From Arcobacter defluvii (lineage in GTDB: Bacteria; Campylobacterota; Campylobacteria; Campylobacterales; Arcobacteraceae), in assembly GCF_013201725.1 (NCBI RefSeq), contig NZ_CP053835.1, positions 1,240,001 to 1,304,000 of the forward strand: a stretch of DNA of 64,000 nucleotides, read 5' to 3'. Under the pieces are notes generated by a model. The model saw only the letters and a program-made list of their open reading frames with translations. It was not told where the DNA came from and made no database searches. Position numbers and translations under genes: made by a program. Positions 1 through 64,000 of the stretch are shown here, piece by piece; within the stretch, counting starts at the first letter, position 1, and each line of letters opens with the position of its first letter.

Positions 1-3000
1 TATCACTTGTGTTTGTTGAAGTTTATTTTTTATTAATTCACTTTTTGGTTTCCAAGTTGAAACATAGTCTTTTTCTTTAGATGTTCTTTTTATTTCATTA
101 ATTATTCTTTCATTATCACTTCTAAGAGCTGTTAGATAATCAAAATTCTTATATTTAGGAGCATTTTCCCCTGTAATAATGGATAATTCTCTAATATCTT
201 TTTCACATTTTGTAATATATGATTTAGAGTTATTAATTCTATCATCCAAACTTTCATAAAAATTGTTTACTCTTTTGATTAATCCCGTTAATGTTACTGA
301 ATCTTTAAGTCCATTTAATAAATCTGATTCAGCTCTTATTGTAAGATTAGATGGTTCATAAACTAAACTATCTTTCTCATTTTTTAAATAAAACTCTACT
401 TTTGTTTTATCTAGTCTATTACCATAAATTGCAATATCTCTATAATCAAAGAATTTAATATCACTTTTGTACTTTAACATTTCATCCACATTTTTATCAA
501 AAGCATTTTTTAATTGTGTTTGAACCATTTTATTAGACTCATCAATATCTTCTTTAGGAATATCAAAATCTATTTTTTTTCTAACTTCATCTTCAATAGA
601 ATAATAACTACCTTTAAAATTGTCAATAGTGTGTTTAGATAAATGCTCTTTTAATGAATATAAATCTTTTAATTCAACTTCACTATCACTTTTATTTTTT
701 ATGGTTCTATTCAAAAATTCTTCATTATTAAATATTTCTTTTTTGAAATTATTATAAAAAATTTCTTCATTTCTTAAATCACTTGAGAGTTGAACTTGCA
801 TTAAAATTAAAGGATTTCCTGTTGCTTCTGCTTTCATTTCTGCTGCATCTGCTGAACCCATTGTAAAATCTTCTAATTCTCTTAAACTTAGCCCAGCCTG
901 TCTAAATTGCTCTATTGATTTTGCTTTACTTTCAATAGTTTGCCACATTCTAGCATCGTATGTTTTTTCAGTTGCATATCTAAACTCTTTTATTCTAAAG
1001 TTTTCAGGGTCGGCTTCAAATAGTTTATTCCCTTGTCTTATTACTCTTCCGTTTCTTTGTTCTAAATCAGATGGTCGCCAAGGACAATCTATATGATGAA
1101 TTGCAACAGCTCTATCTTGTACATTTGTACCAGCACCCATTTTAAATGTAGAACCAATTAAAACTCTTACTTTACCACTTTTAACATCATCAAATAATGC
1201 TGATTTTTGTAAATCAGTATTAGCATCATGTATAAATCTAATTTCCTCTTGAGATACACCTTTCGAAACAAGTTTTTTTAAAATATCTGAATAAATATCA
1301 AATTTAGAAGTTTCAGCTATAAGCTCATCATTGCTTTTAGATTTTTCATTATCTATCAAATCATTTAAATTTATTTCCTCTATTTTATTATTGCTATTTA
1401 GAGCTTCATTTAATTCTATTTTTTGAGAATTTATTTTTGGTGTTGATAAATCACAAAATATAAGTTGTGTACCTTTAACATCACTCCAGTCTAAATACTC
1501 TTTATAAACATTATTTACTACTGCATTCACTTTAGAGTTTTCATAATCTTCTGCATTTGGATTGATTAATCTATAATCTAGTCCAGCTTTCCTTGCGTCA
1601 GTTGTACAAGCTAATAGATTGTTTCTATGTATATCTTCTTCTTGATGTTCCATTCTGTAAATAATAGAACCTTTTTGATATTGATTGTTTGAGTCAGGTA
1701 CTCCAATAAAGTCAGCAACTATATCACTTCTTGGAACTATTGTGTTAATTGGTTTATCGTTATACAATTTTGGTACAAAATCTTTAGCAAATTTTTTAAT
1801 ATCATTGTTTGTGATTACATCTGCAAAAGTTTTATACATCTTTGTTAATTCAGGAACATTGTTAAATTTATTAAATCTTGAAACTATTTTATAGTTTACT
1901 CCTGAACTATCTAATTCCCACGAAGAAGTAACTTGCCCAAAAGTTGAAGCCCAACTATCAAAACTACTAATCCCTTTTTTTGAAAGCTCTTTAGGTTGCA
2001 TATATCTTTGTAATGTATATAATTCTGTTATCGAGTTTGAAATAGGTGTACCTGTAAGAAATGCTATTTTATTGTTTTTCTCATTTAAATATCTTGTTTT
2101 ACAATACATATCATAAGCTTGTTGAGAACCTTTCAAATTTCCTAATCCTGATATATCTCCCATAGAAGTTGTAATTAATAAATTTTTATAAGTATGTGCT
2201 TCATCAACTGCTAATAAATCCACTCCTAAATCTCCAAAATCAATACTCTTTGATTTCTTATTTTCTTGCAATAAATTATCTAATCGAGCTTTAAAATTAC
2301 TTATTTTTCCTTCTGTAGCTTTAATTGAAAAACCTCTAGTTGATTTACCATCTCTTTGGGCTATTTCTTTTTGAGTTTCAAGCATATCTTCTAAAATAGA
2401 AATATCCTCATTTATTTGCTCTTTTACAATTTCATAAGGAGCTGGTAAAAGTTTAAATTGACTATGTGACATTATGACTGCATCATAATTATTTGTAGCA
2501 ATTCTTCCAAAAAATTGTTCTCTATTATTTTTTTCTAAATCTTCTTTATTTGTTGCTAATAAATTTGCGTTAGGATATGCTTTGTAAAACTCTTTTTCCC
2601 ATTGACCAATCAAATGGTTTGGTACAGTTATAATAGGTTTATTAACTAACCCCATTCTTTTTTGTTCCATAATAGAACAAATCGTAACTAAAGTTTTTCC
2701 AGCACCCACCTGATGGTCGAATAATACATTTTTATCCTGTATTGCTCTCCAAATCGCATTTTTTTGATGAACTCTTAATTTAATTGAATTGTTAAGATTA
2801 GGGAATGTTAAATGAGAACCATTATAGTTAGGCTCTACATCTGTGTTAAATGTTTCATTATAAATTTTTTCTAAATCAGTTCTTCTATCTATGTCTTTAT
2901 AAATCCATTCAGAAAAGTCATTTTTTAAAATTTGTAATTTAGAATTTGCAAGAGCTGTTTCTTCTTGATTAATTTTTTGTTTTTGTTTGCCCTCTTCATC

Positions 3001-5643
3001 TAAGTAAGTATCAAATACTTTAATAGGACTATTTTTTAAACCATTCTCAGCAATTCTAAATACTCCAACCCTAGAAGTACCATATTTTGAAACTATATCT
3101 CTTGGTAAATAATTCCCGTTCCCGTCAAATGTCCACTCACCCGAAGTTTTATTGTGTAATAAATTCCAATTATCCCTATTTGTTTTATAATGACTTTCAA
3201 AAAATTGATGATAATATTCTTTTGGTATCCAAGAAGTACCTAAAGAAACACTAATTTCAACTGCTTTTAAATCTTTTGGTAAAACTTCATTTAAACTGTT
3301 TAAATTACTCTCTAATTCTCTATGCTCTTTAACCAACTCTTGAACTTCTTGGAATTTACTTTTAACATTTCCTGATAGATATTTTTCTGCAAGAACATAA
3401 CTAACATCGTCATTTTTGATAGTTGTGTGGTCTATGAATATTAATTTCTTTTCTAGTAAATCTTTTATGATTACATCTTTTGATATATTTAATTCATTTT
3501 CCATATAGTTTAAATCAATTTTCCCAAACTGATTTAAACTAGAGATTAAAGCTTCTTTTGGATTGTTTACTTCTATTTTTACAAAAGGCGATATAGTTCT
3601 TCTTTCAAAAATATCAGCTTTTTTTGCACTAGCTTCAACAGGTTCAATATTATTCTTTTTAGCAACTTCTTTACTAACTCCAGCTGAATATTCTAATTCT
3701 AAAGCTAGTATTTTTTGAGCTTCAACATCATTTGCAAAAGCTTTTTTATTTGTAGATTTATGTAAATAACCCTCTTTTTTTACAAATTCATCATAATATT
3801 TATTTAGTAATGCTCTTTGTTCAACAAGTTTTGGATTAGTATCTTCGATAGGAGCTTGTTCAAGTTCAATAATGTAATTTAAAGTATCTCTAATATTTAT
3901 AAATTTAAGTATTTTATTTTTTTCATTTTGGTTTAATATAGGTTTTTTATACGATAAAACTTTTCCATCATCCGTATCTAAATTATTGATTTTTATATAA
4001 ATCTCATCATCTTTTAAAAAATAATTGTTTTTCTTTAAATCTAATAAATGTGAATCAGGATTTTTTAATTCAAAATATTGTGCTTGTTCTTTAACATTAT
4101 GATATTTATAAATATTTTCAGGAAGTCTTGAAATAGCTTTTTTAAGTTCCTCTTCCATATTTAGACCTATATCTAAACATTGAGTAGTTTCTCCTATTCC
4201 ACTCATTACAAAATCCATTTTTCCTAAAATATTTGAAGGATTTTCCTCAAAATATTTATTTATAAAAATAGGTTTTTCAATATCTTTTGTATGATGCGTT
4301 GATATTGTTGTTTCTTTAAAATCTTTGTGTATATCTTTATCTATACCTTTTTTAAAGAAAACTATATCAGTCGTTACTTCTGTACCAGCTTTATTTTTAA
4401 ATGTATTATTCGGAAGTCTAATAGCACCAACAAATGAAGCTTCATTGCTTAATTGTTCCCTTAATGTTGAATCTTTAGAATCTAAGAAATAGCTAGAAGT
4501 TACAAAAGCTACTATACCATCATCTTTTAATTCTTTTATAGCTCTAGCCATAAAATAGTTATGAACACTTAACATTGATATATCATTATTATTCATATCA
4601 AATATCTTCTTTTGTCCATAAGGAGGATTACCAATTACTGCATCATATTTCTTTTTAGATTCTAAAATTTCAAAACCAACATTATAAATTTTTTGGTTAG
4701 GATATAACTTCCTCAATAAATTAGCTGATGTTTTATCTAGTTCAACACAATCAAAATTAAAATTATTAAAATGATTTTTAGAAAAACTTAGAAAGGCACC
4801 ATTACCAGCACTTGGTTCTAGTATTTCTTTAGTTTCTTTTGATTTATTAAATCCAAATTTATCCAAAGCATTATAAATAGTATCTATGACTATTTTAGGA
4901 GTGTAATGACTATCCATCGTTGAAGTTTTAGCACTTTTGTATTCATCTTCTGTAAGTATATTTTTTAGTTCTACATATTCTTTAGACCAAGAAGATGAAT
5001 TTTTGTCAAAAGCTTGAGGAATACCACCCCATCCCGAATAATTATTTAATGTTAATTGTTCTTCAGGAGTGGCATATCTTTTTTCTTTTTGAAGAATATT
5101 TAAAAGCTTTATAGCTTCTATATTTTTATTATATTTATCTTTCGTACCTGTAATAATAACTTCATCATTTGATTTAAAATCAATTTTTAAATCATTATTT
5201 CTTTGAAGAATTTGAACGGGTCTATCCCTCTCTCTTCTAGTATCTCCATATCCGTTATTCCATTCGCTCTCATCTTGTTGGCTATATTGCTTTCCAATAT
5301 TTCCAGCTCCATCTGTCCTTGTAATTTCATCGCTGTTGAGAGTCCTGTTAATTCTGTTAATGTCTTGATTATTGGAAATTCCCTTATCCATCTCTCCAGT
5401 ATTTCCAAGTTGTAAGGAGTCATTATTGTTCCACTGTTCCCCAATTCGTCCTCTATCTCCCGATACAGTTCTTGTGTTAAATTCGCTTCCAAATAATCCC
5501 AGTTCACTTCCGCTTGTATTCTTTCCATCTTCTACCCTTTCTTTTAAATCTATTAATTTATTCTCTATCTCATTTGATACAAAATCAAATAAAGATAAAC
5601 CTTTATAAAGTTCACTATCTTTTTTCTTTTTTGCTTTTGCCAT
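1..5643 (-). CDS. Giant N6-adenine methylase / SNF2-like helicase protein (3' part missing)
   Basis: Reading from the ATG at 5643 the frame is open for 1881 codons and leaves the window at position 1, so the C-terminus is missing. After a low-complexity N-terminus of about 130 residues it shows a SAM-binding motif (EPSAGNGAF, near 4800-4830) and the methylase motif NPPY at 4618-4629. Helicase motifs follow: VGAGKT near 2692-2715, VDEAH near 2195-2210, and a C-terminal QRNGRVIRQG-type motif VI near 1030-1065. This layout is known from very large plasmid and ICE proteins that may modify or protect transferred DNA (DarB-like antirestriction proteins are one comparison). Transfer protection is inference. 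It is the last visible gene of the transfer cluster, separated from topB by a terminator and its own AT-rich promoter region. Confidence 0.9.
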   Translation of the reverse strand, partial: MAKAKKKKDSELYKGLSLFDFVSNEIENKLIDLKERVEDGKNTSGSELGLFGSEFNTRTVSGDRGRIGEQWNNNDSLQLGNTGEMDKGISNNQDINRINRTLNSDEITRTDGAGNIGKQYSQQDESEWNNGYGDTRRERDRPVQILQRNNDLKIDFKSNDEVIITGTKDKYNKNIEAIKLLNILQKEKRYATPEEQLTLNNYSGWGGIPQAFDKNSSSWSKEYVELKNILTEDEYKSAKTSTMDSHYTPKIVIDTIYNALDKFGFNKSKETKEILEPSAGNGAFLSFSKNHFNNFNFDCVELDKTSANLLRKLYPNQKIYNVGFEILESKKKYDAVIGNPPYGQKKIFDMNNNDISMLSVHNYFMARAIKELKDDGIVAFVTSSYFLDSKDSTLREQLSNEASFVGAIRLPNNTFKNKAGTEVTTDIVFFKKGIDKDIHKDFKETTISTHHTKDIEKPIFINKYFEENPSNILGKMDFVMSGIGETTQCLDIGLNMEEELKKAISRLPENIYKYHNVKEQAQYFELKNPDSHLLDLKKNNYFLKDDEIYIKINNLDTDDGKVLSYKKPILNQNEKNKILKFINIRDTLNYIIELEQAPIEDTNPKLVEQRALLNKYYDEFVKKEGYLHKSTNKKAFANDVEAQKILALELEYSAGVSKEVAKKNNIEPVEASAKKADIFERRTISPFVKIEVNNPKEALISSLNQFGKIDLNYMENELNISKDVIIKDLLEKKLIFIDHTTIKNDDVSYVLAEKYLSGNVKSKFQEVQELVKEHRELESNLNSLNEVLPKDLKAVEISVSLGTSWIPKEYYHQFFESHYKTNRDNWNLLHNKTSGEWTFDGNGNYLPRDIVSKYGTSRVGVFRIAENGLKNSPIKVFDTYLDEEGKQKQKINQEETALANSKLQILKNDFSEWIYKDIDRRTDLEKIYNETFNTDVEPNYNGSHLTFPNLNNSIKLRVHQKNAIWRAIQDKNVLFDHQVGAGKTLVTICSIMEQKRMGLVNKPIITVPNHLIGQWEKEFYKAYPNANLLATNKEDLEKNNREQFFGRIATNNYDAVIMSHSQFKLLPAPYEIVKEQINEDISILEDMLETQKEIAQRDGKSTRGFSIKATEGKISNFKARLDNLLQENKKSKSIDFGDLGVDLLAVDEAHTYKNLLITTSMGDISGLGNLKGSQQAYDMYCKTRYLNEKNNKIAFLTGTPISNSITELYTLQRYMQPKELSKKGISSFDSWASTFGQVTSSWELDSSGVNYKIVSRFNKFNNVPELTKMYKTFADVITNNDIKKFAKDFVPKLYNDKPINTIVPRSDIVADFIGVPDSNNQYQKGSIIYRMEHQEEDIHRNNLLACTTDARKAGLDYRLINPNAEDYENSKVNAVVNNVYKEYLDWSDVKGTQLIFCDLSTPKINSQKIELNEALNSNNKIEEINLNDLIDNEKSKSNDELIAETSKFDIYSDILKKLVSKGVSQEEIRFIHDANTDLQKSALFDDVKSGKVRVLIGSTFKMGAGTNVQDRAVAIHHIDCPWRPSDLEQRNGRVIRQGNKLFEADPENFRIKEFRYATEKTYDARMWQTIESKAKSIEQFRQAGLSLRELEDFTMGSADAAEMKAEATGNPLILMQVQLSSDLRNEEIFYNNFKKEIFNNEEFLNRTIKNKSDSEVELKDLYSLKEHLSKHTIDNFKGSYYSIEDEVRKKIDFDIPKEDIDESNKMVQTQLKNAFDKNVDEMLKYKSDIKFFDYRDIAIYGNRLDKTKVEFYLKNEKDSLVYEPSNLTIRAESDLLNGLKDSVTLTGLIKRVNNFYESLDDRINNSKSYITKCEKDIRELSIITGENAPKYKNFDYLTALRSDNERIINEIKRTSKEKDYVSTWKPKSELIKNKLQQTQVI

Positions 5644-5709
5644 TTTAGTTTCCTAACAATATAATTTTTAATGTTAATTAATGCTTAAAAATATCTTTAA
5701 ATATTAATA

Positions 5710-5731
5710 AATACTAAATAATATTAATTAA
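5710..5731 (-). promoter_or_regulatory. AT-rich promoter/operator element, copy 1
   Basis: This 22-base stretch is identical to 21866-21887. Both copies lie just downstream of an intrinsic terminator and upstream of a minus-strand gene (the methylase-helicase here, virB7 there). A TATATT-like -10 candidate lies closer to the start codon. The same arrangement twice suggests a shared promoter or operator of the transfer regulon; binding is not shown. Confidence 0.45.
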
Positions 5732-5770
5732 TATTAGATAATACTATTAATTAAAAATGAGCCAAAAAAA

Positions 5771-5805
5771 AATATAGTACCAGGATAAAATCTTGGTACT
5801 ATATT
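5771..5805 (-). terminator. Intrinsic terminator after topB
   Basis: A perfect 12-bp stem (AATATAGTACCA at 5771-5782 with TGGTACTATATT at 5794-5805, 11-base loop) is followed on the minus strand by a T-run (the A-run at 5764-5771). It would end transcripts coming from the topB side and isolate the methylase-helicase gene. Confidence 0.75.
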
Positions 5806-5878
5806 TATGCCAGTTTATTAATTGTTTTCTATTTGATAAACAAAGGAATTACATTTTTTTCTTAATAATTCTTCTGAT

Positions 5879-8053
5879 TTATTTCTTTTTAGGTTTACCT
5901 TTATCATCAAAAGTTGTATATTTACAACCTTTTGAATAATTTGAACAACCCCACCAATAAGATGTTTTTTTATCTTTTATAGTTTTTCTTTTGATTAAAT
6001 CTCCATCTTTACAATCAGGACATTTATATTTATGACCACTTGGCTTAATGATTAAAGGTTTACCTTTATCATCAGAAAATGAAGTTTTACAACCATCTTG
6101 ATAATTGCTACAACCCCAAAAGAATTTACTATCTTTATTACTTTTTAATCTTCTTAAAACTCCAGTTTCACAAGTAGGGCATTTAATAGAATTTTCATTT
6201 GCAAGAGATTCAAATTTATTAGAGTTTTTAATTCTATTTATTTCATCATTGATATAAATTTCTACATTGTTTAAAAACTCTTCTTTTGATAATGTTCCAT
6301 TTTGAATATCTTTTTGTTGTTCATACCATAGAGCAGTCATATCAGGACTTGATAAAGTTGCTGGAGATAACTCTATTAATTTTCTTCCTGTAGTAGTTGA
6401 TTTAATAGCTTTTTTATCTTCTACTATATAACCCTTATCAAAAAGATTTTTAATATGTGCCGACCTTGTAGCTGGTGTACCAATTCCACCATTTTCACCT
6501 TTTTTGTCTTTATCTTTTTCAATTAAAAGCTTTTTAATTTCAGGGTTTTTTATATACTTAGCTACACTTGTTAAATCTTTTAGAAGTGATGACACAGTGT
6601 AATATGGTTTTGGTTTAGTCTTCTCTTTTGATACTGTTATATCTTCACAATTTACTGGAGCATTTGGAGATATGTTTTCTAAGTTAGTATTATTTTCTAA
6701 CTCTTCATTTTCTTCATCTTCAATCTCACCTTTAAACAGCACTTCAAAACCTTGTTTTGTTGTTCTTTTTGCACTTGTAGTAAAGATATTATCTTTTACT
6801 GATATTTCTATTTGAGTATGGATATATTCTTTTGCTTCATAAAATTGAGCTACAAATTTTCTAGCAATTAAAGTATAAACATTTAATTCATCTTTTGATA
6901 AATCTTCAATTTTTACTCTTTTATCTGTTGGAATAATTCCATGATGAGCTGTTGTATTTGCCGTATTCCATGCAAGAGATTTTATAGAACTATCTGCATG
7001 ATCTATAAAATCTTTGAAATCTAATAAATTTGCTTTTATACTTTCTAAAGTTGCTGGAGCTTCTTCAAATAAATTTTCAGGAAGATAACTACAATCAGAA
7101 CGGTTATAAGTAATAAGTTTATGCTTCTCTCTTAAACTTTGTGTTATTTCTAAAGTTTTATCAGGTTTATAGCTAAACTTTTTAGAGCATTCTGCTTGTA
7201 AATCAAGTAAATTGTATGGTAATGGAGGATTTGTTCTCTTTGGCTCATTTATAGCTTTTAAAACAGTTCCTAAACTCCCTTTACAATCATTTAAAATTTT
7301 ATTTGCTTCATCTTCAGTTGTAATTTTTTCATCTAGTTTTAAATTTGCATTAAAAAGTATATTATTAGTATTAAAAGTCCCTTTAATAGAATAATAAAAG
7401 CTACTTTGATGACTTTCATGTTCTTTATCTCTTGCAACAATTAAGCCTAAAATAGGAGTTTGAACTCTTCCAACACTTAAAACACCTTGATAACCTTGAA
7501 GTTGAGCCAATTTTGAGTAAGCTCTAGTAAAATTTATTCCTACTAGCCAATCAGCTTGAGAACGAGAAAATCCACTATCAGATAATCCTTTAAAATCATC
7601 ATTTGATTTTATATCTTGAAGAGCTTTTTTTACACCTTTTTCTGTTAAATCAGAGATTAAAACTCTTTCAACAGGTTTTTTATTATCTGCATAGGCTAAT
7701 ATTTCATCTACAAGTATTTGACCTTCTTCATCATTATCCCCAGCATTTACAATAGTTTTTATATCTTTACTATTTATCAAATCAACAATTAACTTTAATT
7801 GTTTTTTTGAATTATCAAGAGGTAAATATTTGAAGTTATTTGTATCTATTTGTAGTGGTAAATCATTTAAATTCCAACTTCTGAATTTTTCATCATAATC
7901 TTCAGGCATTGCAAGACCTAAAATATGTCCATAAGCCCAAGTAACTAGATTATCACCAACTTTAAAATAACCATCTTCTCTTTGAACTGTTCCATTTAAT
8001 CCTGTTGTTATTGCTTTTGCAAGTTCAGGTTTTTCTGCTATAAATAATTTCAT
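5879..8053 (-). CDS. topB: DNA topoisomerase III (type IA)
   Basis: This 724-residue type IA topoisomerase relaxes or decatenates single-stranded crossings. The N-terminal Toprim domain shows the start MKLFIAEKPELAKAI and the acidic motif NAGDNDEEG at about 103-111. The catalytic tyrosine is Y316 in ITYNRSDCSYLP (314-325). Near the C-terminus two zinc-binding repeats each carry CPxC followed by CSNY..GC. Topoisomerase III genes are common in conjugative elements, where they may act on transferred DNA. The start has a good ribosome binding site (AAGGAATTAG). It lies directly after the VirB1 gene and ends before a terminator. Confidence 0.95.
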   Translation of the reverse strand: MKLFIAEKPELAKAITTGLNGTVQREDGYFKVGDNLVTWAYGHILGLAMPEDYDEKFRSWNLNDLPLQIDTNNFKYLPLDNSKKQLKLIVDLINSKDIKTIVNAGDNDEEGQILVDEILAYADNKKPVERVLISDLTEKGVKKALQDIKSNDDFKGLSDSGFSRSQADWLVGINFTRAYSKLAQLQGYQGVLSVGRVQTPILGLIVARDKEHESHQSSFYYSIKGTFNTNNILFNANLKLDEKITTEDEANKILNDCKGSLGTVLKAINEPKRTNPPLPYNLLDLQAECSKKFSYKPDKTLEITQSLREKHKLITYNRSDCSYLPENLFEEAPATLESIKANLLDFKDFIDHADSSIKSLAWNTANTTAHHGIIPTDKRVKIEDLSKDELNVYTLIARKFVAQFYEAKEYIHTQIEISVKDNIFTTSAKRTTKQGFEVLFKGEIEDEENEELENNTNLENISPNAPVNCEDITVSKEKTKPKPYYTVSSLLKDLTSVAKYIKNPEIKKLLIEKDKDKKGENGGIGTPATRSAHIKNLFDKGYIVEDKKAIKSTTTGRKLIELSPATLSSPDMTALWYEQQKDIQNGTLSKEEFLNNVEIYINDEINRIKNSNKFESLANENSIKCPTCETGVLRRLKSNKDSKFFWGCSNYQDGCKTSFSDDKGKPLIIKPSGHKYKCPDCKDGDLIKRKTIKDKKTSYWWGCSNYSKGCKYTTFDDKGKPKKK

Positions 8054-8087
8054 CTTTCTAATTCCTTATTTTTTTCCATATTTACTC

Positions 8088-8576
8088 CTAAATATTTTTT
8101 ATTAACATAGGTTTATATTTTTCTTCTAAATATTTATCATATTTGGCTACATATCCATTTGTAAAACCTAATTCATAAGAACCTGTATTATATGCACTAA
8201 GACTTTTTTTAACTCTATCGATGTAGCTATCTTTTTTATTAGTATCTTTGTAAAAATTATAGAATACGGTTGAAGCAAAATATAAATTTTTGCAAGGGTC
8301 TAAAGCATCATCTAAAGTTATATTTAGCAGCTTAAAATTATCACTATTAAGTTGCATATATCCAACATCTACACTAAATCCAGCATTTATGTAATTTTGA
8401 GCGATTTTTTTAGCTTCATTTTTTGTTTTTGGAGAAAATGAAATTAAACTTTTTCCATTTTTATTTACATTCACTGAATACGGATTTTTTGAACTTTCTT
8501 CTTTTATAATCATACTTACTACAGGAGTTCGAACATTTATATTTTTACATTCTTCAATAAATAAAGTTTCTAACAT
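8088..8576 (-). CDS. virB1: VirB1-like lytic transglycosylase
   Basis: This 162-residue protein resembles SLT-type transglycosylases that open peptidoglycan for the secretion channel. The likely catalytic glutamate is E26 or E27 in IIKEESSKNPYSVN. The later motifs VGYMQLN and LSAYNTGS are typical of the family. No clear signal peptide is seen at the annotated N-terminus, which is unusual but reported for some VirB1 homologues. It starts one base after the TrbM gene ends, so the two are probably co-translated. Confidence 0.85.
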   Translation of the reverse strand: MLETLFIEECKNINVRTPVVSMIIKEESSKNPYSVNVNKNGKSLISFSPKTKNEAKKIAQNYINAGFSVDVGYMQLNSDNFKLLNITLDDALDPCKNLYFASTVFYNFYKDTNKKDSYIDRVKKSLSAYNTGSYELGFTNGYVAKYDKYLEEKYKPMLIKNI

Positions 8577-9254
8577 CTAATCCATCCAGCAAGTTTTTGA
8601 AAAAGGAACTTTTTTATAATAATTTGTATATCCACCTTCGCCATCAGGTATATAGATTTCATATTTCTCATAATTTGGTAGATATGTATAATCTTTATAA
8701 GAAATTCGTATTAATTTAGCATTTAATTTCCATTCTAAAGAAGTATAAAATTCTCCTGTACAAATATAATTTGGTTTTGAAATAGCTGTATATGGATGCT
8801 TAAATAAAGTAATACATGGTGCTGGCATATTTGGATTAACTCTATAACTTAAAGAAAATTTATTTTCTAAATAAGAAAATTCTTCTTTGTTCTCCAATTG
8901 TTTGTTTAAATATTCTGCTGTACATTCTCTAGGGTCAGCTGCATTAGGTAAAAAATTATCTCTATAATCTTTATATACTAAATCTTCAATTTCATCTCCA
9001 CCATCAGGACAAAGTTTTAAAAAATTTCTTCGTAACTTAACAGTATTCTTCCACTTCTTTGCTTTTAAACTAAAGTAGTGATTTAAAGAGGGATTACATT
9101 CACTAGGTCTTGTACTTGAACTTAAACATAAAATAGCTTCGCAAGCTAGTTTTGTATCACCAGTTAATAGTTCTGCTTTAAAATCATTTTCTGCTGCAAT
9201 TAAATTTAATGTTAAAAAAGAAGCACTAATTGCTCCAACAATAATTTTTGTCAT
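8577..9254 (-). CDS. trbM: TrbM family conjugal transfer protein
   Basis: This 225-residue protein has a signal peptide (about residues 1-21, hydrophobic, ending LIAAE). It then shows the TrbM/KikA pattern GDTKLACEAILCLSS..RPSEC..SL..YFS followed by FLKLCP. TrbM proteins are periplasmic accessory factors found in conjugation clusters. There are several cysteines, consistent with disulphides. It is transcribed just before virB1. The assignment rests on the N-terminal signature; the C-terminal half is less conserved. Confidence 0.85.
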   Translation of the reverse strand: MTKIIVGAISASFLTLNLIAAENDFKAELLTGDTKLACEAILCLSSSTRPSECNPSLNHYFSLKAKKWKNTVKLRRNFLKLCPDGGDEIEDLVYKDYRDNFLPNAADPRECTAEYLNKQLENKEEFSYLENKFSLSYRVNPNMPAPCITLFKHPYTAISKPNYICTGEFYTSLEWKLNAKLIRISYKDYTYLPNYEKYEIYIPDGEGGYTNYYKKVPFSKTCWMD

Positions 9255-9312
9255 ATATTTTCCTTTTATTATGATATTGAATTATAATATTGAGATGTGT
9301 TTCAAATTAATA

Positions 9313-9328
9313 AGCCCCCTAAGGGGCT
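9313..9328. terminator. Small GC hairpin between nuclease and trbM
   Basis: AGCCCC (9313-9318) pairs with GGGGCT (9323-9328) around a four-base loop. This is the only strong GC hairpin in the 184-base gap between the nuclease and trbM. There is no clear T-run on either side, so it may be a weak terminator or an mRNA processing hairpin. Nothing else is seen in the gap. Confidence 0.35.
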
Positions 9329-9438
9329 ATAAGGTTGGAAATTTTTAGAGATAGAGATATACTTTATCAAAAAAAATACCTTGCTAATAGCGACTAAAAT
9401 TAAGCTATACCGAAAGGAATAAAATATTGTTTTTGGCT

Positions 9439-9957
9439 TTAGTCTATTGCACCAAATTTGATTAATTTAATTAATCTTTGTCCTGATATGATTCTTAAAT
9501 TATTTATACTTTTTGCATAAGCAAAAGAGTTCTTACTGGTTCTCCCAGTATGAATAAAAAAACCTAAATAGGCATTTTCTTGATTAATTTGATTAGCAAA
9601 TTCTTTTAAATGCTTTGGATTAATTAAAGAACTATACCTTTTTGCCTGAATAATACATTTTAAAGGTTTTCTATTTTTATTTAGAAGATAAAATCTTCCA
9701 TCAACACCACCATCACCTGTATATTTTGTATTTCTTTCTATTTTAATATCTTCTCTTTTTTCTAATGCAGTTAAGATAAGTTCTTCCATTGTAAAAGGGT
9801 CAATTTTTCTTAAATATACAAATATTTGGGCTTCATTTAAAGTATCTAATCTTTTTAGAATTTTATGAGCTGAATCTTTTCTCCATTTATGAGAGTATTT
9901 TTCTTTTTTAAACAAAAAGAAAATTTTTTTATATAAAAAAATAAAAATATTTAACAT
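9439..9957 (-). CDS. Mrr-like restriction endonuclease domain protein
   Basis: This 172-residue protein has a basic hydrophobic N-terminus (about residues 1-17) that may form a membrane anchor. The rest fits an Mrr-type PD-(D/E)xK nuclease fold: MEELILTALEKR, then GDGGVDGRFYL with the metal-binding aspartate, then the QAKRY core. Its ATG overlaps the adhesin stop codon (TAATG), so translation is probably coupled to the adhesin. Mrr-like proteins can cut modified DNA or serve in DNA processing; the role beside an adhesin is unknown. Confidence 0.75.
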   Translation of the reverse strand: MLNIFIFLYKKIFFLFKKEKYSHKWRKDSAHKILKRLDTLNEAQIFVYLRKIDPFTMEELILTALEKREDIKIERNTKYTGDGGVDGRFYLLNKNRKPLKCIIQAKRYSSLINPKHLKEFANQINQENAYLGFFIHTGRTSKNSFAYAKSINNLRIISGQRLIKLIKFGAID

Positions 9958-12900
9958 TAGTTAGTTATTCCATCTGAAATAGGTTGCTCAACTTTTACTT
10001 GAATACTTAAATCTCCACTATTTGTATAAATATCATATCCACTATCAATACCTGAACCAGTTGCTTTACTCCAATTATTTTCCGTTCCATTAGAAATAGT
10101 ATTTTTAAAATTTAAATTGTCAAAATTATCACAATTAATTGTAAGTTCTTTTTGTGGAGCAAGTTTTAAAACATCTTCTAAAGTAATATTAACATTATCT
10201 ATTTTCTCATTTCTCAAGTTTATATTATTATCTGTAATAATATTTTCTAAATTACTTAAATTAATATCATTATTTACAAAATCAACTTTTTCAAAATTTC
10301 CACCAATTTCTAAAATTTTTAAATTAGTTGATTTTTGTGTACTATCTGTATTTATAACTAAAGTACCTTTTCCATTCTTATCTAAATTAACTTCATAAAT
10401 TTCTTTAGTTACATTATTGCTATAATCAATAGAAGTTTTTTCTATTGTTGCAATAGGAAATGTATTAACAAAGTTGTATTTATTTCCATCAGGGGGATTT
10501 GAAGTTTCAATTTCATAAGTATCATACCCTTGTTTTATAATAACAGCAACACTAGAATCTCCCATTTTATCAGGAATACTTATATCTTCAAAATATGCAT
10601 CTGCATTAAAATGTGTAATTTTTATAGAACCATTTGTATCAAATTTTTTTTCTATTGTTAAATAATATTCTTGTACACCATGCTCAAAAGGTATTCTATA
10701 ATGTTCTCCATTTACAAAAAAAGATACGCTACCACTTCCTCCAATTCTACCATTCTCAATAGGGGGATTGGATAACTCTATTTTTAAAGTCATTGTTCCA
10801 TCAATGTTATCTATAACCTCTGCAATATCAATTGTTGTTGTATCAATAGTAGAATCTCCATTAATGTTTAATTTAAAATCATTACCACCAATACTAAAAA
10901 AAGAAGAATAATTAGAAGAAGAAGCATCTTCTGCAAAAATTGCTCCTGTTCCATACTCTCTAGGTTCATCCGTATAAGGTAAATCCTTAAACTCTGTAAT
11001 ATAATATTTACCTATTCCCGTTGTTTCTCCAGCTTTAATAGTAATAAATTCTGTATTGTTACTATTTTCTTCAAAACTATTTTTAGGTTTAAGTAAATTA
11101 TTTGCTAAAAAGATTAAATCATTTGTAATTGGTTCAGGAATTGTTAATACAAATTCTAAAAAAGAACCTTGTTCATCTTTACCCCAAGCGTTATTTTTAA
11201 TATAAAAATCTTTCATTTCTATTTGATACAATTCATCATCTTTAATATAACCTTGAAGTAGTAAATTATCAGTTCTATTTTCAAGATATACTAAATTACT
11301 TTTCCCTGTATTTTCAGTCGTAGAATTAGCTCTATATATAGTTATTTCTTCAGGAACTTCAATTTTATTAATAGATACAGTTGTAACATCTGCATCATCT
11401 TTGACAATAATGTCTAATTTAGAACTTGTATCAAGTTTTTCATATCCTCCACCTTCTGCATTTGAAATTGAAATATCGTAAGTTCTATCACCTTGAATAT
11501 ATCTATCATCTGTATAAAGTGTAGTTGTAACACTTCCTGAAAGTTCACCAGCTTTAATAGTTATAAGCTGCTCATTATCTAAAAGTACATATAAATCAGT
11601 TTTAGGAGCTTTATCAACTGTTGCAGTAACAATTATTTCATCACCTTCAATTACTTCATGTGGAGCAGATAATACTATCTTTGTAACATCTGCATCATCT
11701 TTGACAATAATGTCTAATTTAGAACTTGTATCAAGTTTTTCATATCCTCCACCTTCTGCATTTGAAATTGAAATATCGTAAGTTCTATCACCTTGAATAT
11801 ATCTATCATCTGTATAAAGTGTAGTTGTAACACTTCCTGAAAGTTCACCAGCTTTAATAGTTATAAGCTGCTCATTATCTAAAAGTACATATAAATCAGT
11901 TTTAGGAGCTTTATCAACTGTTGCAGTAACAATTATTTCATCACCTTCAATTACTTCATGTGGAGCAGATAATACTATCTTTGTAACATCTGCATCATCT
12001 TTGACAATAATGTCTAATTTAGAACTTGTATCAAGTTTTTCATATCCTCCACCTTCTGCATTTGAAATTGAAATATCATAAGTTCTATCACCTTGAATAT
12101 ATCTATCATCTGTATAAAGTGTAGTTGTAACACTTCCTGAAAGTTCACCAGCTTTAATAGTTATAAGCTGCTCATTATCTAAAAGTACATATAAATCAGT
12201 TTTAGGAGCTTTATCAACTGTTGCAGTAACAATTATTTCATCACCTTCAATTACTTCATGTGGAGCAGATAATACTATCTTTGTAACATCTGCATCATCT
12301 TTGACAATAATGTCTAATTTAGAACTTGTATCAAGTTTTTCATATCCTCCACCTTCTGCATTTGAAATTGAAATATCATAAGTTCTATCACCTTGAATAT
12401 ATCTATCATCTGTATAAAGTGTAGTTGTAACACTTCCTGAAAGTTCACCAGCTTTAATAGTTATAAGCTGCTCATTATCTAAAAGTACATATAAATCAGT
12501 TTTAGGAGCTTTATCAACTGTTGCAGTAACAATTATTTCATCACCTTCAATTACTTCATGTGGAGCAGATAATACTATCTTTGTAACATCTGCATCATCT
12601 TTGACAATAATGTCTAATTTAGAACTTGTATCAAGTTTTTCATATCCTCCACCTTCTGCATTTGAAATTGAAATATCATAAGTTCTATCACCTTGAATAT
12701 ATCTATCATCTGTATAAAGTGTAGTTGTAACACTTCCTGAAAGTTCACCAGCTTTAATAGTTATAAGCTGCTCATTATCTAAAAGTACATATAAATCAGT
12801 TTTAGGAGCTTTATCAACTGTTGCAGTAACAATTATTTCATCACCTTCAATTACTTCATGTGGAGCAGATAATACTATCTTTGTAACATAAGGTTCAGGT

Positions 12901-13553
12901 GTTGGAACTGGTTCAGGTTCAGGTGTTGGAACTGGTTCAGGTTCAGGTGTTGGAACTGGTTCAGGTTCAGGTGTTGGAACTGGTTCAGGTTCAGGTGTTG
13001 GAACTGGTTCAGGTTCAAGAATTTGCTCCTCATTAGATTCAAGATTATCTGTATTTGTAACTATTTTTTTTGTTTCAACATCTTTTTTAAATACTTCAAT
13101 TGGTGTAAAGGATTGTGTTCTTAGGTTACTAACAACATTTGTTTCAGCAGCATCTCTCTCTAAAAATTCATCTTCTTTTTTATCTTTATCTTCAACTGTT
13201 TCTTGCCCTTCTGCTGTCGCTTCATTCGTTATATCAACATCAGCATTTGAATTATGTTCATCAGCTTTTAAATCTAAACCTTCTCTTGTAAAAAACAACT
13301 CTTCTGTTCCAAAAGCTGTTTCAATTAAAGAAGAATCTATTAATTGTTTTTGACCTTCACTTAAAACAATAACATCATTTCCAGAAAGAAGAATTTCTAT
13401 TTTTGATGATGAAGAATTTCCATTGTCACCATAAACCGTGTCATTCTCATAGATTGTATCACCTTCTTGTAAAACTCTAATATTACCATTTTCATCTTTT
13501 GCATGAAAAATTCCACTTGATAAGCTTTTTACACTTCCTGCAATTGTTGCCAT
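9957..13553 (-). CDS. Large repeat adhesin with retention module (type I secreted)
   Basis: This 1198-residue protein starts with a LapA-like retention module (MATIAGSVKSLSSGIFHAKDE through the IEILLSGNDVIVLSEGQ region, about residues 1-75). An acidic linker and a (EPEPVPTP)5 spacer follow, then five nearly identical 100-residue Calx-beta/Ig-like repeats, then diverged domains. The C-terminal end (LEDVLKLAPQ..LTINCDN..GYDIYTNSGDLSIQVKV) resembles the secretion ends of RTX-type adhesins. So it looks complete although short for the class. No type I secretion ABC genes are in the window. Its place between the primase and Mrr genes suggests a cargo or mating-contact adhesin (inference). Confidence 0.85.
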   Translation of the reverse strand: MATIAGSVKSLSSGIFHAKDENGNIRVLQEGDTIYENDTVYGDNGNSSSSKIEILLSGNDVIVLSEGQKQLIDSSLIETAFGTEELFFTREGLDLKADEHNSNADVDITNEATAEGQETVEDKDKKEDEFLERDAAETNVVSNLRTQSFTPIEVFKKDVETKKIVTNTDNLESNEEQILEPEPVPTPEPEPVPTPEPEPVPTPEPEPVPTPEPEPVPTPEPYVTKIVLSAPHEVIEGDEIIVTATVDKAPKTDLYVLLDNEQLITIKAGELSGSVTTTLYTDDRYIQGDRTYDISISNAEGGGYEKLDTSSKLDIIVKDDADVTKIVLSAPHEVIEGDEIIVTATVDKAPKTDLYVLLDNEQLITIKAGELSGSVTTTLYTDDRYIQGDRTYDISISNAEGGGYEKLDTSSKLDIIVKDDADVTKIVLSAPHEVIEGDEIIVTATVDKAPKTDLYVLLDNEQLITIKAGELSGSVTTTLYTDDRYIQGDRTYDISISNAEGGGYEKLDTSSKLDIIVKDDADVTKIVLSAPHEVIEGDEIIVTATVDKAPKTDLYVLLDNEQLITIKAGELSGSVTTTLYTDDRYIQGDRTYDISISNAEGGGYEKLDTSSKLDIIVKDDADVTKIVLSAPHEVIEGDEIIVTATVDKAPKTDLYVLLDNEQLITIKAGELSGSVTTTLYTDDRYIQGDRTYDISISNAEGGGYEKLDTSSKLDIIVKDDADVTTVSINKIEVPEEITIYRANSTTENTGKSNLVYLENRTDNLLLQGYIKDDELYQIEMKDFYIKNNAWGKDEQGSFLEFVLTIPEPITNDLIFLANNLLKPKNSFEENSNNTEFITIKAGETTGIGKYYITEFKDLPYTDEPREYGTGAIFAEDASSSNYSSFFSIGGNDFKLNINGDSTIDTTTIDIAEVIDNIDGTMTLKIELSNPPIENGRIGGSGSVSFFVNGEHYRIPFEHGVQEYYLTIEKKFDTNGSIKITHFNADAYFEDISIPDKMGDSSVAVIIKQGYDTYEIETSNPPDGNKYNFVNTFPIATIEKTSIDYSNNVTKEIYEVNLDKNGKGTLVINTDSTQKSTNLKILEIGGNFEKVDFVNNDINLSNLENIITDNNINLRNEKIDNVNITLEDVLKLAPQKELTINCDNFDNLNFKNTISNGTENNWSKATGSGIDSGYDIYTNSGDLSIQVKVEQPISDGITN
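11381..12889 (-). repeat. Five tandem 300-bp repeats inside the adhesin gene
   Basis: Exact 300-base periodicity runs from 11381 to 12889. By reading, the copies differ at one base only, g in the first two copies (about 11478 and 11778) and a in the other three; both are tyrosine codons. Such identity indicates recent amplification or gene conversion, so copy number is likely variable and short-read assembly here is unreliable. Confidence 0.95.
12892..13017 (-). repeat. 24-bp tandem repeats encoding EPEPVPTP
   Basis: Five copies of a 24-base unit encode a Pro/Glu stalk (EPEPVPTP) between the retention module and the Ig-like repeats. It probably acts as a rigid spacer or periplasm-spanning segment. 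Confidence 0.9.
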
Positions 13554-13741
13554 AGTTTTTCCTTTAATTGATTTTTTTCTAAATTTTTTAACTCATTTAA
13601 TACTTCATTGTATTCATTTATTATATTTTTTTTGTCTTCCCCAATCTGTTGAAAAGATAAGAAAGATATCTCTCCCACTAATGCTTCTATTAGAATTTCT
13701 AAACTCCTAAGACTTAAAGATAATTCAATATTTTTAATCAT
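13529..13741 (-). CDS. Small hypothetical protein upstream of the adhesin
   Basis: This 70-residue protein, rich in leucine and glutamate (LSLRSLEILIEALVGEISFLS), is predicted mostly helical. It overlaps the primase end by 4 bases and the adhesin start by 25 bases, so it sits in the same transcript. No family is recognised. It could be a chaperone-like or structural helper of the adhesin; this is only context. Confidence 0.55.
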   Translation of the reverse strand: MIKNIELSLSLRSLEILIEALVGEISFLSFQQIGEDKKNIINEYNEVLNELKNLEKNQLKEKLWQQLQEV

Positions 13742-14799
13742 ATTTTTATTTCCTTATTTTTTCTAATCTTTTCACTAATAAATACTAATAAATCAGTCAT
13801 ATCGAAACCTTTAAAAAGTTGCAATTTATGTTTTTTTGCTTCATCTTCCCAGTTCCAAGATTTTACACTTTTTGCAACATTTTTTAATTGTTCCAACATC
13901 TTAGCTGTTCCCTCTTGCCCAGCTTTATCATAGTCATAAGCGACTATGATTTTTAAATCTTTAAATAGTTCCAAATGTTCTTTTGGAATATCATTATTTT
14001 CAGCTCCTAAAGTAACAGCTCTATAACCATTACCAACCATATTTAAAACATCTTTTTCTCCCCCACATAGATATACTTCAATTGATTTATCTTTTCGATA
14101 CTCTTTTAAATCTGCAAGATTAAAAGTCGTTCTTTTTCTACCTTTAGAAAATAAAACTTTAGATAATTTAATTTCTTTGCCATCTGTATTAAAAAAAGGT
14201 TTAGGATTTTTGTTATATTTCCAAAGGGTTAAGATATTTCCATAGTCATCAAGAATGGGCATACATAATCTATCTGATTGTTTTATATAGCCAATTTGGT
14301 ACATTAATGCTATTTTTTTTTGTTTATCAAAATTTAAAGAAGGTAAGGCTTCTTTTAATAACTCTTTGTACCTATCAAAGTTTTCTACTCTTTGCTTTTC
14401 AAACTCTTTCATAAACTCTTTACTAATAAAACCATCTTTTTTTATTGTGTTAGAATAATGTCCTTCATAAGCATTTAAAGATGGTAGTTCTAAATTTAAT
14501 AATTTGTAAGCTTCTTCTTGAGCTTCAGGAAAATCCATATTAGTATTTGTGAGTTGTATAAAAGCTATTAAATCACCATGATTCCCATAATTTTCTGTTT
14601 TTATAACCTTTTCACCAATAGTTGTTTTTAAAATTTTTTTAAATGGTGAAGTAGTCCAGCAATGAATACTTCCATCATCACAAATTTTCATATCAGGAGT
14701 ATCTGAACTATTCCAATGGAAACTACCATTTTTAAATACTTTGTAGCCAAGTGATGAAATTGCATTCATCACTTGTTCTTTATCTGCATTTAAAGCCAT
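13738..14799 (-). CDS. Toprim primase-like protein (conjugal primase)
   Basis: This 353-residue protein has a Toprim domain in its C-terminal half. EVYLCGGEKDVLNMVG holds the conserved glutamate and IIVAYDYDKAGQEG the DxD pair. The N-terminal part resembles DnaG-like primase or replication proteins (SIHCWTTSPFK near residues 44-54) but shows no complete zinc finger. Such proteins may prime the transferred strand in the recipient. Its start overlaps the stop of the small upstream gene (TAATG). Confidence 0.8.
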   Translation of the reverse strand: MALNADKEQVMNAISSLGYKVFKNGSFHWNSSDTPDMKICDDGSIHCWTTSPFKKILKTTIGEKVIKTENYGNHGDLIAFIQLTNTNMDFPEAQEEAYKLLNLELPSLNAYEGHYSNTIKKDGFISKEFMKEFEKQRVENFDRYKELLKEALPSLNFDKQKKIALMYQIGYIKQSDRLCMPILDDYGNILTLWKYNKNPKPFFNTDGKEIKLSKVLFSKGRKRTTFNLADLKEYRKDKSIEVYLCGGEKDVLNMVGNGYRAVTLGAENNDIPKEHLELFKDLKIIVAYDYDKAGQEGTAKMLEQLKNVAKSVKSWNWEDEAKKHKLQLFKGFDMTDLLVFISEKIRKNKEIKI

Positions 14800-14984
14800 T
14801 ATCTACTAAAATTTCCACGATTTTTATTTTTCTGTTTAGGTTTAAAAGTTCTTTGTTTAACTGGAGGAGGAGGGGTGTTTGTTCGTTCTTTAGTTTCAGA
14901 TTTTTCTCCAAAAAGCTTAGGGCTAGGAGTAGGGTCAGAATCTGAATACCCTGTATAATTAGAATAATCTTCTTTTTTATACAT
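14799..14984 (-). CDS. Small proline/lysine-rich disordered protein
   Basis: This 61-residue protein is low in complexity (SDPTPSPKLFG, TPPPPVKQR, ending in a basic tail) and probably disordered. A TAATG overlap with the primase start suggests translational coupling. The basic tail may bind DNA or RNA. No family is recognised. Confidence 0.5.
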   Translation of the reverse strand: MYKKEDYSNYTGYSDSDPTPSPKLFGEKSETKERTNTPPPPVKQRTFKPKQKNKNRGNFSR

Positions 14985-15008
14985 TTGTAAGCCTTTATGA
15001 TATAGAGA

Positions 15009-15695
15009 TTATCTCTCTATATCTTGTTCTTTTACTTTTGATTTATTTTGTGGTTTAAATGCTTTTTTTTTATCTTCAGTATCTTTGGTTGGAGCTTCTT
15101 TACTTTTATCTTGCTCTTGAGATTGTTTTGATTCTCTTCTAGCTTGAAGCTCTCCATTTGATATAATTTCAAGTTTATTTTTTCCAATTATTGCTGTATG
15201 TCTTTGATTAGTATCAAATTCTTTATCAATTAATAAATCTTTAATTTCGTCATTTTTTAGAGTAACTCTTGCACCTAAGTAAGCTGATTTATCAGTTGCA
15301 GTAACTTTTATACTTTCAACAACTTGTTCAGCATTACCAGCTTTACTCATATTATAAAAATATTTATCAGGATTATTTATATCTACTTTTTTATTGAAGT
15401 AAATAAAATTGTCTTTATCCTCTTGTAAAGTTTTATCCATTGGTACTAAAGCAATATCATCTTTATCTGTTTTATTTACAAAATAGTTTTTATAACCTTT
15501 TTCTGTATTTAAAGAAACCGTAACAGCTCCTTTATTCATATTTGCAACTTGTCCAGCTTCTTTTACGATATTAATTAAAGCTGTTACTTTTTGTCTATCT
15601 TGTAAATTTCCAGCTGCATCTTTATATTTTAAAGAATTATTCACTTGAACTGCTAATTTTGGTTTTTCTTCTTTTGTTAATTCTATAAATGCCAT
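15009..15695 (-). CDS. Hypothetical transfer-region protein with disordered basic tail
   Basis: About 228 residues. The start at 15695 (MAFIELTKEEKP) is chosen over one 8 codons upstream because GAAGGACAATAAA precedes it. Residues 1-165 look like a folded beta-rich domain (AVTVSLNTEKGYKNYFVNK). The C-terminus (from about 185) is charged and repetitive, with E, K and Q. An N-terminal fold plus flexible tail next to a primase would suit a ssDNA-binding or primase-partner role, but no family is recognised. Confidence 0.7.
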   Translation of the reverse strand: MAFIELTKEEKPKLAVQVNNSLKYKDAAGNLQDRQKVTALINIVKEAGQVANMNKGAVTVSLNTEKGYKNYFVNKTDKDDIALVPMDKTLQEDKDNFIYFNKKVDINNPDKYFYNMSKAGNAEQVVESIKVTATDKSAYLGARVTLKNDEIKDLLIDKEFDTNQRHTAIIGKNKLEIISNGELQARRESKQSQEQDKSKEAPTKDTEDKKKAFKPQNKSKVKEQDIER

Positions 15696-15836
15696 TTTAT
15701 TGTCCTTCTTGTTTATCATCGACTAATCATCGAAAATATTCTATAATCTAAAACTTTTTAAAGCTTCACCAATTTTTTCTTTTCTGTTTTAAAATTTAAT
15801 TTCACATTTCACACCTCCTAAATAAAATTTGGATAT

Positions 15837-15874
15837 AAAAAAAGGTGAAACTCAAAAGAGTCCCACCTTTTTTT
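15837..15874. terminator. Bidirectional terminator downstream of virD4
   Basis: An 11-bp stem with A-run and T-run flanks (15837-15847 with 15864-15874) encloses an inner ACTC/GAGT hairpin. It works on paper in both directions and separates the virD4 operon from the primase operon. The 15696-16058 gap has no gene. Confidence 0.75.
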
Positions 15875-15965
15875 ATATTATTTCTATTTCTTTTAATATT
15901 TTAAAAAGTTTAATTTTTTAATATTTTGTTTTTCTAGTAAAGTATTATAAATTCGTATATTGTAA

Positions 15966-16011
15966 AACTTATAAATATTTGATCTATTAAAATAGATTAA
16001 ATTTATAAGTT
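15966..16011. repeat. Imperfect inverted repeat after virD4
   Basis: Arms near AACTTATAAAT (15966-15976) and ATTTATAAGTT (16001-16011), with an inner GATCTATT / AATAGAT pairing, form a long AT hairpin. The arms share CTTATAAA and ATAGAT words with the larger inverted repeat at 24039-24080. Confidence 0.6.
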
Positions 16012-16058
16012 CTGAATTTTTTTAATTTTAAATAATACCTGGACCAATTTTAATTGGT

Positions 16059-17891
16059 CTAAGAATTATTATTTAGTGTTTGAATAGGAATCTCTATATT
16101 AGTTTCATTTAACTGAAGCATTTTTTCCCAATCTTTATGATTAGGATTTTTAATACTTTTCATAAAAGGTGAAACTTGTCTAAATTTATTAATAAAATAT
16201 TCATCATTGTAATAAAAAGCTTTATTACATAATATAGGTTTTTGATAATTCATCATTAATAAAGCTTTACTTTGTGATAACTCCATAAGTTCTTGTGGTA
16301 ACATTAAGGCTCTTTTTTGTTCACTAACAGAATGAGAAGAACTTCCAGCTTCTAAAAACTTACCGTGATTATAAGATTTAGAAATTGCTTTAAATGTTGT
16401 ATCTCCTAATCTTTTTGAAATTTTTTCAGCTTCTTCAAATTCGTTAGGTGTGTAATAAATTTTTACTCCCATATTTTGAAGTAGGGTATTAGCTCCCTCT
16501 TTATCATATCCATCAGGAGTTCTAGCTTCAAGTTGAGATATTGCTTGAAATATCATCAAAATTCTTAAATGGAAACTAGCAATATATGAAACACCTTTTT
16601 TAAGAATTGGCATATTCCCAATGCTTGTGAACTCATCTAATAACAATAAACAAGTATATTTTAAATCAGGATTTTTTTGTGGTAACTCTTTTGTATTTAC
16701 ACTAAGTAATTGCGAAAAAAAGATATTTAAAATAGGTCTTGCAATAGCAAGTTTATCAGGTGTTATACCTATAAAAATAGTCATTCTTTTCTTTCTTAAA
16801 TCTCTTAAATCAAAATCACTTGTTGCTGTTGCAGTTGTTATTGGTTGATTCCTATATATCATTAGTGGAGCATTAAAAGAACTCATAACTCCTGATTTAG
16901 TATTTTGGCTATCTATTGTAAAATAGCTATTCAATTTTTCTTTAGTCGGTTTAGAAATTATTTCTAAATGTTCTAAATATTCAAAAGTATCATCAAGCCC
17001 TGTAATTTTTGTATCTTCTTCCTCTTCACTTGGAATTGATAAATCAAATCCAGCACTTAAATTTAATAAACCACACATAGACCATTCGACATTTAAATTA
17101 TGTTCCTCTAAAAATTCTCTTCCATTCTTTGTTAGTGCTAAATCTTTATAAAGATATGCAAGACCTATAAAAAGATTTTGAGCTAATTGGTTAAAGAAAA
17201 CTGTTGTACTATCTCCATCAGCTGGATAAAGTAAATTCACAAAGTCTAATAGGTCATTATCTCTTGTTGTTTCATTTTCTAAATCTATATAAGTTAAAGG
17301 ATTGTATCTATGAGTTCTAAAGTCAAAAGGATTAAATAAATAAACTTCTTGTCCTAAGATATCTCTTCTATATTTACTTGAAAAATCGAAACATTCTTGT
17401 TTTATATCTAAAACAACACAACTTTCTTCCCATTCCATTAAGTTGGGTATAACTATACCAACACCTTTACCACTTCTTGTAGGAGCTCCTAAAGCTAGAA
17501 ACTCACTACTCTTCCATTTAAGAAGTTCACCACTTTCTAATTTTCCAACAACTAAACCTTTGTCTTGAAAAAGACCCATCTTTTTTATTTCATTTCTATT
17601 TGCAAAACGAGCTTCTCCATGTAAGCTTTTTTTGTTTGGTAAAAGTATTAAAATAAAAAAAACTACACTATAAAATGAAGCACTATAAAATATAGCTTCC
17701 CAAATTCTTGGATAATTATTAATAATTGCTTTATAAGTAAATAATAAATCATAATTATTGTTAATCAATTTGAATAAATTAAGATTAAAATATCCATTTA
17801 AAAAAAAGATTAAAAGACCTGATGTTAAATATGTAAAAAATATTACAGAGAAAACAAAAAATAATAAACTTCCTTTATTTATATTTTTCAT
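16059..17891 (-). CDS. virD4: Type IV coupling protein VirD4/TraG
   Basis: This ATPase brings the DNA-relaxase complex to the secretion channel. The start at 17891 is chosen (610 residues) because AAAGGAGCTAAAG precedes it; it overlaps virB11 by 17 bases. Two N-terminal membrane helices (about residues 10-32 and 65-85) are followed by Walker A GAPTRSGKG (about residues 135-143) and Walker B LLLLDEFTSIG. The length and order match the family. Last gene of the virB7-virD4 operon. Confidence 0.95.
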   Translation of the reverse strand: MKNINKGSLLFFVFSVIFFTYLTSGLLIFFLNGYFNLNLFKLINNNYDLLFTYKAIINNYPRIWEAIFYSASFYSVVFFILILLPNKKSLHGEARFANRNEIKKMGLFQDKGLVVGKLESGELLKWKSSEFLALGAPTRSGKGVGIVIPNLMEWEESCVVLDIKQECFDFSSKYRRDILGQEVYLFNPFDFRTHRYNPLTYIDLENETTRDNDLLDFVNLLYPADGDSTTVFFNQLAQNLFIGLAYLYKDLALTKNGREFLEEHNLNVEWSMCGLLNLSAGFDLSIPSEEEEDTKITGLDDTFEYLEHLEIISKPTKEKLNSYFTIDSQNTKSGVMSSFNAPLMIYRNQPITTATATSDFDLRDLRKKRMTIFIGITPDKLAIARPILNIFFSQLLSVNTKELPQKNPDLKYTCLLLLDEFTSIGNMPILKKGVSYIASFHLRILMIFQAISQLEARTPDGYDKEGANTLLQNMGVKIYYTPNEFEEAEKISKRLGDTTFKAISKSYNHGKFLEAGSSSHSVSEQKRALMLPQELMELSQSKALLMMNYQKPILCNKAFYYNDEYFINKFRQVSPFMKSIKNPNHKDWEKMLQLNETNIEIPIQTLNNNS

Positions 17892-18903
17892 CTTTAGCTC
17901 CTTTGTAATAGATATCACTTATATTTCTTTTACCATTATGTGCTTGTATATGTACTACAATATCAATTACATCATTTAAGTTTTTTTGGATAATTTCAAA
18001 GGGTAATTTTTGTCCTTGTGGATTTTGTAATATCATTAATGAAAGTCGTGTAAAAGTCTCTCTTACACTTCCAGCATGAAGTGAAGTAATACTTCCTCCA
18101 TGACCTGAATTTAAAACATTTAAATAATCATAAGCTTCTCCACTTCGAAGCTCTGCTAAAAGTATTCTATTAGGTTTCATACGCAGACAACTTTTTAATA
18201 AAATAGCACTTGTAACAGGGTCTCCTTCTTTTGCTTCAGAAGGATAAAATAACTGTACATGATTTTTATGTTTATAAAAAACTATTTCTTCTGTATCTTC
18301 TATTGTTATTAATCTTTCTTCTAAAGGAATAAAATCAATTAGAGATTTCATAAAAGTAGTTTTACCCGACCCAGTTGCTCCAGCAATAACAATATTTTTT
18401 CCAATTCTTACTGCTTCAGTAATAAATTCTTTATATTTTTTATCATTATATAATTTAGATAAATTAACTTCATCTAAAGTTAATTGAACATCATCTTCAT
18501 GTATTATATTACTAAATATTCCTTGTTTTTCATAATCTTCAATTGTATATCTTGTTTTAGATGGTTTTCTAATAGTAATTGATAACATATCTTTTTTTGT
18601 AACAGGAGGAACAACTATCTGTACTCTTTCTCCATTGTTTAGAGTTGCAGATAAAATAGGTTTATTAGCCTTTATAGTATCTTCCTTATGACTTGCAACT
18701 GGAACTGCAAAAGCTAACATTTGCTTATAAGGTATTTCTTTTTTATGCTCTTCCCAAATTCCATTATAATCTTGAGTCCAAATGCTACCATCTCCATTCG
18801 CACATATTTCATTTATTGAATCATCGGCTAAGAAATCTCCAAAAATAGATTCTGTTTGTATTTTTAAAGACCTTGAAATATTATTTTCGTTTTTATCATT
18901 CAT
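17875..18903 (-). CDS. virB11: VirB11 secretion ATPase
   Basis: This 342-residue hexameric ATPase of the secretion base has Walker A GATGSGKT at 175-182, an Asp box (ITIEDTEEI), and a SGHGGSITSLHAGS region typical of VirB11. It sits 6 bases after virB10 ends and overlaps virD4. Confidence 0.97.
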   Translation of the reverse strand: MNDKNENNISRSLKIQTESIFGDFLADDSINEICANGDGSIWTQDYNGIWEEHKKEIPYKQMLAFAVPVASHKEDTIKANKPILSATLNNGERVQIVVPPVTKKDMLSITIRKPSKTRYTIEDYEKQGIFSNIIHEDDVQLTLDEVNLSKLYNDKKYKEFITEAVRIGKNIVIAGATGSGKTTFMKSLIDFIPLEERLITIEDTEEIVFYKHKNHVQLFYPSEAKEGDPVTSAILLKSCLRMKPNRILLAELRSGEAYDYLNVLNSGHGGSITSLHAGSVRETFTRLSLMILQNPQGQKLPFEIIQKNLNDVIDIVVHIQAHNGKRNISDIYYKGAKDEKYK

Positions 18904-18909
18904 TTTGAA

Positions 18910-20082
18910 CTACTTTTTTTCAAGTTTGTAAACTTTTGAAAAATCAACATCTCTATTTACATAAACACCTATTAAATCACCATGTTGTTTATAAATAGTT
19001 GGTTTTATATTTATAAATTTTTCAAGAGCAATTGTTGCCATATTTGAAGCATTATCTCTTGTGTTCTCGCTATAATCTATATCATCATCATTATTATTAG
19101 AATTTGTTAACTTATAAGCTAAAACATTAAATAAATCATCAACGGCACTTAACATTATTGAACTACCGAATCTCATTAACCATTTATGGTCAATCTCTCC
19201 TTCAAGTCCAGATGCTCCAAGTTCATCTGTTGCTCCACTATATAAAGGTATTCTTAAATGATTAGGTGTTCTTACTTCTTGCCAAATAACTAAATATCTA
19301 CTTGTTCCATCGTTTGTTTCACCACCTTTAAAATTTCCAAAAAGTTTTGAACCTTTTTCTATTAATAGAACATTTCCATTTGAACTGTAAATATTGTTGC
19401 TAACTGTACAAGATGTATTTCCTTCAATAGCAGAAACAAATCGTGTATCTAAACTACAACTAATAAAAGAACCTTTTGGCAAAAGTAAATCAGGATTAAA
19501 TTCATTCATTTTAGCAGCAGTTGGAACAAATGTATCCCCTGTAAAATTTTTATTACTATCTTCTTCTTTAATATTTTGTTGATTAGCAACTAACTCATCT
19601 ATTTGTTGTTTATAATTGTTCTGCTCTTTGGAATTTAAATCATTATTATTAATAACTAAAGTACCCGTTGAACCTTTTATTATTTTTGCTTTAAAAAGAG
19701 GTTCTTTAGGTGTTACTGAAAACATATTGTCAGTAGTTTCTATTTTTTCTTCTTTTTTATCTTCAACTTCTTTAGTTTTCCATTCAGCTGGTGGAAATAA
19801 TATAGTTTTTTCTAAAGGAATATCTTCTTTTTTTAGAACCTTTACATTAGCCGTCTCTATCTTTTTTACTTCATCTTTTTTATTATAATTAATTATAATA
19901 TTTTTAAATAATGAATAAATAATCAAAATAGTAACTATAAAACCAAGTATCATAATTATATAAAACTGTAATTTTTTTACAGTTGAATTTTTATTATCAA
20001 CTAATTCACTTTTATTATGATTCATAATATTTATTTCTTCTTTTTTAATAGATAATTCTTCATTATTAGTATTATTTTCCAT
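18910..20082 (-). CDS. virB10: VirB10 channel protein
   Basis: This 390-residue protein spans inner and outer membranes. It has a cytoplasmic N-terminus, a transmembrane helix at about 37-61 (FYIIMILGFIVTILIIYSLF), a charged periplasmic linker, and a C-terminal beta-barrel domain starting near LLLPKGSFISCSLDTRFVS. The VirB10 signature around SSNGNVLLIEKGSKLFGNF is visible. It overlaps virB9 by 11 bases. Confidence 0.95.
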   Translation of the reverse strand: MENNTNNEELSIKKEEINIMNHNKSELVDNKNSTVKKLQFYIIMILGFIVTILIIYSLFKNIIINYNKKDEVKKIETANVKVLKKEDIPLEKTILFPPAEWKTKEVEDKKEEKIETTDNMFSVTPKEPLFKAKIIKGSTGTLVINNNDLNSKEQNNYKQQIDELVANQQNIKEEDSNKNFTGDTFVPTAAKMNEFNPDLLLPKGSFISCSLDTRFVSAIEGNTSCTVSNNIYSSNGNVLLIEKGSKLFGNFKGGETNDGTSRYLVIWQEVRTPNHLRIPLYSGATDELGASGLEGEIDHKWLMRFGSSIMLSAVDDLFNVLAYKLTNSNNNDDDIDYSENTRDNASNMATIALEKFINIKPTIYKQHGDLIGVYVNRDVDFSKVYKLEKK

Positions 20083-20956
20083 TTAGAACTCTTTCTATAT
20101 TAGGTGAATTAGTATTTTTAAAATCTTCAAGAGGATTAACTCCAAAACTTTTATTTAAAATTCCAATTATTCTCTTACCACTTCTTAAAATCATCTGTTT
20201 AGCTGTTTTTTGAATTACTAAAACATCATAATTACCTTCTTTTTTAACATGAGTATTTAAAATACTCTCTTTTTCATTTTCATATAAAAAAATAGAGGGC
20301 ATATCTTTTGTATTGTCAAATCCAAGATATGTGAATAGACCATCGTCATATGCAAATGAAGGAGCAATACTCTCGCTTTCAGGATTAATATTCATATAAT
20401 AATCCCAATTTCGAGGAACAGCTGTTCTATTTAATTCTACTTGAATATCTTGCTTTTCAGACTCAGCTTTTGCAAGTTGTTGTTTTATATCTTCTTTTTT
20501 TAATTTCTCTAAAGGATAATTAAAAGTAAATTTAAAAAAGCTATTCTTTTCAACATTTAAATCAAGATTAAAGATATATTCTCTTTTATTTGTTAAAACT
20601 ATTAAATTTGTTTTCCATTCAATCGGAGTTGGTTCAATTATTGTTGTTTTTTTTACTGTTTCACCATATTCATCAACTGCAAAAGTTGATTCATAAGCTT
20701 TAGGTTTTATAAATATAAAATTTCTTCTATCTTGAAAATCCCATCCATTTGAAAAACCTGAAGCCATATCAAGAATCCTTTCATCATCTGCAAATTGGAT
20801 TACTGTTGTATATCCATTTTTTGCATATATTTGAAATACATCATCTTTATTAAAGTCAGTATAAACTACTCTTTTATCAAAAACTGTACTTTTAGGAACT
20901 TCTATTGCAAAAAGTATTGTAATTGTTAAAAAATAAATTAAAATTGTTTTTTTCAT
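20072..20956 (-). CDS. virB9: VirB9 channel protein
   Basis: This 294-residue periplasmic/outer-membrane protein has a signal peptide (about 1-17, ILIYFLTITILFAIE). The VirB9 start motif YTDFNKDDVFQIYAKNGYTTVIQF is clear. The C-terminal domain (TYLGFDNTKDMPSIFLYE, NYDVLVIQK) also fits. It overlaps virB8 by 4 bases and virB10 by 11. Confidence 0.93.
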   Translation of the reverse strand: MKKTILIYFLTITILFAIEVPKSTVFDKRVVYTDFNKDDVFQIYAKNGYTTVIQFADDERILDMASGFSNGWDFQDRRNFIFIKPKAYESTFAVDEYGETVKKTTIIEPTPIEWKTNLIVLTNKREYIFNLDLNVEKNSFFKFTFNYPLEKLKKEDIKQQLAKAESEKQDIQVELNRTAVPRNWDYYMNINPESESIAPSFAYDDGLFTYLGFDNTKDMPSIFLYENEKESILNTHVKKEGNYDVLVIQKTAKQMILRSGKRIIGILNKSFGVNPLEDFKNTNSPNIERVLNGK

Positions 20957-21672
20957 TTACTTTCCTCTTTTATTTCATCATCTACTCTTTTTATTTCATC
21001 ATCTATACGATAAGAATTAACTATAAATCCTAAAGGATTTTCTAATCTTTGTTTTGCATTTTGTTTCAAATTTATATATTCATAAGTTAATGTAATAACC
21101 TTAGTAATAACAGCAACTGAATTTGTTGTTACATCTTTTTCTTTTAATTCAACTCTTACTGTACTTGTTTTAGTACCATTGCTATCATTTAGAACAATAG
21201 ATAAAATTTCAGCTTCAATTTCAAATTTATTTTTTAAAGTATCAAGCTTTCCAGTTTTGGTTTCTGTCATTTGTTTTACATATACATTTGATACATCTTT
21301 ATTTGAATACATTTGAACATTCTCATAATCTTGATTTAAAGTATTATAAAAATATTGTTCTCTAGTTTTTACATATTTACCTATAAAATGTTTATCTAGT
21401 GCTTCATCTTTTGTTATAATTTGTTCATCTAAATTTGTTATAATGTCTATAAAGCCATTTTTATCAACTTTAACTACTGCTAAATCAACTCTTTTTAAAG
21501 GTATTAATGTTGCTAATGCAATAGCTAACAAAACAGCAACAAATAGAGATGCTCCAGCTACAAGCCAAGCTCTTTTGTTACTACTAATAATTAAATAATT
21601 CCGAGAAGTTTCGTAATCTAAAGCATCATCTTCTTTATAATTACTTTCAGTTATATATTTTTTTTCTTTCAT
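20953..21672 (-). CDS. virB8: VirB8 assembly protein
   Basis: This 239-residue protein has one transmembrane helix at about 37-59 and a periplasmic NTF2-like domain, as in VirB8. It is an assembly factor of the inner membrane complex. It overlaps the small lipoprotein gene by one base (TAATG). Confidence 0.92.
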   Translation of the reverse strand: MKEKKYITESNYKEDDALDYETSRNYLIISSNKRAWLVAGASLFVAVLLAIALATLIPLKRVDLAVVKVDKNGFIDIITNLDEQIITKDEALDKHFIGKYVKTREQYFYNTLNQDYENVQMYSNKDVSNVYVKQMTETKTGKLDTLKNKFEIEAEILSIVLNDSNGTKTSTVRVELKEKDVTTNSVAVITKVITLTYEYINLKQNAKQRLENPLGFIVNSYRIDDEIKRVDDEIKEESK

Positions 21673-21839
21673 TATTTAATCACCTTTTCATTTTCAATAA
21701 GTGGATTTTTATTTATTGGTTTCCAATTATTACTATCAAACAATTTTTTATTATTTTCTTCTACAATTTGAGCAGTATTTGTTGTTGCTGCACAACCTGT
21801 AAATAAAAAAATTAAAAAACAAAAAATTAAATATTTCAT
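21672..21839 (-). CDS. virB7: VirB7-like small lipoprotein
   Basis: A 55-residue lipoprotein starts at ATG 21839 and ends in a TAATG overlap with virB8. The signal (MKYLIFCFLIFLFTGC) ends in a clear lipobox with Cys16. The position directly before virB8 and the size match VirB7, which anchors VirB9. A ribosome binding site (AAGGAT) precedes it. It is the first gene after the terminator at 21893-21925, so it probably heads the virB7-virD4 operon. Confidence 0.8.
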   Translation of the reverse strand: MKYLIFCFLIFLFTGCAATTNTAQIVEENNKKLFDSNNWKPINKNPLIENEKVIK

Positions 21840-21865
21840 TTTTATCCTTATTATAAATACTAATT

Positions 21866-21887
21866 AATACTAAATAATATTAATTAA
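21866..21887 (-). promoter_or_regulatory. AT-rich promoter/operator element, copy 2
   Basis: Identical over 22 bases to 5710-5731. On the minus strand it lies upstream of a TATAAT (plus 21850-21855) and of virB7. It follows a terminator exactly as copy 1 does. It likely drives or controls the virB7-virD4 operon. Confidence 0.5.
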
Positions 21888-21892
21888 CACAT

Positions 21893-21925
21893 AAAAAAAG
21901 GTAGAACAAATGTCCTACCTTTTTT
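21893..21925. terminator. Terminator between virB6 and virB7
   Basis: AAAAAAAGGTAG (21893-21904) pairs with CTACCTTTTTT (21915-21925) over a ten-base loop, with T-runs for both strands. It splits the virB cluster into two transcription units. Confidence 0.8.
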
Positions 21926-21951
21926 ATTTATCTAATATTCTAAAACCAATT

Positions 21952-22896
21952 TTAAAATTTAGAATTAAGCCCTTTCATTTTATTAAGTATAAAATCTGCA
22001 CCAGCTTTTGGAGCTGAAATTGTCGATTGCATAGTGTTTAATGCATCTTTTCCATTCGTAAAATTATCCTTATTTGTTAAAGATTTTTGGGATAAAGTTT
22101 CTATACTAACAGTTCCTATCTTATCTGCAAGAGATATTGCAACTTTTAAAAGCCCAGCAAGAAGAGTTCCCATTATTAAAGCATTAAAACCAATAATTAA
22201 AACATCTGAAGTTTGGAAATTATTATCTGCTTTTTGAATAAAATCTCCATATTTCTCAGTAAATTTACTAAGTAATATTCCAACAATATATACGGTTAAA
22301 AGATTAGTTATAAATATATTTAACCATTGGGTAAAAACATTTTTGAACCAAGGATATAATGTAGCAAAAATAACAATAGGAGCTATTAATAATAAGATTT
22401 TTAATGTTATTCCTGTTGTAACAACAATTAAAAATGATGGTACTATTCCAAACAAGAAACCTAAAAAAACTAAAATTATTGATAATCCTGTTGCAAAGAT
22501 TGAATGACCAGATTTTAAAAAACTATATTCATGCCAAATTTTTGAAATTAAATTCGTCGTAGCATTAAATTTTTCATCTAGTTCTGCATATAAATTTGTA
22601 TTTCCCGACATGATATTGTGAAGATTTTCCATACCTGTTTTTATAGTATCTAGGTATCCATTTAAATTTAGAGCTACACCAACTACTAAAACTCTAATCG
22701 TAATATCCCAAATCAACTCTTTCACAGGCTCATTAGATTTACCTGCAAAAGACTGATAAGATTTAAACATAATTTGTAGCGTGATTGTTAATCCTACTAA
22801 AGTGCTAAGAATTTGTACAACATCTGTATTTGAAGAATTTTTTATAAAATCAAAAAGGGAATCTATCCATACACCTAAGTATTCGAAGAATCCCAT
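21952..22896 (-). CDS. virB6: VirB6/TrbL-like membrane protein
   Basis: This 314-residue polytopic inner membrane protein has hydrophobic segments near 24-44, 65-85, 135-160, 163-185, 190-212 and 232-255. The size and position between virB5 and virB7 fit VirB6. It lies just upstream of the terminator at 21893-21925. Confidence 0.88.
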   Translation of the reverse strand: MGFFEYLGVWIDSLFDFIKNSSNTDVVQILSTLVGLTITLQIMFKSYQSFAGKSNEPVKELIWDITIRVLVVGVALNLNGYLDTIKTGMENLHNIMSGNTNLYAELDEKFNATTNLISKIWHEYSFLKSGHSIFATGLSIILVFLGFLFGIVPSFLIVVTTGITLKILLLIAPIVIFATLYPWFKNVFTQWLNIFITNLLTVYIVGILLSKFTEKYGDFIQKADNNFQTSDVLIIGFNALIMGTLLAGLLKVAISLADKIGTVSIETLSQKSLTNKDNFTNGKDALNTMQSTISAPKAGADFILNKMKGLNSKF

Positions 22897-22942
22897 TTTT
22901 TTAACTTATTTTTATATTCTATTTTCATAAGTTCTCCTTTTT

Positions 22943-23230
22943 TTAATATTTTGGTGCTTTACCACTTCGTAATTTTAGAGCTTCAATTCCTAAAGCTTCC
23001 CATTCATTTGTCTCTTTAAGTTCTTCAAACCATACATTTGCCTTCATCCCATACTCTTTTTCATAGAAATCTTTTGTTTTTTCTACTTCAATAAAAAAGT
23101 TTTCAGGTTTAATTGATAACATCTTTTCTTTAAATTCTAGTTTTGCTTTATCTTCTGCACTTTCACCACAACCAGTTAATAATAATAAAATAGCTAATGT
23201 TATTGCCGTTCCTAATATAATTTTTTTCAT
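22943..23230 (-). CDS. Small lipoprotein between virB5 and virB6
   Basis: This 95-residue protein has a lipoprotein signal ending LLLLTGC (Cys21). The mature part is charged and helical (FFIEVEKTKDFYEKEYGMKANVWFEEL). Entry-exclusion lipoproteins often sit here, but the usual EexN sequence pattern is not evident, so that role is a guess from position. Confidence 0.75.
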   Translation of the reverse strand: MKKIILGTAITLAILLLLTGCGESAEDKAKLEFKEKMLSIKPENFFIEVEKTKDFYEKEYGMKANVWFEELKETNEWEALGIEALKLRSGKAPKY

Positions 23231-23280
23231 GAATTACCTTCTTTTTTATAATTTAATAATTCATTTTATCTAAATGAATA

Positions 23281-23985
23281 TTAATATTTTGGTTTCACTC
23301 CAACTTTTGAAGCAAAATATCTTTCTGTTTGTTCTTGTTCACTTTTATCAACAGCATTATTTTGTTTATCTAACATATCCATTTTCATTTGAACTACTTG
23401 CAATTGAGCTATTTCAATATTTATTGCATTTGCAATATCTTGACTTTCTTTTATATCTTCTGTATTTGATACTTTTTTTGATAAATTCTCTAAATTTTGT
23501 GCTGATTTATCAACAAGTGTTTTTGTTTGTTGAACTGTCGCTATTGTTGTTACTTCTCTTTCTAGTTTATTTTCACAAGCTTCTTTATTAATACTACTTG
23601 AGCATCTATCAAAAACATTGTATTTATCAAATAATTGTCTTGCTTGATTTCCAACCATTGAGTTCTTATTAGCTAATGCAGCACCTAAATCTAAATAATC
23701 ATTTCCATAAATTTTTGCATAACTTTGTAATCTGTTTAAATCTTGTACAAAGCTTACTGTATCTCTAATACCTGTTTTACTTAATAATTCATCTTCGTAA
23801 GCTTTTAACTGGTCTTGATAATGTGTAACAGTATTTGCCCATCTTTCTGCTTCTTTTGCCCATTCTGCAATTGTTTTTATATTCTGAGCCATTGCTTGTG
23901 CATTTGCAACTCCATCAATAACAGGAATACCAGCACTAAATAATAACTGTGTACTCAAGATTGCACTTAGTAGATATTTTTTCAT
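23281..23985 (-). CDS. virB5: VirB5/TrbJ-like pilus-tip protein
   Basis: This 234-residue secreted protein has a signal peptide (about 1-18). The start of the mature part (GIPVIDGVANAQAMAQNIKTIAEWAKEAERW) is typical of VirB5/TrbJ proteins, followed by long helices. It probably caps the pilus and aids adhesion. Upstream is an unusual inverted repeat (24039-24080). Confidence 0.88.
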   Translation of the reverse strand: MKKYLLSAILSTQLLFSAGIPVIDGVANAQAMAQNIKTIAEWAKEAERWANTVTHYQDQLKAYEDELLSKTGIRDTVSFVQDLNRLQSYAKIYGNDYLDLGAALANKNSMVGNQARQLFDKYNVFDRCSSSINKEACENKLEREVTTIATVQQTKTLVDKSAQNLENLSKKVSNTEDIKESQDIANAINIEIAQLQVVQMKMDMLDKQNNAVDKSEQEQTERYFASKVGVKPKY

Positions 23986-24026
23986 TTTTTCTCCATTCTT
24001 TTCTGATTTATAACTCTTCGAGTTTT

Positions 24027-24093
24027 CGGTATGTTTGCCTTATAAAATAGATTACGCATTCGCTTGATCTATTTTATAAGTTTGCCATATCCG
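24027..24093. repeat. Perfect 14-bp inverted repeat in the virB5 leader
   Basis: CTTATAAAATAGAT (24039-24052) and ATCTATTTTATAAG (24067-24080) are perfect arms. They are extended outward by CGG-TATG and CATA-TCCG words (24027-24033 and 24086-24093). The short word tttgcc appears beside each arm in direct orientation. It fills the gap between a lipoprotein gene and virB5 and may be an mRNA processing hairpin, an attenuator or a recombination site. Confidence 0.75.
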
Positions 24094-24117
24094 ACCTAGT
24101 TCTTTTTTTCTTGGTTT

Positions 24118-24552
24118 TTACTTACTAATAGTATTAAAGAAAAGTATATTTACTTTATTATAGTCTTTATGTATAGGTTTTACTGCTTGGAGTTTTATAT
24201 TAGCTGTAACTTGATTTTCTAAAAAATAGTTTTTATACTCATTTATTAAATCTTCTCTCCCAATTAAAATAATTTCACTTGCGTTATGTCCAACTAAAAA
24301 TATTTTAGATATATCTTCATTTTTAAAAAGATATTTTCCTTGTTTTTCTGCATGAGCTTGAAAAGTCCAATTTTGTTTGTCTAATATTGGGTCTTTTGGA
24401 ACTTTAAACTCTTTTGTTAATAAAAATTCTTGATTTATAGTTAATGCACTATCTTTTTGCCATTTAACTGGTTGAGCGTTTGGTATTTTGTTTGAACAAC
24501 CTGTACCTAAAACTACTAAAGTTGTTAAGCTTAGTAATATTTTTTTATTCAT
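24118..24552 (-). CDS. Transfer-region lipoprotein
   Basis: This 144-residue protein has a lipobox ending VLGTGC (Cys19). The mature part has no known family visible. It lies between virB3/4 and virB5 and is probably an outer membrane or periplasmic accessory lipoprotein of the channel. Confidence 0.75.
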   Translation of the reverse strand: MNKKILLSLTTLVVLGTGCSNKIPNAQPVKWQKDSALTINQEFLLTKEFKVPKDPILDKQNWTFQAHAEKQGKYLFKNEDISKIFLVGHNASEIILIGREDLINEYKNYFLENQVTANIKLQAVKPIHKDYNKVNILFFNTISK

Positions 24553-24608
24553 TTTTATTTCTCCATTTCTTTATTAATTTGTTGTTGCTATTTAACATTA
24601 TTTATTCA

Positions 24609-27374
24609 TTAAATATTTTTATAATAATTTCTAAGTTCATTAACTTTTTCTTCTAAAGAAATATCATTTCTATTAAATATTTCATCAACTTTTTCGACAT
24701 GAACTATCCCTGTTGAAATTATTGATATATTTTCTTTTCCTAAAGTGCTTAAATCTAGAGTTACAATAGCTGCTTCTTTTCCTCTTTTTATCAAAAATGG
24801 GTACATGCCTGTATTAAAATTTTTAATTATGTTAAATTCTTCTTCTGTACAAGATAAACCTTCAACATAATCATCTTTATTAGCTTTTTCATTTGGAAAG
24901 AAAATATGTGTAGATGTTTGTTCAACTATTGCTCTTGCAATTTTTAATTTTAAAACATCTTCCACAGATTGAGAAGCCATACCTATAAAACCATTTTCTT
25001 TTCTAATAGTTTTTAGTTTATTAAAAATTTCTTCTTGAATAAGAAGATTTGCAAACCATTGCCAAAATTCATCTGCAATTAATCCAAACCTTCTACCATC
25101 AATTAAATTTGTTACTCTCCATAAAATATAAAAACTTAAAGGAGCTGATACATCAGGGTCATTTAAAAATTCTGTTCCATCTATTCCAAAAATATTAATA
25201 TCATCAGGAAAATCTAATAAATCATTTTCGTTATCAAATACCCATCCATATTTTGCACCTTTCTTCCATAATGAGAATCTTTGTTTTAAAGAATTTTCAT
25301 CAGTGTTATCATCCGTTAAGTTTTCTAAGAGTAAAGAAATGCCGTACTTTCTTTTAGATAATGGAATAAAATCCATGATAAAATCAATAGCATTTGCAAG
25401 TTCTTTTTCTTCACTTGTTTTTAATACTTCTCCGTTTGCTGTAACAAGAATTTTCATTAATATTTGTAAATTTCTTTTATTGTTTTTAGTATTTTCAATC
25501 ATAAATGGATTAAATCCTGTTTCAAGTCCATTTTGAATATTGATATATCTTCCTCCAGCACTTAAAATATTCCCTTTAGCACCATAATCTTTATCCAAAT
25601 AAACTAAAGTCATCTTTTTTAAATTATCAGGAATATTTTTAGGAAAAGTTTCTTTATTTGCAAACTTCAGCAATTGATTATTTAGAAATTGTAACATTGC
25701 TGTTTTTCCACCACCACTTTGTCCTAAAACTAAAAAATTACCTAATGTGAACTCGCCAAAATCATTTTTGGATTTTTCAGCATGAATATTGAAATAGTAT
25801 ATTTGTTTTGAAGGAGTTTTTAATATCGTTATCGCATCTCCCCATTGGTTGTTTTTTTTTCTACCTTTTGCAAAATTATGCAAAGCTATTAAACTTGCAA
25901 AATTTTCATTTGTTACTGGACTAACACGAGGTCTTAAACCAAAATTGCAAGGTATTTGTGAAAAATAACTAGAAGGAAGTGCTATATCTGCAAGAATAAC
26001 TTGTAATCCAATATCTTGCAAACAAGTAATTACTTTATTTGTATTAGATTTTGTTTCTTCAATAGTTTCACCAAAAACCGATAAAGAAAAATGGTAGTTA
26101 CCAAAGCATAAATCACCATTCGTTAATCTATCAAGAGCTATATCAAACTCAGCTTCTTGAGTAATACTATCATCATCAGTTGATTTAAAATGTTTTTTTT
26201 GCTTTTTTAATTTTTCTTTTGCTTTATTTCTTTGCATTGGAGTAAAGGATTGTGTAAGGGTATAATTTACATCCAAATACATCAAAATGTCTAAAATCCC
26301 TGTAAAAGTTATTGAAGTATAATCTTTTATTTCAATTAGTTGTGCAAATTTTTTAGTTCCATCAATATAATTAAGTTGAACTAAATCATTTGAAAACTGT
26401 ATATTTTTTAAAGAACCTATAAGATATTCAGAAACAGGTGTATTTAATGCTCTTACTTTTTGAAATTTACCTCCCAATAAATAATTATAAAGTTCTAATT
26501 GTGTTGAAAAAGTTTTACCTTCTTTCTCATATATTTTTAATTTTTTAGCAACAAATTTACTTAAATTTGCTTCTAATCTATTAGAATAATCATGAAATTT
26601 AGAAATATAATTTAAAAGTTCTTTTCTTGATTTTTCTGGTGAAGAACTTAAAAATTTACTTTTTTCTAGATTATTTAAAAATGGATTATAAATCATTGTT
26701 AAATATAAATCTGTTGATTTACTATTACCTTTTGAAAAAGACAGATAATATAAATCATTTATTTCTTGTAAATAAGAATTATCATATTTTGCTTTCAAAT
26801 CTGTATCTATATCAAACCTTGTAGAATGGAAATAAAAACTTACAGGTTCACTTGAAAACGATTGAAAAACATTTGCTAATAATATTTTTATAAAATCTTG
26901 ATTCTCATCAGATTCTACCTCAAAACTAATTCCTTGAATCTTCCACGAACTAACCAAATTGAAATCTTTTGTTAATACAATATCTTTTTTTATCAAAGAT
27001 GAAAAAGGTATGAATTTTTCAAAAGTAGGGTTAGAATCTAATCCTAAAATTGATAATGTTGGAAATCCTACATTTTTATTCATTTTTCTATACTCCATAC
27101 TTGAATATGATTTTACACCATAATATTTTTTATTTAAGGTAGGTGTTTTAGTTTTAAAAGATTGAAAAAGCAAATTGAACATATAATCATCTTGCATAAC
27201 AATAAATTTCATGACTAGTATTACAGGTATGACAAAAAACATATATATAATATTAGTCCAAACTGAAACAAGTGCAAAAATTGATATAACTAAGATTAAA
27301 GGATAAATTGGAACACCATATAACATAGCAGGTCTAGTCATACCTTTAAATAATATTTCAGGTTGCTTTGCCAT
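24609..27374 (-). CDS. virB4: VirB3-VirB4 fusion ATPase
   Basis: This 921-residue protein fuses VirB3 (two hydrophobic helices in residues 1-65, RPAMLYGVPIYPLILVISIF) to VirB4. Walker A is VLGQSGGGKTAMLQFL, in the middle of the protein, and Walker B is FGLIADEFWQW. The fusion is known in Campylobacterota elements (cmgB3/4 of pTet). It energises pilus assembly and substrate transfer. The start follows virB2 by 14 bases. Confidence 0.95.
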   Translation of the reverse strand: MAKQPEILFKGMTRPAMLYGVPIYPLILVISIFALVSVWTNIIYMFFVIPVILVMKFIVMQDDYMFNLLFQSFKTKTPTLNKKYYGVKSYSSMEYRKMNKNVGFPTLSILGLDSNPTFEKFIPFSSLIKKDIVLTKDFNLVSSWKIQGISFEVESDENQDFIKILLANVFQSFSSEPVSFYFHSTRFDIDTDLKAKYDNSYLQEINDLYYLSFSKGNSKSTDLYLTMIYNPFLNNLEKSKFLSSSPEKSRKELLNYISKFHDYSNRLEANLSKFVAKKLKIYEKEGKTFSTQLELYNYLLGGKFQKVRALNTPVSEYLIGSLKNIQFSNDLVQLNYIDGTKKFAQLIEIKDYTSITFTGILDILMYLDVNYTLTQSFTPMQRNKAKEKLKKQKKHFKSTDDDSITQEAEFDIALDRLTNGDLCFGNYHFSLSVFGETIEETKSNTNKVITCLQDIGLQVILADIALPSSYFSQIPCNFGLRPRVSPVTNENFASLIALHNFAKGRKKNNQWGDAITILKTPSKQIYYFNIHAEKSKNDFGEFTLGNFLVLGQSGGGKTAMLQFLNNQLLKFANKETFPKNIPDNLKKMTLVYLDKDYGAKGNILSAGGRYINIQNGLETGFNPFMIENTKNNKRNLQILMKILVTANGEVLKTSEEKELANAIDFIMDFIPLSKRKYGISLLLENLTDDNTDENSLKQRFSLWKKGAKYGWVFDNENDLLDFPDDINIFGIDGTEFLNDPDVSAPLSFYILWRVTNLIDGRRFGLIADEFWQWFANLLIQEEIFNKLKTIRKENGFIGMASQSVEDVLKLKIARAIVEQTSTHIFFPNEKANKDDYVEGLSCTEEEFNIIKNFNTGMYPFLIKRGKEAAIVTLDLSTLGKENISIISTGIVHVEKVDEIFNRNDISLEEKVNELRNYYKNI

Positions 27375-27388
27375 AAAATAAACCTTAC

Positions 27389-27670
27389 TTAACTAACAAA
27401 TGAAGCAAAAACTCCACCAATCGCAGTAGCAGAAGCTAATAAACCAGCTCCAACAATAATTTTTGTCATCTCATCAATTGGACGACCTTTGTGCATAACC
27501 TGATAAGATACATAAGCAATTAATACAGTAATAGTAATACCAGCAACTGCAAAAAGTGCTGTTTTTATTGATTCTAATACATTTGTAGCGCCATCTGTAC
27601 TAATTGATGCTCCCCAAAGTAAATTTGGTAATATCATAAGAGCTAATAACATCATAATTTTTCTTTTCAT
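27389..27670 (-). CDS. virB2: VirB2 pilin
   Basis: This 93-residue protein has a signal-like N-terminus (about 1-20) and two hydrophobic helices (AVAGITITVLIAYVSYQVM and the region IIVGAGLLASATAIGGVFASF), the VirB2 pilin pattern. It is the first gene of the virB block, preceded by AAAGGAAAAG. Confidence 0.9.
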   Translation of the reverse strand: MKRKIMMLLALMILPNLLWGASISTDGATNVLESIKTALFAVAGITITVLIAYVSYQVMHKGRPIDEMTKIIVGAGLLASATAIGGVFASFVS

Positions 27671-27821
27671 TCTTTTCCTTTTATTTATTTTTTTAGTGTT
27701 TATTAAGTTATTATTTTTAATAATAAAAATTCATCTTCTTTTCTCCTTATAATTGATTTTAATTAACTCTAAAAATTAGAATTAACACAAATCAAAATAC
27801 GCTTAATTAATTTAAATATCT

Positions 27822-27844
27822 AATAAGTAGATTAACTACTTATT
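27822..27844. repeat. Perfect 9-bp inverted repeat upstream of virB2
   Basis: AATAAGTAG (27822-27830) and CTACTTATT (27836-27844) flank a five-base spacer. It lies in the 27671-28002 gap that separates the initiator-like gene from virB2. It could be an operator of the virB promoter or a weak terminator. Confidence 0.5.
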
Positions 27845-27857
27845 TTTCTGATAAAAT

Positions 27858-27979
27858 GTAACTCCTACTCCAAATCTAAGATTTTTGCCTTAGTTCCAGT
27901 CTTTCAAGTTACTGTTTATGCTTAGGGTGAATCTTGTTTTATACTCCTATCACTTCCACATAGTCGGAGTTTTGTTTTA
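27858..27979 (+). ncRNA. Candidate small RNA opposite to the initiator-virB2 gap
   Basis: On the plus strand an extended -10 (TGaTAAAAT, 27849-27857) is followed by a small hairpin (AAATC/GATTT, 27872-27884). It then reaches a terminator-like hairpin (ACTCC 27943-27947 with GGAGT 27966-27970) and a T-rich tail to 27979. No reading frame of note lies here. The ends are inferred and transcription is untested. Confidence 0.3.
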
Positions 27980-28002
27980 ATTAAAAATTTATAATTAGGT
28001 AA

Positions 28003-29094
28003 TCAGGAAGAGTTATTTTTTGAATTATGGGTATTAATTAATTCTTGATAATTTTTTATTGCTTGGTTATAGTTATCTAGTAGTTCTTTATTTTGTTTTG
28101 TATAGAAATAAGATGAATGTAAATAGTATTTTATTTTTTCATCTGAAATTATGTATTTTTTAGAAAAATTTTTATCTTTTGATTGATAAGTTGCTAGGAA
28201 AATATTATTTGTAAATATTAAATCTTTGAAGTATAAAATATTTTTTTGGTAGAAATTTTCATTTTCATTTTGTTCTAAAGATATAGTTAGTGTTTCAAGA
28301 ATATCTTTTTGTTCTTTTTTTACCAGAGCTTCATAATATTTATCTACACCATTGAAACTATTATTTGAAATTGATTTAATTATTGATTTTTTATAAGCTT
28401 CTTTATTTTCAATAATTCCTTCATCTATTTTATTTTGAACTTTAGAAGTATTCATTATATAAGTTGCAACTTTTTCTATATCTTCAAGAGGAACTTGAGA
28501 ATTTTCTGTATTAGATGCATTTATCTTATTACTTAAATTTTTTAATCTATTTGCTAGATTATCTTTAGATATATTTCCTTCTTCATTTAATCTTTGTAGT
28601 TCTGCAAGTTCTTTAGCTATATTTTCTTTTTCATCTTCTTTATCTTCATATTTGACATCATTAAAGAACTCATCATGCTCTTTTAAATATTGTTCTTTTT
28701 TCCATTCTAAATCTAAAGTCATATAAACAATTTGTTTACCTTTTGGTCCTACATATTCCCTTTTTAGAAGTCCAATTTTTTCTAATGATTTTTTTATATT
28801 TGCAACAGTTATGATTGCATTTTTCATTTTTTCATTTTTAAATTTTATTTTTTCATCATCTTCTATTTTTTCATATTTTTCATAAGCTTTTGAACCTTTT
28901 TCAAAATTTCCGAATCCACAATAAAATGCAATTACTCTATTAGAAGGAAATGAATTTGATTGTCTATCTTTTATATCTGCATGAGATAAGATAGCAGCTA
29001 CAACTTTTAGTTGTCCTTCATTTAAATATCTAAAGAACCAAGGCTCAATTTGTATAGGTCTAGTTTTAGGTTTTATAATTTTTAATTTATTCAT
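28003..29094 (-). CDS. Replication-initiator-like / HTH protein
   Basis: The start at 29094 (MNKLKIIKPK, 363 residues) is chosen because it gives an ATGA overlap with the upstream gene. The N-terminal 130 residues form a winged-helix-like domain (FFRYLNEGQLKVVAAILSHAD, then NIKKSLEKIGLLKREYVG). The rest is charged and helical. Proteins of this type act as plasmid initiators or DNA-binding regulators. The upstream 93-residue gene is a shorter version of its N-terminus. Confidence 0.7.
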   Translation of the reverse strand: MNKLKIIKPKTRPIQIEPWFFRYLNEGQLKVVAAILSHADIKDRQSNSFPSNRVIAFYCGFGNFEKGSKAYEKYEKIEDDEKIKFKNEKMKNAIITVANIKKSLEKIGLLKREYVGPKGKQIVYMTLDLEWKKEQYLKEHDEFFNDVKYEDKEDEKENIAKELAELQRLNEEGNISKDNLANRLKNLSNKINASNTENSQVPLEDIEKVATYIMNTSKVQNKIDEGIIENKEAYKKSIIKSISNNSFNGVDKYYEALVKKEQKDILETLTISLEQNENENFYQKNILYFKDLIFTNNIFLATYQSKDKNFSKKYIISDEKIKYYLHSSYFYTKQNKELLDNYNQAIKNYQELINTHNSKNNSS

Positions 29095-29372
29095 TTTTTT
29101 ATGTTTCTTTCCCAATTCACAAAATCAAGTGTCATATCCTTTTTTAAGAGACCAATATCCTCTAGTGATTTTTTTATGTTTGAGACAATTTTAATATCAT
29201 TGAATCCACCAAAAAAAGCGATACTTTTATCTGATAAAGGAAAAGAAGATTTTTGTTGATTAGAAGCTAATATCGCTCCTATAACTTTTAGTTGTTCTTC
29301 ATTTAAATATCTAATAAAGTTTTTATCTATTAAAATAGGTTCTATATGAGAAAAACTATGTTTATTTTCCAT
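29091..29372 (-). CDS. Short paralogue of the initiator-like N-terminal domain
   Basis: This 93-residue protein is clearly related to the N-terminus of the next gene: RYLNEEQLKVIGAIL versus RYLNEGQLKVVAAIL, and NIKKSLEDIGLLKK versus NIKKSLEKIGLLKR. It lacks the helical C-terminus. It overlaps both neighbours (ATGA downstream, TAATG upstream). It could compete with the full-length protein for DNA, a guess from architecture. Confidence 0.7.
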   Translation of the reverse strand: MENKHSFSHIEPILIDKNFIRYLNEEQLKVIGAILASNQQKSSFPLSDKSIAFFGGFNDIKIVSNIKKSLEDIGLLKKDMTLDFVNWERNIKK

Positions 29373-29779
29373 TAGCTTATAGCCTTTACTTTTTCACTAT
29401 ATAAATAATTTGTTACTTCATCGGGGTCAAAAATTATTATTTTTCGTCCACCTTTTTCATTAAAGCTACCTGTTAGTTGAATAAATGGAAGTTGTCTAGC
29501 TCTTCTTCTCTCATCTATCGTTCTTTCAGAAAGTCCAGTAAGTTTTGAAAGAGTTTTTTTATCACAAGTTATAGGTTTCATTTTGTCAGCTAGAAGGAAA
29601 AAATGTAAAATTAAATTTATTGGATTTTCATCTTCTTTTTGTTTTTTTAGTTCTTCTACAAAAGTTTTAGTCAGCTTACTCGTTGAATATCTAATAATTA
29701 TTTGATTAATGAGAGTTTCTTCAATTTTTAAATTTTTAAGCATATTTTCTAAGCTATTATTTGTCTCATATAGTTTCAT
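29372..29779 (-). CDS. HTH DNA-binding protein
   Basis: This 135-residue protein has a C-terminal helix-turn-helix-like region (KKTLSKLTGLSERTIDERRRARQLPF, then KIIIFDPDEVTNYL), as in excisionase or MerR-like domains. It is part of a four-gene minus-strand regulatory operon (29979 to 28003). It probably regulates replication or excision of the element. Confidence 0.65.
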   Translation of the reverse strand: MKLYETNNSLENMLKNLKIEETLINQIIIRYSTSKLTKTFVEELKKQKEDENPINLILHFFLLADKMKPITCDKKTLSKLTGLSERTIDERRRARQLPFIQLTGSFNEKGGRKIIIFDPDEVTNYLYSEKVKAIS

Positions 29780-29781
29780 TT

Positions 29782-29979
29782 TTAATTACCTGATTTTTTC
29801 TTTTCATTTGTAGAAGATAAAGTTTTAATAAACTTTGAAACTATTTCTAGGTCATATCTATATACTCTTCCAATTTTGGTGTAAGGCATATTTTTTGTTT
29901 TTCTTAATTGTTCTACTTCATAGACAGATAAATTAAGTCTTACAGCTAATTCTTCTTTAGTGAGTAGATTTTCATTCAT
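29782..29979 (-). CDS. Excisionase-type HTH protein
   Basis: This 65-residue protein shows the excisionase-family helix-turn-helix: LLTKEELAVRLNLSVYEVEQLRKTKNMPYTKIGRVYRYD. It starts the regulatory operon, with AAAGGATAAAA upstream. Beside a tyrosine integrase and a CI-like repressor it probably directs excision or early transcription. Confidence 0.8.
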   Translation of the reverse strand: MNENLLTKEELAVRLNLSVYEVEQLRKTKNMPYTKIGRVYRYDLEIVSKFIKTLSSTNEKKKSGN

Positions 29980-30078
29980 TTTTATCCTTTTTTATTATTT
30001 TTATGAAATAAACCTACACCTATAAAAGAGTATGAAAATCCACTTTTTAATGGATTTTTAGGTATCCTTAAAGGCTAA

Positions 30079-30101
30079 AATGTAAATAAATGTAAGTTTA
30101 T
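30079..30101. promoter_or_regulatory. Shared operator-like repeat, divergent regulator promoter
   Basis: The 23 bases here contain two AATGTAA words ten bases apart, followed by rTTTAT. They match 31964-31986 upstream of the integrase start with two differences. The copy lies between the excisionase-like gene (minus) and the CI-like repressor (plus). A common regulator is likely. Confidence 0.55.
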
Positions 30102-30160
30102 TAACTTATTGAATAATTATATTCAAAACAATAATAAATGTCAATAGGATTATTAATATA

Positions 30161-30547
30161 ATGAGTATAAATAATAACTTTCTTAATATTAGGAAGATTT
30201 TGGGATTAAATCAAACTGAATTTGCTGAAAAATTGGAAACTTCACAAAATTTAATCTCAAAATATGAAAAAGGTCAAGTTGAATTGCCATTTAAGATTAT
30301 TAATAATTTGAATAAAGTATTCAATATAAATATAAATTGGCTATTGACAAATACAGGTAATATGTTTAGAACTAATGAAACGCCTAAAAAAGATATAAAT
30401 GATACTTCTAATTTATTAGTTGAAAATAAATCTTTATTTAAAGATGAATTACTTAATGATATACAGAAACTTTCTCAAAAACGACAAGAATATTATTATC
30501 ATAGAATAAAAGCTGATTTAATTGAAGATGAGTTGAAAAGCGATTAA
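30161..30547 (+). CDS. CI-like XRE family repressor
   Basis: This 128-residue protein has an N-terminal helix-turn-helix (IRKILGLNQTEFAEKLETSQNLISKYEKGQVELP), then NININWLLTNTG, typical of phage and ICE repressors. There is no C-terminal peptidase domain. It is transcribed divergently from the excisionase operon and probably keeps the element quiescent. Confidence 0.85.
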   Translation: MSINNNFLNIRKILGLNQTEFAEKLETSQNLISKYEKGQVELPFKIINNLNKVFNININWLLTNTGNMFRTNETPKKDINDTSNLLVENKSLFKDELLNDIQKLSQKRQEYYYHRIKADLIEDELKSD

Positions 30548-30593
30548 TATAAATAAAAATTGCTTTGAAGGATTAATCATTTTAGAAAAAACA

Positions 30594-30602
30594 TGATATA
30601 AT
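30594..30602 (+). promoter_or_regulatory. Extended -10 promoter of the candidate antitoxin RNA
   Basis: TGaTATAAT is a perfect extended -10. The expected start site falls at about 30609, which is exactly the base of the long-range stem described in the next feature. No good -35 is seen. Confidence 0.65.
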
Positions 30603-30608
30603 TCTTCC

Positions 30609-30699
30609 ATGAAACAAAGGTTTCCTTTTTTCAGGAGTGATGACCTGAATAGAGAGAATCATAGAAAGGTAGAGCTTTATAGCTTTACCTTTTTTTTTG
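30609..30699 (+). ncRNA. Structured RNA with terminator, candidate type I antitoxin or leader
   Basis: From the promoter at 30594 the RNA would carry GAAACAAAGGT (30611-30621), a hairpin TCAGG/CCTGA with loop AGTGATGA, and GAGAGAATC (30652-30660). It ends in a 12-bp terminator hairpin (30665-30676 with 30681-30692, one G-U pair valid only on plus) followed by a T-run. GAAACAAAGGT is complementary to 30758-30768, the start codon region of the small peptide gene. GAGAGAATC is complementary to 30740-30748, just upstream of its ribosome binding site. So it could block translation in trans, or in cis on a read-through RNA. A 71-codon frame crosses the region from an ATG at 30609, but that ATG would be at the very 5' end. 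Confidence 0.55.
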
Positions 30700-30761
30700 C
30701 TGGGTGGTTTGGTAAGAATGTAAATTCTGGGGAAAGTGGGATTCTCTCAAAAGGAGTACCT

Positions 30762-30824
30762 TTGTTTCAAAAATTAGTAATACTACTTTTGATATGCTTA
30801 ATATTTGCTATTAAGTTATATTGA
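30762..30824 (+). CDS. Candidate type I toxin: 20-residue hydrophobic peptide
   Basis: A TTG start at 30762 has a strong ribosome binding site (AAGGAG, 30751-30756, 5-base spacing). It gives a 20-residue peptide beginning MFQKLVILLL and ending AIKLY. It is one membrane-spanning helix with a lysine at each end, the usual form of type I toxins. The start region is complementary to the 5' end of the upstream RNA. Too short for homology; the call rests on architecture. Confidence 0.5.
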   Translation: MFQKLVILLLICLIFAIKLY

Positions 30825-30828
30825 TAAA

Positions 30829-30850
30829 AGGGGGACTTCATCACTCCCCT
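30829..30850 (-). terminator. Integrase terminator
   Basis: AGGGG (30829-30833) pairs with CCCCT (30846-30850); on the minus strand it is followed by TTTTAT. Its loop contains, on plus, TCATCACT, the exact complement of the AGTGATGA loop at 30636-30643. So a loop-loop contact with the plus-strand RNA is possible. Confidence 0.65.
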
Positions 30851-30854
30851 GGTA

Positions 30855-31937
30855 TTACTTCAAAGTATCAAAAACTTTTTTAATTCCTTGTGCTGCAACT
30901 TTTTGTTGAACTTTTGCATATCTTCTTGTGGGTCTAGTAGAACTATGTCCTAATATAGCTGCTACAACTTCCATACTATTATCTGTGTTATTTAAAGATA
31001 TTTCTCCAATTAAATGTCTTAAATCATGTATTCTCATACTTTTATTAATATTTGCTTCTTTAAGTATTCTATCCCAAGCCCATCTAAGATTTTTTATTTT
31101 TTCCCCTGTTACTAAAGATTTAAATACATATCCATCTTTATCTTCTATATTTATAAAGATATTATAGAGCTCATCAGTCATTTCATAACTCATATTCTTT
31201 TTTGCTTTGTTTATTTCATATTTAATAGTATAAGTTCTTTTTTCAAAATCTATCATATCCCAAGTTAAATTTAAAACTTCTCCAGTTCTTCTTCCATGTA
31301 ATAAAAAAGTAAATATGTCTTTATATAAAGGTTCTTTAAAATTTATTATTGTATTGAATAATCTTTTTGATTCTACAAAATCTAAAGGATATTCTCTTGT
31401 ATTATCGTATTTTGGTTTATCTACAAGTATTACAGGATTATTTGTTGTAATTTTATATTTAATCGCAAATTTGAAAAGAGCTGATAAATCTGCAAGATAG
31501 TTATCAACACTTTTAGGAGATTTTGTCTTTAATAGTTCATTTGCAAATAGTTGTATATTATATGTTTGAATAGAATTTATTTTTAGGTTTTCAAATCTTG
31601 ATTTAAAATGACAATTGTAAGTGCTTTTTTTACTTGTTAAAGTTTTTTTAGATACAGATTTTGAATCTATTATATGATTAAAATATAATTCCCATAATTG
31701 TTTAAAAGTTAAATCTTTTTTTATATATGTATTATTTTCAATCTCACTTTTCATCTCTTCTTTTTTCAAAAAAGCAATTTTTGCATTTGTTTTAAATTCA
31801 TCATTTTCATAACCAATGATTTTTCTATATTTCTTTTTATTGATTGTAAATGTTGCTAAAAATACTTTACCTTTTTGACTATCACTATAGTAACTTATTC
31901 CAGGATAATTAGTCTTTGTTGTTTTTGGTATTGCCAA
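30855..31937 (-). CDS. int: Tyrosine recombinase / integrase
   Basis: This 360-residue integrase begins at a TTG (31937) behind AAAGGA. The N-terminal SAM-like domain (about 60-160) is followed by the catalytic domain: Arg in LLHGRRTGEVLNLTWDMID, then HDLRHLIGE, the LGHSSTRPTRRYAK box, with the Tyr nucleophile in RRYAK. It inserts the element at the adjacent tRNA 3' end. Operator-like repeats lie just upstream. Confidence 0.95.
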   Translation of the reverse strand: MAIPKTTKTNYPGISYYSDSQKGKVFLATFTINKKKYRKIIGYENDEFKTNAKIAFLKKEEMKSEIENNTYIKKDLTFKQLWELYFNHIIDSKSVSKKTLTSKKSTYNCHFKSRFENLKINSIQTYNIQLFANELLKTKSPKSVDNYLADLSALFKFAIKYKITTNNPVILVDKPKYDNTREYPLDFVESKRLFNTIINFKEPLYKDIFTFLLHGRRTGEVLNLTWDMIDFEKRTYTIKYEINKAKKNMSYEMTDELYNIFINIEDKDGYVFKSLVTGEKIKNLRWAWDRILKEANINKSMRIHDLRHLIGEISLNNTDNSMEVVAAILGHSSTRPTRRYAKVQQKVAAQGIKKVFDTLK

Positions 31938-31963
31938 AGGTGTCCTTTTAGGTGTCTTTTTTA

Positions 31964-31986
31964 AATGTAAATTAATGTAAATTTAT
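31964..31986. promoter_or_regulatory. Shared operator-like repeat upstream of int
   Basis: Two AATGTAA words ten bases apart, nearly identical to 30079-30101. It covers the expected integrase promoter region. The flanks also share AGGT(A/G)TCCTT words (30059-30068 and 31939-31948). Confidence 0.55.
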
Positions 31987-32080
31987 AAGTTGTATATTAT
32001 AGTATATGAACTTATGAATACTATAAAATAGGCTTTTTTAGTAAGAATTGGAAGTTTATGTAAATATAAGACATAAAGAT

Positions 32081-32122
32081 TTCCTCCAGAACACGCATGT
32101 TCGAATCATGCTGGGGTCGCCA
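32081..32122 (+). other. Displaced tRNA 3' fragment, probable attR
   Basis: The sequence has a T-arm (GCATG, TTCGAAT, CATGC at 32094-32110), an acceptor strand TGGGGTC, a discriminator G and CCA, but no 5' half. It is followed by a terminator and lies directly upstream of the integrase start. This is the usual scar of an element inserted in a tRNA 3' end; the intact tRNA should lie at the far left end outside the window. I cannot name the isoacceptor. Confidence 0.8.
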
Positions 32123-32130
32123 TTGATTTA

Positions 32131-32152
32131 AAGGGCTTTCTAAAGCTTTTTA
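32131..32152 (+). terminator. tRNA-associated terminator
   Basis: AAGGGCTTT (32131-32139) pairs with AAAGCTTTT (32142-32150, two G-U pairs on plus) followed by T-rich sequence. It is probably the original terminator of the tRNA gene. From here to 32387 nothing else is seen. Confidence 0.6.
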
Positions 32153-32387
32153 AGTTTTCTTTTTAACATCTTTTCTACCCTATTTATACCCTTACATAAT
32201 AAAACCATATTATTAATACTATATAAATTTAAAAAATTAATTTATTTTTTTAAGTAAGTAATTTTAAATACTACTATATATCGAATTATTTATAGTAATT
32301 TACTTTTATTCATATCATATCAAATACTTTTTTTATTAAAAATCTTTTTATTTACAATGCCCATAAAATCCTATATACTAGCTCTAT

Positions 32388-32486
32388 AAATATTTAGAGC
32401 TTGGCAAGCTACATATTTGCTTGGTAGATTTATCGCTCGGTAAATTTGCTAAGCTCTAAGTATTTTAATTAGATATGTAACTTGCC
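32388..32486. repeat. Overlapping inverted repeats (possible switch or MITE-like remnant)
   Basis: AAATATTTAGAGCTT (32388-32402) pairs with AAGCTCTAAGTATTT (32451-32465). GGCAAGCTACATAT (32403-32416) pairs with ATATGTAACTTGCC (32473-32486, one mismatch). The two pairings interlock, as in a pseudoknot or in alternative folds. No gene lies here. Confidence 0.6.
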
Positions 32487-32604
32487 AAATCTACATTCTA
32501 ATTTTAAATACAAATCTTAAAATAAATTCAAATGTTAAATATAAAAGTATGAAAACCACTTAATTGTTGGAGAATATTTTTATGTCTAAAAAAAGGAGGT
32601 ACTC

Positions 32605-32648
32605 TAGCAATTCTTAACATGTTAGTTTGGCGACTACAAGAATTGCTA
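32605..32648. repeat. 11-bp inverted repeat
   Basis: TAGCAATTCTT (32605-32615) and AAGAATTGCTA (32638-32648) are perfect arms around 22 bases. It could be a terminator-like hairpin or an insertion remnant. It lies upstream of the structured RNA region. Confidence 0.5.
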
Positions 32649-32739
32649 AAAAAGTAATTTTATTCTATCAAATATCTAAATAAATTTCAAGCTTTTAATC
32701 CAAAAATTTTACAAAAAAAATCAACTTAAGTGTTGAGGA

Positions 32740-33299
32740 TAAAGTATTGTCTGAAAACTATTTAAGCGGTAGAGTGTAAGGACTGCACTGTAAGACGAAA
32801 ACCTTGCGATAAAATTAAATACTTGCATAAGGTGAGAATGAACTCACCGAAAACAATCATAGCCAAATAAGAGACCAAATCAGCACCGTGTGAGGATGGA
32901 ATGAGGTACGATTCACGGTGGAGATGCCCGCTCATCTGCGAAAGCAGTAGCAAGAACACTCCTATATATTTACTAGTTAAGATGTAAAACAGAGGTTTTT
33001 AAATTAGAGATAAGCTCTAATACTGGATTAATTAAATAGATAGGTTACTAGATAAGGGGAGCCGTCTAGTGTAATTGTGTTGTAGATTAAGAGTTGAACA
33101 ATAATCTACTAAAAGTCGAAACGAAAGTCCTGCAAAAGCCGTGTCATTTGCATAATTTTGACTAACTTGTCCTGAACTATTTTGTTAAATCCAAAGTAGT
33201 CCAAGGGCAAGTTGTCTTCACTCTTGAGCCATTCCCTACCATATCATTTGATATAGCCAAAGGCAAACGGGAAGATTAAATTAGGAGAGTGGAGACAAC
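32740..33299 (+). ncRNA. Large structured RNA candidate of unknown class
   Basis: About 560 bases without a plausible gene, visibly richer in G and C than its surroundings and dense in stems. These include GTAAGG/CCTTGC, GGTGAG/CTCACC, CACCGTG (32884-32890)/CACGGTG (32914-32920), the GNRA hairpin CTGC-GAAA-GCAG (32936-32947), TTAGAG/CTCTAA (33004-33020) and GTAGATTA/TAATCTAC (33082-33109). A 14-bp closing stem (33211-33224 with 33286-33299) encloses further hairpins. G-U pairs in two stems and the GNRA loop favour the plus strand. It could be an ORF-less group II intron relic or a GOLLD/ROOL-like RNA; I could not match either. Ends are approximate. Confidence 0.55.
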
Positions 33300-33322
33300 T
33301 GAGACAAAAAAGGTGGTTTAAT

Positions 33323-34342
33323 TTAGGTATTAAAATTAAATACTTTATCTTCTAAATTAATTTTTAATTCTTCTGAATAATTATTTTTTCTATTATAGTC
33401 ATTATTTAAATATTCTTGAATTTGAAATTTATGTATTTCTTCAAAATCTTTTTCCATACATTTATTTAATTTATTAAATTCAATTAGATTGTGCTGATTT
33501 AAGATATTCATCGCATTAATTCTTGAGTTAATCAAATTTGAGAATTCTTTATCTAATGTAGCAAAAATAATATAAGATTCTTTATTGTCATTTTTTACAT
33601 CTGATTTTTTATCTAAATAAAGTAGTTCTGCTATTCTCAAATGGAAAATATCCCAAGAGGCATTTATCAATTCACGTTTTATATCTTCTTTTTTTAATTC
33701 CCCACGTTTAATTTTATTGTATTGTTTGATTATTTTTTTAAAATTTGACTCTGATTTTTCACAAAAAATATCGCACGCAATAATTAATTCATATGATGAT
33801 AAACATTTTAATTCATTATTCATAAAAAGAATAAAAGATTTAACTTTTTCTATGAATGTAATTTCTTTTCTATCAATATCAATAATTTTTAAAAATAAAA
33901 CATAAGTTATATTCAGATAATCATTTGAAAAATTTTTAAAAGATTCAATTTTTTTTTGGTCTTCGTATATTGATTTACTTTTAAAGGAAAGATAACCGTC
34001 ATAACCATCATTTATATATTTATTAAAAGTATTTTCTATATCTGAAAATCTTTCATAGTTATAAGACATATTCATCTTATCAAAAGAATATTCTAAAGAA
34101 GCTCCCATCCCTATTAAATCTAAATCTTTAATTTTTTTTATTCTATTAAATTCATTTAATATATCTGTTAGAGATGGATTATTATAATAATCTTGAAATC
34201 TTGAAATCACATTTGTATCTAAATATGCACTACAAGCATATCTCTTTGATTCATTTTTTACTATTACTTTTAATTGTTCTAGTGTATTGATTTTTTTACC
34301 AGTTTGTAAATCAAAAAGATAAAGTTTTTTAAATTCTTTCAT
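33323..34342 (-). CDS. PIN-like nuclease, candidate effector
   Basis: This 339-residue protein has PIN-type acidic residues in the expected order: D42 in YLDTNVIS, E84 in ASLEYSF, D231 in SWDIFHLR, D264 in FATLDKEF. That suggests a metal-dependent RNase. It is longer than a simple VapC toxin (about 130 residues), with a helical insertion between 100 and 225. It overlaps the membrane protein gene by 14 bases, so the two are co-translated. No separate VapB-like antitoxin is seen. I infer it is the effector of the triad 33323-35394. Confidence 0.65.
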   Translation of the reverse strand: MKEFKKLYLFDLQTGKKINTLEQLKVIVKNESKRYACSAYLDTNVISRFQDYYNNPSLTDILNEFNRIKKIKDLDLIGMGASLEYSFDKMNMSYNYERFSDIENTFNKYINDGYDGYLSFKSKSIYEDQKKIESFKNFSNDYLNITYVLFLKIIDIDRKEITFIEKVKSFILFMNNELKCLSSYELIIACDIFCEKSESNFKKIIKQYNKIKRGELKKEDIKRELINASWDIFHLRIAELLYLDKKSDVKNDNKESYIIFATLDKEFSNLINSRINAMNILNQHNLIEFNKLNKCMEKDFEEIHKFQIQEYLNNDYNRKNNYSEELKINLEDKVFNFNT

Positions 34343-34946
34343 TTTTAACCTTAGTTAAAAGATATTCTTCAAAAAGGTCTTTTATAAGTAATGCTTTTTC
34401 ACGATAATGGATATTATATGTTATGGTAGGTTCTAGGTATTTTTTATATATTAGTATATTGTATCCAATCATATAATTTTTTTCAACTTCAATTTTTCTA
34501 ATCTCTTCAAAATTTATAATTATTGAAGTTTCTTTTTCTTTTATTATTTCAACTTTTTTTTTGTCAATTAAAATATAATTTTTATAGTCAATTTTTTTAA
34601 ATGTACTCTTGAAACTTGCTTTTAACATCTGATAATAATTAAATGAAAATAATACTATTCCTAAAATTATATAAAAAGATAAAAGTACTTGAAGAAATTT
34701 AAATAAATTAAGATTTTCTATAGAAATTGATATTAAAACAGTAAATATAATTAATGGTAAAAAAGCTGTAAATAAAATATCTTTAATTTGCTCATTTTTT
34801 AGCAATTCAAAAATATAAATTTTATAAGGCTCTTTTAGTTCTATTTTTACACTAGGATTAGAAATAGAGTAGTAATTGTTTTGAGTCCCAATTTGTTGAG
34901 AGTTTGCACCAGTTTGAGTGTAAGTATTTGATTTATTTTCTGACAT
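34329..34946 (-). CDS. Two-helix membrane protein with QTGANSQQ motif
   Basis: This 205-residue protein has a Q/N-rich N-terminus (QTGANSQQIGTQNN, residues 11-24), two transmembrane helices (about 60-76 and 84-107), and a cytoplasmic C-terminal domain of beta strands and helices that may be PH-like. The Q/N motif is almost the same as that in the upstream HTH protein. Short Q/N/G motifs shared between neighbours are known from amyloid-type signalling proteins; whether this one polymerises is unknown. It lies 13 bases after the HTH gene. Confidence 0.7.
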   Translation of the reverse strand: MSENKSNTYTQTGANSQQIGTQNNYYSISNPSVKIELKEPYKIYIFELLKNEQIKDILFTAFLPLIIFTVLISISIENLNLFKFLQVLLSFYIILGIVLFSFNYYQMLKASFKSTFKKIDYKNYILIDKKKVEIIKEKETSIIINFEEIRKIEVEKNYMIGYNILIYKKYLEPTITYNIHYREKALLIKDLFEEYLLTKVKNERI

Positions 34947-34959
34947 TTATTTTACAAAT

Positions 34960-35394
34960 TTACAAAGTTGGTAATATAGAAATTAATTTTGTTAATTCTT
35001 CTTTTAATTTATCTTTTTTATCCAAAGCATTTGAAACAGATAATAAAGCATCAAAAAGAGGTTGTAATTCATCTTCTTTTTTTATATTAGTATGATTATT
35101 AAGTGCATCTATATTTGGATGAACTACCATACCTGCACCAGCATTATGTTGTGTATTAACTTGTTGGGAATTTGCACCAGTCTGAGAAAAATTTACACTA
35201 TTTCCTGAAAATATATATTCTAAAGCTTCAGGGTCTTTATTTGCTACTGTGTCTGTTAATGCACCTATTGCATTTCTAGTTTTCCAGTTTGAAACAACTC
35301 CTTGAGTAATTTCAAATTTGTTTGCTAATTGTGCTGCATTTGACAAAGAATAATATTTAATTAAGTTAATAATAGCTTTTTCTGTTATATTCAT
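34960..35394 (-). CDS. HTH protein with QTGANSQQ motif
   Basis: This 144-residue protein has an N-terminal helix-turn-helix like that of CI-type regulators (SNAAQLANKFEITQGVVSNWKTRNAIG). The Q/N motif QTGANSQQVNTQHN follows at 71-84, then a helical C-terminus. It is the first gene of the triad, so it may both regulate the operon and sense or nucleate a signal. Its promoter faces the plus-strand promoter at 35462. Confidence 0.75.
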   Translation of the reverse strand: MNITEKAIINLIKYYSLSNAAQLANKFEITQGVVSNWKTRNAIGALTDTVANKDPEALEYIFSGNSVNFSQTGANSQQVNTQHNAGAGMVVHPNIDALNNHTNIKKEDELQPLFDALLSVSNALDKKDKLKEELTKLISILPTL

Positions 35395-35461
35395 TTTTAA
35401 ACCTTATATATACAATATTAATACAATATGTATTAAATATTAAAATTTTAATTAAAATAAC

Positions 35462-35490
35462 TTGACAATAGTTTTCAAATAGAATATAAT
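35462..35490 (+). promoter_or_regulatory. Consensus sigma-70 promoter of the mobilisation module
   Basis: TTGACA (35462-35467), 17 bases, TATAAT (35485-35490): a perfect match, rare in this AT-rich DNA. The -10 lies inside the palindrome TAGAAT-ata-ATTCTA, which suggests an operator. The HTH proteins on either side are candidate regulators. Confidence 0.85.
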
Positions 35491-35558
35491 TCTATTAGTA
35501 TTTAAAAGTTTAGTTTTAATATTAATAGTATTATACATACTTAAGGCTCTTTAACAAC

Positions 35559-35612
35559 TTAATTGTCATTAAATTTTGCGATGAGACTGAAATAGCTCAT
35601 CGGAACAATTAA
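35559..35612 (+). promoter_or_regulatory. Leader hairpin of the mobilisation operon
   Basis: TTAATTGT (35559-35566) pairs with ACAATTAA (35605-35612), enclosing CGATGAG (35579-35585) paired with CTCATCG (35596-35602). It lies between the consensus promoter and the first gene. It may stabilise or regulate the mRNA. Confidence 0.5.
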
Positions 35613-35637
35613 TAAAATCTAACTGAAAGGATTAAAA

Positions 35638-35877
35638 ATGAATATTGAAGAAGAAATTGAAAAATATGAAAAAGAGATAAAAGCTTTGGGATTAACCAAA
35701 GGTTTAAATCTTAACTCAAAACAAACAGCCCAAGTTGTAGGAATATCACCAAGTACAATCGAGAAGTGGAGAAAAGAAGGAATAGGAATAGACCATATAA
35801 TTGCAGGTGGTAGAGTAATGTATCCTATAAGAGCAATTGCAAGATTCCAAGTTTTGAGTCAAATTAAGACTGCTTAG
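35638..35877 (+). CDS. HTH (MerR/excisionase-like) protein
   Basis: This 79-residue protein has a helix-turn-helix with a wing: LNSKQTAQVVGISPSTIEKWRKEGIGIDHIIAGGRVMYPIRAIARF. Such small regulators are usual at the head of plasmid or ICE operons. It is preceded by GAAAGGATT. It probably autoregulates the strong promoter upstream. Confidence 0.8.
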   Translation: MNIEEEIEKYEKEIKALGLTKGLNLNSKQTAQVVGISPSTIEKWRKEGIGIDHIIAGGRVMYPIRAIARFQVLSQIKTA

Positions 35878-35888
35878 GGAGTTAAAAT

Positions 35889-36248
35889 GTGAAGAATATG
35901 CTTAAAACTCGTAAGGAACAAATAGTTAATAATGTAGGTGGAGAGGATGAACTTAAAAAGCTTCAAAAAGTTAAGTTACTTAAGTTAATGGAGCTTGAAA
36001 TTCAACAGATGCTTGAATTTTGGAGTTTAGGTCAAGTTTTAAAAATTTTAAATAGTGAATTAGGATTTAAAATATCAAAAACGGTTTTTTATGAATTTTG
36101 TGCAAAAAATCTTAAAAAAGACAAAAAATCAGATGTAGGTGTATCTCAAAAGAGAGATATAAAAAAAGATGAAAAATCTATCAATAATATTGATGATTTA
36201 ACCAATTCAGCTGTAGATTTTGTGACAAAAAATCTGCCTAAAAAATAA
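35889..36248 (+). CDS. Hypothetical plasmid-type regulatory protein
   Basis: About 119 residues if the GTG at 35889 is used (GGGAG upstream), or 116 from ATG at 35898. An ATG at 35887 in another frame meets TGA at once. The middle (MLEFWSLGQVLKILNSELGFKISKTVFYEFCAKNLKK) looks like a TraK-type or DNA-binding helical domain, followed by a charged tail. Function unknown; position suggests mobilisation. Confidence 0.6.
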   Translation: MKNMLKTRKEQIVNNVGGEDELKKLQKVKLLKLMELEIQQMLEFWSLGQVLKILNSELGFKISKTVFYEFCAKNLKKDKKSDVGVSQKRDIKKDEKSINNIDDLTNSAVDFVTKNLPKK

Positions 36249-36259
36249 AGGATTAAAAA

Positions 36260-36430
36260 ATGTTAATAACTAAAAAAGATGCGGTAAAAATTCTTAATGT
36301 ATCAGCTACTAAATTGTATCAGCTGGTAAAAGAAGGCAAGTTAGAGACATATTCTCCCGATTTTCCTGTTAACTCAAATAAAGTTTGTTTTAAGAAAAGT
36401 GATTTAGAAAGATTTCTTTTCAGAAGATAA
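36260..36430 (+). CDS. Small HTH protein
   Basis: A 56-residue protein with ribosome binding site AAAGGATT. MLITKKDAVKILNVSATKLYQLVKEGKLETYSP is an excisionase-like helix-turn-helix. It fills the gap before parA and continues the operon. Confidence 0.75.
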   Translation: MLITKKDAVKILNVSATKLYQLVKEGKLETYSPDFPVNSNKVCFKKSDLERFLFRR

Positions 36431-36469
36431 AAAATAAATGAAAAATTTTAAAAATACAAAGGATTTATA

Positions 36470-37282
36470 ATGGCAAAAAAGAATATGACAGTAGTATACA
36501 AAAATGTTTATGTTGTAGTTTCAACAAAAGGTGGAGAGGGTAAAACTTTCCTCTCTTTGCAAGTTTTACCTATTTTATTTTTAAATAAAAATATAAATAT
36601 TTTTGAAGTTGATAACAATAATAATTCAAAAAAAATGATTAAAAATTCTCAAAAAATAAGTTTTAAATCATTTAAAATTGATGATGGTTTAGATGCAATC
36701 GATGAGATAGAGTTTAATAATATGTTATCACAAGATGATAGTGTAAATATTATAGATGCTGGTGGAGGAGATGATACTATAAAACTTTTAAAAATTTTAG
36801 AAGAAAAAGAACTATTTGGACTTACTTATATTGTTCCTCTATCTAACAGTATATCAAATGTAGATAATGCACTTCAAACTATAGATTCTATTTTATCTTT
36901 TGATAAAGATGCAAAAATAAATTTAGTTTTAAATAAATGTCCATCTTTTGATTTTGAAGATATTAAATATAAGTTTAAATCATTCTTTGGAAATGAATCT
37001 TTTGGATTAGCGTCAAGATATGAGGAGTTCAAGGATAAAATTCAAAATTTAAATTATGTAACTGAGACAGATTTGCCTGATATTATTAGTTCAAAACATC
37101 AATATTCTTTAATTGATGCTTATTTAAAAGCAAAAATTATAATGGAAAATTTCGATGAAGTTAAAGCTGAATGGGCAAAAAAAGGGAAAGATGAATTCTT
37201 AAAAGCAAAAAAATTAAATCGAATTAACGAGGAGATTTATGAGTATTGTCAAACATTAATTCAGAATTTTAAATTAGATTAG
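36470..37282 (+). CDS. parA: ParA-like ATPase
   Basis: This 270-residue ParA/MinD-type ATPase has a deviant Walker A (STKGGEGKT, about residues 18-26) and Walker B VNIIDAGGGDD. No ParB follows; instead come a coiled-coil membrane protein and MobC. It may position or stabilise the element, or act in mobilisation like VirC1/TraL-type ATPases. Confidence 0.85.
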   Translation: MAKKNMTVVYKNVYVVVSTKGGEGKTFLSLQVLPILFLNKNINIFEVDNNNNSKKMIKNSQKISFKSFKIDDGLDAIDEIEFNNMLSQDDSVNIIDAGGGDDTIKLLKILEEKELFGLTYIVPLSNSISNVDNALQTIDSILSFDKDAKINLVLNKCPSFDFEDIKYKFKSFFGNESFGLASRYEEFKDKIQNLNYVTETDLPDIISSKHQYSLIDAYLKAKIIMENFDEVKAEWAKKGKDEFLKAKKLNRINEEIYEYCQTLIQNFKLD

Positions 37283-37291
37283 GAGTTTAAA

Positions 37292-37693
37292 ATGGAAAAT
37301 AATAAATCAAAAGGTATATTAGTAAGTGACACTCAATTGGTGGATATTTTAGACAAATATGAGTTTTTAATGCTTCATTTAAATACCCAAATTACACCAA
37401 CAATAAATAAAATGATACAACTTCAAAAAGAGGTGCAAAATTTAGATGTAATTTTAAATAAAACAAAAGAAATTGAAAATGCTTTAAATCAAATAAATTT
37501 AAAAATTGAAAATTCTACAAATCAAATTTTAAGTGAAAAAATTGATGAAGCTGTAAAAATTAATATTGATGAAAAATCAAAAATTTTAGATGAAATTATT
37601 CAAAAACAAAATCAAAAAATTTATAAAAAAGAGTTATTAGTAATTGCTACAAGTTTTCTATTTTTAGGTATTTTAATTGGATGTTTCCTATGA
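37292..37693 (+). CDS. Coiled-coil protein with C-terminal membrane anchor
   Basis: This 133-residue protein is predicted helical coiled coil from about 20 to 105 (rich in N, K, I) with a C-terminal hydrophobic helix (ELLVIATSFLFLGILIGCFL). It overlaps mobC (ATGA). It might link ParA or the relaxosome to the membrane; no family recognised. Confidence 0.65.
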   Translation: MENNKSKGILVSDTQLVDILDKYEFLMLHLNTQITPTINKMIQLQKEVQNLDVILNKTKEIENALNQINLKIENSTNQILSEKIDEAVKINIDEKSKILDEIIQKQNQKIYKKELLVIATSFLFLGILIGCFL

Positions 37694-38010
37694 AAAAACA
37701 AAATAAATCAAAAAGAATTGAAGTACGTGTAACAGATGATTTTTTTAAAGATTTAGAGTTAAAAATTCAAGATAGTGGTTTAAAAAAAGCAGAATACTTT
37801 AGATATATATTATCTCAAGGTAAAGTTGTTGTAAAAAAAGATTATAACAGTCTAGCGACACAAGTACGAAAAGTCGGAATTAATTTAAATGAGGTTGCAT
37901 TTGTACTTAATGTTGCAAATTTAAAAAATGCTTTAAATATTTATGATTATCAGGCTTTGCTGGTGGAGTTAAAACTGATTCAAAATCAATTAAATAAAAT
38001 TGGAGCTTAA
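37690..38010 (+). CDS. mobC: MobC-like relaxosome protein
   Basis: The start at 37690 (ATGA overlap) gives 106 residues. RIEVRVTDDFFKDLELKIQDSGLKKAEYFRYIL is a ribbon-helix-helix start. LATQVRKVGINLNEVA is the typical MobC core. MobC helps the relaxase open oriT, so oriT is probably close by. Confidence 0.85.
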   Translation: MKKQNKSKRIEVRVTDDFFKDLELKIQDSGLKKAEYFRYILSQGKVVVKKDYNSLATQVRKVGINLNEVAFVLNVANLKNALNIYDYQALLVELKLIQNQLNKIGA

Positions 38011-38011
38011 G

Positions 38012-39880
38012 ATGATAGTTCGTATAAGACGTGCTAAATCAGGATTATCAAAATATCTTCGAGATGGGAAAAAAGCTGATTCAAATTATTCAAGAAATGA
38101 AAAAGATATAGTTACTCCAATTTGGGGTAACCTTGATGATTTTGAGAGAGCTGAAAATTATTGTGCCCAAAATAAAAATTGGGCTGAGAATTATTTACAT
38201 ATTACTTTTGCTTTTAGTGATAATGATTATCAAAAAATAGAATCTCTACCAACAAAAGATGAACAAAATGTACTAATGCAAGAGTTAGTTCAAGATTATA
38301 TAAAACATCATTTTAGTGGTTATGACATTGATAATGAAATTATATCTTATGCAGAGCTCCATTACCCAAAGCTTAAGTACGACGAACAAGGCAATAAGAG
38401 ATATCCACATATTCATCTAGGGGTATCCTTTTTAAATCCATTAAGTGATACTAAACTTCGTAATTTGTTTGCAACTAACAGCTTCTATGATGAAGTAATG
38501 GTACGTAAAAGTAACTACAAATTTGGGTTTGAACAAATAAAAAAAAGAGACTTTAGGATTAAAAATTTTGATTCACAAGTGGGACGAGATAGGAGAGAAT
38601 GGACTGAGCTTTTAGATGAACTAAATGATAGACAAGAGCTTATTCATTTCTTGGAAAACCAACTGAATTTTAAAGAAAATGTAGATTTTAGAGTTGTTAA
38701 TACAAAAAACAATAACTATATTAAGTTAATTGGAAAAAGTTTTAAAACAGATAAAAGCGGTAAAAAAATAATCCAAGATATAAATATACAAGGGCGAGGT
38801 TTCGAAAGATTTGTTGATGCAACTTCAAATGAAAAAAATCATAAAAAACTTGAAGACATGACACAAGAAGAGTTAGAAAAAATTCTAAATGAAGTTTATG
38901 AAAAAAGAGTTGAAGAAATTGGAAAAAGAAGAAGTAAAAAAGCTACAGAAGATTTAAAAAAAATTTATGAAAATGATGAGCAATTAAAAAAATCTTTTGA
39001 AAAAAAATATTCAAAAAAAGCTGATTATAATTCTTTCAAATCTTTAACTTTTCAACAAAAAATATTCTACAAGCATTATGGTGTAAATATTGAGGATTCA
39101 CTCCGTGGTTATTATGTAAAAACTGATGAAACAGGTGTAGATAATACAACTTTCATTAATCACTCAAAAGGTGTAAAAGTTGAAGATAAAGGGGATAAAA
39201 TACTCTCTTATTCTAATGCAAATTCAATTGAAGATGAAGTTAGATTAATGGTTAATATAGCCCTTGCAAAAGGATGGGATTTATTAAATATTCAAGTTGA
39301 TGGAACACCTGAATTTATAAAAGAGGCTAAAAAACAGATTCTTAAAAAAGTTGAAGAGCAAAATCAAGTTCAGGTTAAAAAGCAAGAGAAAAAAGAGCTA
39401 AAAAAAGTTGATAAACCAACTAGACCAGTATCTCAATTAGATAATTACATCATTGCAAATTCTTCAAAAATCCTTGAAGTAGAAAAAGTACATGATATTC
39501 AATTTCTAAAAGAAAATTTAAAAGCTCAAGTAGTGTTAGATTTTGCTTCTAAAAAATATAACATTAACTTAGATGAGTTTGAAGTAGGGGATGGAAATAA
39601 AATTAATAATAAAACTAATCGACAAAAGCCTAGAAGTATTGTCGATTTCCTCACAAAAGAGATAGGTATAAACATAAAAGAAGCAACAGAGATTTGTAAT
39701 GATTTAATGGCTAAACAGCCTAAAAAAGTAGTTGATGTAGTTAAAGGTGAAGAAAAGTTAAAAGAATTAGTGCAACAACATCAAGAGCTTCAAAACAAAG
39801 ATTCTAAACATAAACAAATTGAAATTAATCAAGAAGAGGAGGTTAATCATCATTCAAAAAATAGAAATAAAAAAAGATAG
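38012..39880 (+). CDS. mobA: MobA-type relaxase
   Basis: The start ATG 38012 follows GGAGCTTAAG (622 residues). The N-terminal relaxase domain has the HUH-type metal motif HIHLGVSFLN at about 133-142 and the upstream EIISYAELHYPKL. The middle is helical. A C-terminal LPD7-like domain lies around IEDEVRLMVNIALAKGWDLL. It nicks oriT and leads the strand through the T4SS. No other relaxase is visible in the window. Confidence 0.88.
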   Translation: MIVRIRRAKSGLSKYLRDGKKADSNYSRNEKDIVTPIWGNLDDFERAENYCAQNKNWAENYLHITFAFSDNDYQKIESLPTKDEQNVLMQELVQDYIKHHFSGYDIDNEIISYAELHYPKLKYDEQGNKRYPHIHLGVSFLNPLSDTKLRNLFATNSFYDEVMVRKSNYKFGFEQIKKRDFRIKNFDSQVGRDRREWTELLDELNDRQELIHFLENQLNFKENVDFRVVNTKNNNYIKLIGKSFKTDKSGKKIIQDINIQGRGFERFVDATSNEKNHKKLEDMTQEELEKILNEVYEKRVEEIGKRRSKKATEDLKKIYENDEQLKKSFEKKYSKKADYNSFKSLTFQQKIFYKHYGVNIEDSLRGYYVKTDETGVDNTTFINHSKGVKVEDKGDKILSYSNANSIEDEVRLMVNIALAKGWDLLNIQVDGTPEFIKEAKKQILKKVEEQNQVQVKKQEKKELKKVDKPTRPVSQLDNYIIANSSKILEVEKVHDIQFLKENLKAQVVLDFASKKYNINLDEFEVGDGNKINNKTNRQKPRSIVDFLTKEIGINIKEATEICNDLMAKQPKKVVDVVKGEEKLKELVQQHQELQNKDSKHKQIEINQEEEVNHHSKNRNKKR

Positions 39881-39890
39881 ATATATTAGA

Positions 39891-40052
39891 TTAACTCTCT
39901 TTTTTATCACGATGTTTTTTATTGTATTGGTCAATAAATTTACGAAGCTCCTTGTTGGTATCAGAGTTTTCTCTTTTGCAAAGTTTGATAAATTCATCCC
40001 AAGCATCTTGATAAACATTGAATGTTTTTTTAATGTATTTTTTTTCTTCCAA
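39891..40052 (-). CDS. Small ribbon-helix-helix-like protein
   Basis: A TTG at 40052 behind AAAAGGAC gives 53 residues (MEEKKYIKKTFNVYQDAWDE). The region KTFNVYQDAWDEFIKLCKR..SDTNKELRKFIDQY resembles CopG/Arc-type proteins. It is convergent with the relaxase and divergent from 40142, so it may repress that promoter. A longer frame from 40115 has no ribosome binding site. Confidence 0.55.
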   Translation of the reverse strand: MEEKKYIKKTFNVYQDAWDEFIKLCKRENSDTNKELRKFIDQYNKKHRDKKES

Positions 40053-40141
40053 ATCAGTCCTTTTTTTGATTATAAATATTATAACAAAATTATAATAAAT
40101 CAAAAAATGAATCAATTTAATTTAAATAAAAAGGTTTAAAA

Positions 40142-40657
40142 ATGATGAAATTAAGTAAAAAATTTGTTTTAGCTTTAGGTCTTGTTTTAGTAGTAAATAG
40201 TTTGTTTGCAATAGAGATTGAAAATCTAAATAATAATAGCAATATTGAACCAACTAAGCTAATTCAAAAATGCACAATTGAAAATGAATCAACTGATTAT
40301 AAAAAAGCTTTTATTGAAAAATATGAAGTATATTTTACAACTCCTTATCCTATGTATTTTGATAAGGGATTTGTATTAAATGATAAAGTGTATATTTTTG
40401 ATAAAGAGGTAAAGAATCCAATTAATAAAGTTGATTATATGTTTTGCAATACTATAGAAAGTAAAAATAGTATCAAATTATCTAAAGAGCTTACTAACTT
40501 AATGTTTGAATATTATAGCTTAAATAAACAAGTAGTTGAGCTTCCAAAATATTTAATAAAGTATGAAAAAAATCCATTTGTAGTTAAAAATGTTGATAAA
40601 AAATCATTAACAGAATTAAATCAGTTAATTGCAGAAGCTATTAGAGCTTATAGATAA
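40142..40657 (+). CDS. Secreted protein of the mobilisation region
   Basis: This 171-residue protein has a signal peptide (about 1-23, FVLALGLVLVVNSLFAIE) and a mature part with two cysteines (QKCTIE, MFCNT) that could form a disulphide. No family recognised. It begins a five-gene membrane protein group (40142-44437). Confidence 0.65.
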   Translation: MMKLSKKFVLALGLVLVVNSLFAIEIENLNNNSNIEPTKLIQKCTIENESTDYKKAFIEKYEVYFTTPYPMYFDKGFVLNDKVYIFDKEVKNPINKVDYMFCNTIESKNSIKLSKELTNLMFEYYSLNKQVVELPKYLIKYEKNPFVVKNVDKKSLTELNQLIAEAIRAYR

Positions 40658-40669
40658 AAAAGGAATTAT

Positions 40670-41278
40670 ATGAGAATAAATAAATATCCATTTTTCCTTT
40701 GGCTCACTCAAAGTAGGGAAGATTTGACATTAGATTTTAAAAATCTAAAAGTATCAAGTGATGATTTAGGAGAATCATCACTTAAAAAAGTTCCCATATA
40801 TTTAATAGTTTTAATTAAATATTTGCCTTTTCTATTGGTTTTGCCTTATTTTTACTACCCAAGTAATAAAAATGATTTAATACCTTTTATTGGAGCATTT
40901 GTAGTTGTTATAAGTATGTTATTTGTTTATTTAAAAACAAATCTAATCTTTTTTAAAATATATGTAGTTGCAATTTGTATTATAAATGCAGTTTTTATAT
41001 TTTTAATTAATGATTATGCAGTAAGTTTAGATATAGGTTTAACTTTTTTTGCCCAAATACTTTTATTTTCAATTTTAGCATTAGATATTTTTTATTTCAA
41101 AGGTTATAAAAATTGGTATTTTTTGGAGAATTTTAAAAATGAGATTGATATTAAATTTGCCGAAAAAAAACAAAGAAAATTCCTATTTTTCTTAAAACCA
41201 AAAACTGGTTTTAACGTTTCAAAAAAAGTTTTCATCAAAGGTTATTTCTTAAGGATTGAGAATGAAGATATTCAATAA
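40670..41278 (+). CDS. Polytopic membrane protein
   Basis: This 202-residue protein has about four transmembrane segments between residues 42 and 160 (IYLIVLIKYLPFLLVLPYFY onward) and a basic C-terminus. No family recognised. Its end overlaps the next gene by 17 bases. Confidence 0.65.
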   Translation: MRINKYPFFLWLTQSREDLTLDFKNLKVSSDDLGESSLKKVPIYLIVLIKYLPFLLVLPYFYYPSNKNDLIPFIGAFVVVISMLFVYLKTNLIFFKIYVVAICIINAVFIFLINDYAVSLDIGLTFFAQILLFSILALDIFYFKGYKNWYFLENFKNEIDIKFAEKKQRKFLFFLKPKTGFNVSKKVFIKGYFLRIENEDIQ

Positions 41279-43670
41279 ATTAATTATTACTATTTTATTT
41301 TTAAATAGTGCTATTTTTGGAGCTGATACTACTACACCTGAAACACAATTTACAAAAGGTGTAAATCAAAGAACTAGTTGTGAGGTAGAGTGTCCACCAT
41401 TCAAAGATGGATTTTTCGGAAGAATTGCTAATTTTGAGTTTGAAAGTGGTGCAACTACTTGTTATGTTTATTCAAAACAATCTCTACAAACAGCAATAGG
41501 AAAAGTTGTAAATATAAATCAGCATTGTGCAAAAACGATGTTAAATCCTGAATCAGTAAATGAGATTAACTCAAATACTAATACAGTTAATAGCCATTTA
41601 TTCACCTTAAAAGATAAATTAAATGACCTTTATACTAACGCTGGAACAACAAAATATGTAAATCTTCCAAAATATATGGTTGCTGGACTGTTGGCAGATG
41701 AAAAAATAATTGATATACCAACTTCAATTACAACAAATGAAGTTACTTTAAATAGTGGATATACAAATACACCTAATCTTGTTAGTTCAAATTTAGTAAA
41801 TCCAACACTAATTTCAAGAACAGTAGATGCTCTTTCAAATTCAGTTACCTTTATTATTAATTTTTTAAGTTCAAGTGACAAGATATTATTGTCATTAAAA
41901 GTAATGTTATTTTTATTTGTTGGTGCATTATCAATACTTTTGGCAGTTTCAGAGCAAACAACAAAAAAGATTTCAAAACTTCAAAATCATGAAGATATAG
42001 CTCAAAAAGTCTTTTTAGGTGTATTTTCTTTAATAGTATTCTTTTTTAGTGTAAATAAAATAGAAACATCAACTGGACAATTATCACAAACTGGTTATCA
42101 ACAAATTATTAGACCTTTAATGTATTTAGGAATCAATACAGCAGATAAATTAACTGAAACAGCAACATCATCTGTTTTAAGATACAAGTTTGCTGGTGTA
42201 GGTGTAAACTTACAGGAGGATTTTCAAGCTTTAAAAGATTTGGAATATAAGGAAAAAATAAAAAATAAATATTATAATGAGCTACTTAAACAATGTAAAA
42301 TTTATTACAATACTGATGCAACATCTCATTATGTAAGTCTTTTAAATTCAAATACTTTATTTCCACCGAGCGAAATCATCTACACAAAAGGAATAGCCGA
42401 AGAAGAAAAAAGAGCTATTAATTTTTATACAAGAGGAATGATGAATGGTGAAGCATATTTAACACAAAATGAGATTCCAGCAGTTTCATATTGTTATCAA
42501 ATGGAAAGAGCTTATTATAACAGTAATGCCTTTTTATCAAATTTAGCTTTTAAAATAGAAAATTACAATTCTGCAATTTCTACTCAAATGGAAAATAAAA
42601 TCAATAAAATGGTTGATTTAACATATAAAAATATATCTGAGCTTGGTTTTGTATCTATTGTAAATCTTGGAACTACTGTAATGGCTTTTGATACTTTTTC
42701 ACTTTTAGGTAAAAATGAAAATAGGCAAGAAAATTATGAGTATAAACTAGAGGAGTTTAGAAATCAAAGTGGCTATGATATTCAAGGTTTTGCAAAGCCT
42801 GAGGAAGTAGGTGGTATTACAGGTCTGATTAATTCAGCTACCTATGAAGTTTTAACAAATGCTCCTTATTATGCTTTTATACCCTTTTCAGACAATATGC
42901 TAAATTATATCAATAGAGTTTTTAATCCCGTAAAAGAATCTATTGGTGCTATTGGTTCAGGAGTTGGTACATTAATAAGTCTTATTCCTTTTAAAGGAGA
43001 GATGATTGGAAAAGCTGTTGATAAAATTTTAACAACAGGAACAAATGCAATAGTTGATTCTATTGTTGGTATGCTTACAATATTTTTATTAAAAAGTATA
43101 ATTGGAGCATTACCTTTAATTGCAATAATTGGAGCTGGATTTTTAGTTATAACTTTTTATTTTTTAAGTGTAGAGATACTTTATATAGTAATTCCTTTTG
43201 CTAGTATTTTTGCTTTTTCAACTGGAAATTTAGACATTATAAAAAACTTAATAAAACATACATTTTTATTAGCATTAAAACCTATTTTAATTGTTGTATC
43301 AGTAATAATGGCAATATTTGCTTATGATGTATTAAATAGTCTAAATCAGGTTGTTGTAGCTGGTATGTTTGAACCATTATTTATGCTAACTAATGATATT
43401 CAAGCAGATAGTGGTTCAGGTACTTTTGATATGATTGAAAATTTTACCCATGGTCTTGGAGCTGGAGCAATTTTATTGTTTTTAAAATCTACTCTTTTAT
43501 TAGCAACTTCATTCATTACAATTTTTGTATGTTTTTATCTTGTATTTAACGGAGCAAATATCATACTTGATATTTTAGGAATGAGAGATGGTGGGTTTGA
43601 TGTTGGTGGAGTGATTGGTGATAAAGTTGAATCAAAACATTCTGTTGCAAAAATGAATACAGTAGTTTAA
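41262..43670 (+). CDS. TrbL/VirB6-like large membrane protein
   Basis: The start ATG 41262 (802 residues) follows AAGGATTG. It has a signal peptide (ILFLNSAIFGADT) and a cysteine-rich N-terminal periplasmic part (SCEVECPPF, C-rich to about 90). A first hydrophobic helix lies near 205, and a cluster of helices at about 600-780 matches the TrbL/VirB6 core. It is much larger than the VirB6 at 21952, so the window holds two different VirB6-type proteins. Confidence 0.75.
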   Translation: MKIFNKLIITILFLNSAIFGADTTTPETQFTKGVNQRTSCEVECPPFKDGFFGRIANFEFESGATTCYVYSKQSLQTAIGKVVNINQHCAKTMLNPESVNEINSNTNTVNSHLFTLKDKLNDLYTNAGTTKYVNLPKYMVAGLLADEKIIDIPTSITTNEVTLNSGYTNTPNLVSSNLVNPTLISRTVDALSNSVTFIINFLSSSDKILLSLKVMLFLFVGALSILLAVSEQTTKKISKLQNHEDIAQKVFLGVFSLIVFFFSVNKIETSTGQLSQTGYQQIIRPLMYLGINTADKLTETATSSVLRYKFAGVGVNLQEDFQALKDLEYKEKIKNKYYNELLKQCKIYYNTDATSHYVSLLNSNTLFPPSEIIYTKGIAEEEKRAINFYTRGMMNGEAYLTQNEIPAVSYCYQMERAYYNSNAFLSNLAFKIENYNSAISTQMENKINKMVDLTYKNISELGFVSIVNLGTTVMAFDTFSLLGKNENRQENYEYKLEEFRNQSGYDIQGFAKPEEVGGITGLINSATYEVLTNAPYYAFIPFSDNMLNYINRVFNPVKESIGAIGSGVGTLISLIPFKGEMIGKAVDKILTTGTNAIVDSIVGMLTIFLLKSIIGALPLIAIIGAGFLVITFYFLSVEILYIVIPFASIFAFSTGNLDIIKNLIKHTFLLALKPILIVVSVIMAIFAYDVLNSLNQVVVAGMFEPLFMLTNDIQADSGSGTFDMIENFTHGLGAGAILLFLKSTLLLATSFITIFVCFYLVFNGANIILDILGMRDGGFDVGGVIGDKVESKHSVAKMNTVV

Positions 43671-43727
43671 AAAACTGCTGTATTTTTAATATAAATACTA
43701 AAAATATATTGTAATAATATATTTATT

Positions 43728-43750
43728 TTGTTATAATAATATTATAACAA
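43728..43750. promoter_or_regulatory. Perfect palindrome, operator-like
   Basis: TTGTTATAAT (43728-43737), three bases, ATTATAACAA (43741-43750). It overlaps a TATAAT-like -10 for the next gene. A similar TATTATAACAAAATTATAATA word occurs near 40076-40096, before 40142. Confidence 0.5.
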
Positions 43751-43766
43751 ATAAGGAGAAAGAGAA

Positions 43767-44255
43767 ATGAAATTTTTTAAAATACTAAGCAGATATTTAC
43801 TGATTCAAGCTCAAATGATTAACTTAAAAGTTATTGTTGTATTTGGATTTGTAATACCATTGATTCTAGCACTTTTGAGTATTTTTAAAGAAGTTAGAGC
43901 AGACCAAAATGATAATCAAATGAAACATCATTATAATTTATTGAAAGAATCAGGTTTTTTTGAAAATTGGGCAGATTTATTTGTACCATTTTTAAATTTT
44001 TCATCATCTTTCTTTGATTTAGGAGAAAAAGAATTAGCAACATTTATTATTGCTGGTTTTTTATTTGGTTTTGTTCTTTTACAAATAATTATACATTTAG
44101 TTTGGATAGTTTTTGAAATAACTCTTTACTTTGCAAAAAAGAAGAATTATTTTGAAACAGAAAAAGAGCTTGAGGAATATATGTATATAAAAATCTTCAA
44201 AAAGAATCTTAATGATGGATTTTGGAGTGATGCAGAAAATAGTAAAAATAAATAA
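43767..44255 (+). CDS. Two-helix membrane protein
   Basis: This 162-residue protein has hydrophobic segments near 20-38 and 93-116 and a charged C-terminus. No family is recognised; the architecture resembles that of 44784-45344. It has its own promoter region and the ribosome binding site AAGGAG. Confidence 0.65.
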   Translation: MKFFKILSRYLLIQAQMINLKVIVVFGFVIPLILALLSIFKEVRADQNDNQMKHHYNLLKESGFFENWADLFVPFLNFSSSFFDLGEKELATFIIAGFLFGFVLLQIIIHLVWIVFEITLYFAKKKNYFETEKELEEYMYIKIFKKNLNDGFWSDAENSKNK

Positions 44256-44266
44256 AGGAGTTTAAT

Positions 44267-44437
44267 ATGTCTATAATTGAAGCAATTTTAGGAGTTTATG
44301 GTACTAACTTAAAAAAAAGTATTAAAGTTAGTGATGAAGAAATTACAGGTTGGTATATCGAAGGTATGTCTAAAGATGAACTTCAACAAAAGTTCACAAA
44401 GGAAGAGATTGAATATATTTATTTTCATGCAGTTTAG
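44267..44437 (+). CDS. Small hypothetical protein
   Basis: A 56-residue acidic protein with ribosome binding site AAAGGAG, 11 bases after the previous stop. MSIIEAILGVYGTNLKKSIKV is followed by acidic repeats (SKDELQQKFTKEEIEYIY). No family. Confidence 0.6.
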   Translation: MSIIEAILGVYGTNLKKSIKVSDEEITGWYIEGMSKDELQQKFTKEEIEYIYFHAV

Positions 44438-44590
44438 AAATAAAATCTGATTTTCTCAGGAACAAAAAAAGCATAAAGAATATAAGCTTGATTTAAAGAG
44501 AAATCAGAAATATTTTATTAGTTGAAAATTGTAAGTACATATGTTATGGAAATTTATACATATGTTGTGGAAATATTTTATATAAAAATA

Positions 44591-44652
44591 AGTGTTCATT
44601 TCATTTAAATGATTTGAACACTAATCCTATTAATAATTATATTAATAGGATT
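44591..44652. repeat. Two adjacent palindromes (copy A of a repeated element)
   Basis: AGTGTTCA (44591-44598) and TGAACACT (44615-44622) enclose the palindrome TCATTTAAATGA. Next to it AATCCTATTAAT (44623-44634) pairs with ATTAATAGGATT (44641-44652). The first palindrome recurs at 45436-45465. They fill a 346-base gap without a gene (44438-44783). Confidence 0.65.
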
Positions 44653-44783
44653 CAAATTAATACAATAAGCCCTAAAATATAGGTTTTAGTTAATTAAATA
44701 AGACTATTTATAAATATTATTATTTTATAATAATAAAATATTTTATGATATGATTACAGAATATTTAATTTAGGAGTTTTATT

Positions 44784-45344
44784 ATGAAAGTTGGAAAATT
44801 TATTTTTGCACCATATTTTAATAAAAAATATTTGGTTTTTAAACCACATATTTTTATAAAAGAGAATTTTTCATTTAAAACTGTTTTTGTTTATTTTCCT
44901 ATTGTTTTTTTATTTTTAAAATTTTTAGGTGGAAGTTTATATCATTATGCAGATAAAAACACTAAAGAGCAAATTAGTTGGTTTACAGACATTTTAAGAG
45001 GTACAACTACTCTTGATAAAGCCTTTGAAAGTTATTATGGGGTAGTTGCAGAATATATAGCTACAAGTTTCAATTTAGGAAGCCAATCATTTGAAATACT
45101 TGCGTTAGGCTGGATGGCTTTAGGTTTGTTTACTTTTTTAAAATTTATTACTGTTTGGTATATCTTTATGAAAATTATGTGGATTTTTTTTGATAACCCT
45201 TATGCAATTGAAAGACAAATGAGTAAAAGTAAATTAATAGAATATACAAGTAAAAAAAGCGAGTATATTGGAAAAGATTTAAGTGAAGTAATTGAAGATG
45301 TTGAAATTCAATTAAAAGCTATGGCTCAAATGCAAAGATGCTAA
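44784..45344 (+). CDS. Membrane protein of the mobilisation region
   Basis: This 186-residue protein has two to three transmembrane helices (about 33-50, 105-128 and 128-140) and an acidic C-terminal helix. Preceded by TTAGGAG. No family is recognised; it is the last gene of the module. Confidence 0.65.
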   Translation: MKVGKFIFAPYFNKKYLVFKPHIFIKENFSFKTVFVYFPIVFLFLKFLGGSLYHYADKNTKEQISWFTDILRGTTTLDKAFESYYGVVAEYIATSFNLGSQSFEILALGWMALGLFTFLKFITVWYIFMKIMWIFFDNPYAIERQMSKSKLIEYTSKKSEYIGKDLSEVIEDVEIQLKAMAQMQRC

Positions 45345-45367
45345 CTCTTTAGTTTTATATTATAAAC

Positions 45368-45387
45368 CCCACTACGGACATAGTGGG
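45368..45387. terminator. Hairpin at the end of the mobilisation module
   Basis: CCCACTA (45368-45374) pairs with TAGTGGG (45381-45387) with a six-base loop. There is no T-run on plus, but it lies 24 bases after the last stop codon. Confidence 0.5.
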
Positions 45388-45435
45388 AAAAAGAACAAAC
45401 ACACATTGGCTTATATATGTTTGAAATAAAAATAG

Positions 45436-45465
45436 GTGTTCCTTTCATTTAAGTGATTTGAACAC
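45436..45465. repeat. Palindrome, copy B of the repeated element
   Basis: GTGTTC (45436-45441) and GAACAC (45460-45465) enclose TCATTTAAGTGA, as in 44591-44622. The words TTCATTTAA, TGATTTGAACACTAA are shared. It ends just before the convergent gene 45479. Confidence 0.6.
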
Positions 45466-45478
45466 TAACTAAAAACAT

Positions 45479-45937
45479 TCACTTCTTTTTCTTAGCTTTT
45501 ATCTCTTGCCATTCTTTCAATAACTCTTTGTCATACTCTTGTAAACTAAATGATTCTTCTTTTTGATTATGATATATTTTTAATTCTTTAATTTCTTCTT
45601 CTGTATATGTTAATGCTTCTTGATTTTCTTGCGAAGATTTTTCTAGTTCATTAAAAATATCAAGATATTTTTTTGAAGTATGATAAGGTATATTTTTATA
45701 TTTTTTTAGATTGTATTGTGTAACTTCAATATCTTTTTCAGTTAAATCAAAAATTGCATCAAATAATTTTGCTCTTGCTATTTCACTTCTATGAAATGTA
45801 GCTCTTTTCATTGAATCAGTTTTTTTTTCTGATACTTTAATCTTTTTTGCTTTTGATAATATATTCTCATTTAGATTGTTTTTTATTAAATTAAATTCAT
45901 CTTCTGTTAAATCTAACCTATAAGTAAATTTATCCAT
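45479..45937 (-). CDS. Hypothetical lysine-rich protein
   Basis: This 152-residue highly charged, probably helical protein (EDEFNLIKNNLNENILSKAKK, ATFHRSEIARAKLFDAIFDL) may contain a DNA-binding segment in the middle. No family recognised. A palindrome upstream (45967-45995) may be its operator. Confidence 0.6.
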   Translation of the reverse strand: MDKFTYRLDLTEDEFNLIKNNLNENILSKAKKIKVSEKKTDSMKRATFHRSEIARAKLFDAIFDLTEKDIEVTQYNLKKYKNIPYHTSKKYLDIFNELEKSSQENQEALTYTEEEIKELKIYHNQKEESFSLQEYDKELLKEWQEIKAKKKK

Positions 45938-45966
45938 TCATTTTTCCAATAATTAATAATTCTAAA

Positions 45967-45995
45967 TGTTTAAATATGTTTAACGTATTTAAACA
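45967..45995. promoter_or_regulatory. 10-bp palindrome between divergent genes
   Basis: TGTTTAAATA (45967-45976) and TATTTAAACA (45986-45995) lie 30 bases upstream of the minus-strand gene and about 110 bases before the plus-strand operon. A third TGTTTAA word sits in the centre. Likely an operator. Confidence 0.6.
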
Positions 45996-46102
45996 ATAAT
46001 TTAAGAATTTATGTATTAGAATAACGTAATTTGAATTAAAAGATTTAGAATCAAAATAATGCTTCTATAAACTCTTTTATACACTTTAATTTGGAGTTAA
46101 AT

Positions 46103-46396
46103 ATGTTCATAATAAAAGAAAAAGATAATGTAGAAGTTGTTCTAAAAATAAACTCAAAAGAAAATAAAAATTTAGAATCTGTGAAAAGCAGAATTAACAA
46201 TATTGTCGATGAGTTTAATATCTCACTTTTTTTAGATATTAAAATAGATAATTTAGTTCCAAAAGACGAAGTAAGAGTTGAATACTATTCAAGAGCTTCT
46301 GCAAGTGAAAAAATAGGGGATAACTATTTAAACTTCTTAAATAAGTTTTTAGAAATTGGTTATGAAGATGGTGTAAAAACTGTTCCTATGGAGTAA
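46103..46396 (+). CDS. First gene of the seven-gene operon, hypothetical
   Basis: The start ATG 46103 follows GGAGTTAAAT (97 residues). It looks like a small alpha/beta protein (FIIKEKDNVEVVLKINSKENK). No family recognised. It is followed after four bases by the next gene, so it heads an operon reaching 49751. Confidence 0.6.
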   Translation: MFIIKEKDNVEVVLKINSKENKNLESVKSRINNIVDEFNISLFLDIKIDNLVPKDEVRVEYYSRASASEKIGDNYLNFLNKFLEIGYEDGVKTVPME

Positions 46397-46400
46397 AAAA

Positions 46401-47171
46401 ATGTTAGAAAATTCAGAAAACAGAAAAAAATTAAAAGAGTTAAAAATCTTTGAAAAAGTACCATTTGAATTTAAAGATGGTTGGACTGATTTAATTTATG
46501 AATTAGGAAAAGATATTACAGAACTTTGTGAATTAACAAATTGTGAACTTCCGTATATTCAACAAATAAAAGAAAAAATGGGAATATTAAAATTTTATTA
46601 CAACTGCTTAAATTCTCCATATCCTGAAATAGTTGAAAAAAGTATCAGAGCTTTAGTTAGACAAGCTGAAAATAAATCTGCTAATATTTGTGAAACTTGT
46701 GGGAAATATGGAGAATTAAGAACAACTGGACTTTGGTTTACTGCTTGTGATGAACACAAAAGAAATTCAATTACTCTTGAAGAGTGGAAAGAATTAGACA
46801 AAAAACAAAGAGAAGATTTAGAAAATGAAAAGATTAATACAAAACCATACAAAGCATTAAAATTTGAAGATATTAAATCACCAATTTTAAAAAGAAAGAT
46901 TATGGAAAAAGTTGCTTGTTTTGAAGCGGTATGTTGGGATTATGAAATAAATGCAGTTGATGTTTTTAATATTTTAAGAACAAAAGATGATGAAGATTTT
47001 CCAATTAGTTATGATGTTTTGAGAAAAAAAGTATTGAAATATGTATCAGTAGATAATTTGAAAAATGTATTTAATCAGGAGCAATTAATAGAAATTTTTT
47101 CTGATATAAGTTTAAGAACAATCAGAAATCCTGATACAAAAATTTTTATAAAAGAGTTGAAAAAGGCTTGA
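46401..47171 (+). CDS. Zinc-ribbon protein, paralogue 1
   Basis: This 256-residue protein has an N-terminal helical region with WTDLIYELGK..ELCELTNCELP, then a probable zinc site CETCGKYGELRTTGLWFTACDEH (about 97-119), then a helical C-terminus. The first 120 residues match the next gene closely. Function unknown. Confidence 0.65.
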   Translation: MLENSENRKKLKELKIFEKVPFEFKDGWTDLIYELGKDITELCELTNCELPYIQQIKEKMGILKFYYNCLNSPYPEIVEKSIRALVRQAENKSANICETCGKYGELRTTGLWFTACDEHKRNSITLEEWKELDKKQREDLENEKINTKPYKALKFEDIKSPILKRKIMEKVACFEAVCWDYEINAVDVFNILRTKDDEDFPISYDVLRKKVLKYVSVDNLKNVFNQEQLIEIFSDISLRTIRNPDTKIFIKELKKA

Positions 47172-47173
47172 AA

Positions 47174-47671
47174 ATGGAAGAGAATTTTGAAGAAAGAATT
47201 ATTGAAACAATACAAAAATCTAAATCAAGATTAAGCGAAGAAAATAGAGCTAAATTGAATGAGCTAGAATTATTTAAAAATAAAGTACCTTATCAAATAT
47301 TAAATGGATGGACAGATTTAGTTTATGAATTAGGAAAAAATATAGAAGAGCTTTGCAAATTAGCAAATTGTGAACTTCCACAAATTGAACATATAAAAAG
47401 TAAATATGCAAGTTTGAGATTTGATTACTACTTTAATTCATCTGTTCCAAGAATTGTTGAAAAATTAATTGATTCACTAATCTATGAAGCAGAAGATAAA
47501 TCGGAAAGAATTTGTGAATACTGTGGAGCAGATGGAGAAATAAGAATCACAAAAACTGGAAGTTGGTATTTAACTACTTGTGATAAATGCTCAAAAGAAA
47601 AACACGATTTAGTAAAAAATAAAGATTTTGAAAAAAGAGCAGATAAATTAACTTCTGAATATTCAATTTAA
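47174..47671 (+). CDS. Zinc-ribbon protein, paralogue 2
   Basis: About 165 residues from ATG 47174 (AAGG upstream). It shares WTDLVYELGKNIEELCKLANCELP with its neighbour and has CEYCGADGEIR..TTCDKC, a CxxC-CxxC zinc site. It lacks the long C-terminus of paralogue 1. The pair is a tandem duplication. Confidence 0.65.
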   Translation: MEENFEERIIETIQKSKSRLSEENRAKLNELELFKNKVPYQILNGWTDLVYELGKNIEELCKLANCELPQIEHIKSKYASLRFDYYFNSSVPRIVEKLIDSLIYEAEDKSERICEYCGADGEIRITKTGSWYLTTCDKCSKEKHDLVKNKDFEKRADKLTSEYSI

Positions 47672-47682
47672 AGGATTTTAAA

Positions 47683-48009
47683 ATGCCTAAAAAATTAGAA
47701 AAGATTTTAAAATGTATTGAAGATATTGATTTTATTTTAAATCATAATAATTTTAAAATCACACAAGAAATAGAAGATAAAATCATAAAACCAGCTATTA
47801 ATATGAACATTATGAGAATTGCTGAACAATTCAAAAAATTAAAAGATGATTTTGAAATTAAGATATTAAAAAATTTCAAAAATGAAGATTTAAAAAGTAT
47901 GAGTGATATTTTTGGTAATTATGATTTAGATGATATTAGTGTAGAAAATATTATTAAAAATCATTTACCAACTATAAAAGCAACTATTGAAAAAATAAGA
48001 GAGATTTAG
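47683..48009 (+). CDS. HepT-like (DUF86-like) protein
   Basis: This 108-residue helical protein resembles HepT RNases: KLEKILKCIEDIDFIL at the start and DDISVENIIKNHLPTIKATIEKI at the end. The usual RxxxxH catalytic motif is not clearly present (SMSDIFGNYDLDD at its place), and no MntA nucleotidyltransferase is adjacent. It may be inactive or serve another role. Confidence 0.5.
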   Translation: MPKKLEKILKCIEDIDFILNHNNFKITQEIEDKIIKPAINMNIMRIAEQFKKLKDDFEIKILKNFKNEDLKSMSDIFGNYDLDDISVENIIKNHLPTIKATIEKIREI

Positions 48010-48010
48010 T

Positions 48011-48544
48011 ATGCAAGATGTAAGTGAATTTTTAAAAGCTAGTCGCAAATGTAAAAAAAGTAGAGAAAACTGGTATGCAGATGAACTGCTTGAATTAGTT
48101 GCTCATATTCAAGAACACGCAGAAAATAAAGATATTTCAAAAGTTGATTATTGCGAAATGCTTGATGCGGTAATTAAAAGAGCAAATTTAATTAAAGAAA
48201 AAATGCTTGAAGATAAAGAGCTAGTAGTTTTTAATCCAAAAGATTTTACAGACAATTGTTTTTATAAACAACCAAATGCAGATAAACCATCAATTAAAAC
48301 AGTTTCAAATGTAATTAAAAGATATTTAGGAACTATGAATAAACAAGATATTCATACTTTATGTGAAAAGTTTGGAAAAGATAGGGTTTTAAAAGAACTA
48401 GATAACAAATTTATAGAACTTTTTGAGATAGGATATTATGAATTAAAAGGTGGTATGAGAATTCCTTTGACTGGTGATTATAAAAATTATGGTGTTTACA
48501 AAGAAATATTAGAAATTGTTGAAAGTTACAAGGAAATAAAATGA
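48011..48544 (+). CDS. Hypothetical protein
   Basis: This 177-residue protein begins one base after the previous stop. It is mixed helical with no family seen (DVSEFLKASRKCKKSRENWYADELLELVAHI). It overlaps the next gene by 4 bases (ATGA). Confidence 0.6.
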   Translation: MQDVSEFLKASRKCKKSRENWYADELLELVAHIQEHAENKDISKVDYCEMLDAVIKRANLIKEKMLEDKELVVFNPKDFTDNCFYKQPNADKPSIKTVSNVIKRYLGTMNKQDIHTLCEKFGKDRVLKELDNKFIELFEIGYYELKGGMRIPLTGDYKNYGVYKEILEIVESYKEIK

Positions 48545-49041
48545 GAAATCTAGCTGAATTGATTAGATACAATCAAGAAGATAAAGATGATTTATATAGA
48601 GATGCTTTGTATGGAGAATTAAATTGCTTTATTACAACTACACTTGATAGAAAGATTTCAAAAAAAGATTATTTAGAAAGATTGAGAATTTTAATTAATG
48701 AAATAAACAAAATCTATGATGAATTATTGCCAAAATACGATGAATATATCAAAAGATTTAATTTAAAAATTGAAATTCCAATTGAAGATTTGGAATACAA
48801 AGATTTTAAAATAGTTCCAAAAAATAAAAATGATGTGAACATAATAGAAAGTATTAAATTTGCCAATGAGCTTCTTTTTGAAGCAAAAAAGAAAATATAT
48901 GAAAGCAAATTAAATCCTCTTTATTTATTATTTGAAGCTTTAAATGATGATATTGATGGGATGTTTCTTGTTGCTTCAACAAATTGGTATAAAAGATTTT
49001 TTGTTGAAGAAGATATTAAGAACATATACCACATGGAGTAA
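48541..49041 (+). CDS. Hypothetical protein
   Basis: This 166-residue protein shows a similar lay-out to the previous one in its first 60 residues (acidic, DELYGELNCFI / DYLERLRILINEI versus DELLELVAHIQEH / DYCEMLDAVIKRA), so the two may be distant paralogues. No family recognised. Confidence 0.6.
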   Translation: MRNLAELIRYNQEDKDDLYRDALYGELNCFITTTLDRKISKKDYLERLRILINEINKIYDELLPKYDEYIKRFNLKIEIPIEDLEYKDFKIVPKNKNDVNIIESIKFANELLFEAKKKIYESKLNPLYLLFEALNDDIDGMFLVASTNWYKRFFVEEDIKNIYHME

Positions 49042-49052
49042 GTATATACGAG

Positions 49053-49751
49053 ATGGAACAAATATATATAATCGGTGATGTTCACGGTTGCTATAAATCA
49101 CTACTTGCATTAATAGAACAACTTCCAAATAAAAAAAACTCTAAAATAGTTTTTGTTGGAGATTTAATTGATAGAGGTAAAAATAGTTGTGAAGTTATAG
49201 AACTTATTATCAATAATAACTATGATTGTGTAATGGGAAATCACGAAGAACTATTTTTAGAATATGCTCCAAATAAAGATGAGTTTGGAAATGATTTTAA
49301 TATGGAAAATTCTTTACATTATCTTGAAAAGTGTGGTGGAAAAGCAACAATAGAATCATATAAATCAAAAGAGATTTATTTAAAACATTATGATTTTATA
49401 AAAAATCTACCTTTATATCTTGAATATAAAGATTATAAAACTGCTGATGATAGATACTTAGTTGTTTCTCATTCTGCTGTTGTAAATGTATGGGATAAAA
49501 GAGATAGTAAAGATAAATTTGATATTGAAAATTTTGAAAATCAATTGCTCTATAAAAGATATAAACAATTTGATAATAAAGATATTTTTAATGTTTATGG
49601 ACACACACCAAGAAGTGAAGCAAAATTAACTTCATTTGATGCAAATGTTGACTTAGGTTGCGTTTATAAAAAAGAAAAAGTAATAAACCCACGACTTTGT
49701 GCTTTAGAGTTTCCGTCTATGAAAGTTTATACGCAAGAAAATATAGAATAA
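49053..49751 (+). CDS. PP2A-like metallophosphatase
   Basis: This 232-residue serine/threonine-type phosphatase or Ap4A hydrolase-like enzyme has all core motifs: GDVHGCYKSL, GDLIDRGKNS, GNHEELF, SHSAV, YGHTPRSE. It binds two metals. It closes the operon; the target could be an ATP-like alarmone or a protein. Ends before a strong terminator. Confidence 0.88.
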   Translation: MEQIYIIGDVHGCYKSLLALIEQLPNKKNSKIVFVGDLIDRGKNSCEVIELIINNNYDCVMGNHEELFLEYAPNKDEFGNDFNMENSLHYLEKCGGKATIESYKSKEIYLKHYDFIKNLPLYLEYKDYKTADDRYLVVSHSAVVNVWDKRDSKDKFDIENFENQLLYKRYKQFDNKDIFNVYGHTPRSEAKLTSFDANVDLGCVYKKEKVINPRLCALEFPSMKVYTQENIE

Positions 49752-49778
49752 AAACACCCCAAAATAGACAAAAAGCTA

Positions 49779-49823
49779 TTTGAAACTGAATCACTAAAAT
49801 AGTGATTCAAGAGGTGTTTCAAA
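49779..49823. terminator. Long terminator hairpin between operons
   Basis: TTTGAAAC (49779-49786) with GTTTCAAA (49816-49823) encloses a perfect stem TGAATCACTA/TAGTGATTCA (49787-49796, 49800-49809). An outer AAACACC/GGTGTTT pairing competes. It separates the seven-gene operon from the convergent short gene. Confidence 0.75.
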
Positions 49824-49833
49824 TTTAATTATA

Positions 49834-50061
49834 CTATTTTTTTTCTTCTTTTTCAGTTACAGTTTTTGGAGCTAAAAATTCTAATTTTGTTTCTAAAATT
49901 GTAATTTTTTTATCTTTTTCTTTTTCGATAGCTGATAATTTTTTTTCTGAATCTTTATATAAATCTTCAAAATTTTTACAAGTTTTATATGTTTCTAAAT
50001 ATTTATTATTAGCTTCTTTTATTTTTTCATCTTTTTCATTTATTGTGAATTTCAGTATCAT
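49834..50061 (-). pseudogene. Coiled-coil gene remnant
   Basis: A 75-residue charged coiled-coil frame starts at ATG 50061 without a clear ribosome binding site. The same frame stays open upstream to about 50178 but has no start codon there and is then blocked by a stop. So the 5' end of an older coiled-coil (KfrA-like?) gene may be lost. A short real protein from 50061 remains possible. Confidence 0.4.
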
Positions 50062-50204
50062 TTCTGATTTTTCAAGTTTTTTGACTAATTCATCTTTTTC
50101 ATCAAGTTTTTTTTCATTTATTTTTTTATATTCATCAAAATCTTTTTTAAAATAATTTAGTAAATTTATATCTTCATGTTAAATAGAATTTTTAGGAAAT
50201 TTAT

Positions 50205-50301
50205 GTAGAAAATGAAAAAAAATAGGAAAAATAAGGATAATTTAGGAATAAATAGAAAAATACAGAAAATAAGAGGAAAAAAAAGAAAAATATAGGAAAA
50301 T
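50205..50301. other. Nearly C-free purine-rich tract
   Basis: On the plus strand this stretch is A/G-rich with almost no C and repeats short words (TAGGAAAA, AGGATAA, TAGGAATAA, AGAGGAAAA). It lies in the 50062-50554 gap and could be a degraded repeat region or replication-related tract. Confidence 0.4.
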
Positions 50302-50386
50302 CAATTTTTCTCCTAAAACTAAAATAGGCACATCGACCAATCACCGTACAAAAATCGCATACGCTAATTTTGAGTGATTGATGTAC

Positions 50387-50407
50387 TTTAAGGGATTCTC
50401 CCTTAAA
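50387..50407. repeat. Perfect 9-bp hairpin
   Basis: TTTAAGGGA (50387-50395) and TCCCTTAAA (50399-50407) with a three-base loop. T-runs do not follow on either strand in the right position, so a recombination or protection site is as likely as a terminator. It marks the start of the defence-like island. Confidence 0.5.
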
Positions 50408-50448
50408 AAACCTGAAATATAATCATTTAAAATACAATCTATTTTTTT

Positions 50449-50481
50449 AGACAAAAACTTGTCCAATTAATAAATTATAAT
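50449..50481 (+). promoter_or_regulatory. Palindromic-box promoter 1 (AGACA-N6-TGTC-N12-TATAAT)
   Basis: GACA 50450-50453, TGTC 50460-50463, TATAAT 50476-50481. First of five promoters with the same spacing. The palindrome covers the -35 position, so a DNA-binding regulator probably controls the gene at 50555. Confidence 0.75.
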
Positions 50482-50554
50482 AAAATTTCTAAAAAAAAGA
50501 CAAAAAAGAGTTTTTAGATTGATATAATATTATAAATTATGAAGAGGTTATAAA

Positions 50555-52030
50555 TTGAAATTATCAAAATCACTTTATACAAGAGGATTACAGTGTCAAA
50601 AATCTCTTTGGTTAAAAAAGTATAAAAAAGAAGTTTTAACAACTCCTGATTCAAAAGCAGAAGCTATTTTTGAAAATGGAAATGAAGTAGGGGATTTAGC
50701 TTGTAAACTTTTTCCTAATGGAATTGAAATTCCCTATGATAATACAACTTTTCAAGATAAAATCATTCTAACTCAAGATTATATAAATCAAGGTATTGAA
50801 AATATCTATGAAGCTACTTTTGAGTTTGATGGTATTTTGATTATGATTGATATTTTAAATATTCATGATAATAAAGTTGTTATAAATGAAGTTAAAAGCT
50901 CAACTGAAGTAAAAGATGTATATCTTCATGATGCAAGTATTCAATACTATGTTTTAAATGGTTTGGGATATGAAATAAGTCAAGTAAATATTATACATAT
51001 CAATAATCAATATGTAAGAGATGATGAATTAAATATAAATCAATTATTCTGTATAGTTGATGTAACCTATGAAGTTAAAGAACTACAAGCAAATATAAAA
51101 AATAATCTAAATATTTTTAGAAAAACTCTTTCAAAAGAAGATGAACCAAATATTGATATTGGAACACATTGTAATGACCCATACTCTTGTGATGCAATTG
51201 ATTATTGTTGGAAACATATTCCTCAATACTCAATATTTGATATTTCAAGATTACAAAGTAAAAAGAAATTTGAACTTTATAAAAATGGTATTTTAGAATT
51301 TTCTCAAATTAAAGATATAAACTCTTTTTCTGTTTCTCAACAAATACAAATACAATCAGAATTAGAAAATAAAACTATAATAAATAAAGAAGCTATAAAA
51401 GAGTTTGTAAATACTTTAACTTACCCAATATATCATCTTGATTTTGAAACATTCCAACAAGCAATTCCAGAGTTTAAAGGATTAAGTCCATACCAACAAA
51501 TTCCTTTTCAATACTCTCTTCATATTGAACATGAAAATGGAACACTTGAACATAAAGAGTTTTTATCTCTTGATGGAATTGACCCAAGAGAACAAATAGC
51601 AAAAAGGTTAGTTGAAGATATTCCAACTAATGTAACAGTATTAGCATATAACATGGGATTTGAAAAAGGAGTTATTAGAAAACTAGCTAATTTGTTTGGT
51701 GAATATACATATGATTTAATGGCTATTCATGATAACTGTAAAGATTTAATGATTCCTTTTCAAAATAAAGATTACTATCATCCTAATATGAAAGGAAGTT
51801 ACTCTATCAAATATGTACTTCCATCACTTGTGCCAGAGTTTGAAAATGCTTATAAAGAACTAGATTTAATTCATAATGGTGGTGAAGCTATGGAAGCTTT
51901 TTCAAATTTATCAAAAATTGATGATGAAGCGTTGAAACAAAGATATAGAGATTCGTTGTTGGAGTATTGTAAACTTGATACTTTAGCGATGGTAAAAGTT
52001 TTAGAGAAATTAAGGGAGTGTGTTAAATGA
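50555..52030 (+). CDS. DUF2779-like nuclease (Cas4-like plus DEDD exonuclease-like)
   Basis: This 491-residue protein from TTG 50555 (GAGG upstream) has two halves. The N-terminal half looks Cas4-like: early Cys ([12 protein letters not shown]), PD-(D/E)xK elements [20 protein letters not shown], and a Cys pair [12 protein letters not shown]. The C-terminal half looks like a DEDD exonuclease: [28 protein letters not shown]. Overlaps mcrB by 4 bases, so it belongs to the McrBC operon. Confidence 0.8.
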
Positions 52031-54030
52031 GTGAAGAAATAAAAGTATGGGTTGTAGGTGATGATTACCGATGTAAAGAATTTTTAGAAGAAAATTTTTG
52101 GGAAATTGGATTTGTAGAAGATGATGAAGGTTTTCAACCAAATATAAAGAATTTAAATGATATTTCAATTAATGATTTAATTGTTTTGAAAAGAAAAGAT
52201 GGTAATTTAAAAAATAAAACTACAAAAATATTTGCAATAGGTATTGTTCTATCACAAAAAAATGAAAGATCGATAAATATAAATTGGTTAATTAAATATG
52301 GTTGTAATAATTCTAAAGAAATAAATAGTATTTATGCAAAAACTTTAGTTCAACTTTCAGATACAAATGAAGAGCTAATACTAGGAAAAAGTCTAAATGA
52401 TTTTATTATAGAGAATCATATTGAAGCAACAAGAGGGGATAAAATCTTTTCATTTAAAACTTTTAAACCAGATATTCAAACAGAAATTAATTCAAAAGAT
52501 AGAAATAAAATGCAAAGTGATGTAAAACAAATTCAACCATTAAATCAAATATTATATGGAAGTCCAGGGACTGGTAAAACTTACAATACTATAAATAAAG
52601 CTTTGGAAATTATTCTTGAAAAAGAGTTAGGAGAGGATTATTTAAAATTATCTAGTAAAGAACAAGAAGAAAAGCTTATTTCTGAAGCTAAAAAAATTTA
52701 TGAATTAAATAAAACAGAAATTTCATTAAAAAAAGAAGATGATAATAGAGAAGTATTAAAACAAGTTTTTGTATTTTATAAAAAACAAGGACAAATAGAA
52801 TTTGTAACTTTCCATCAAAGTTATGGATATGAAGAATTTGTTGAGGGAATAAAAGCCAAAACAAATGAAGAAACAAAACAAGTTGAATATGAAATAGAAG
52901 CTGGAATATTTAAGAAATTATCAATCGAAGCTTTAAAAAATGTTTTAATTAATTCTAAACAAATTAATAATAAGAAAAAATTTATATTAAATGCAAAATC
53001 ATTGAATATTCAAGCTGAACTTATTCAAGAAGATGAAAATACATATAAAGTTTTAAAGGGCTCAAAAATAAGAAAAGGTGAAGCAGAATCTTTTAAAAAT
53101 TATAATTATAGTGAGTTAAAAAATATTGTTCTAAAAAAAGCAAAGTTAAAAGAAGAAAGTGAATTTTATATTTTAGAAGAAGATTACTCTTTCCAAAGTT
53201 TGAGTGCTGCATCATCAGTAATCTTAGGAAGAATGTCAAATGGTTTAATTGATTGGAAAGAAATTATAGAAACAGATAATTCATTTATAGAAAAAGAAAA
53301 TAATCCATCTAAAAATTATGTCTTAATAATAGATGAAATAAACAGAGGAAATATTTCAAAAATTTTTGGAGAACTTATCACACTTATTGAACCATCAAAA
53401 AGAATAGGGGCTGATGAAGAGATAAAAGTAAAACTTACTTATAGTGGAGATAGTGAAGAACCTTTTGGAGTACCAAAAAATCTTTATATCATAGGTACTA
53501 TGAATACAGCTGATAGAAGTATCGCTCCTATTGATACAGCACTTAGAAGAAGATTTGTATTTGAAGAAATGGCTCCAGATTCTAGTTTATTGAATGAAAA
53601 TATTCAAGGTATTAATTTGCAATTATTACTTGAAGCTATAAATACAAGAATAGAATATTTATACGATAGAGACCATACTATTGGTCATGCTTATTTGATA
53701 GATATAAAAACTTTAGATGATTTGAAATTTGCATTTAAAAATAAAATTATTCCACTTCTTGCAGAGTATTTTTATGAAGATTGGGAAAACATAGATTTAG
53801 TTTTAAATCAAAATAGATTTGTAGTTTCAAATAGTGAAAACAAAGGGTATATCTCTAAAAAACTTGAAGAAAGAATTAGAAATAAAATTACCTATAAAGT
53901 AAGTGATGATGAAAAAGATTGGAGAATAGAAAATTTTCAAAAAATCTATGATAATGAAGTTGATTTAACAAAGAAAGAAAAAACAGAACAAAATAATCAA
54001 GTAAATACAGAATTTTCAAATGAAGGATAA
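52027..54030 (+). CDS. mcrB: McrB-type AAA+ GTPase 1
   Basis: This 667-residue protein has a unique N-terminal domain (1-150, possibly EVE-like for modified base recognition). Then Walker A GSPGTGKT at 178-185, Walker [13 protein letters not shown], and the McrB signature [26 protein letters not shown]. It unwinds or translocates with GTP and recruits McrC to cut modified DNA. Confidence 0.9.
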
Positions 54031-55264
54031 AGCAACTATTAGTGAATTTGGACTTATTGGATGTGAAATTGAGCCATCAAATAAGTTCTTATGTGCAAAA
54101 ATAGATAAAAAATTTTATGATGAGTTAGAATCATTTGCTAAAATAGATAAAGGTAAAGATGTTTTACAGTTTACTGGAAATGGTAGATATTTACAAGCAA
54201 AAAGTTATGTAGGAACTATTCAAACTACAAGTGGATTTATTCTTGAGATATTACCAAAGACTGTAAAAGATAATGATGTAGAAAAATCAAAACAAGTTTT
54301 TATGAAGCTTTTACATCTTCTTTATAAATTGCCAAATTATAAAAATATTGATAGTGCTAATTTTGAAAGAATTAAAGATTTAGAGATTTTTGAAATATTT
54401 ATTTTTATGTTTTTAGAAGAAGTTGGGATTATCATAAAAAAAGGGATAAAGTCTGATTATGTAGGGTGTGAAGATAGTCTTTTTTATCTAAAAGGAAAAC
54501 TTCTTATAAATGAACAGATAAAAAGAAATAGTATTCACAAAGAGAGATTTTATGTTCAATATGATGACTATAATCAAAATAGAGCAGAAAATAGACTTAT
54601 AAAATCTACTTTAAAACTATTGTCAAATATTTCAAAAGATTTTAATAATCAAAGAAAAATAAGACAATATTTAGAGCATTTGAATTGGATTGAGTTATCA
54701 CTTAATATTGATAAAGATTTTTCAATGGTTAAAACAGGTCGAGGAATGGAACACTATAAAAATGCTTTGATTTGGTCAAAAGTATTTTTAAAAAAAGAGT
54801 CATTTAGTTCATTTAGTGGTGATACTATTGCTTTTGCTATTTTATATCCAATGGAAAAACTTTTTGAATGTTTTGTGCAATGGTGGCTAGAAAAAAGATA
54901 TTCGTATCTTCAAATTGAAGCTCAAAATGGTGGAGTTGATTTTGTAAAAAAACTATTTACCGTAAGACCTGATTTTTTAATCAAAAAAGATAATCAAGTT
55001 ATTTGTGTAGCAGATGCAAAATGGAAATTAATAGAAAGTGATAAAGAGTTTTCACAAAGTGATTTTTATCAACTATTTGCATATAAGCATATATTTTTAA
55101 AAGAACAAAAAGAGAATTATAAAGATGAGATTTGTGAACTAATGAGTTTAAAAATCTATTATCCAAAATCAGATTATTTGGAAAAAAGTAGAATATTTGA
55201 ATATTTTGATAATACAGAAATTAAAATAGTTCCACTTGATATTGAAACAGAATTATTAAAATAA
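54020..55264 (+). CDS. mcrC: McrC-type nuclease 1
   Basis: This 414-residue protein overlaps mcrB by 11 bases. The N-terminal part (LEILPKTV) fits McrC. The C-terminal PD-(D/E)xK site is [22 protein letters not shown]. It is the nuclease partner of the upstream McrB. Confidence 0.88.
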
Positions 55265-55267
55265 ATT

Positions 55268-55300
55268 AGACAAAATTGTGTCCAATACATTTTTTATAAT
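55268..55300 (+). promoter_or_regulatory. Palindromic-box promoter 2
   Basis: GACA 55269-55272, TGTC 55279-55282, TATAAT 55295-55300. It begins four bases after the mcrC stop. Confidence 0.78.
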
Positions 55301-55333
55301 TGTAAATAATAAAATAAAATTAGAAGGTGTTAA

Positions 55334-56980
55334 ATGAGTAATAAAATTGAACAATTAAAAAAACAATGGAATACTTGGGATAAATCATGGAATAGTGTAG
55401 AACAATATAATGGTTTTATAGAAAAATACCCAGTTAATTTATTAGAAAAATTAACTTTGGAAGAATACACTAATATAAAAATAAATGATAATGATGAATA
55501 TTTTACTCATTGGTTAGAGCGGAAAACTGAGAACTGTGGAAAGTTTAGAACAGCAAGTTCGTATGCTTATGGAATTTATAAAGTAAATCCAAATAATATC
55601 CAAGACGAAAATGAGAAAAAAATTGCTGAAGATAAATACAAAGCTTTTGATGAAAATAATAAAAAATCTAAAGATTATTTGAGTAATGATAAAGCACAAG
55701 AGTATTTTAAGAAAAAGGTATTACCAATAATAGTTGCATTGTCAAAATATGAAGATATTGGAGATAATTATAACTTAAAAACTGTAAGACCACTTGATAT
55801 AAATTATGCAAGAAAAATAGCTTATATGTATAATGTAGATAAACTAATACCTATATTTAAAAAAGAGGTATTGGAGTCTATTTCAGAGTTTTTTGATATT
55901 AAAGATGAAATTGATTTTTCATCTTATAAGGCAACAGAACTAATTTTAGAAAAAATAAAGAAAGAGTTTGAAATTAATGAAGATATTGATATTCAACAAA
56001 GTCAAAAACTTGCTAGTTTTTTATGGGAAAAATTTGGAACATCAATAAGTTTTGAGAGTAAAAATATAATTTATTATGGAGCACCAGGTACTGGGAAAAC
56101 ATACACTGTACAAAATGCGATTAAACAAAAAATGTTACTTGAAAATGCAAAATCGTTTTTTACACAATTTCATCCATCTTTTGGATATGAAGATTTTATA
56201 GAAGGATTGAAACCATCGATAAAAAATGGAGCTACTGAATTAGTTTTGACAGATGGTATATTCAAAAAATTTTGTAAAGAAGCAATGAATGAATTAAAAA
56301 ATGCAAGAAAAGAAAAAAGAGAACCTATTAGCTATTATTTTTTAGCTGATGAAATAAACAGAGCAGAATTATCTACAGTTTTTGGTGAACTTTTACTATG
56401 TATTGAAGAGAGTAAAAGAGTAGATTTTGATGATAAAGGTAATATCAAAGATGGCTCAATGCTTATTGGTACACAATATAGTTATCTTTATAAAAATGAA
56501 AATGATGCTGTAATTGTTGATAAGGGCGAATATAAATTTGGAGTTCCTATCAATTTATATTTTATTGGAACGATGAATGATATAGATAGAAGTATTGATA
56601 GTTTTGATTTGGCTCTTAGAAGAAGATTTATTTGGGAAAGAATGGATTGTAAATATGAAGTAATTTTAAATGATGAAAAATTTAAAGATGTAGAAGAGAG
56701 AAATCTAAACAACTACATAACAATTTGTGAAAACTTAAATAATTTTATTGCGCTTACTTTAGGATTAGGAAAATCTTATGAAATAGGACATTCGTATTTT
56801 ATGAATATTGAAATACCAACTAAAGGGCAAAATGCAAATAAAATTACTCAAAATAATGTCGAACTACTTTTTAATAAAAAACTTAAACCATTGATTGAAG
56901 AGTATTTAAGAGGTGAGTATTCACTATCTGATATAGAAAAAGAACTAGAAAAAGCTCAAAATATATTTAAGTTAAAATAA
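55334..56980 (+). CDS. McrB-type AAA+ GTPase 2
   Basis: This 548-residue protein has a different N-terminal region (1-240, helical, WNTWDKSWNSVEQYNGFIEKYPVN) from McrB 1. Walker A GAPGTGKT at 249-256, Walker B YYFLADEINRAE, and IGTMNDIDRSIDSFDLALRRRF. The altered N-terminus suggests another target. Its stop overlaps the next start (TAATG). Confidence 0.88.
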   Translation: MSNKIEQLKKQWNTWDKSWNSVEQYNGFIEKYPVNLLEKLTLEEYTNIKINDNDEYFTHWLERKTENCGKFRTASSYAYGIYKVNPNNIQDENEKKIAEDKYKAFDENNKKSKDYLSNDKAQEYFKKKVLPIIVALSKYEDIGDNYNLKTVRPLDINYARKIAYMYNVDKLIPIFKKEVLESISEFFDIKDEIDFSSYKATELILEKIKKEFEINEDIDIQQSQKLASFLWEKFGTSISFESKNIIYYGAPGTGKTYTVQNAIKQKMLLENAKSFFTQFHPSFGYEDFIEGLKPSIKNGATELVLTDGIFKKFCKEAMNELKNARKEKREPISYYFLADEINRAELSTVFGELLLCIEESKRVDFDDKGNIKDGSMLIGTQYSYLYKNENDAVIVDKGEYKFGVPINLYFIGTMNDIDRSIDSFDLALRRRFIWERMDCKYEVILNDEKFKDVEERNLNNYITICENLNNFIALTLGLGKSYEIGHSYFMNIEIPTKGQNANKITQNNVELLFNKKLKPLIEEYLRGEYSLSDIEKELEKAQNIFKLK

Positions 56981-58389
56981 TGATACAAACAGTTGATAAT
57001 TATCAAAAAATAGAAATAGATACTAATAGATATTATTTTAGATTTGAAGGTAATAAAACTCAAATTAATAATGATAAAAAAGTTATTGGTGAAAAACTTG
57101 AAATAAATCTAAATGATTATCAAACCAAATCACTAATCTTTTCATTTTTCAAAGATGAAGAGAAAATAATATCTAAAAATGAAGATGATTTAATCATCTC
57201 TATCAAAAAAGATGGGGATAACTACCTTGCTCAAACTGGAAATTATGTAGGAAAGTTTGTTTGGCAAGGTTTAGAAATTGATATAAAATCAAGATTTTCA
57301 AATACTTTTTTAGAGAGAATGTTAAATTTTGCAAATGATATTTTTCTTGATGATGTAAGTATTACAGGTAATAAAGTAGATAAAGATTTTGATATTTCGA
57401 AATATATAATTTATTACATGTTTGTTCAAAATCTTGAAAAGGCTTTTTTACTTGGACTCCCAAAGTCATATAGAAGTATAGAACATCATGAGATGAAATT
57501 AAAAGGGAAAATTGATATTAATAAATTTATTAAATATGATATTCCATTTCAAGGTAAAATTTCAAGTGTAAGTAGAGAACAAAAAGAGATTCAAGAAATC
57601 ATAGATGTATTATATAAAGCTGTAAAAATTATAGATAATAAAAATAAAGCTTTTTTAAAAAATATTTTACATATAAAAACTCATCTAAAACAATATAAAA
57701 GTAATAACTATGTTTCAAATGAAACCATAAATAAAGCATTAAAATCAAAAGCTTTACAAAATCCAATTTTTGCACCATATAAAAAAGTGCTTGAATATGC
57801 AAGATTTATTATAAATGGAAATAATATAGAAGAAAAAAATGATGGAAAACAAGAAACTTTCGGATTTATTATCAATGTAGCAGAGCTATTTGAAATTTAT
57901 ATCACTAAACTTCTTCAAAAAGAGTTTAGTGATTGGTATGTTGAAAGTCCTAAAATAGAGCTATATGATACACCACAAATGTTTTATCAAAGAAAAATTA
58001 TTCCTGACATTGTGATGATAAAAGATAAAGATGTGATAGTTTTTGATACAAAATATAAAAGAATGAATATGATAGGTAAAAATAAAAATGGAGCTGGAGA
58101 TGTTGATAGAAATGATTTTTTCCAAATCAATACCTATATGAGTTATTATCAAAATAAAAATTTTAATGTAAAAATTGGTGGACTTTTATATCCAATAGAA
58201 AAATCATTTATAGAAAATAAAAATATTTGTCATAGTCAAACTTGGTTTGGAAATTTAAATACAAAATTCATAGTTGATGGTATTGATTTATCAAATTTAG
58301 AAGAAGCAAAAGATAATGAAAATAAATTCGCTCCAATATTAAAAAGAGAGCAGAAATTTATTAAAGGGATTAAAAATTTATTAAATTAG
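56980..58389 (+). CDS. McrC-type nuclease 2
   Basis: This 469-residue protein has an N-terminal McrC-like part (YVGKFVWQGLEIDIKSRFSN) and a C-terminal PD-(D/E)xK site IIPDIVMIKDKDVIVFDTKYK. Its sequence is clearly different from McrC 1. Confidence 0.87.
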   Translation: MIQTVDNYQKIEIDTNRYYFRFEGNKTQINNDKKVIGEKLEINLNDYQTKSLIFSFFKDEEKIISKNEDDLIISIKKDGDNYLAQTGNYVGKFVWQGLEIDIKSRFSNTFLERMLNFANDIFLDDVSITGNKVDKDFDISKYIIYYMFVQNLEKAFLLGLPKSYRSIEHHEMKLKGKIDINKFIKYDIPFQGKISSVSREQKEIQEIIDVLYKAVKIIDNKNKAFLKNILHIKTHLKQYKSNNYVSNETINKALKSKALQNPIFAPYKKVLEYARFIINGNNIEEKNDGKQETFGFIINVAELFEIYITKLLQKEFSDWYVESPKIELYDTPQMFYQRKIIPDIVMIKDKDVIVFDTKYKRMNMIGKNKNGAGDVDRNDFFQINTYMSYYQNKNFNVKIGGLLYPIEKSFIENKNICHSQTWFGNLNTKFIVDGIDLSNLEEAKDNENKFAPILKREQKFIKGIKNLLN

Positions 58390-58420
58390 ACATAAATATG
58401 TCCACTTAAAATTTTATACT
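58388..58420 (+). promoter_or_regulatory. Palindromic-box promoter 3
   Basis: GACA 58389-58392, TGTC 58399-58402, TATACT 58415-58420. The box overlaps the stop codon of the previous gene. Confidence 0.78.
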
Positions 58421-58449
58421 TCTTTATATCAAATATAAAGGAGCATAAA

Positions 58450-58998
58450 ATGCTAGAAAATAACATAATTGTAGAACTTACAATAAATGGTCAAAAAGTA
58501 AAAGTTGGACATAAATTTTTGGAATCTATAATCATAGATATACCTGATGTAAAAGAAAATATGAAAATATTTACTTTATTAGCTTGTAATGATAATTATG
58601 AAATAAGAGAAAAAATTTCAAATAAAGATTATTTGTCAAAAGAAGCGATAGATATTTTATTAAATGATAAATCCGATGATGTTATTGTAAATATACTTTC
58701 AAATAGAGATGTAAATAAATATATCACAAATGAGCAGATATTTTCAATTATTGAGAAAGATAACACAAAATTACTTTCTACAATTGCAAAAAATATAGAT
58801 GAATTTAAAAATTGCGATAGATGCAAAATTATCAGTCACATGGTAAAACATGAAAGTGCAAAAGTTAAAGCTTCTTTGTTCACATATAGTGTATCTGATT
58901 TACTTTCAAATGAAATGTTAAGTGAGTTGTCAAATGATAAAGATTTTGATGTGGCTTATGAAGCTAAAAAAGAACTAAAAGATAGAATGAAAGATTAA
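58450..58998 (+). CDS. HEAT/variant-LRR-like repeat protein
   Basis: This 182-residue protein has repeated helical pairs of about 22 residues (VKENMKIFTLLACNDNYEIRE, DYLSKEAIDILLNDKSDDVI, KDFDVAYEAKKEL). It looks like a scaffold. No domain assigned with certainty. Strong AAAGGAGC before the start. Confidence 0.6.
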   Translation: MLENNIIVELTINGQKVKVGHKFLESIIIDIPDVKENMKIFTLLACNDNYEIREKISNKDYLSKEAIDILLNDKSDDVIVNILSNRDVNKYITNEQIFSIIEKDNTKLLSTIAKNIDEFKNCDRCKIISHMVKHESAKVKASLFTYSVSDLLSNEMLSELSNDKDFDVAYEAKKELKDRMKD

Positions 58999-59050
58999 CC
59001 ATAGTTTTATTAGTTAAATTATTTATTGCTTCTATAAAAAGGATATAAAA

Positions 59051-59407
59051 ATGTCAAAGCGAAATAAGAATACTTCTCAAGAGTTGCCAATTGATTATAA
59101 AGATTTCCAAGAAATACTTTTAAAACAAGGAAAAATAATTGGAATTGTAAAATTATTTGATGTTATAAATATTGAGAATATAACTAAAGAAATTAAAAAT
59201 GAGTTTAGAGAAGAAATTAAAAAAGCAAAAGGTATTTTGATTCATTTTGAATCGTGTAATGATATTTCTCTTTTTACTATAAATGATTTTATTTCTTCTG
59301 TTAGAGAAAATACTTCTTTTGATTGTAAAGTAGTTTTTGGAACAAAAAGAAATCATAGTATAGAAACAAATAGTTGTTTGCTTCAAATTATTTTTAGTGG
59401 GTTGTGA
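59051..59407 (+). CDS. FtsZ C-terminal-domain-like protein
   Basis: This 118-residue protein resembles only the second domain of FtsZ: GILIHFESCNDISLFTINDFISSV, then KVVFGTKRN, then CLLQIIFSGL, in place of the family's dL..v and IIFGT..vTVIATG. There is no GTPase domain. It could bind FtsZ or a polymer, or be an independent fold. Promoter 3 probably serves it as second gene. Confidence 0.55.
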   Translation: MSKRNKNTSQELPIDYKDFQEILLKQGKIIGIVKLFDVINIENITKEIKNEFREEIKKAKGILIHFESCNDISLFTINDFISSVRENTSFDCKVVFGTKRNHSIETNSCLLQIIFSGL

Positions 59408-59410
59408 ATA

Positions 59411-59443
59411 AGACAAAAATATGTCCCGTAGTTTATTTATAAT
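59411..59443 (+). promoter_or_regulatory. Palindromic-box promoter 4
   Basis: GACA 59412-59415, TGTC 59422-59425, TATAAT 59438-59443. It begins four bases after the previous stop codon. Confidence 0.78.
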
Positions 59444-59472
59444 CTTTTATAAATAAATCAAAAGGACAAAAA

Positions 59473-60087
59473 ATGCTAAAAGATGTTTTATTTATCACAA
59501 AAGAAGTTTTCTCGAAAGCTTTATCAAAAAAGAAAAACCTAAGAAATCCAAAAAGAGTTTATGATGTTTTTAGAAGTTTTCAAGAAGTTATAAGTGATGT
59601 AAATTTAGTAGCAAATCACTATTTAGCTTTGAATTTTACAGAACATTATCTTCAAAACTCATCTTTTGGAGAACCTGTTGATAAATGGAGATATTTTTTA
59701 AATAAAGATTTAGAAGAGTTAAATGGAACTGTAAAAGAGTATTTACAAAATCTATCTTATCTTTCACATGATGATTCTACATTTGAAACTTATGTAAATG
59801 AGATTTTTAATGCAAAGGTATATTATGCATTTGTTAGAGATAACTATAATGTAGGATTTGTGGAACAAAAAGGAAATTTATTACATCTAAATATTTTAGA
59901 AACTGATAAAAAAGATATACAAAGTGTTTATATAGGTAAACATAAAAAAATAGATTTATCAACTTTTGAAGCAAAAGTATCTTTACAAAAAGAGTTAAAT
60001 GATATAAATGTTGAGTTGAAAATAGAACTTGAGAAATTAAAACAATATATTAAAAATAGATATAGTTTAGATGATTTATTGGTTTAA
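59473..60087 (+). CDS. Hypothetical helical protein
   Basis: This 204-residue mainly helical protein has AAAAGGACAAAAA upstream. No family recognised. It has one promoter of the common type, so it belongs to the island regulon. Confidence 0.6.
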   Translation: MLKDVLFITKEVFSKALSKKKNLRNPKRVYDVFRSFQEVISDVNLVANHYLALNFTEHYLQNSSFGEPVDKWRYFLNKDLEELNGTVKEYLQNLSYLSHDDSTFETYVNEIFNAKVYYAFVRDNYNVGFVEQKGNLLHLNILETDKKDIQSVYIGKHKKIDLSTFEAKVSLQKELNDINVELKIELEKLKQYIKNRYSLDDLLV

Positions 60088-60195
60088 TTAAATATCTAAA
60101 ATTGTAAAAAAATAGAATTTGTATCTCAGAAATTATTAATTAAATAATTTTTAAGATAGAATCAATTGTTTAATATCATATACGAGGACTTAAAA

Positions 60196-60996
60196 ATGAA
60201 ATATACAAATGCCGATATATGTGAATTAGTAGCTAAATTAGAAGGTTTTATCGGGCGAGAAACATCATCATTCAATATAAATGAATGGTATGGTTTTAAT
60301 AATTCTTTTAAACAAACTGCTTATTTTAAAGTTTGTCAAGGTGCTGATAAGAATGGAACAGGAAAGTACAATTTTTATAAAAATAAGTTACCAACAAATA
60401 AAATTTTTATTATTATTAAAGATGGAGAAAACTTTTGTTATAGAGAAGCATCTTTTAATGAATTTGATTATACACAAAGTTCTAAAATATCTATTGCTAA
60501 AAATAACTTAAATAATTTTAAGCATTTAATTTGGGATGAAGAGATAATAGAACAAATTAATGCTACTAATGTTGTTTATAATCGAATTTGTAATAGAAAT
60601 GAAGAAGTAAATAAAAAAGCTATTGAAGATTTACTTAATCAAAATCCAAAACAATGTTATTATTGTGGAATAGATATGAAAACAATTAATGAATTAAATA
60701 ATGCTTCTATATTAAATTCTTCTCTATCTTGGCATCATTCTAAAGGATTAACAAAAAGAACAACTAGAATGACTTTAGAAGTTGAACAATTAAATCCAAA
60801 TGGTGGTTATGTAAAAGGAAATATTGTTTGGGCTTGTTCTTGGTGTAATAATGCAAAAACAGATACTTTTACAGAAGATGAATTTAAAAATATTGCTTGT
60901 GGGATTAATATTGCTTGGAATGATAGATTACAACAAATAGGCTCAAATTCTAAAGTGATTTTTCCTTGGCAAAATCAAGTTAAATGTTGTAAATAA
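60196..60996 (+). CDS. HNH endonuclease domain protein
   Basis: The start ATG 60196 (266 residues) follows GAGGACTT. The C-terminal half has CYYCGIDM, then WHHSKGL, then GNIVWACSWCNNAKTDTFTEDEF: a zinc-bound HNH core. The N-terminal half is unassigned and may recognise the target. It has no palindromic-box promoter. Nuclease activity in defence is likely. Confidence 0.75.
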   Translation: MKYTNADICELVAKLEGFIGRETSSFNINEWYGFNNSFKQTAYFKVCQGADKNGTGKYNFYKNKLPTNKIFIIIKDGENFCYREASFNEFDYTQSSKISIAKNNLNNFKHLIWDEEIIEQINATNVVYNRICNRNEEVNKKAIEDLLNQNPKQCYYCGIDMKTINELNNASILNSSLSWHHSKGLTKRTTRMTLEVEQLNPNGGYVKGNIVWACSWCNNAKTDTFTEDEFKNIACGINIAWNDRLQQIGSNSKVIFPWQNQVKCCK

Positions 60997-61000
60997 AGCA

Positions 61001-61026
61001 TAAAAGAGAACTAAAATTCTCTTTTA
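61001..61026. terminator. Bidirectional terminator
   Basis: TAAAAGAGAA (61001-61010) and TTCTCTTTTA (61017-61026) with a six-base loop, between convergent genes. Confidence 0.8.
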
Positions 61027-61035
61027 TTTCCTTTC

Positions 61036-61836
61036 TCAAATTCCAATTTTTTCACTAGAAACGCAATGCAAAGCACCACCTTCTTTTATTATAGAATTAA
61101 ATTTTATAGGTTCAATAATACAATTTTTATAAATATTCTGAAGTTGCTCTAAAGCTAAAATATCTTCTTTTATACCATAAATAGGCACTATTAAAACATT
61201 TTCTATTTTTACAAAATTTAAGTAAGCTCCCCAATTTCTATTTTTTGTAAAAAAGCTATTGGTATATTTCATAGCTTGGATATTTAGATGGTGTTTTTGT
61301 AAAGTTTTTAATAATTTGTCATTAAAAGTTTTTGATTCAAGAGAAAAATCATTTATTAAAACGCTATTTTCATTAATCCATTGCACCATACTATCGCTAT
61401 GCCCAAATGTATCATATGGTTGTTTTGGAATAATGATTAAATCTTTTAAATCACATTTTGATTTGATAATTTCTATTATTTCAGCTTTTGTTTTTGATGG
61501 ATTTTCTTTGAAAATTTTATCTGTCATTATAGCTTTGTTTTTATATCTCACAAAATTTCCACCATCTATAATTAAATTCATGTGATTTTTCTCATAAATG
61601 ATTTTGGTTTTAATATCTTTATATTTATTGTTTTGTAAATAATTAGGTTCATAAATATAGGATACTAATGTTCCATCATCTAAACATATAGGCATAAAAT
61701 CCCTTGTCCAAATATCTTTAGTATTTTCTAAAATTTCATAAGAAATATTATGTTTATTTAAAATATTTACTAAATTTTCTGATTCTTTTGGATAATTATC
61801 AAAAAATATCTTTGATAAACGAATTGTTTTTTTCAT
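61036..61836 (-). CDS. Agmatine deiminase / peptidyl-arginine deiminase family protein
   Basis: This 266-residue protein has all family motifs: DIWTRDFMP, IDGGNF, FGHSDSMVQW and GGALHCVS with the nucleophile Cys. It probably hydrolyses agmatine or a related guanidino compound. It is shorter than standard agmatine deiminases (about 330). It is the only minus-strand gene of the island. Confidence 0.85.
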   Translation of the reverse strand: MKKTIRLSKIFFDNYPKESENLVNILNKHNISYEILENTKDIWTRDFMPICLDDGTLVSYIYEPNYLQNNKYKDIKTKIIYEKNHMNLIIDGGNFVRYKNKAIMTDKIFKENPSKTKAEIIEIIKSKCDLKDLIIIPKQPYDTFGHSDSMVQWINENSVLINDFSLESKTFNDKLLKTLQKHHLNIQAMKYTNSFFTKNRNWGAYLNFVKIENVLIVPIYGIKEDILALEQLQNIYKNCIIEPIKFNSIIKEGGALHCVSSEKIGI

Positions 61837-61889
61837 ATTAATCCTAGTTATAAAATATTTTTGTAGAAGTTAATCTTAACATTGTAAAT

Positions 61890-61922
61890 AGACAATATTA
61901 TGTCTTGTTGATAGAGTAAAAT
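61890..61922 (+). promoter_or_regulatory. Palindromic-box promoter 5
   Basis: GACA 61891-61894, TGTC 61901-61904, TAAAAT 61917-61922, same 12-base spacing. It lies between divergent genes and faces the frameshifted gene. Confidence 0.7.
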
Positions 61923-61948
61923 ATTTTAGAAAAAGTAGGAGTTTATAA

Positions 61949-62600
61949 ATGGATAAAAATATAATTGTCAAAGATAAAAATGCAGATTCAATTTCTATTG
62001 AAAAAATCAAAAATATTTTAGAAAATCAGAAATCTAATGATAAAGATTTGTATAAAAAAATAGGTTATAACTCAAAACAAATATTTGAAAAGAGTTTAAA
62101 TAAGTTTTTAAAATATAAAAGTCTTAAAGAATGGATTGAAAAAGGTTATTATGATTTTACAAATAATGCCACTGAATTTTTTGTAAAACTTTCAAAAGAA
62201 TTAGGATTTAAAGATAGTGAAATTAATAATATTATTTTCAAAATAACTGAATATATTGAAGAAAAAAATAAATTATCAAGTAGTTATATCTTTATAAATA
62301 CAAATTTCAAAAGAGAAGGTGAATCTATTTTAACACTTGCAATGTTGGAGAATAAAAGAAGAATTTCCTTATATAAAAATGAAAAGTTTTTGTTTAAACC
62401 AATAAATGAAATATTAGAACTTGTATCAAGTATAGTTGTAGAACACTATGAGATAAATAATGGGAAATGCTTTATTTGGGGGAGATATTGTTAATTATCA
62501 ATTGCATTTATTTGACAATTTATATACATATTCAATAGATGGTAAACTAACAGATGAGAAAAATAATTTAGATACAAATATTGCATCTATAAGCATTTAA
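61949..62600 (+). pseudogene. Hypothetical gene with a probable +1 frameshift
   Basis: The first frame (181 codons to 62494) ends soon after INNGKCFIW. The next frame is open from ATG 62460 to 62600 (46 codons: MGNALFGGDIVNYQLHLFDN...) and continues smoothly. Removing one base near 62459-62482, where short G-runs (GGG, GGGGG) occur, would join both. So either a mutation, a sequencing error or a phase-variable gene. No domain assigned. Confidence 0.6.
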
Positions 62601-62608
62601 GGAAAACA

Positions 62609-63079
62609 ATGTATTTACTAAATGAAGCACCAATATTTTTTAAATTTTTAGATAGATTTTTAAAAAAAGCTGGTTCAAATATTGATATAAAAAAATCAAA
62701 AAATCTTTTTTTATATGATAAATGTATGTGCAATAAAAATAGTTGTAATACATTTATTTTAAAAAGTAAGAGAAAAATTGAAGATGGATATTATGTTTAT
62801 CATACAATAGAGACAAATAAAGGAACTTTTGGAATTGAACTTTGTGATAATGGCTATTTTTCATTTGTAGCTCAAGGAAATAGTAATTTACCTTTTAAAA
62901 AAGAGTTTGAAGTGATGTTTAAAAAAGAGTCATCTATTACAAATAATTTGATAATAAAAAATTCTAAAAAAGAGTTGTCATATAAAGACCATCTTATTTT
63001 AGAGAGATTTTTTATGGATTTAGAAATTGACCCTATGTATTTTATTTGTATTGATGAATATATAGAAGATTTTATTTAA
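62609..63079 (+). CDS. Hypothetical protein
   Basis: This 156-residue protein has several cysteines near the N-terminus (YDKCMCNKNSCNTF), which may bind metal. No family. It starts 8 bases after the frameshifted gene. Confidence 0.55.
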   Translation: MYLLNEAPIFFKFLDRFLKKAGSNIDIKKSKNLFLYDKCMCNKNSCNTFILKSKRKIEDGYYVYHTIETNKGTFGIELCDNGYFSFVAQGNSNLPFKKEFEVMFKKESSITNNLIIKNSKKELSYKDHLILERFFMDLEIDPMYFICIDEYIEDFI

Positions 63080-63091
63080 AAGGATTTTGAA

Positions 63092-63487
63092 ATGATTTTT
63101 CCAAAAGATATAACTAAACAGAGTGCTAAAAAATATTTAGAAATAAGAAATAAAGATTTTATAGCAATGTTTGTATCAGGTTCAAACTTACATCCAAATC
63201 CTAAATTATATAAATATTATTGGTGGATATATGCAATTGATTCTAAAGAAGATAATGCAGAAAAAGTTTTTTATCAAGATAAATATAGATTAACAACTAA
63301 AGAGTTCATGGATGAATATGAAAGATTAAATAAAGAAAAAATATCATTTGCTTATGTAAATGTAAAATATCATAGATTGGGTGCTTCATTTAATTATGAT
63401 AAATTAAAACAATTAAATCCAGATATTGAATTTGCACCAAAATTTGATGATGATAATGATGAGATAAGCAAGGATGGGCATAAATGA
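63092..63487 (+). CDS. Hypothetical protein
   Basis: This 131-residue protein has aromatic-rich stretches (KLYKYYWWIYAID). No family seen. It overlaps the next gene by 4 bases (ATGA). Confidence 0.6.
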   Translation: MIFPKDITKQSAKKYLEIRNKDFIAMFVSGSNLHPNPKLYKYYWWIYAIDSKEDNAEKVFYQDKYRLTTKEFMDEYERLNKEKISFAYVNVKYHRLGASFNYDKLKQLNPDIEFAPKFDDDNDEISKDGHK

Positions 63488-63810
63488 GAATGTTCTTAGA
63501 TGATATTCGAGAACCTAAAAATAATTATGATGTAATAGTTAGAAATTATGATGAAGCAATAAACTTTGTAAAACAAAAAGGTATTCCATCTTTTATATCA
63601 TTTGACCATGATTTAGGTTGTGATGAAAAAGGAAATGTACTAAAAAGTGGTTATGATTTTGCAAAATGGTTAGTTGATATGGATATTGAAAATATTTATA
63701 AATTTCCAAATGATTTTTCATTTGAAGTGCATAGTGCAAATCCAATAGGAAGAAATAATATAAATTCAATTTTGAATAATTATCTACTTTTTAAAGTAAA
63801 ATATAAATAA
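63484..63810 (+). CDS. cpRec-like (receiver-like) domain protein
   Basis: This 108-residue protein has FLDDIREPK at the start, then SFDHDLGCDEKGNVLKSGYDFAKWL, then VHSANPIGRNNI. These match cyclic-phosphate-processing receiver (cpRec) proteins found in RNA-repair and conflict systems. The neighbour is a Sir2-like gene. Confidence 0.75.
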   Translation: MRMFLDDIREPKNNYDVIVRNYDEAINFVKQKGIPSFISFDHDLGCDEKGNVLKSGYDFAKWLVDMDIENIYKFPNDFSFEVHSANPIGRNNINSILNNYLLFKVKYK

Positions 63811-63826
63811 GAATTTGGAGAAAAAT

Positions 63827-64000
63827 ATGGCAAAAGTAATAATATTAAGTGGAGCAGGAATTAGTGCAGAATCAGGTATTTCAACATTTAGAGATGATAA
63901 TGGACTTTGGGAAAATCATAAAATAGAAGATGTTTGTACAAATGGCTGTTTAATTACAAATAGAGAACAAACTATTAAATTTTATGATATGTTAAGAGTA
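63827..64000 (+). CDS. Sir2-family protein (5' part only)
   Basis: The first 58 codons read MAKVIILSGAGISAESGIST then FRDDNGLWEN, the NAD-binding GAGIS motif of sirtuins. The gene leaves the window at the right edge. Ribosome binding site TTGGAG. It is close to the cpRec gene, as in some NAD- or ADP-ribose-based systems (context only). Confidence 0.88.
   Translation, partial: MAKVIILSGAGISAESGISTFRDDNGLWENHKIEDVCTNGCLITNREQTIKFYDMLRV

Follow-up and report, generated by a model that had tools for sequence, protein, structure and literature searches.

A recurrent AGACA-N6-TGTC promoter box and a WYL-domain regulator gene in two defence islands of Arcobacter defluvii

Box promoters and gene units in the window

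The window, a stretch of 64,000 nucleotides of the Arcobacter defluvii genome (NZ_CP053835.1, positions 1,240,001 to 1,304,000), contains towards its end a group of gene units that are preceded by copies of one palindromic box. A pattern scan for AGACA-N6-TGTC returned the plus strand positions 50449, 55268, 58388, 59411 and 61890, where 0.25 matches are expected by chance. The sixth match, at 61891 on the minus strand, corresponds to the 61890 site on the opposite strand, and 0 of 100 shuffled windows reached six matches. The -10 boxes, exactly 12 bases downstream, read in order TATAAT, TATAAT, TATACT, TATAAT and TAAAAT. The scan thus confirmed the first-pass annotation in all five positions, in the spacing, and in the absence of further sites on either strand of the 64-kb window.

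Box 1 (AGACAAAAACTTGTC, 12 nt, TATAAT; 50449-50481, plus strand) precedes a unit (50555-55264) coding for a DUF2779 protein (50555-52030), an AAA_5/McrB-like protein (52027-54030) and an McrBC/McrC-like protein (54020-55264). Box 2 (AGACAAAATTGTGTC, 12 nt, TATAAT; 55268-55300, plus strand) begins 3 nt past the stop codon of this unit and faces a second one (55334-58389) with an AAA_5/McrB-like (55334-56980) and an McrBC/McrC-like gene (56980-58389). The stop codon of the latter is overlapped by box 3 (AGACATAAATATGTC, 12 nt, TATACT; 58388-58420, plus strand), which leads into a pair of genes (58450-59407). For this pair, the early label of an FtsZ-like protein is borne out for 59051-59407 (FtsZ_C, 1.3e-6), and the HEAT label finds no support in Pfam for 58450-58998, which matches no family at E<=0.01. 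Box 4 (AGACAAAAATATGTC, 12 nt, TATAAT; 59411-59443, plus strand) again begins 3 nt past the preceding stop codon, so that three boxes abut or overlap the previous unit, as first described. It is followed by a gene for a 204-aa protein (59473-60087) of family F3, which is present in 6 of the 14 compared island loci. The HNH gene at 60166 has no box in front.

Box 5 (AGACAATATTATGTCT; 61873-61922 with the flanking elements) is a full palindrome, and TANNNT follows on each strand at a distance of 12 bases. It is a predicted divergent promoter, facing the plus strand gene at 61949 and a minus strand PAD_porph gene (peptidyl-arginine/agmatine deiminase-like, 61836-61036). The description of the boxes as facing separate units holds for all five on the plus strand, and has to be extended by this minus strand gene. 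The plus strand unit (61949-63810) comprises F28 (61949-62494), the reading frame of which is apparently interrupted near its end, F4 (62609-63079), F5 (63092-63487) and a cyclic-phosphate receiver domain protein (63484-63810), and runs beyond the window end into a Sir2 gene. The defence-type genes of the island include McrBC-like, Sir2, PDDEXK_4, PDC-S26 and PDC-S27 genes.

Distribution of the box and of a WYL regulator gene

The array extends past the window and comprises 12 exact sites (C1:1290449-1316334), with a one-mismatch copy of the same spacing at C1:1309188. A second array of five sites (C1:1451234-1458005) lies in a partly duplicated island. The genome-wide count proposed as a check in the first-pass annotation gives 18 exact 15-base sites, of which 17 are confined to the two islands; the remaining one, at 1768496, sits within a TolC-like open reading frame and is taken as a chance match. 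At 14 of the 17 island sites, a start codon follows 42-55 nt downstream of the box.

The search for a common regulator, also proposed at the outset, led to a WYL-domain regulator gene in each island. In the island described here, it lies outside the window, at C1:1306898-1307818, about 3 kb beyond its end; the second island encodes an 88%-identical copy. The protein matches the Pfam families HTH_11 (1.6e-8), WYL (4.9e-8) and WCX (4.4e-11), all above cut-off, and is the sole HTH protein among 30 scanned island proteins. A single-sequence search of the PDB gave no match at E<=0.01. With an eight-sequence profile, DriD was the best match (8tp8, 2.7e-6) and the closest full-length solved relative, and PafBC was also found (6sj9, 4.8e-4); three matches carry just the label "WYL domain-containing protein", and the labels BrxR and CapW are absent among the matches at E<=0.1. 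The loop associated with the binding of nucleic acids reads K-K-Y-H-L-K-S, as against R-S-W-R-L-D-R in DriD and R-N-F-R-L-D-R in PafBC; in the profile alignment, the clade partly retains the basic character of the loop and has lost the arginines. Because of their absence, we liken the regulator to DriD in its working and do not class it as a member, and with this loop its ligand may differ from those of DriD and PafBC. The AlphaFold model of the protein is weak (5 sequences, mean pLDDT 58.8).

Box and regulator gene occur together in relatives. Among 104 genomes of one family, 18 have a strong WYL homologue (E<=1e-40) and 86 do not. The 33-base pattern of box, spacer and -10 is present in 16 of the former and in 9 of the latter (Fisher p 9.6e-11), and at least two matches are present in 14/18 versus 2/86 (p 4.2e-12). 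Summed over genomes, the WYL group contains 93 matches, compared with 4 for the reversed 33-base pattern used as control, and the other group 12, compared with 20. Three plasmid-borne WYL homologues have adjoining boxes, and in rearranged islands of relatives boxes stand before the same gene families (14 island loci compared). Together with the fixed promoter architecture, this co-occurrence and the recurring boxed families support the original suggestion of a possible single regulator for the entire island, and make it very probable that the box is the operator of the island-encoded WYL protein.

There are exceptions: genome G032 has the WYL gene and zero 33-base matches, genomes G065 and G118 have 2 and 3 matches without a WYL homologue at E<=1e-40, and in G108 the boxes (1613269-1619800) and the WYL gene are about 0.4 Mb apart. 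The last three genomes would fit the alternative that the box is the target of a different DNA-binding protein, with the WYL gene as a co-travelling island gene. We regard this as very unlikely, since the 30 scanned island proteins include no second HTH protein, in 12 of the 16 genomes having both elements a box lies at most 10 kb from the WYL gene, boxes are also present close to WYL proteins of just 34-41% identity in other genera and among different neighbours, and WYL genes are often preceded by a box themselves. In G108, the 435-aa gene after the WYL gene was considered as a DUF234 ATPase, which follows the WYL gene in G000, and turned out to be an amino acid permease.

Promoter architecture and mode of control

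When the sites of this genome were collected without a spacing constraint, TANNNT stood at exactly 12 bases in 11 of 12 non-redundant sites, whereas in shuffled tails the maximum number of sites sharing one spacing averaged 2.8 and was 6 at the highest. The 12 intervening bases vary (40% mean identity among non-redundant sites), and window positions 1-49700 show no preference for 12 bases downstream of TGTC. In plasmid loci for which the WYL protein was the only search criterion, the same spacing is present at 11 of 13 physical sites. If the -10 box starts at -12, the box spans about -39 to -25. Matches to a -35 element are below those in shuffles (at least 4 matches at 2/38 sites, compared with 5.9 expected). 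The -35 boxes are poorly conserved in this phylum generally, and the missing element is for this reason weak evidence for activation.

The best explanation, to which we assign a probability of roughly 0.6, is a defence regulon that spans the island and is governed by one WYL regulator acting as a DriD-like activator. A single WYL protein would control at least 12 sites upstream of restriction, Sir2, AAA and nuclease genes and of genes of unknown type, with a box before most gene units of the island. A WYL dimer would bind the GACA and TGTC half-sites on the two flanks of the degenerate -35 region, with the -10 always 12 bases away, and would help RNA polymerase to initiate, as DriD does. For the sign of regulation taken by itself, we lean towards activation over repression. 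The trigger could plausibly be single-stranded DNA arising from phage or DNA damage, although its identity as the ligand is a guess with the odds somewhat against it.

Alternatively, the same operator and WYL protein could work in the manner of BrxR and CapW, as a repressor that covers the -35 region, blocks the polymerase, and is released by a ligand such as single-stranded DNA. BrxR and CapW, the characterised WYL regulators of defence systems, repress defence operons, which speaks against activation, and Acinetobacter BrxR also covers the -35 region (PMC9122601, PMC9122589, PMC9122588); release of CapW and BrxR by single-stranded DNA has been reported. The WYL gene sits beside defence genes, as those of BrxR and CapW do, and the perfect TATAAT in several box promoters could function alone. 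However, a repressor does not need a spacing to the -10 that is exact to one base, and yet this spacing is kept despite diverged intervening bases. Moreover, the published sites are placed otherwise than the box: over the -10 in CapW, at -51 to -27 in Acinetobacter BrxR, and downstream of the -10 in E. fergusonii BrxR. The labels of the PDB matches also do not favour a BrxR or CapW relative. Repression is thus unlikely on balance.

Most improbable is that the box serves mainly for recombination, as the joint between cassettes, and resembles a promoter only incidentally, since the fixed-distance -10 and start codon demand a promoter, seven scanned island loci contain no tRNA, and an integrase is present at one island end only. 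The observations behind this idea are that 122 of 856 homologous-block ends fall within -40 to +19 of a box start (1.85% expected; the ends are not independent, as they come from overlapping pairwise comparisons), and that the 94%-identical blocks common to both islands of this genome begin 20 and 8 nt upstream of boxes. Under the preferred regulon reading, too, the units of box plus gene look like exchangeable cassettes, as the starts of homologous blocks are often at boxes. A phage origin of the box was also considered and dropped, as the stricter TATAAT pattern matched 68 viral contig stretches, each once, with no cluster.

Relation to known regulators

DriD of Caulobacter crescentus is a homodimeric WYL activator of several promoters, for which single-stranded DNA binding has been shown. 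It resembles the system described here (PMC12340889) in having several promoters under one WYL protein, in its test oligonucleotide GACA-N5-TGTC (GACA-N6-TGTC here), and in the didA and driD promoters, the two taken into the spacing comparison with bapE left out, where a half-site lies 12 nt before the inferred -10 and the -35 is poor. It differs in a spacer between half-sites that is one base shorter, in targets that are scattered damage-response genes instead of defence units of mobile islands, and in its demonstrated single-stranded DNA ligand. The mycobacterial PafBC/RecA-NDp promoters (tTGTCRgtg, 8 nt, TannnT) share the TGTC-12-TAnnnT geometry and a WYL activator, but PafBC is heterodimeric, its site is not palindromic, and its regulon serves DNA repair (PMC5656591, PMC11804915). 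Half-site and spacing fit DriD and PafBC promoters better than the published BrxR and CapW sites.

BrxR of Escherichia fergusonii and Acinetobacter is a WYL regulator within a defence island, with two binding boxes in one island in E. fergusonii, compared with a dozen here; it is a repressor, and differs in site sequence and promoter position (PMC9122601, PMC9122589). CapW of CBASS is likewise a WYL dimer on a palindrome in a defence promoter, but represses a single operon from a site overlapping the -10 (PMC9122588). In the case of RptR, one regulator serves a multi-gene defence island of EPEC, but it is an unrelated small repressor acting at one promoter with three 6-bp palindromes (PMC12255303). 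Gac/Rsm of Pseudomonas coordinates many defences by one system, but acts genome-wide and not through an island-borne operator array (PMC11888443). No published account of this box array was found in the parts consulted of the literature on WYL, BrxR and CapW regulators and on Arcobacter and Campylobacter defence islands, mostly from non-subscription journals.

Defence islands are usually viewed as genes sitting together by chance, and a shared operator would make the island a regulon, in which one regulator acts on about a dozen promoters. Should activation be true, the WYL DNA-damage activators DriD and PafBC would be linked to phage immunity, and bacteria without LexA would gain a damage-triggered immune response. 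A speculative extension, which we consider rather doubtful, is an "immune SOS" of LexA-less Arcobacteraceae, in which a DriD-like WYL activator sensing single-stranded DNA would switch on the whole mobile defence island simultaneously. Units bearing GACA-N6-TGTC-N12 and a -10 would join the regulon, and the box would be an admission ticket for the assembly and exchange of defence cassettes on chromosomes and plasmids. The 33-base signature may serve as a search tool, with adjoining unknown genes (for example of families F3, F9, F10 and F28) as defence candidates.

At the regulator's own promoter, the 12-base spacing is absent on the regulator's strand in six loci, and a second, different dyad is present, which speaks against the explanation preferred here. 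A constant 7-base gap at this promoter was considered and dropped, as the upstream regions differ and contain the second dyad. In G100, the WYL gene does carry the 12-base promoter form.

Box promoters in the window and the genome

The first-pass annotation had described AGACA-N6-TGTC boxes at window positions 50449, 55268, 58388, 59411 and 61890, each followed by 12 bases and a -10 box. All five were recovered, with no other in the 64 kb (0.25 expected; 0 of 100 shuffles reach the count), and the -10 boxes are TATAAT, TATAAT, TATACT, TATAAT and TAAAAT. The frequency of the pattern elsewhere in the genome was checked in 3,021,240 bases, of which the window is 1240001-1304000 (NZ_CP053835.1). 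Of 18 physical sites that match the 15-base box exactly, 17 lie inside two islands, 12 in 1290449-1316334 and 5 in 1451234-1458005. The other, at 1768496 within a TolC-like ORF, is taken as a chance occurrence. A predicted gene start lies at most 92 nt downstream of all 17 island sites, and 42-55 nt downstream of 14. The full 33-base pattern (box, 12 bases and TANNNT) is found on the forward strand at 16 of the 17, and on the reverse strand at the last (1306819), which precedes the regulator gene. In this genome, a reversed control pattern gave 2 and 2 matches in its 15-base form and none in its 33-base form. A box copy with one mismatch and the correct spacing precedes a Sir2 gene (1309188). 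The HNH gene at window 60166 lacks a box, which is thus not present at every unit. The first box is preceded by an A-rich repeat-like stretch (taggaaaaataagga...; window 50190-50320), at what looks like the left boundary of the island.

The spacing is also conserved. In the 12 non-redundant promoter sites of the genome, collected without a spacing constraint, TANNNT stands exactly 12 bases past TGTC in 11, whereas in 2000 tail shuffles the mean maximum at one spacing was 2.8 sites, and never more than 6. The intervening 12 bases share an average identity of 40% among these sites. Across all fetched islands the gap is 12 bases in 38 of 42 sites, many of these islands having been found by a query that contains that spacing; no such preference after TGTC exists in window 1-49700. 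With the -10 placed at -12, the box covers about -39 to -25, which puts the -35 position inside the N6 centre. This centre resembles TTGACA less than shuffles do (at least 4 matches in 2 of 38 sites preselected for the 12-base gap, 5.9 expected).

A WYL protein that co-occurs with the boxes

Among 30 proteins scanned for HTH domains (29 from the first island, one from the second), only one has such a domain, a 306-aa HTH_11-WYL-WCX protein encoded at 1306898-1307818, with its start codon 64 nt past the box at 1306819. The second island ends with a copy that is 88% identical, and the third WYL gene of the genome, located elsewhere, is 31% identical. A second dyad, TGTAAAATA-N5-6-TATTTTACA or a close variant, lies between box and WYL start codon, immediately before the start, in L096, L093, L098, L196 (two of three genes) and L197, and in diverged form in L111. 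This dyad may serve autoregulation or form a hairpin.

In 104 Arcobacteraceae genomes, a WYL homologue (E<=1e-40, a threshold of our choice) was found in 18 and the 33-base pattern in 25. At least one pattern match is present in 16 of the 18 WYL genomes versus 9 of the 86 others (Fisher p 9.6e-11), and at least two in 14 versus 2 (p 4.2e-12). Summed pattern and reversed-control matches are 93 versus 4 in the WYL genomes and 12 versus 20 in the other 86, so that the pattern outside WYL genomes is background. By our reading, a box and the WYL gene share a contig and lie within 10 kb of each other in 12 of the 16 genomes with both, and in three of the remaining four the WYL contig is shorter than 11 kb. 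The comparison thus supports the earlier suggestion of one regulator for the whole island, its gene lying outside the window.

Individual genomes vary. In G026, the WYL gene has an internal TAG and the genome has no 33-base match, and regulator and boxes seem to have been lost together. G115 has two pattern matches even though its WYL match is fragmentary and contains two stops. G032 has no 33-base match and a 15-base box 38 nt ahead of the WYL ORF, G065 and G118 have the pattern and no strong WYL match, and in G108 the boxes lie about 0.4 Mb from the WYL gene, with none within about 8 kb of it. In GTDB species genomes, the WYL protein led to seven contigs, four with boxes in the DNA examined; the others are a 3.8-kb contig, the contig of the TAG-broken gene and a partial match.

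Boxes are likewise found near WYL proteins with 34-41% identity in other genera. The WYL protein has matches in nine plasmid records. Stretches of three of these were examined, from Aliarcobacter cibarius pACIB, Arcobacter sp. p82_LEO_62 and A. butzleri p63_DSM_105472, and together contain 13 physical sites. The 12-base geometry is present on one strand or both at 11 of the 13; the exceptions precede the WYL genes of pACIB and p82_LEO_62. The pACIB stretch carries three WYL regulator genes in about 8 kb, surrounded by several transposases and by genes of Sir2, DUF262 and AAA type. An asymmetric box centre, AGACATAAAG[A/C/G/T]TGTC, is frequent in L101, L102, L117, L118, L119 and L120, from genomes whose WYL proteins have 37-40% identity to the query (G118 has no strong one), a hint that the regulator recognises the centre. 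One box of this kind is also present in G075 (59% identity). In L096 (near 17111-17160; G022:C55:77610) and L029 (9345), box promoter and start codon are separated by a run of 8 G. Phase-variable genes in Campylobacterota have such G runs.

Activation or repression

Comparison with known WYL regulators favours an activator over a repressor by about two to one. In the published work on DriD, a test site (ATACGACAGTAACTGTCGTAT) includes GACA-N5-TGTC, and in the didA and driD promoters the half-site lies 12 bases ahead of the hexamer after G-14 (PMC12340889); the hexamer position was deduced here from the sequences as printed and the comment on G-14, with bapE left out. The PafBC consensus, printed as tTGTCRgtg-8 nt-TannnT, likewise gives a gap of 12 bases (PMC5656591). 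Against solved structures, the regulator as a single sequence had no match at E<=0.01, and a profile of eight WYL proteins placed DriD first (8tp8, 2.7e-6; 9pfq, 3.3e-6, the same aligned sequence), followed by PafBC (4.8e-4) and three chains labelled merely WYL domain-containing protein, with nothing labelled BrxR or CapW at E<=0.1. The repressor sites described in the literature are placed elsewhere: the CapW site overlies the -10 (PMC9122588), the Acinetobacter BrxR site spans -51 to -27, and that of E. fergusonii lies downstream of the -10 (PMC9122601, PMC9122589). What counts against activation is that the arginines in the nucleic-acid-binding loop are replaced in the regulator.

As an activator, the WYL protein would wait until a ligand appears, perhaps ssDNA given by damaged or phage-derived DNA; its dimer would then bind the boxes and recruit polymerase to all units together. 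The regulon would be immune rather than repair, because exact boxes are confined to the two islands, bar the one within an ORF. An earlier study reports Epsilonproteobacteria to be without LexA (PMC2390758), and a LexA search of this genome gave none above the cut-off and one weak match, to the C-terminal part. WYL control of defence is known; what is new here, judged from sequence, is its island-wide extent, the many promoters and the activator-type geometry.

Island content and cassette behaviour

The protein family scan assigned to the island a DUF2779 protein, two McrB/McrC-like pairs, an FtsZ_C-like protein, two Sir2 proteins, a cyclic-phosphate receiver domain protein, an AAA protein with IetA/TRIP13-like matches, a DUF234 ATPase (PADLOC PDC-S27), two PDC-S26 candidates (one also matching PDDEXK_4), a weakly matched HNH and a PAD_porph deiminase, and to the second island a tubulin/FtsZ GTPase-like protein; several island units matched no family. 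A tyrosine integrase (1318311-1319405, minus strand) lies beyond the last unit. The named relatives comprise two MAGs and the Arcobacter/Aliarcobacter species vandammei, caeni and cryaerophilus.

In islands of relatives, the protein families reappear in other order and orientation with a box in front; among the 14 loci compared, the DUF2779 family is in 8 and the WYL family in 10, broken copies counted. Ends of homologous blocks fall at -40 to +19 from a box start in 122 of 856 cases versus 1.85% by chance (13 loci), the ends coming from overlapping, non-independent pairwise comparisons. Blocks shared at 94% identity by the two islands here start 20 and 8 nt ahead of a box. Since families are reshuffled with their boxes and block ends cluster there, box plus genes looks like a moving unit.

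The gene after the fifth box (window 61949-62600) appears frame-interrupted near its 3' end: it encodes 181 aa versus 200 and 189 in homologues, and related-looking sequence goes on in another frame. The second island, examined at 1446000-1462000, has units in common with the first at 94% identity. Its flanking genes, named by eye, are ParA-like and small replication-type ones at one end and an aroE-like one at the other end, an arrangement like that of an integrated element.
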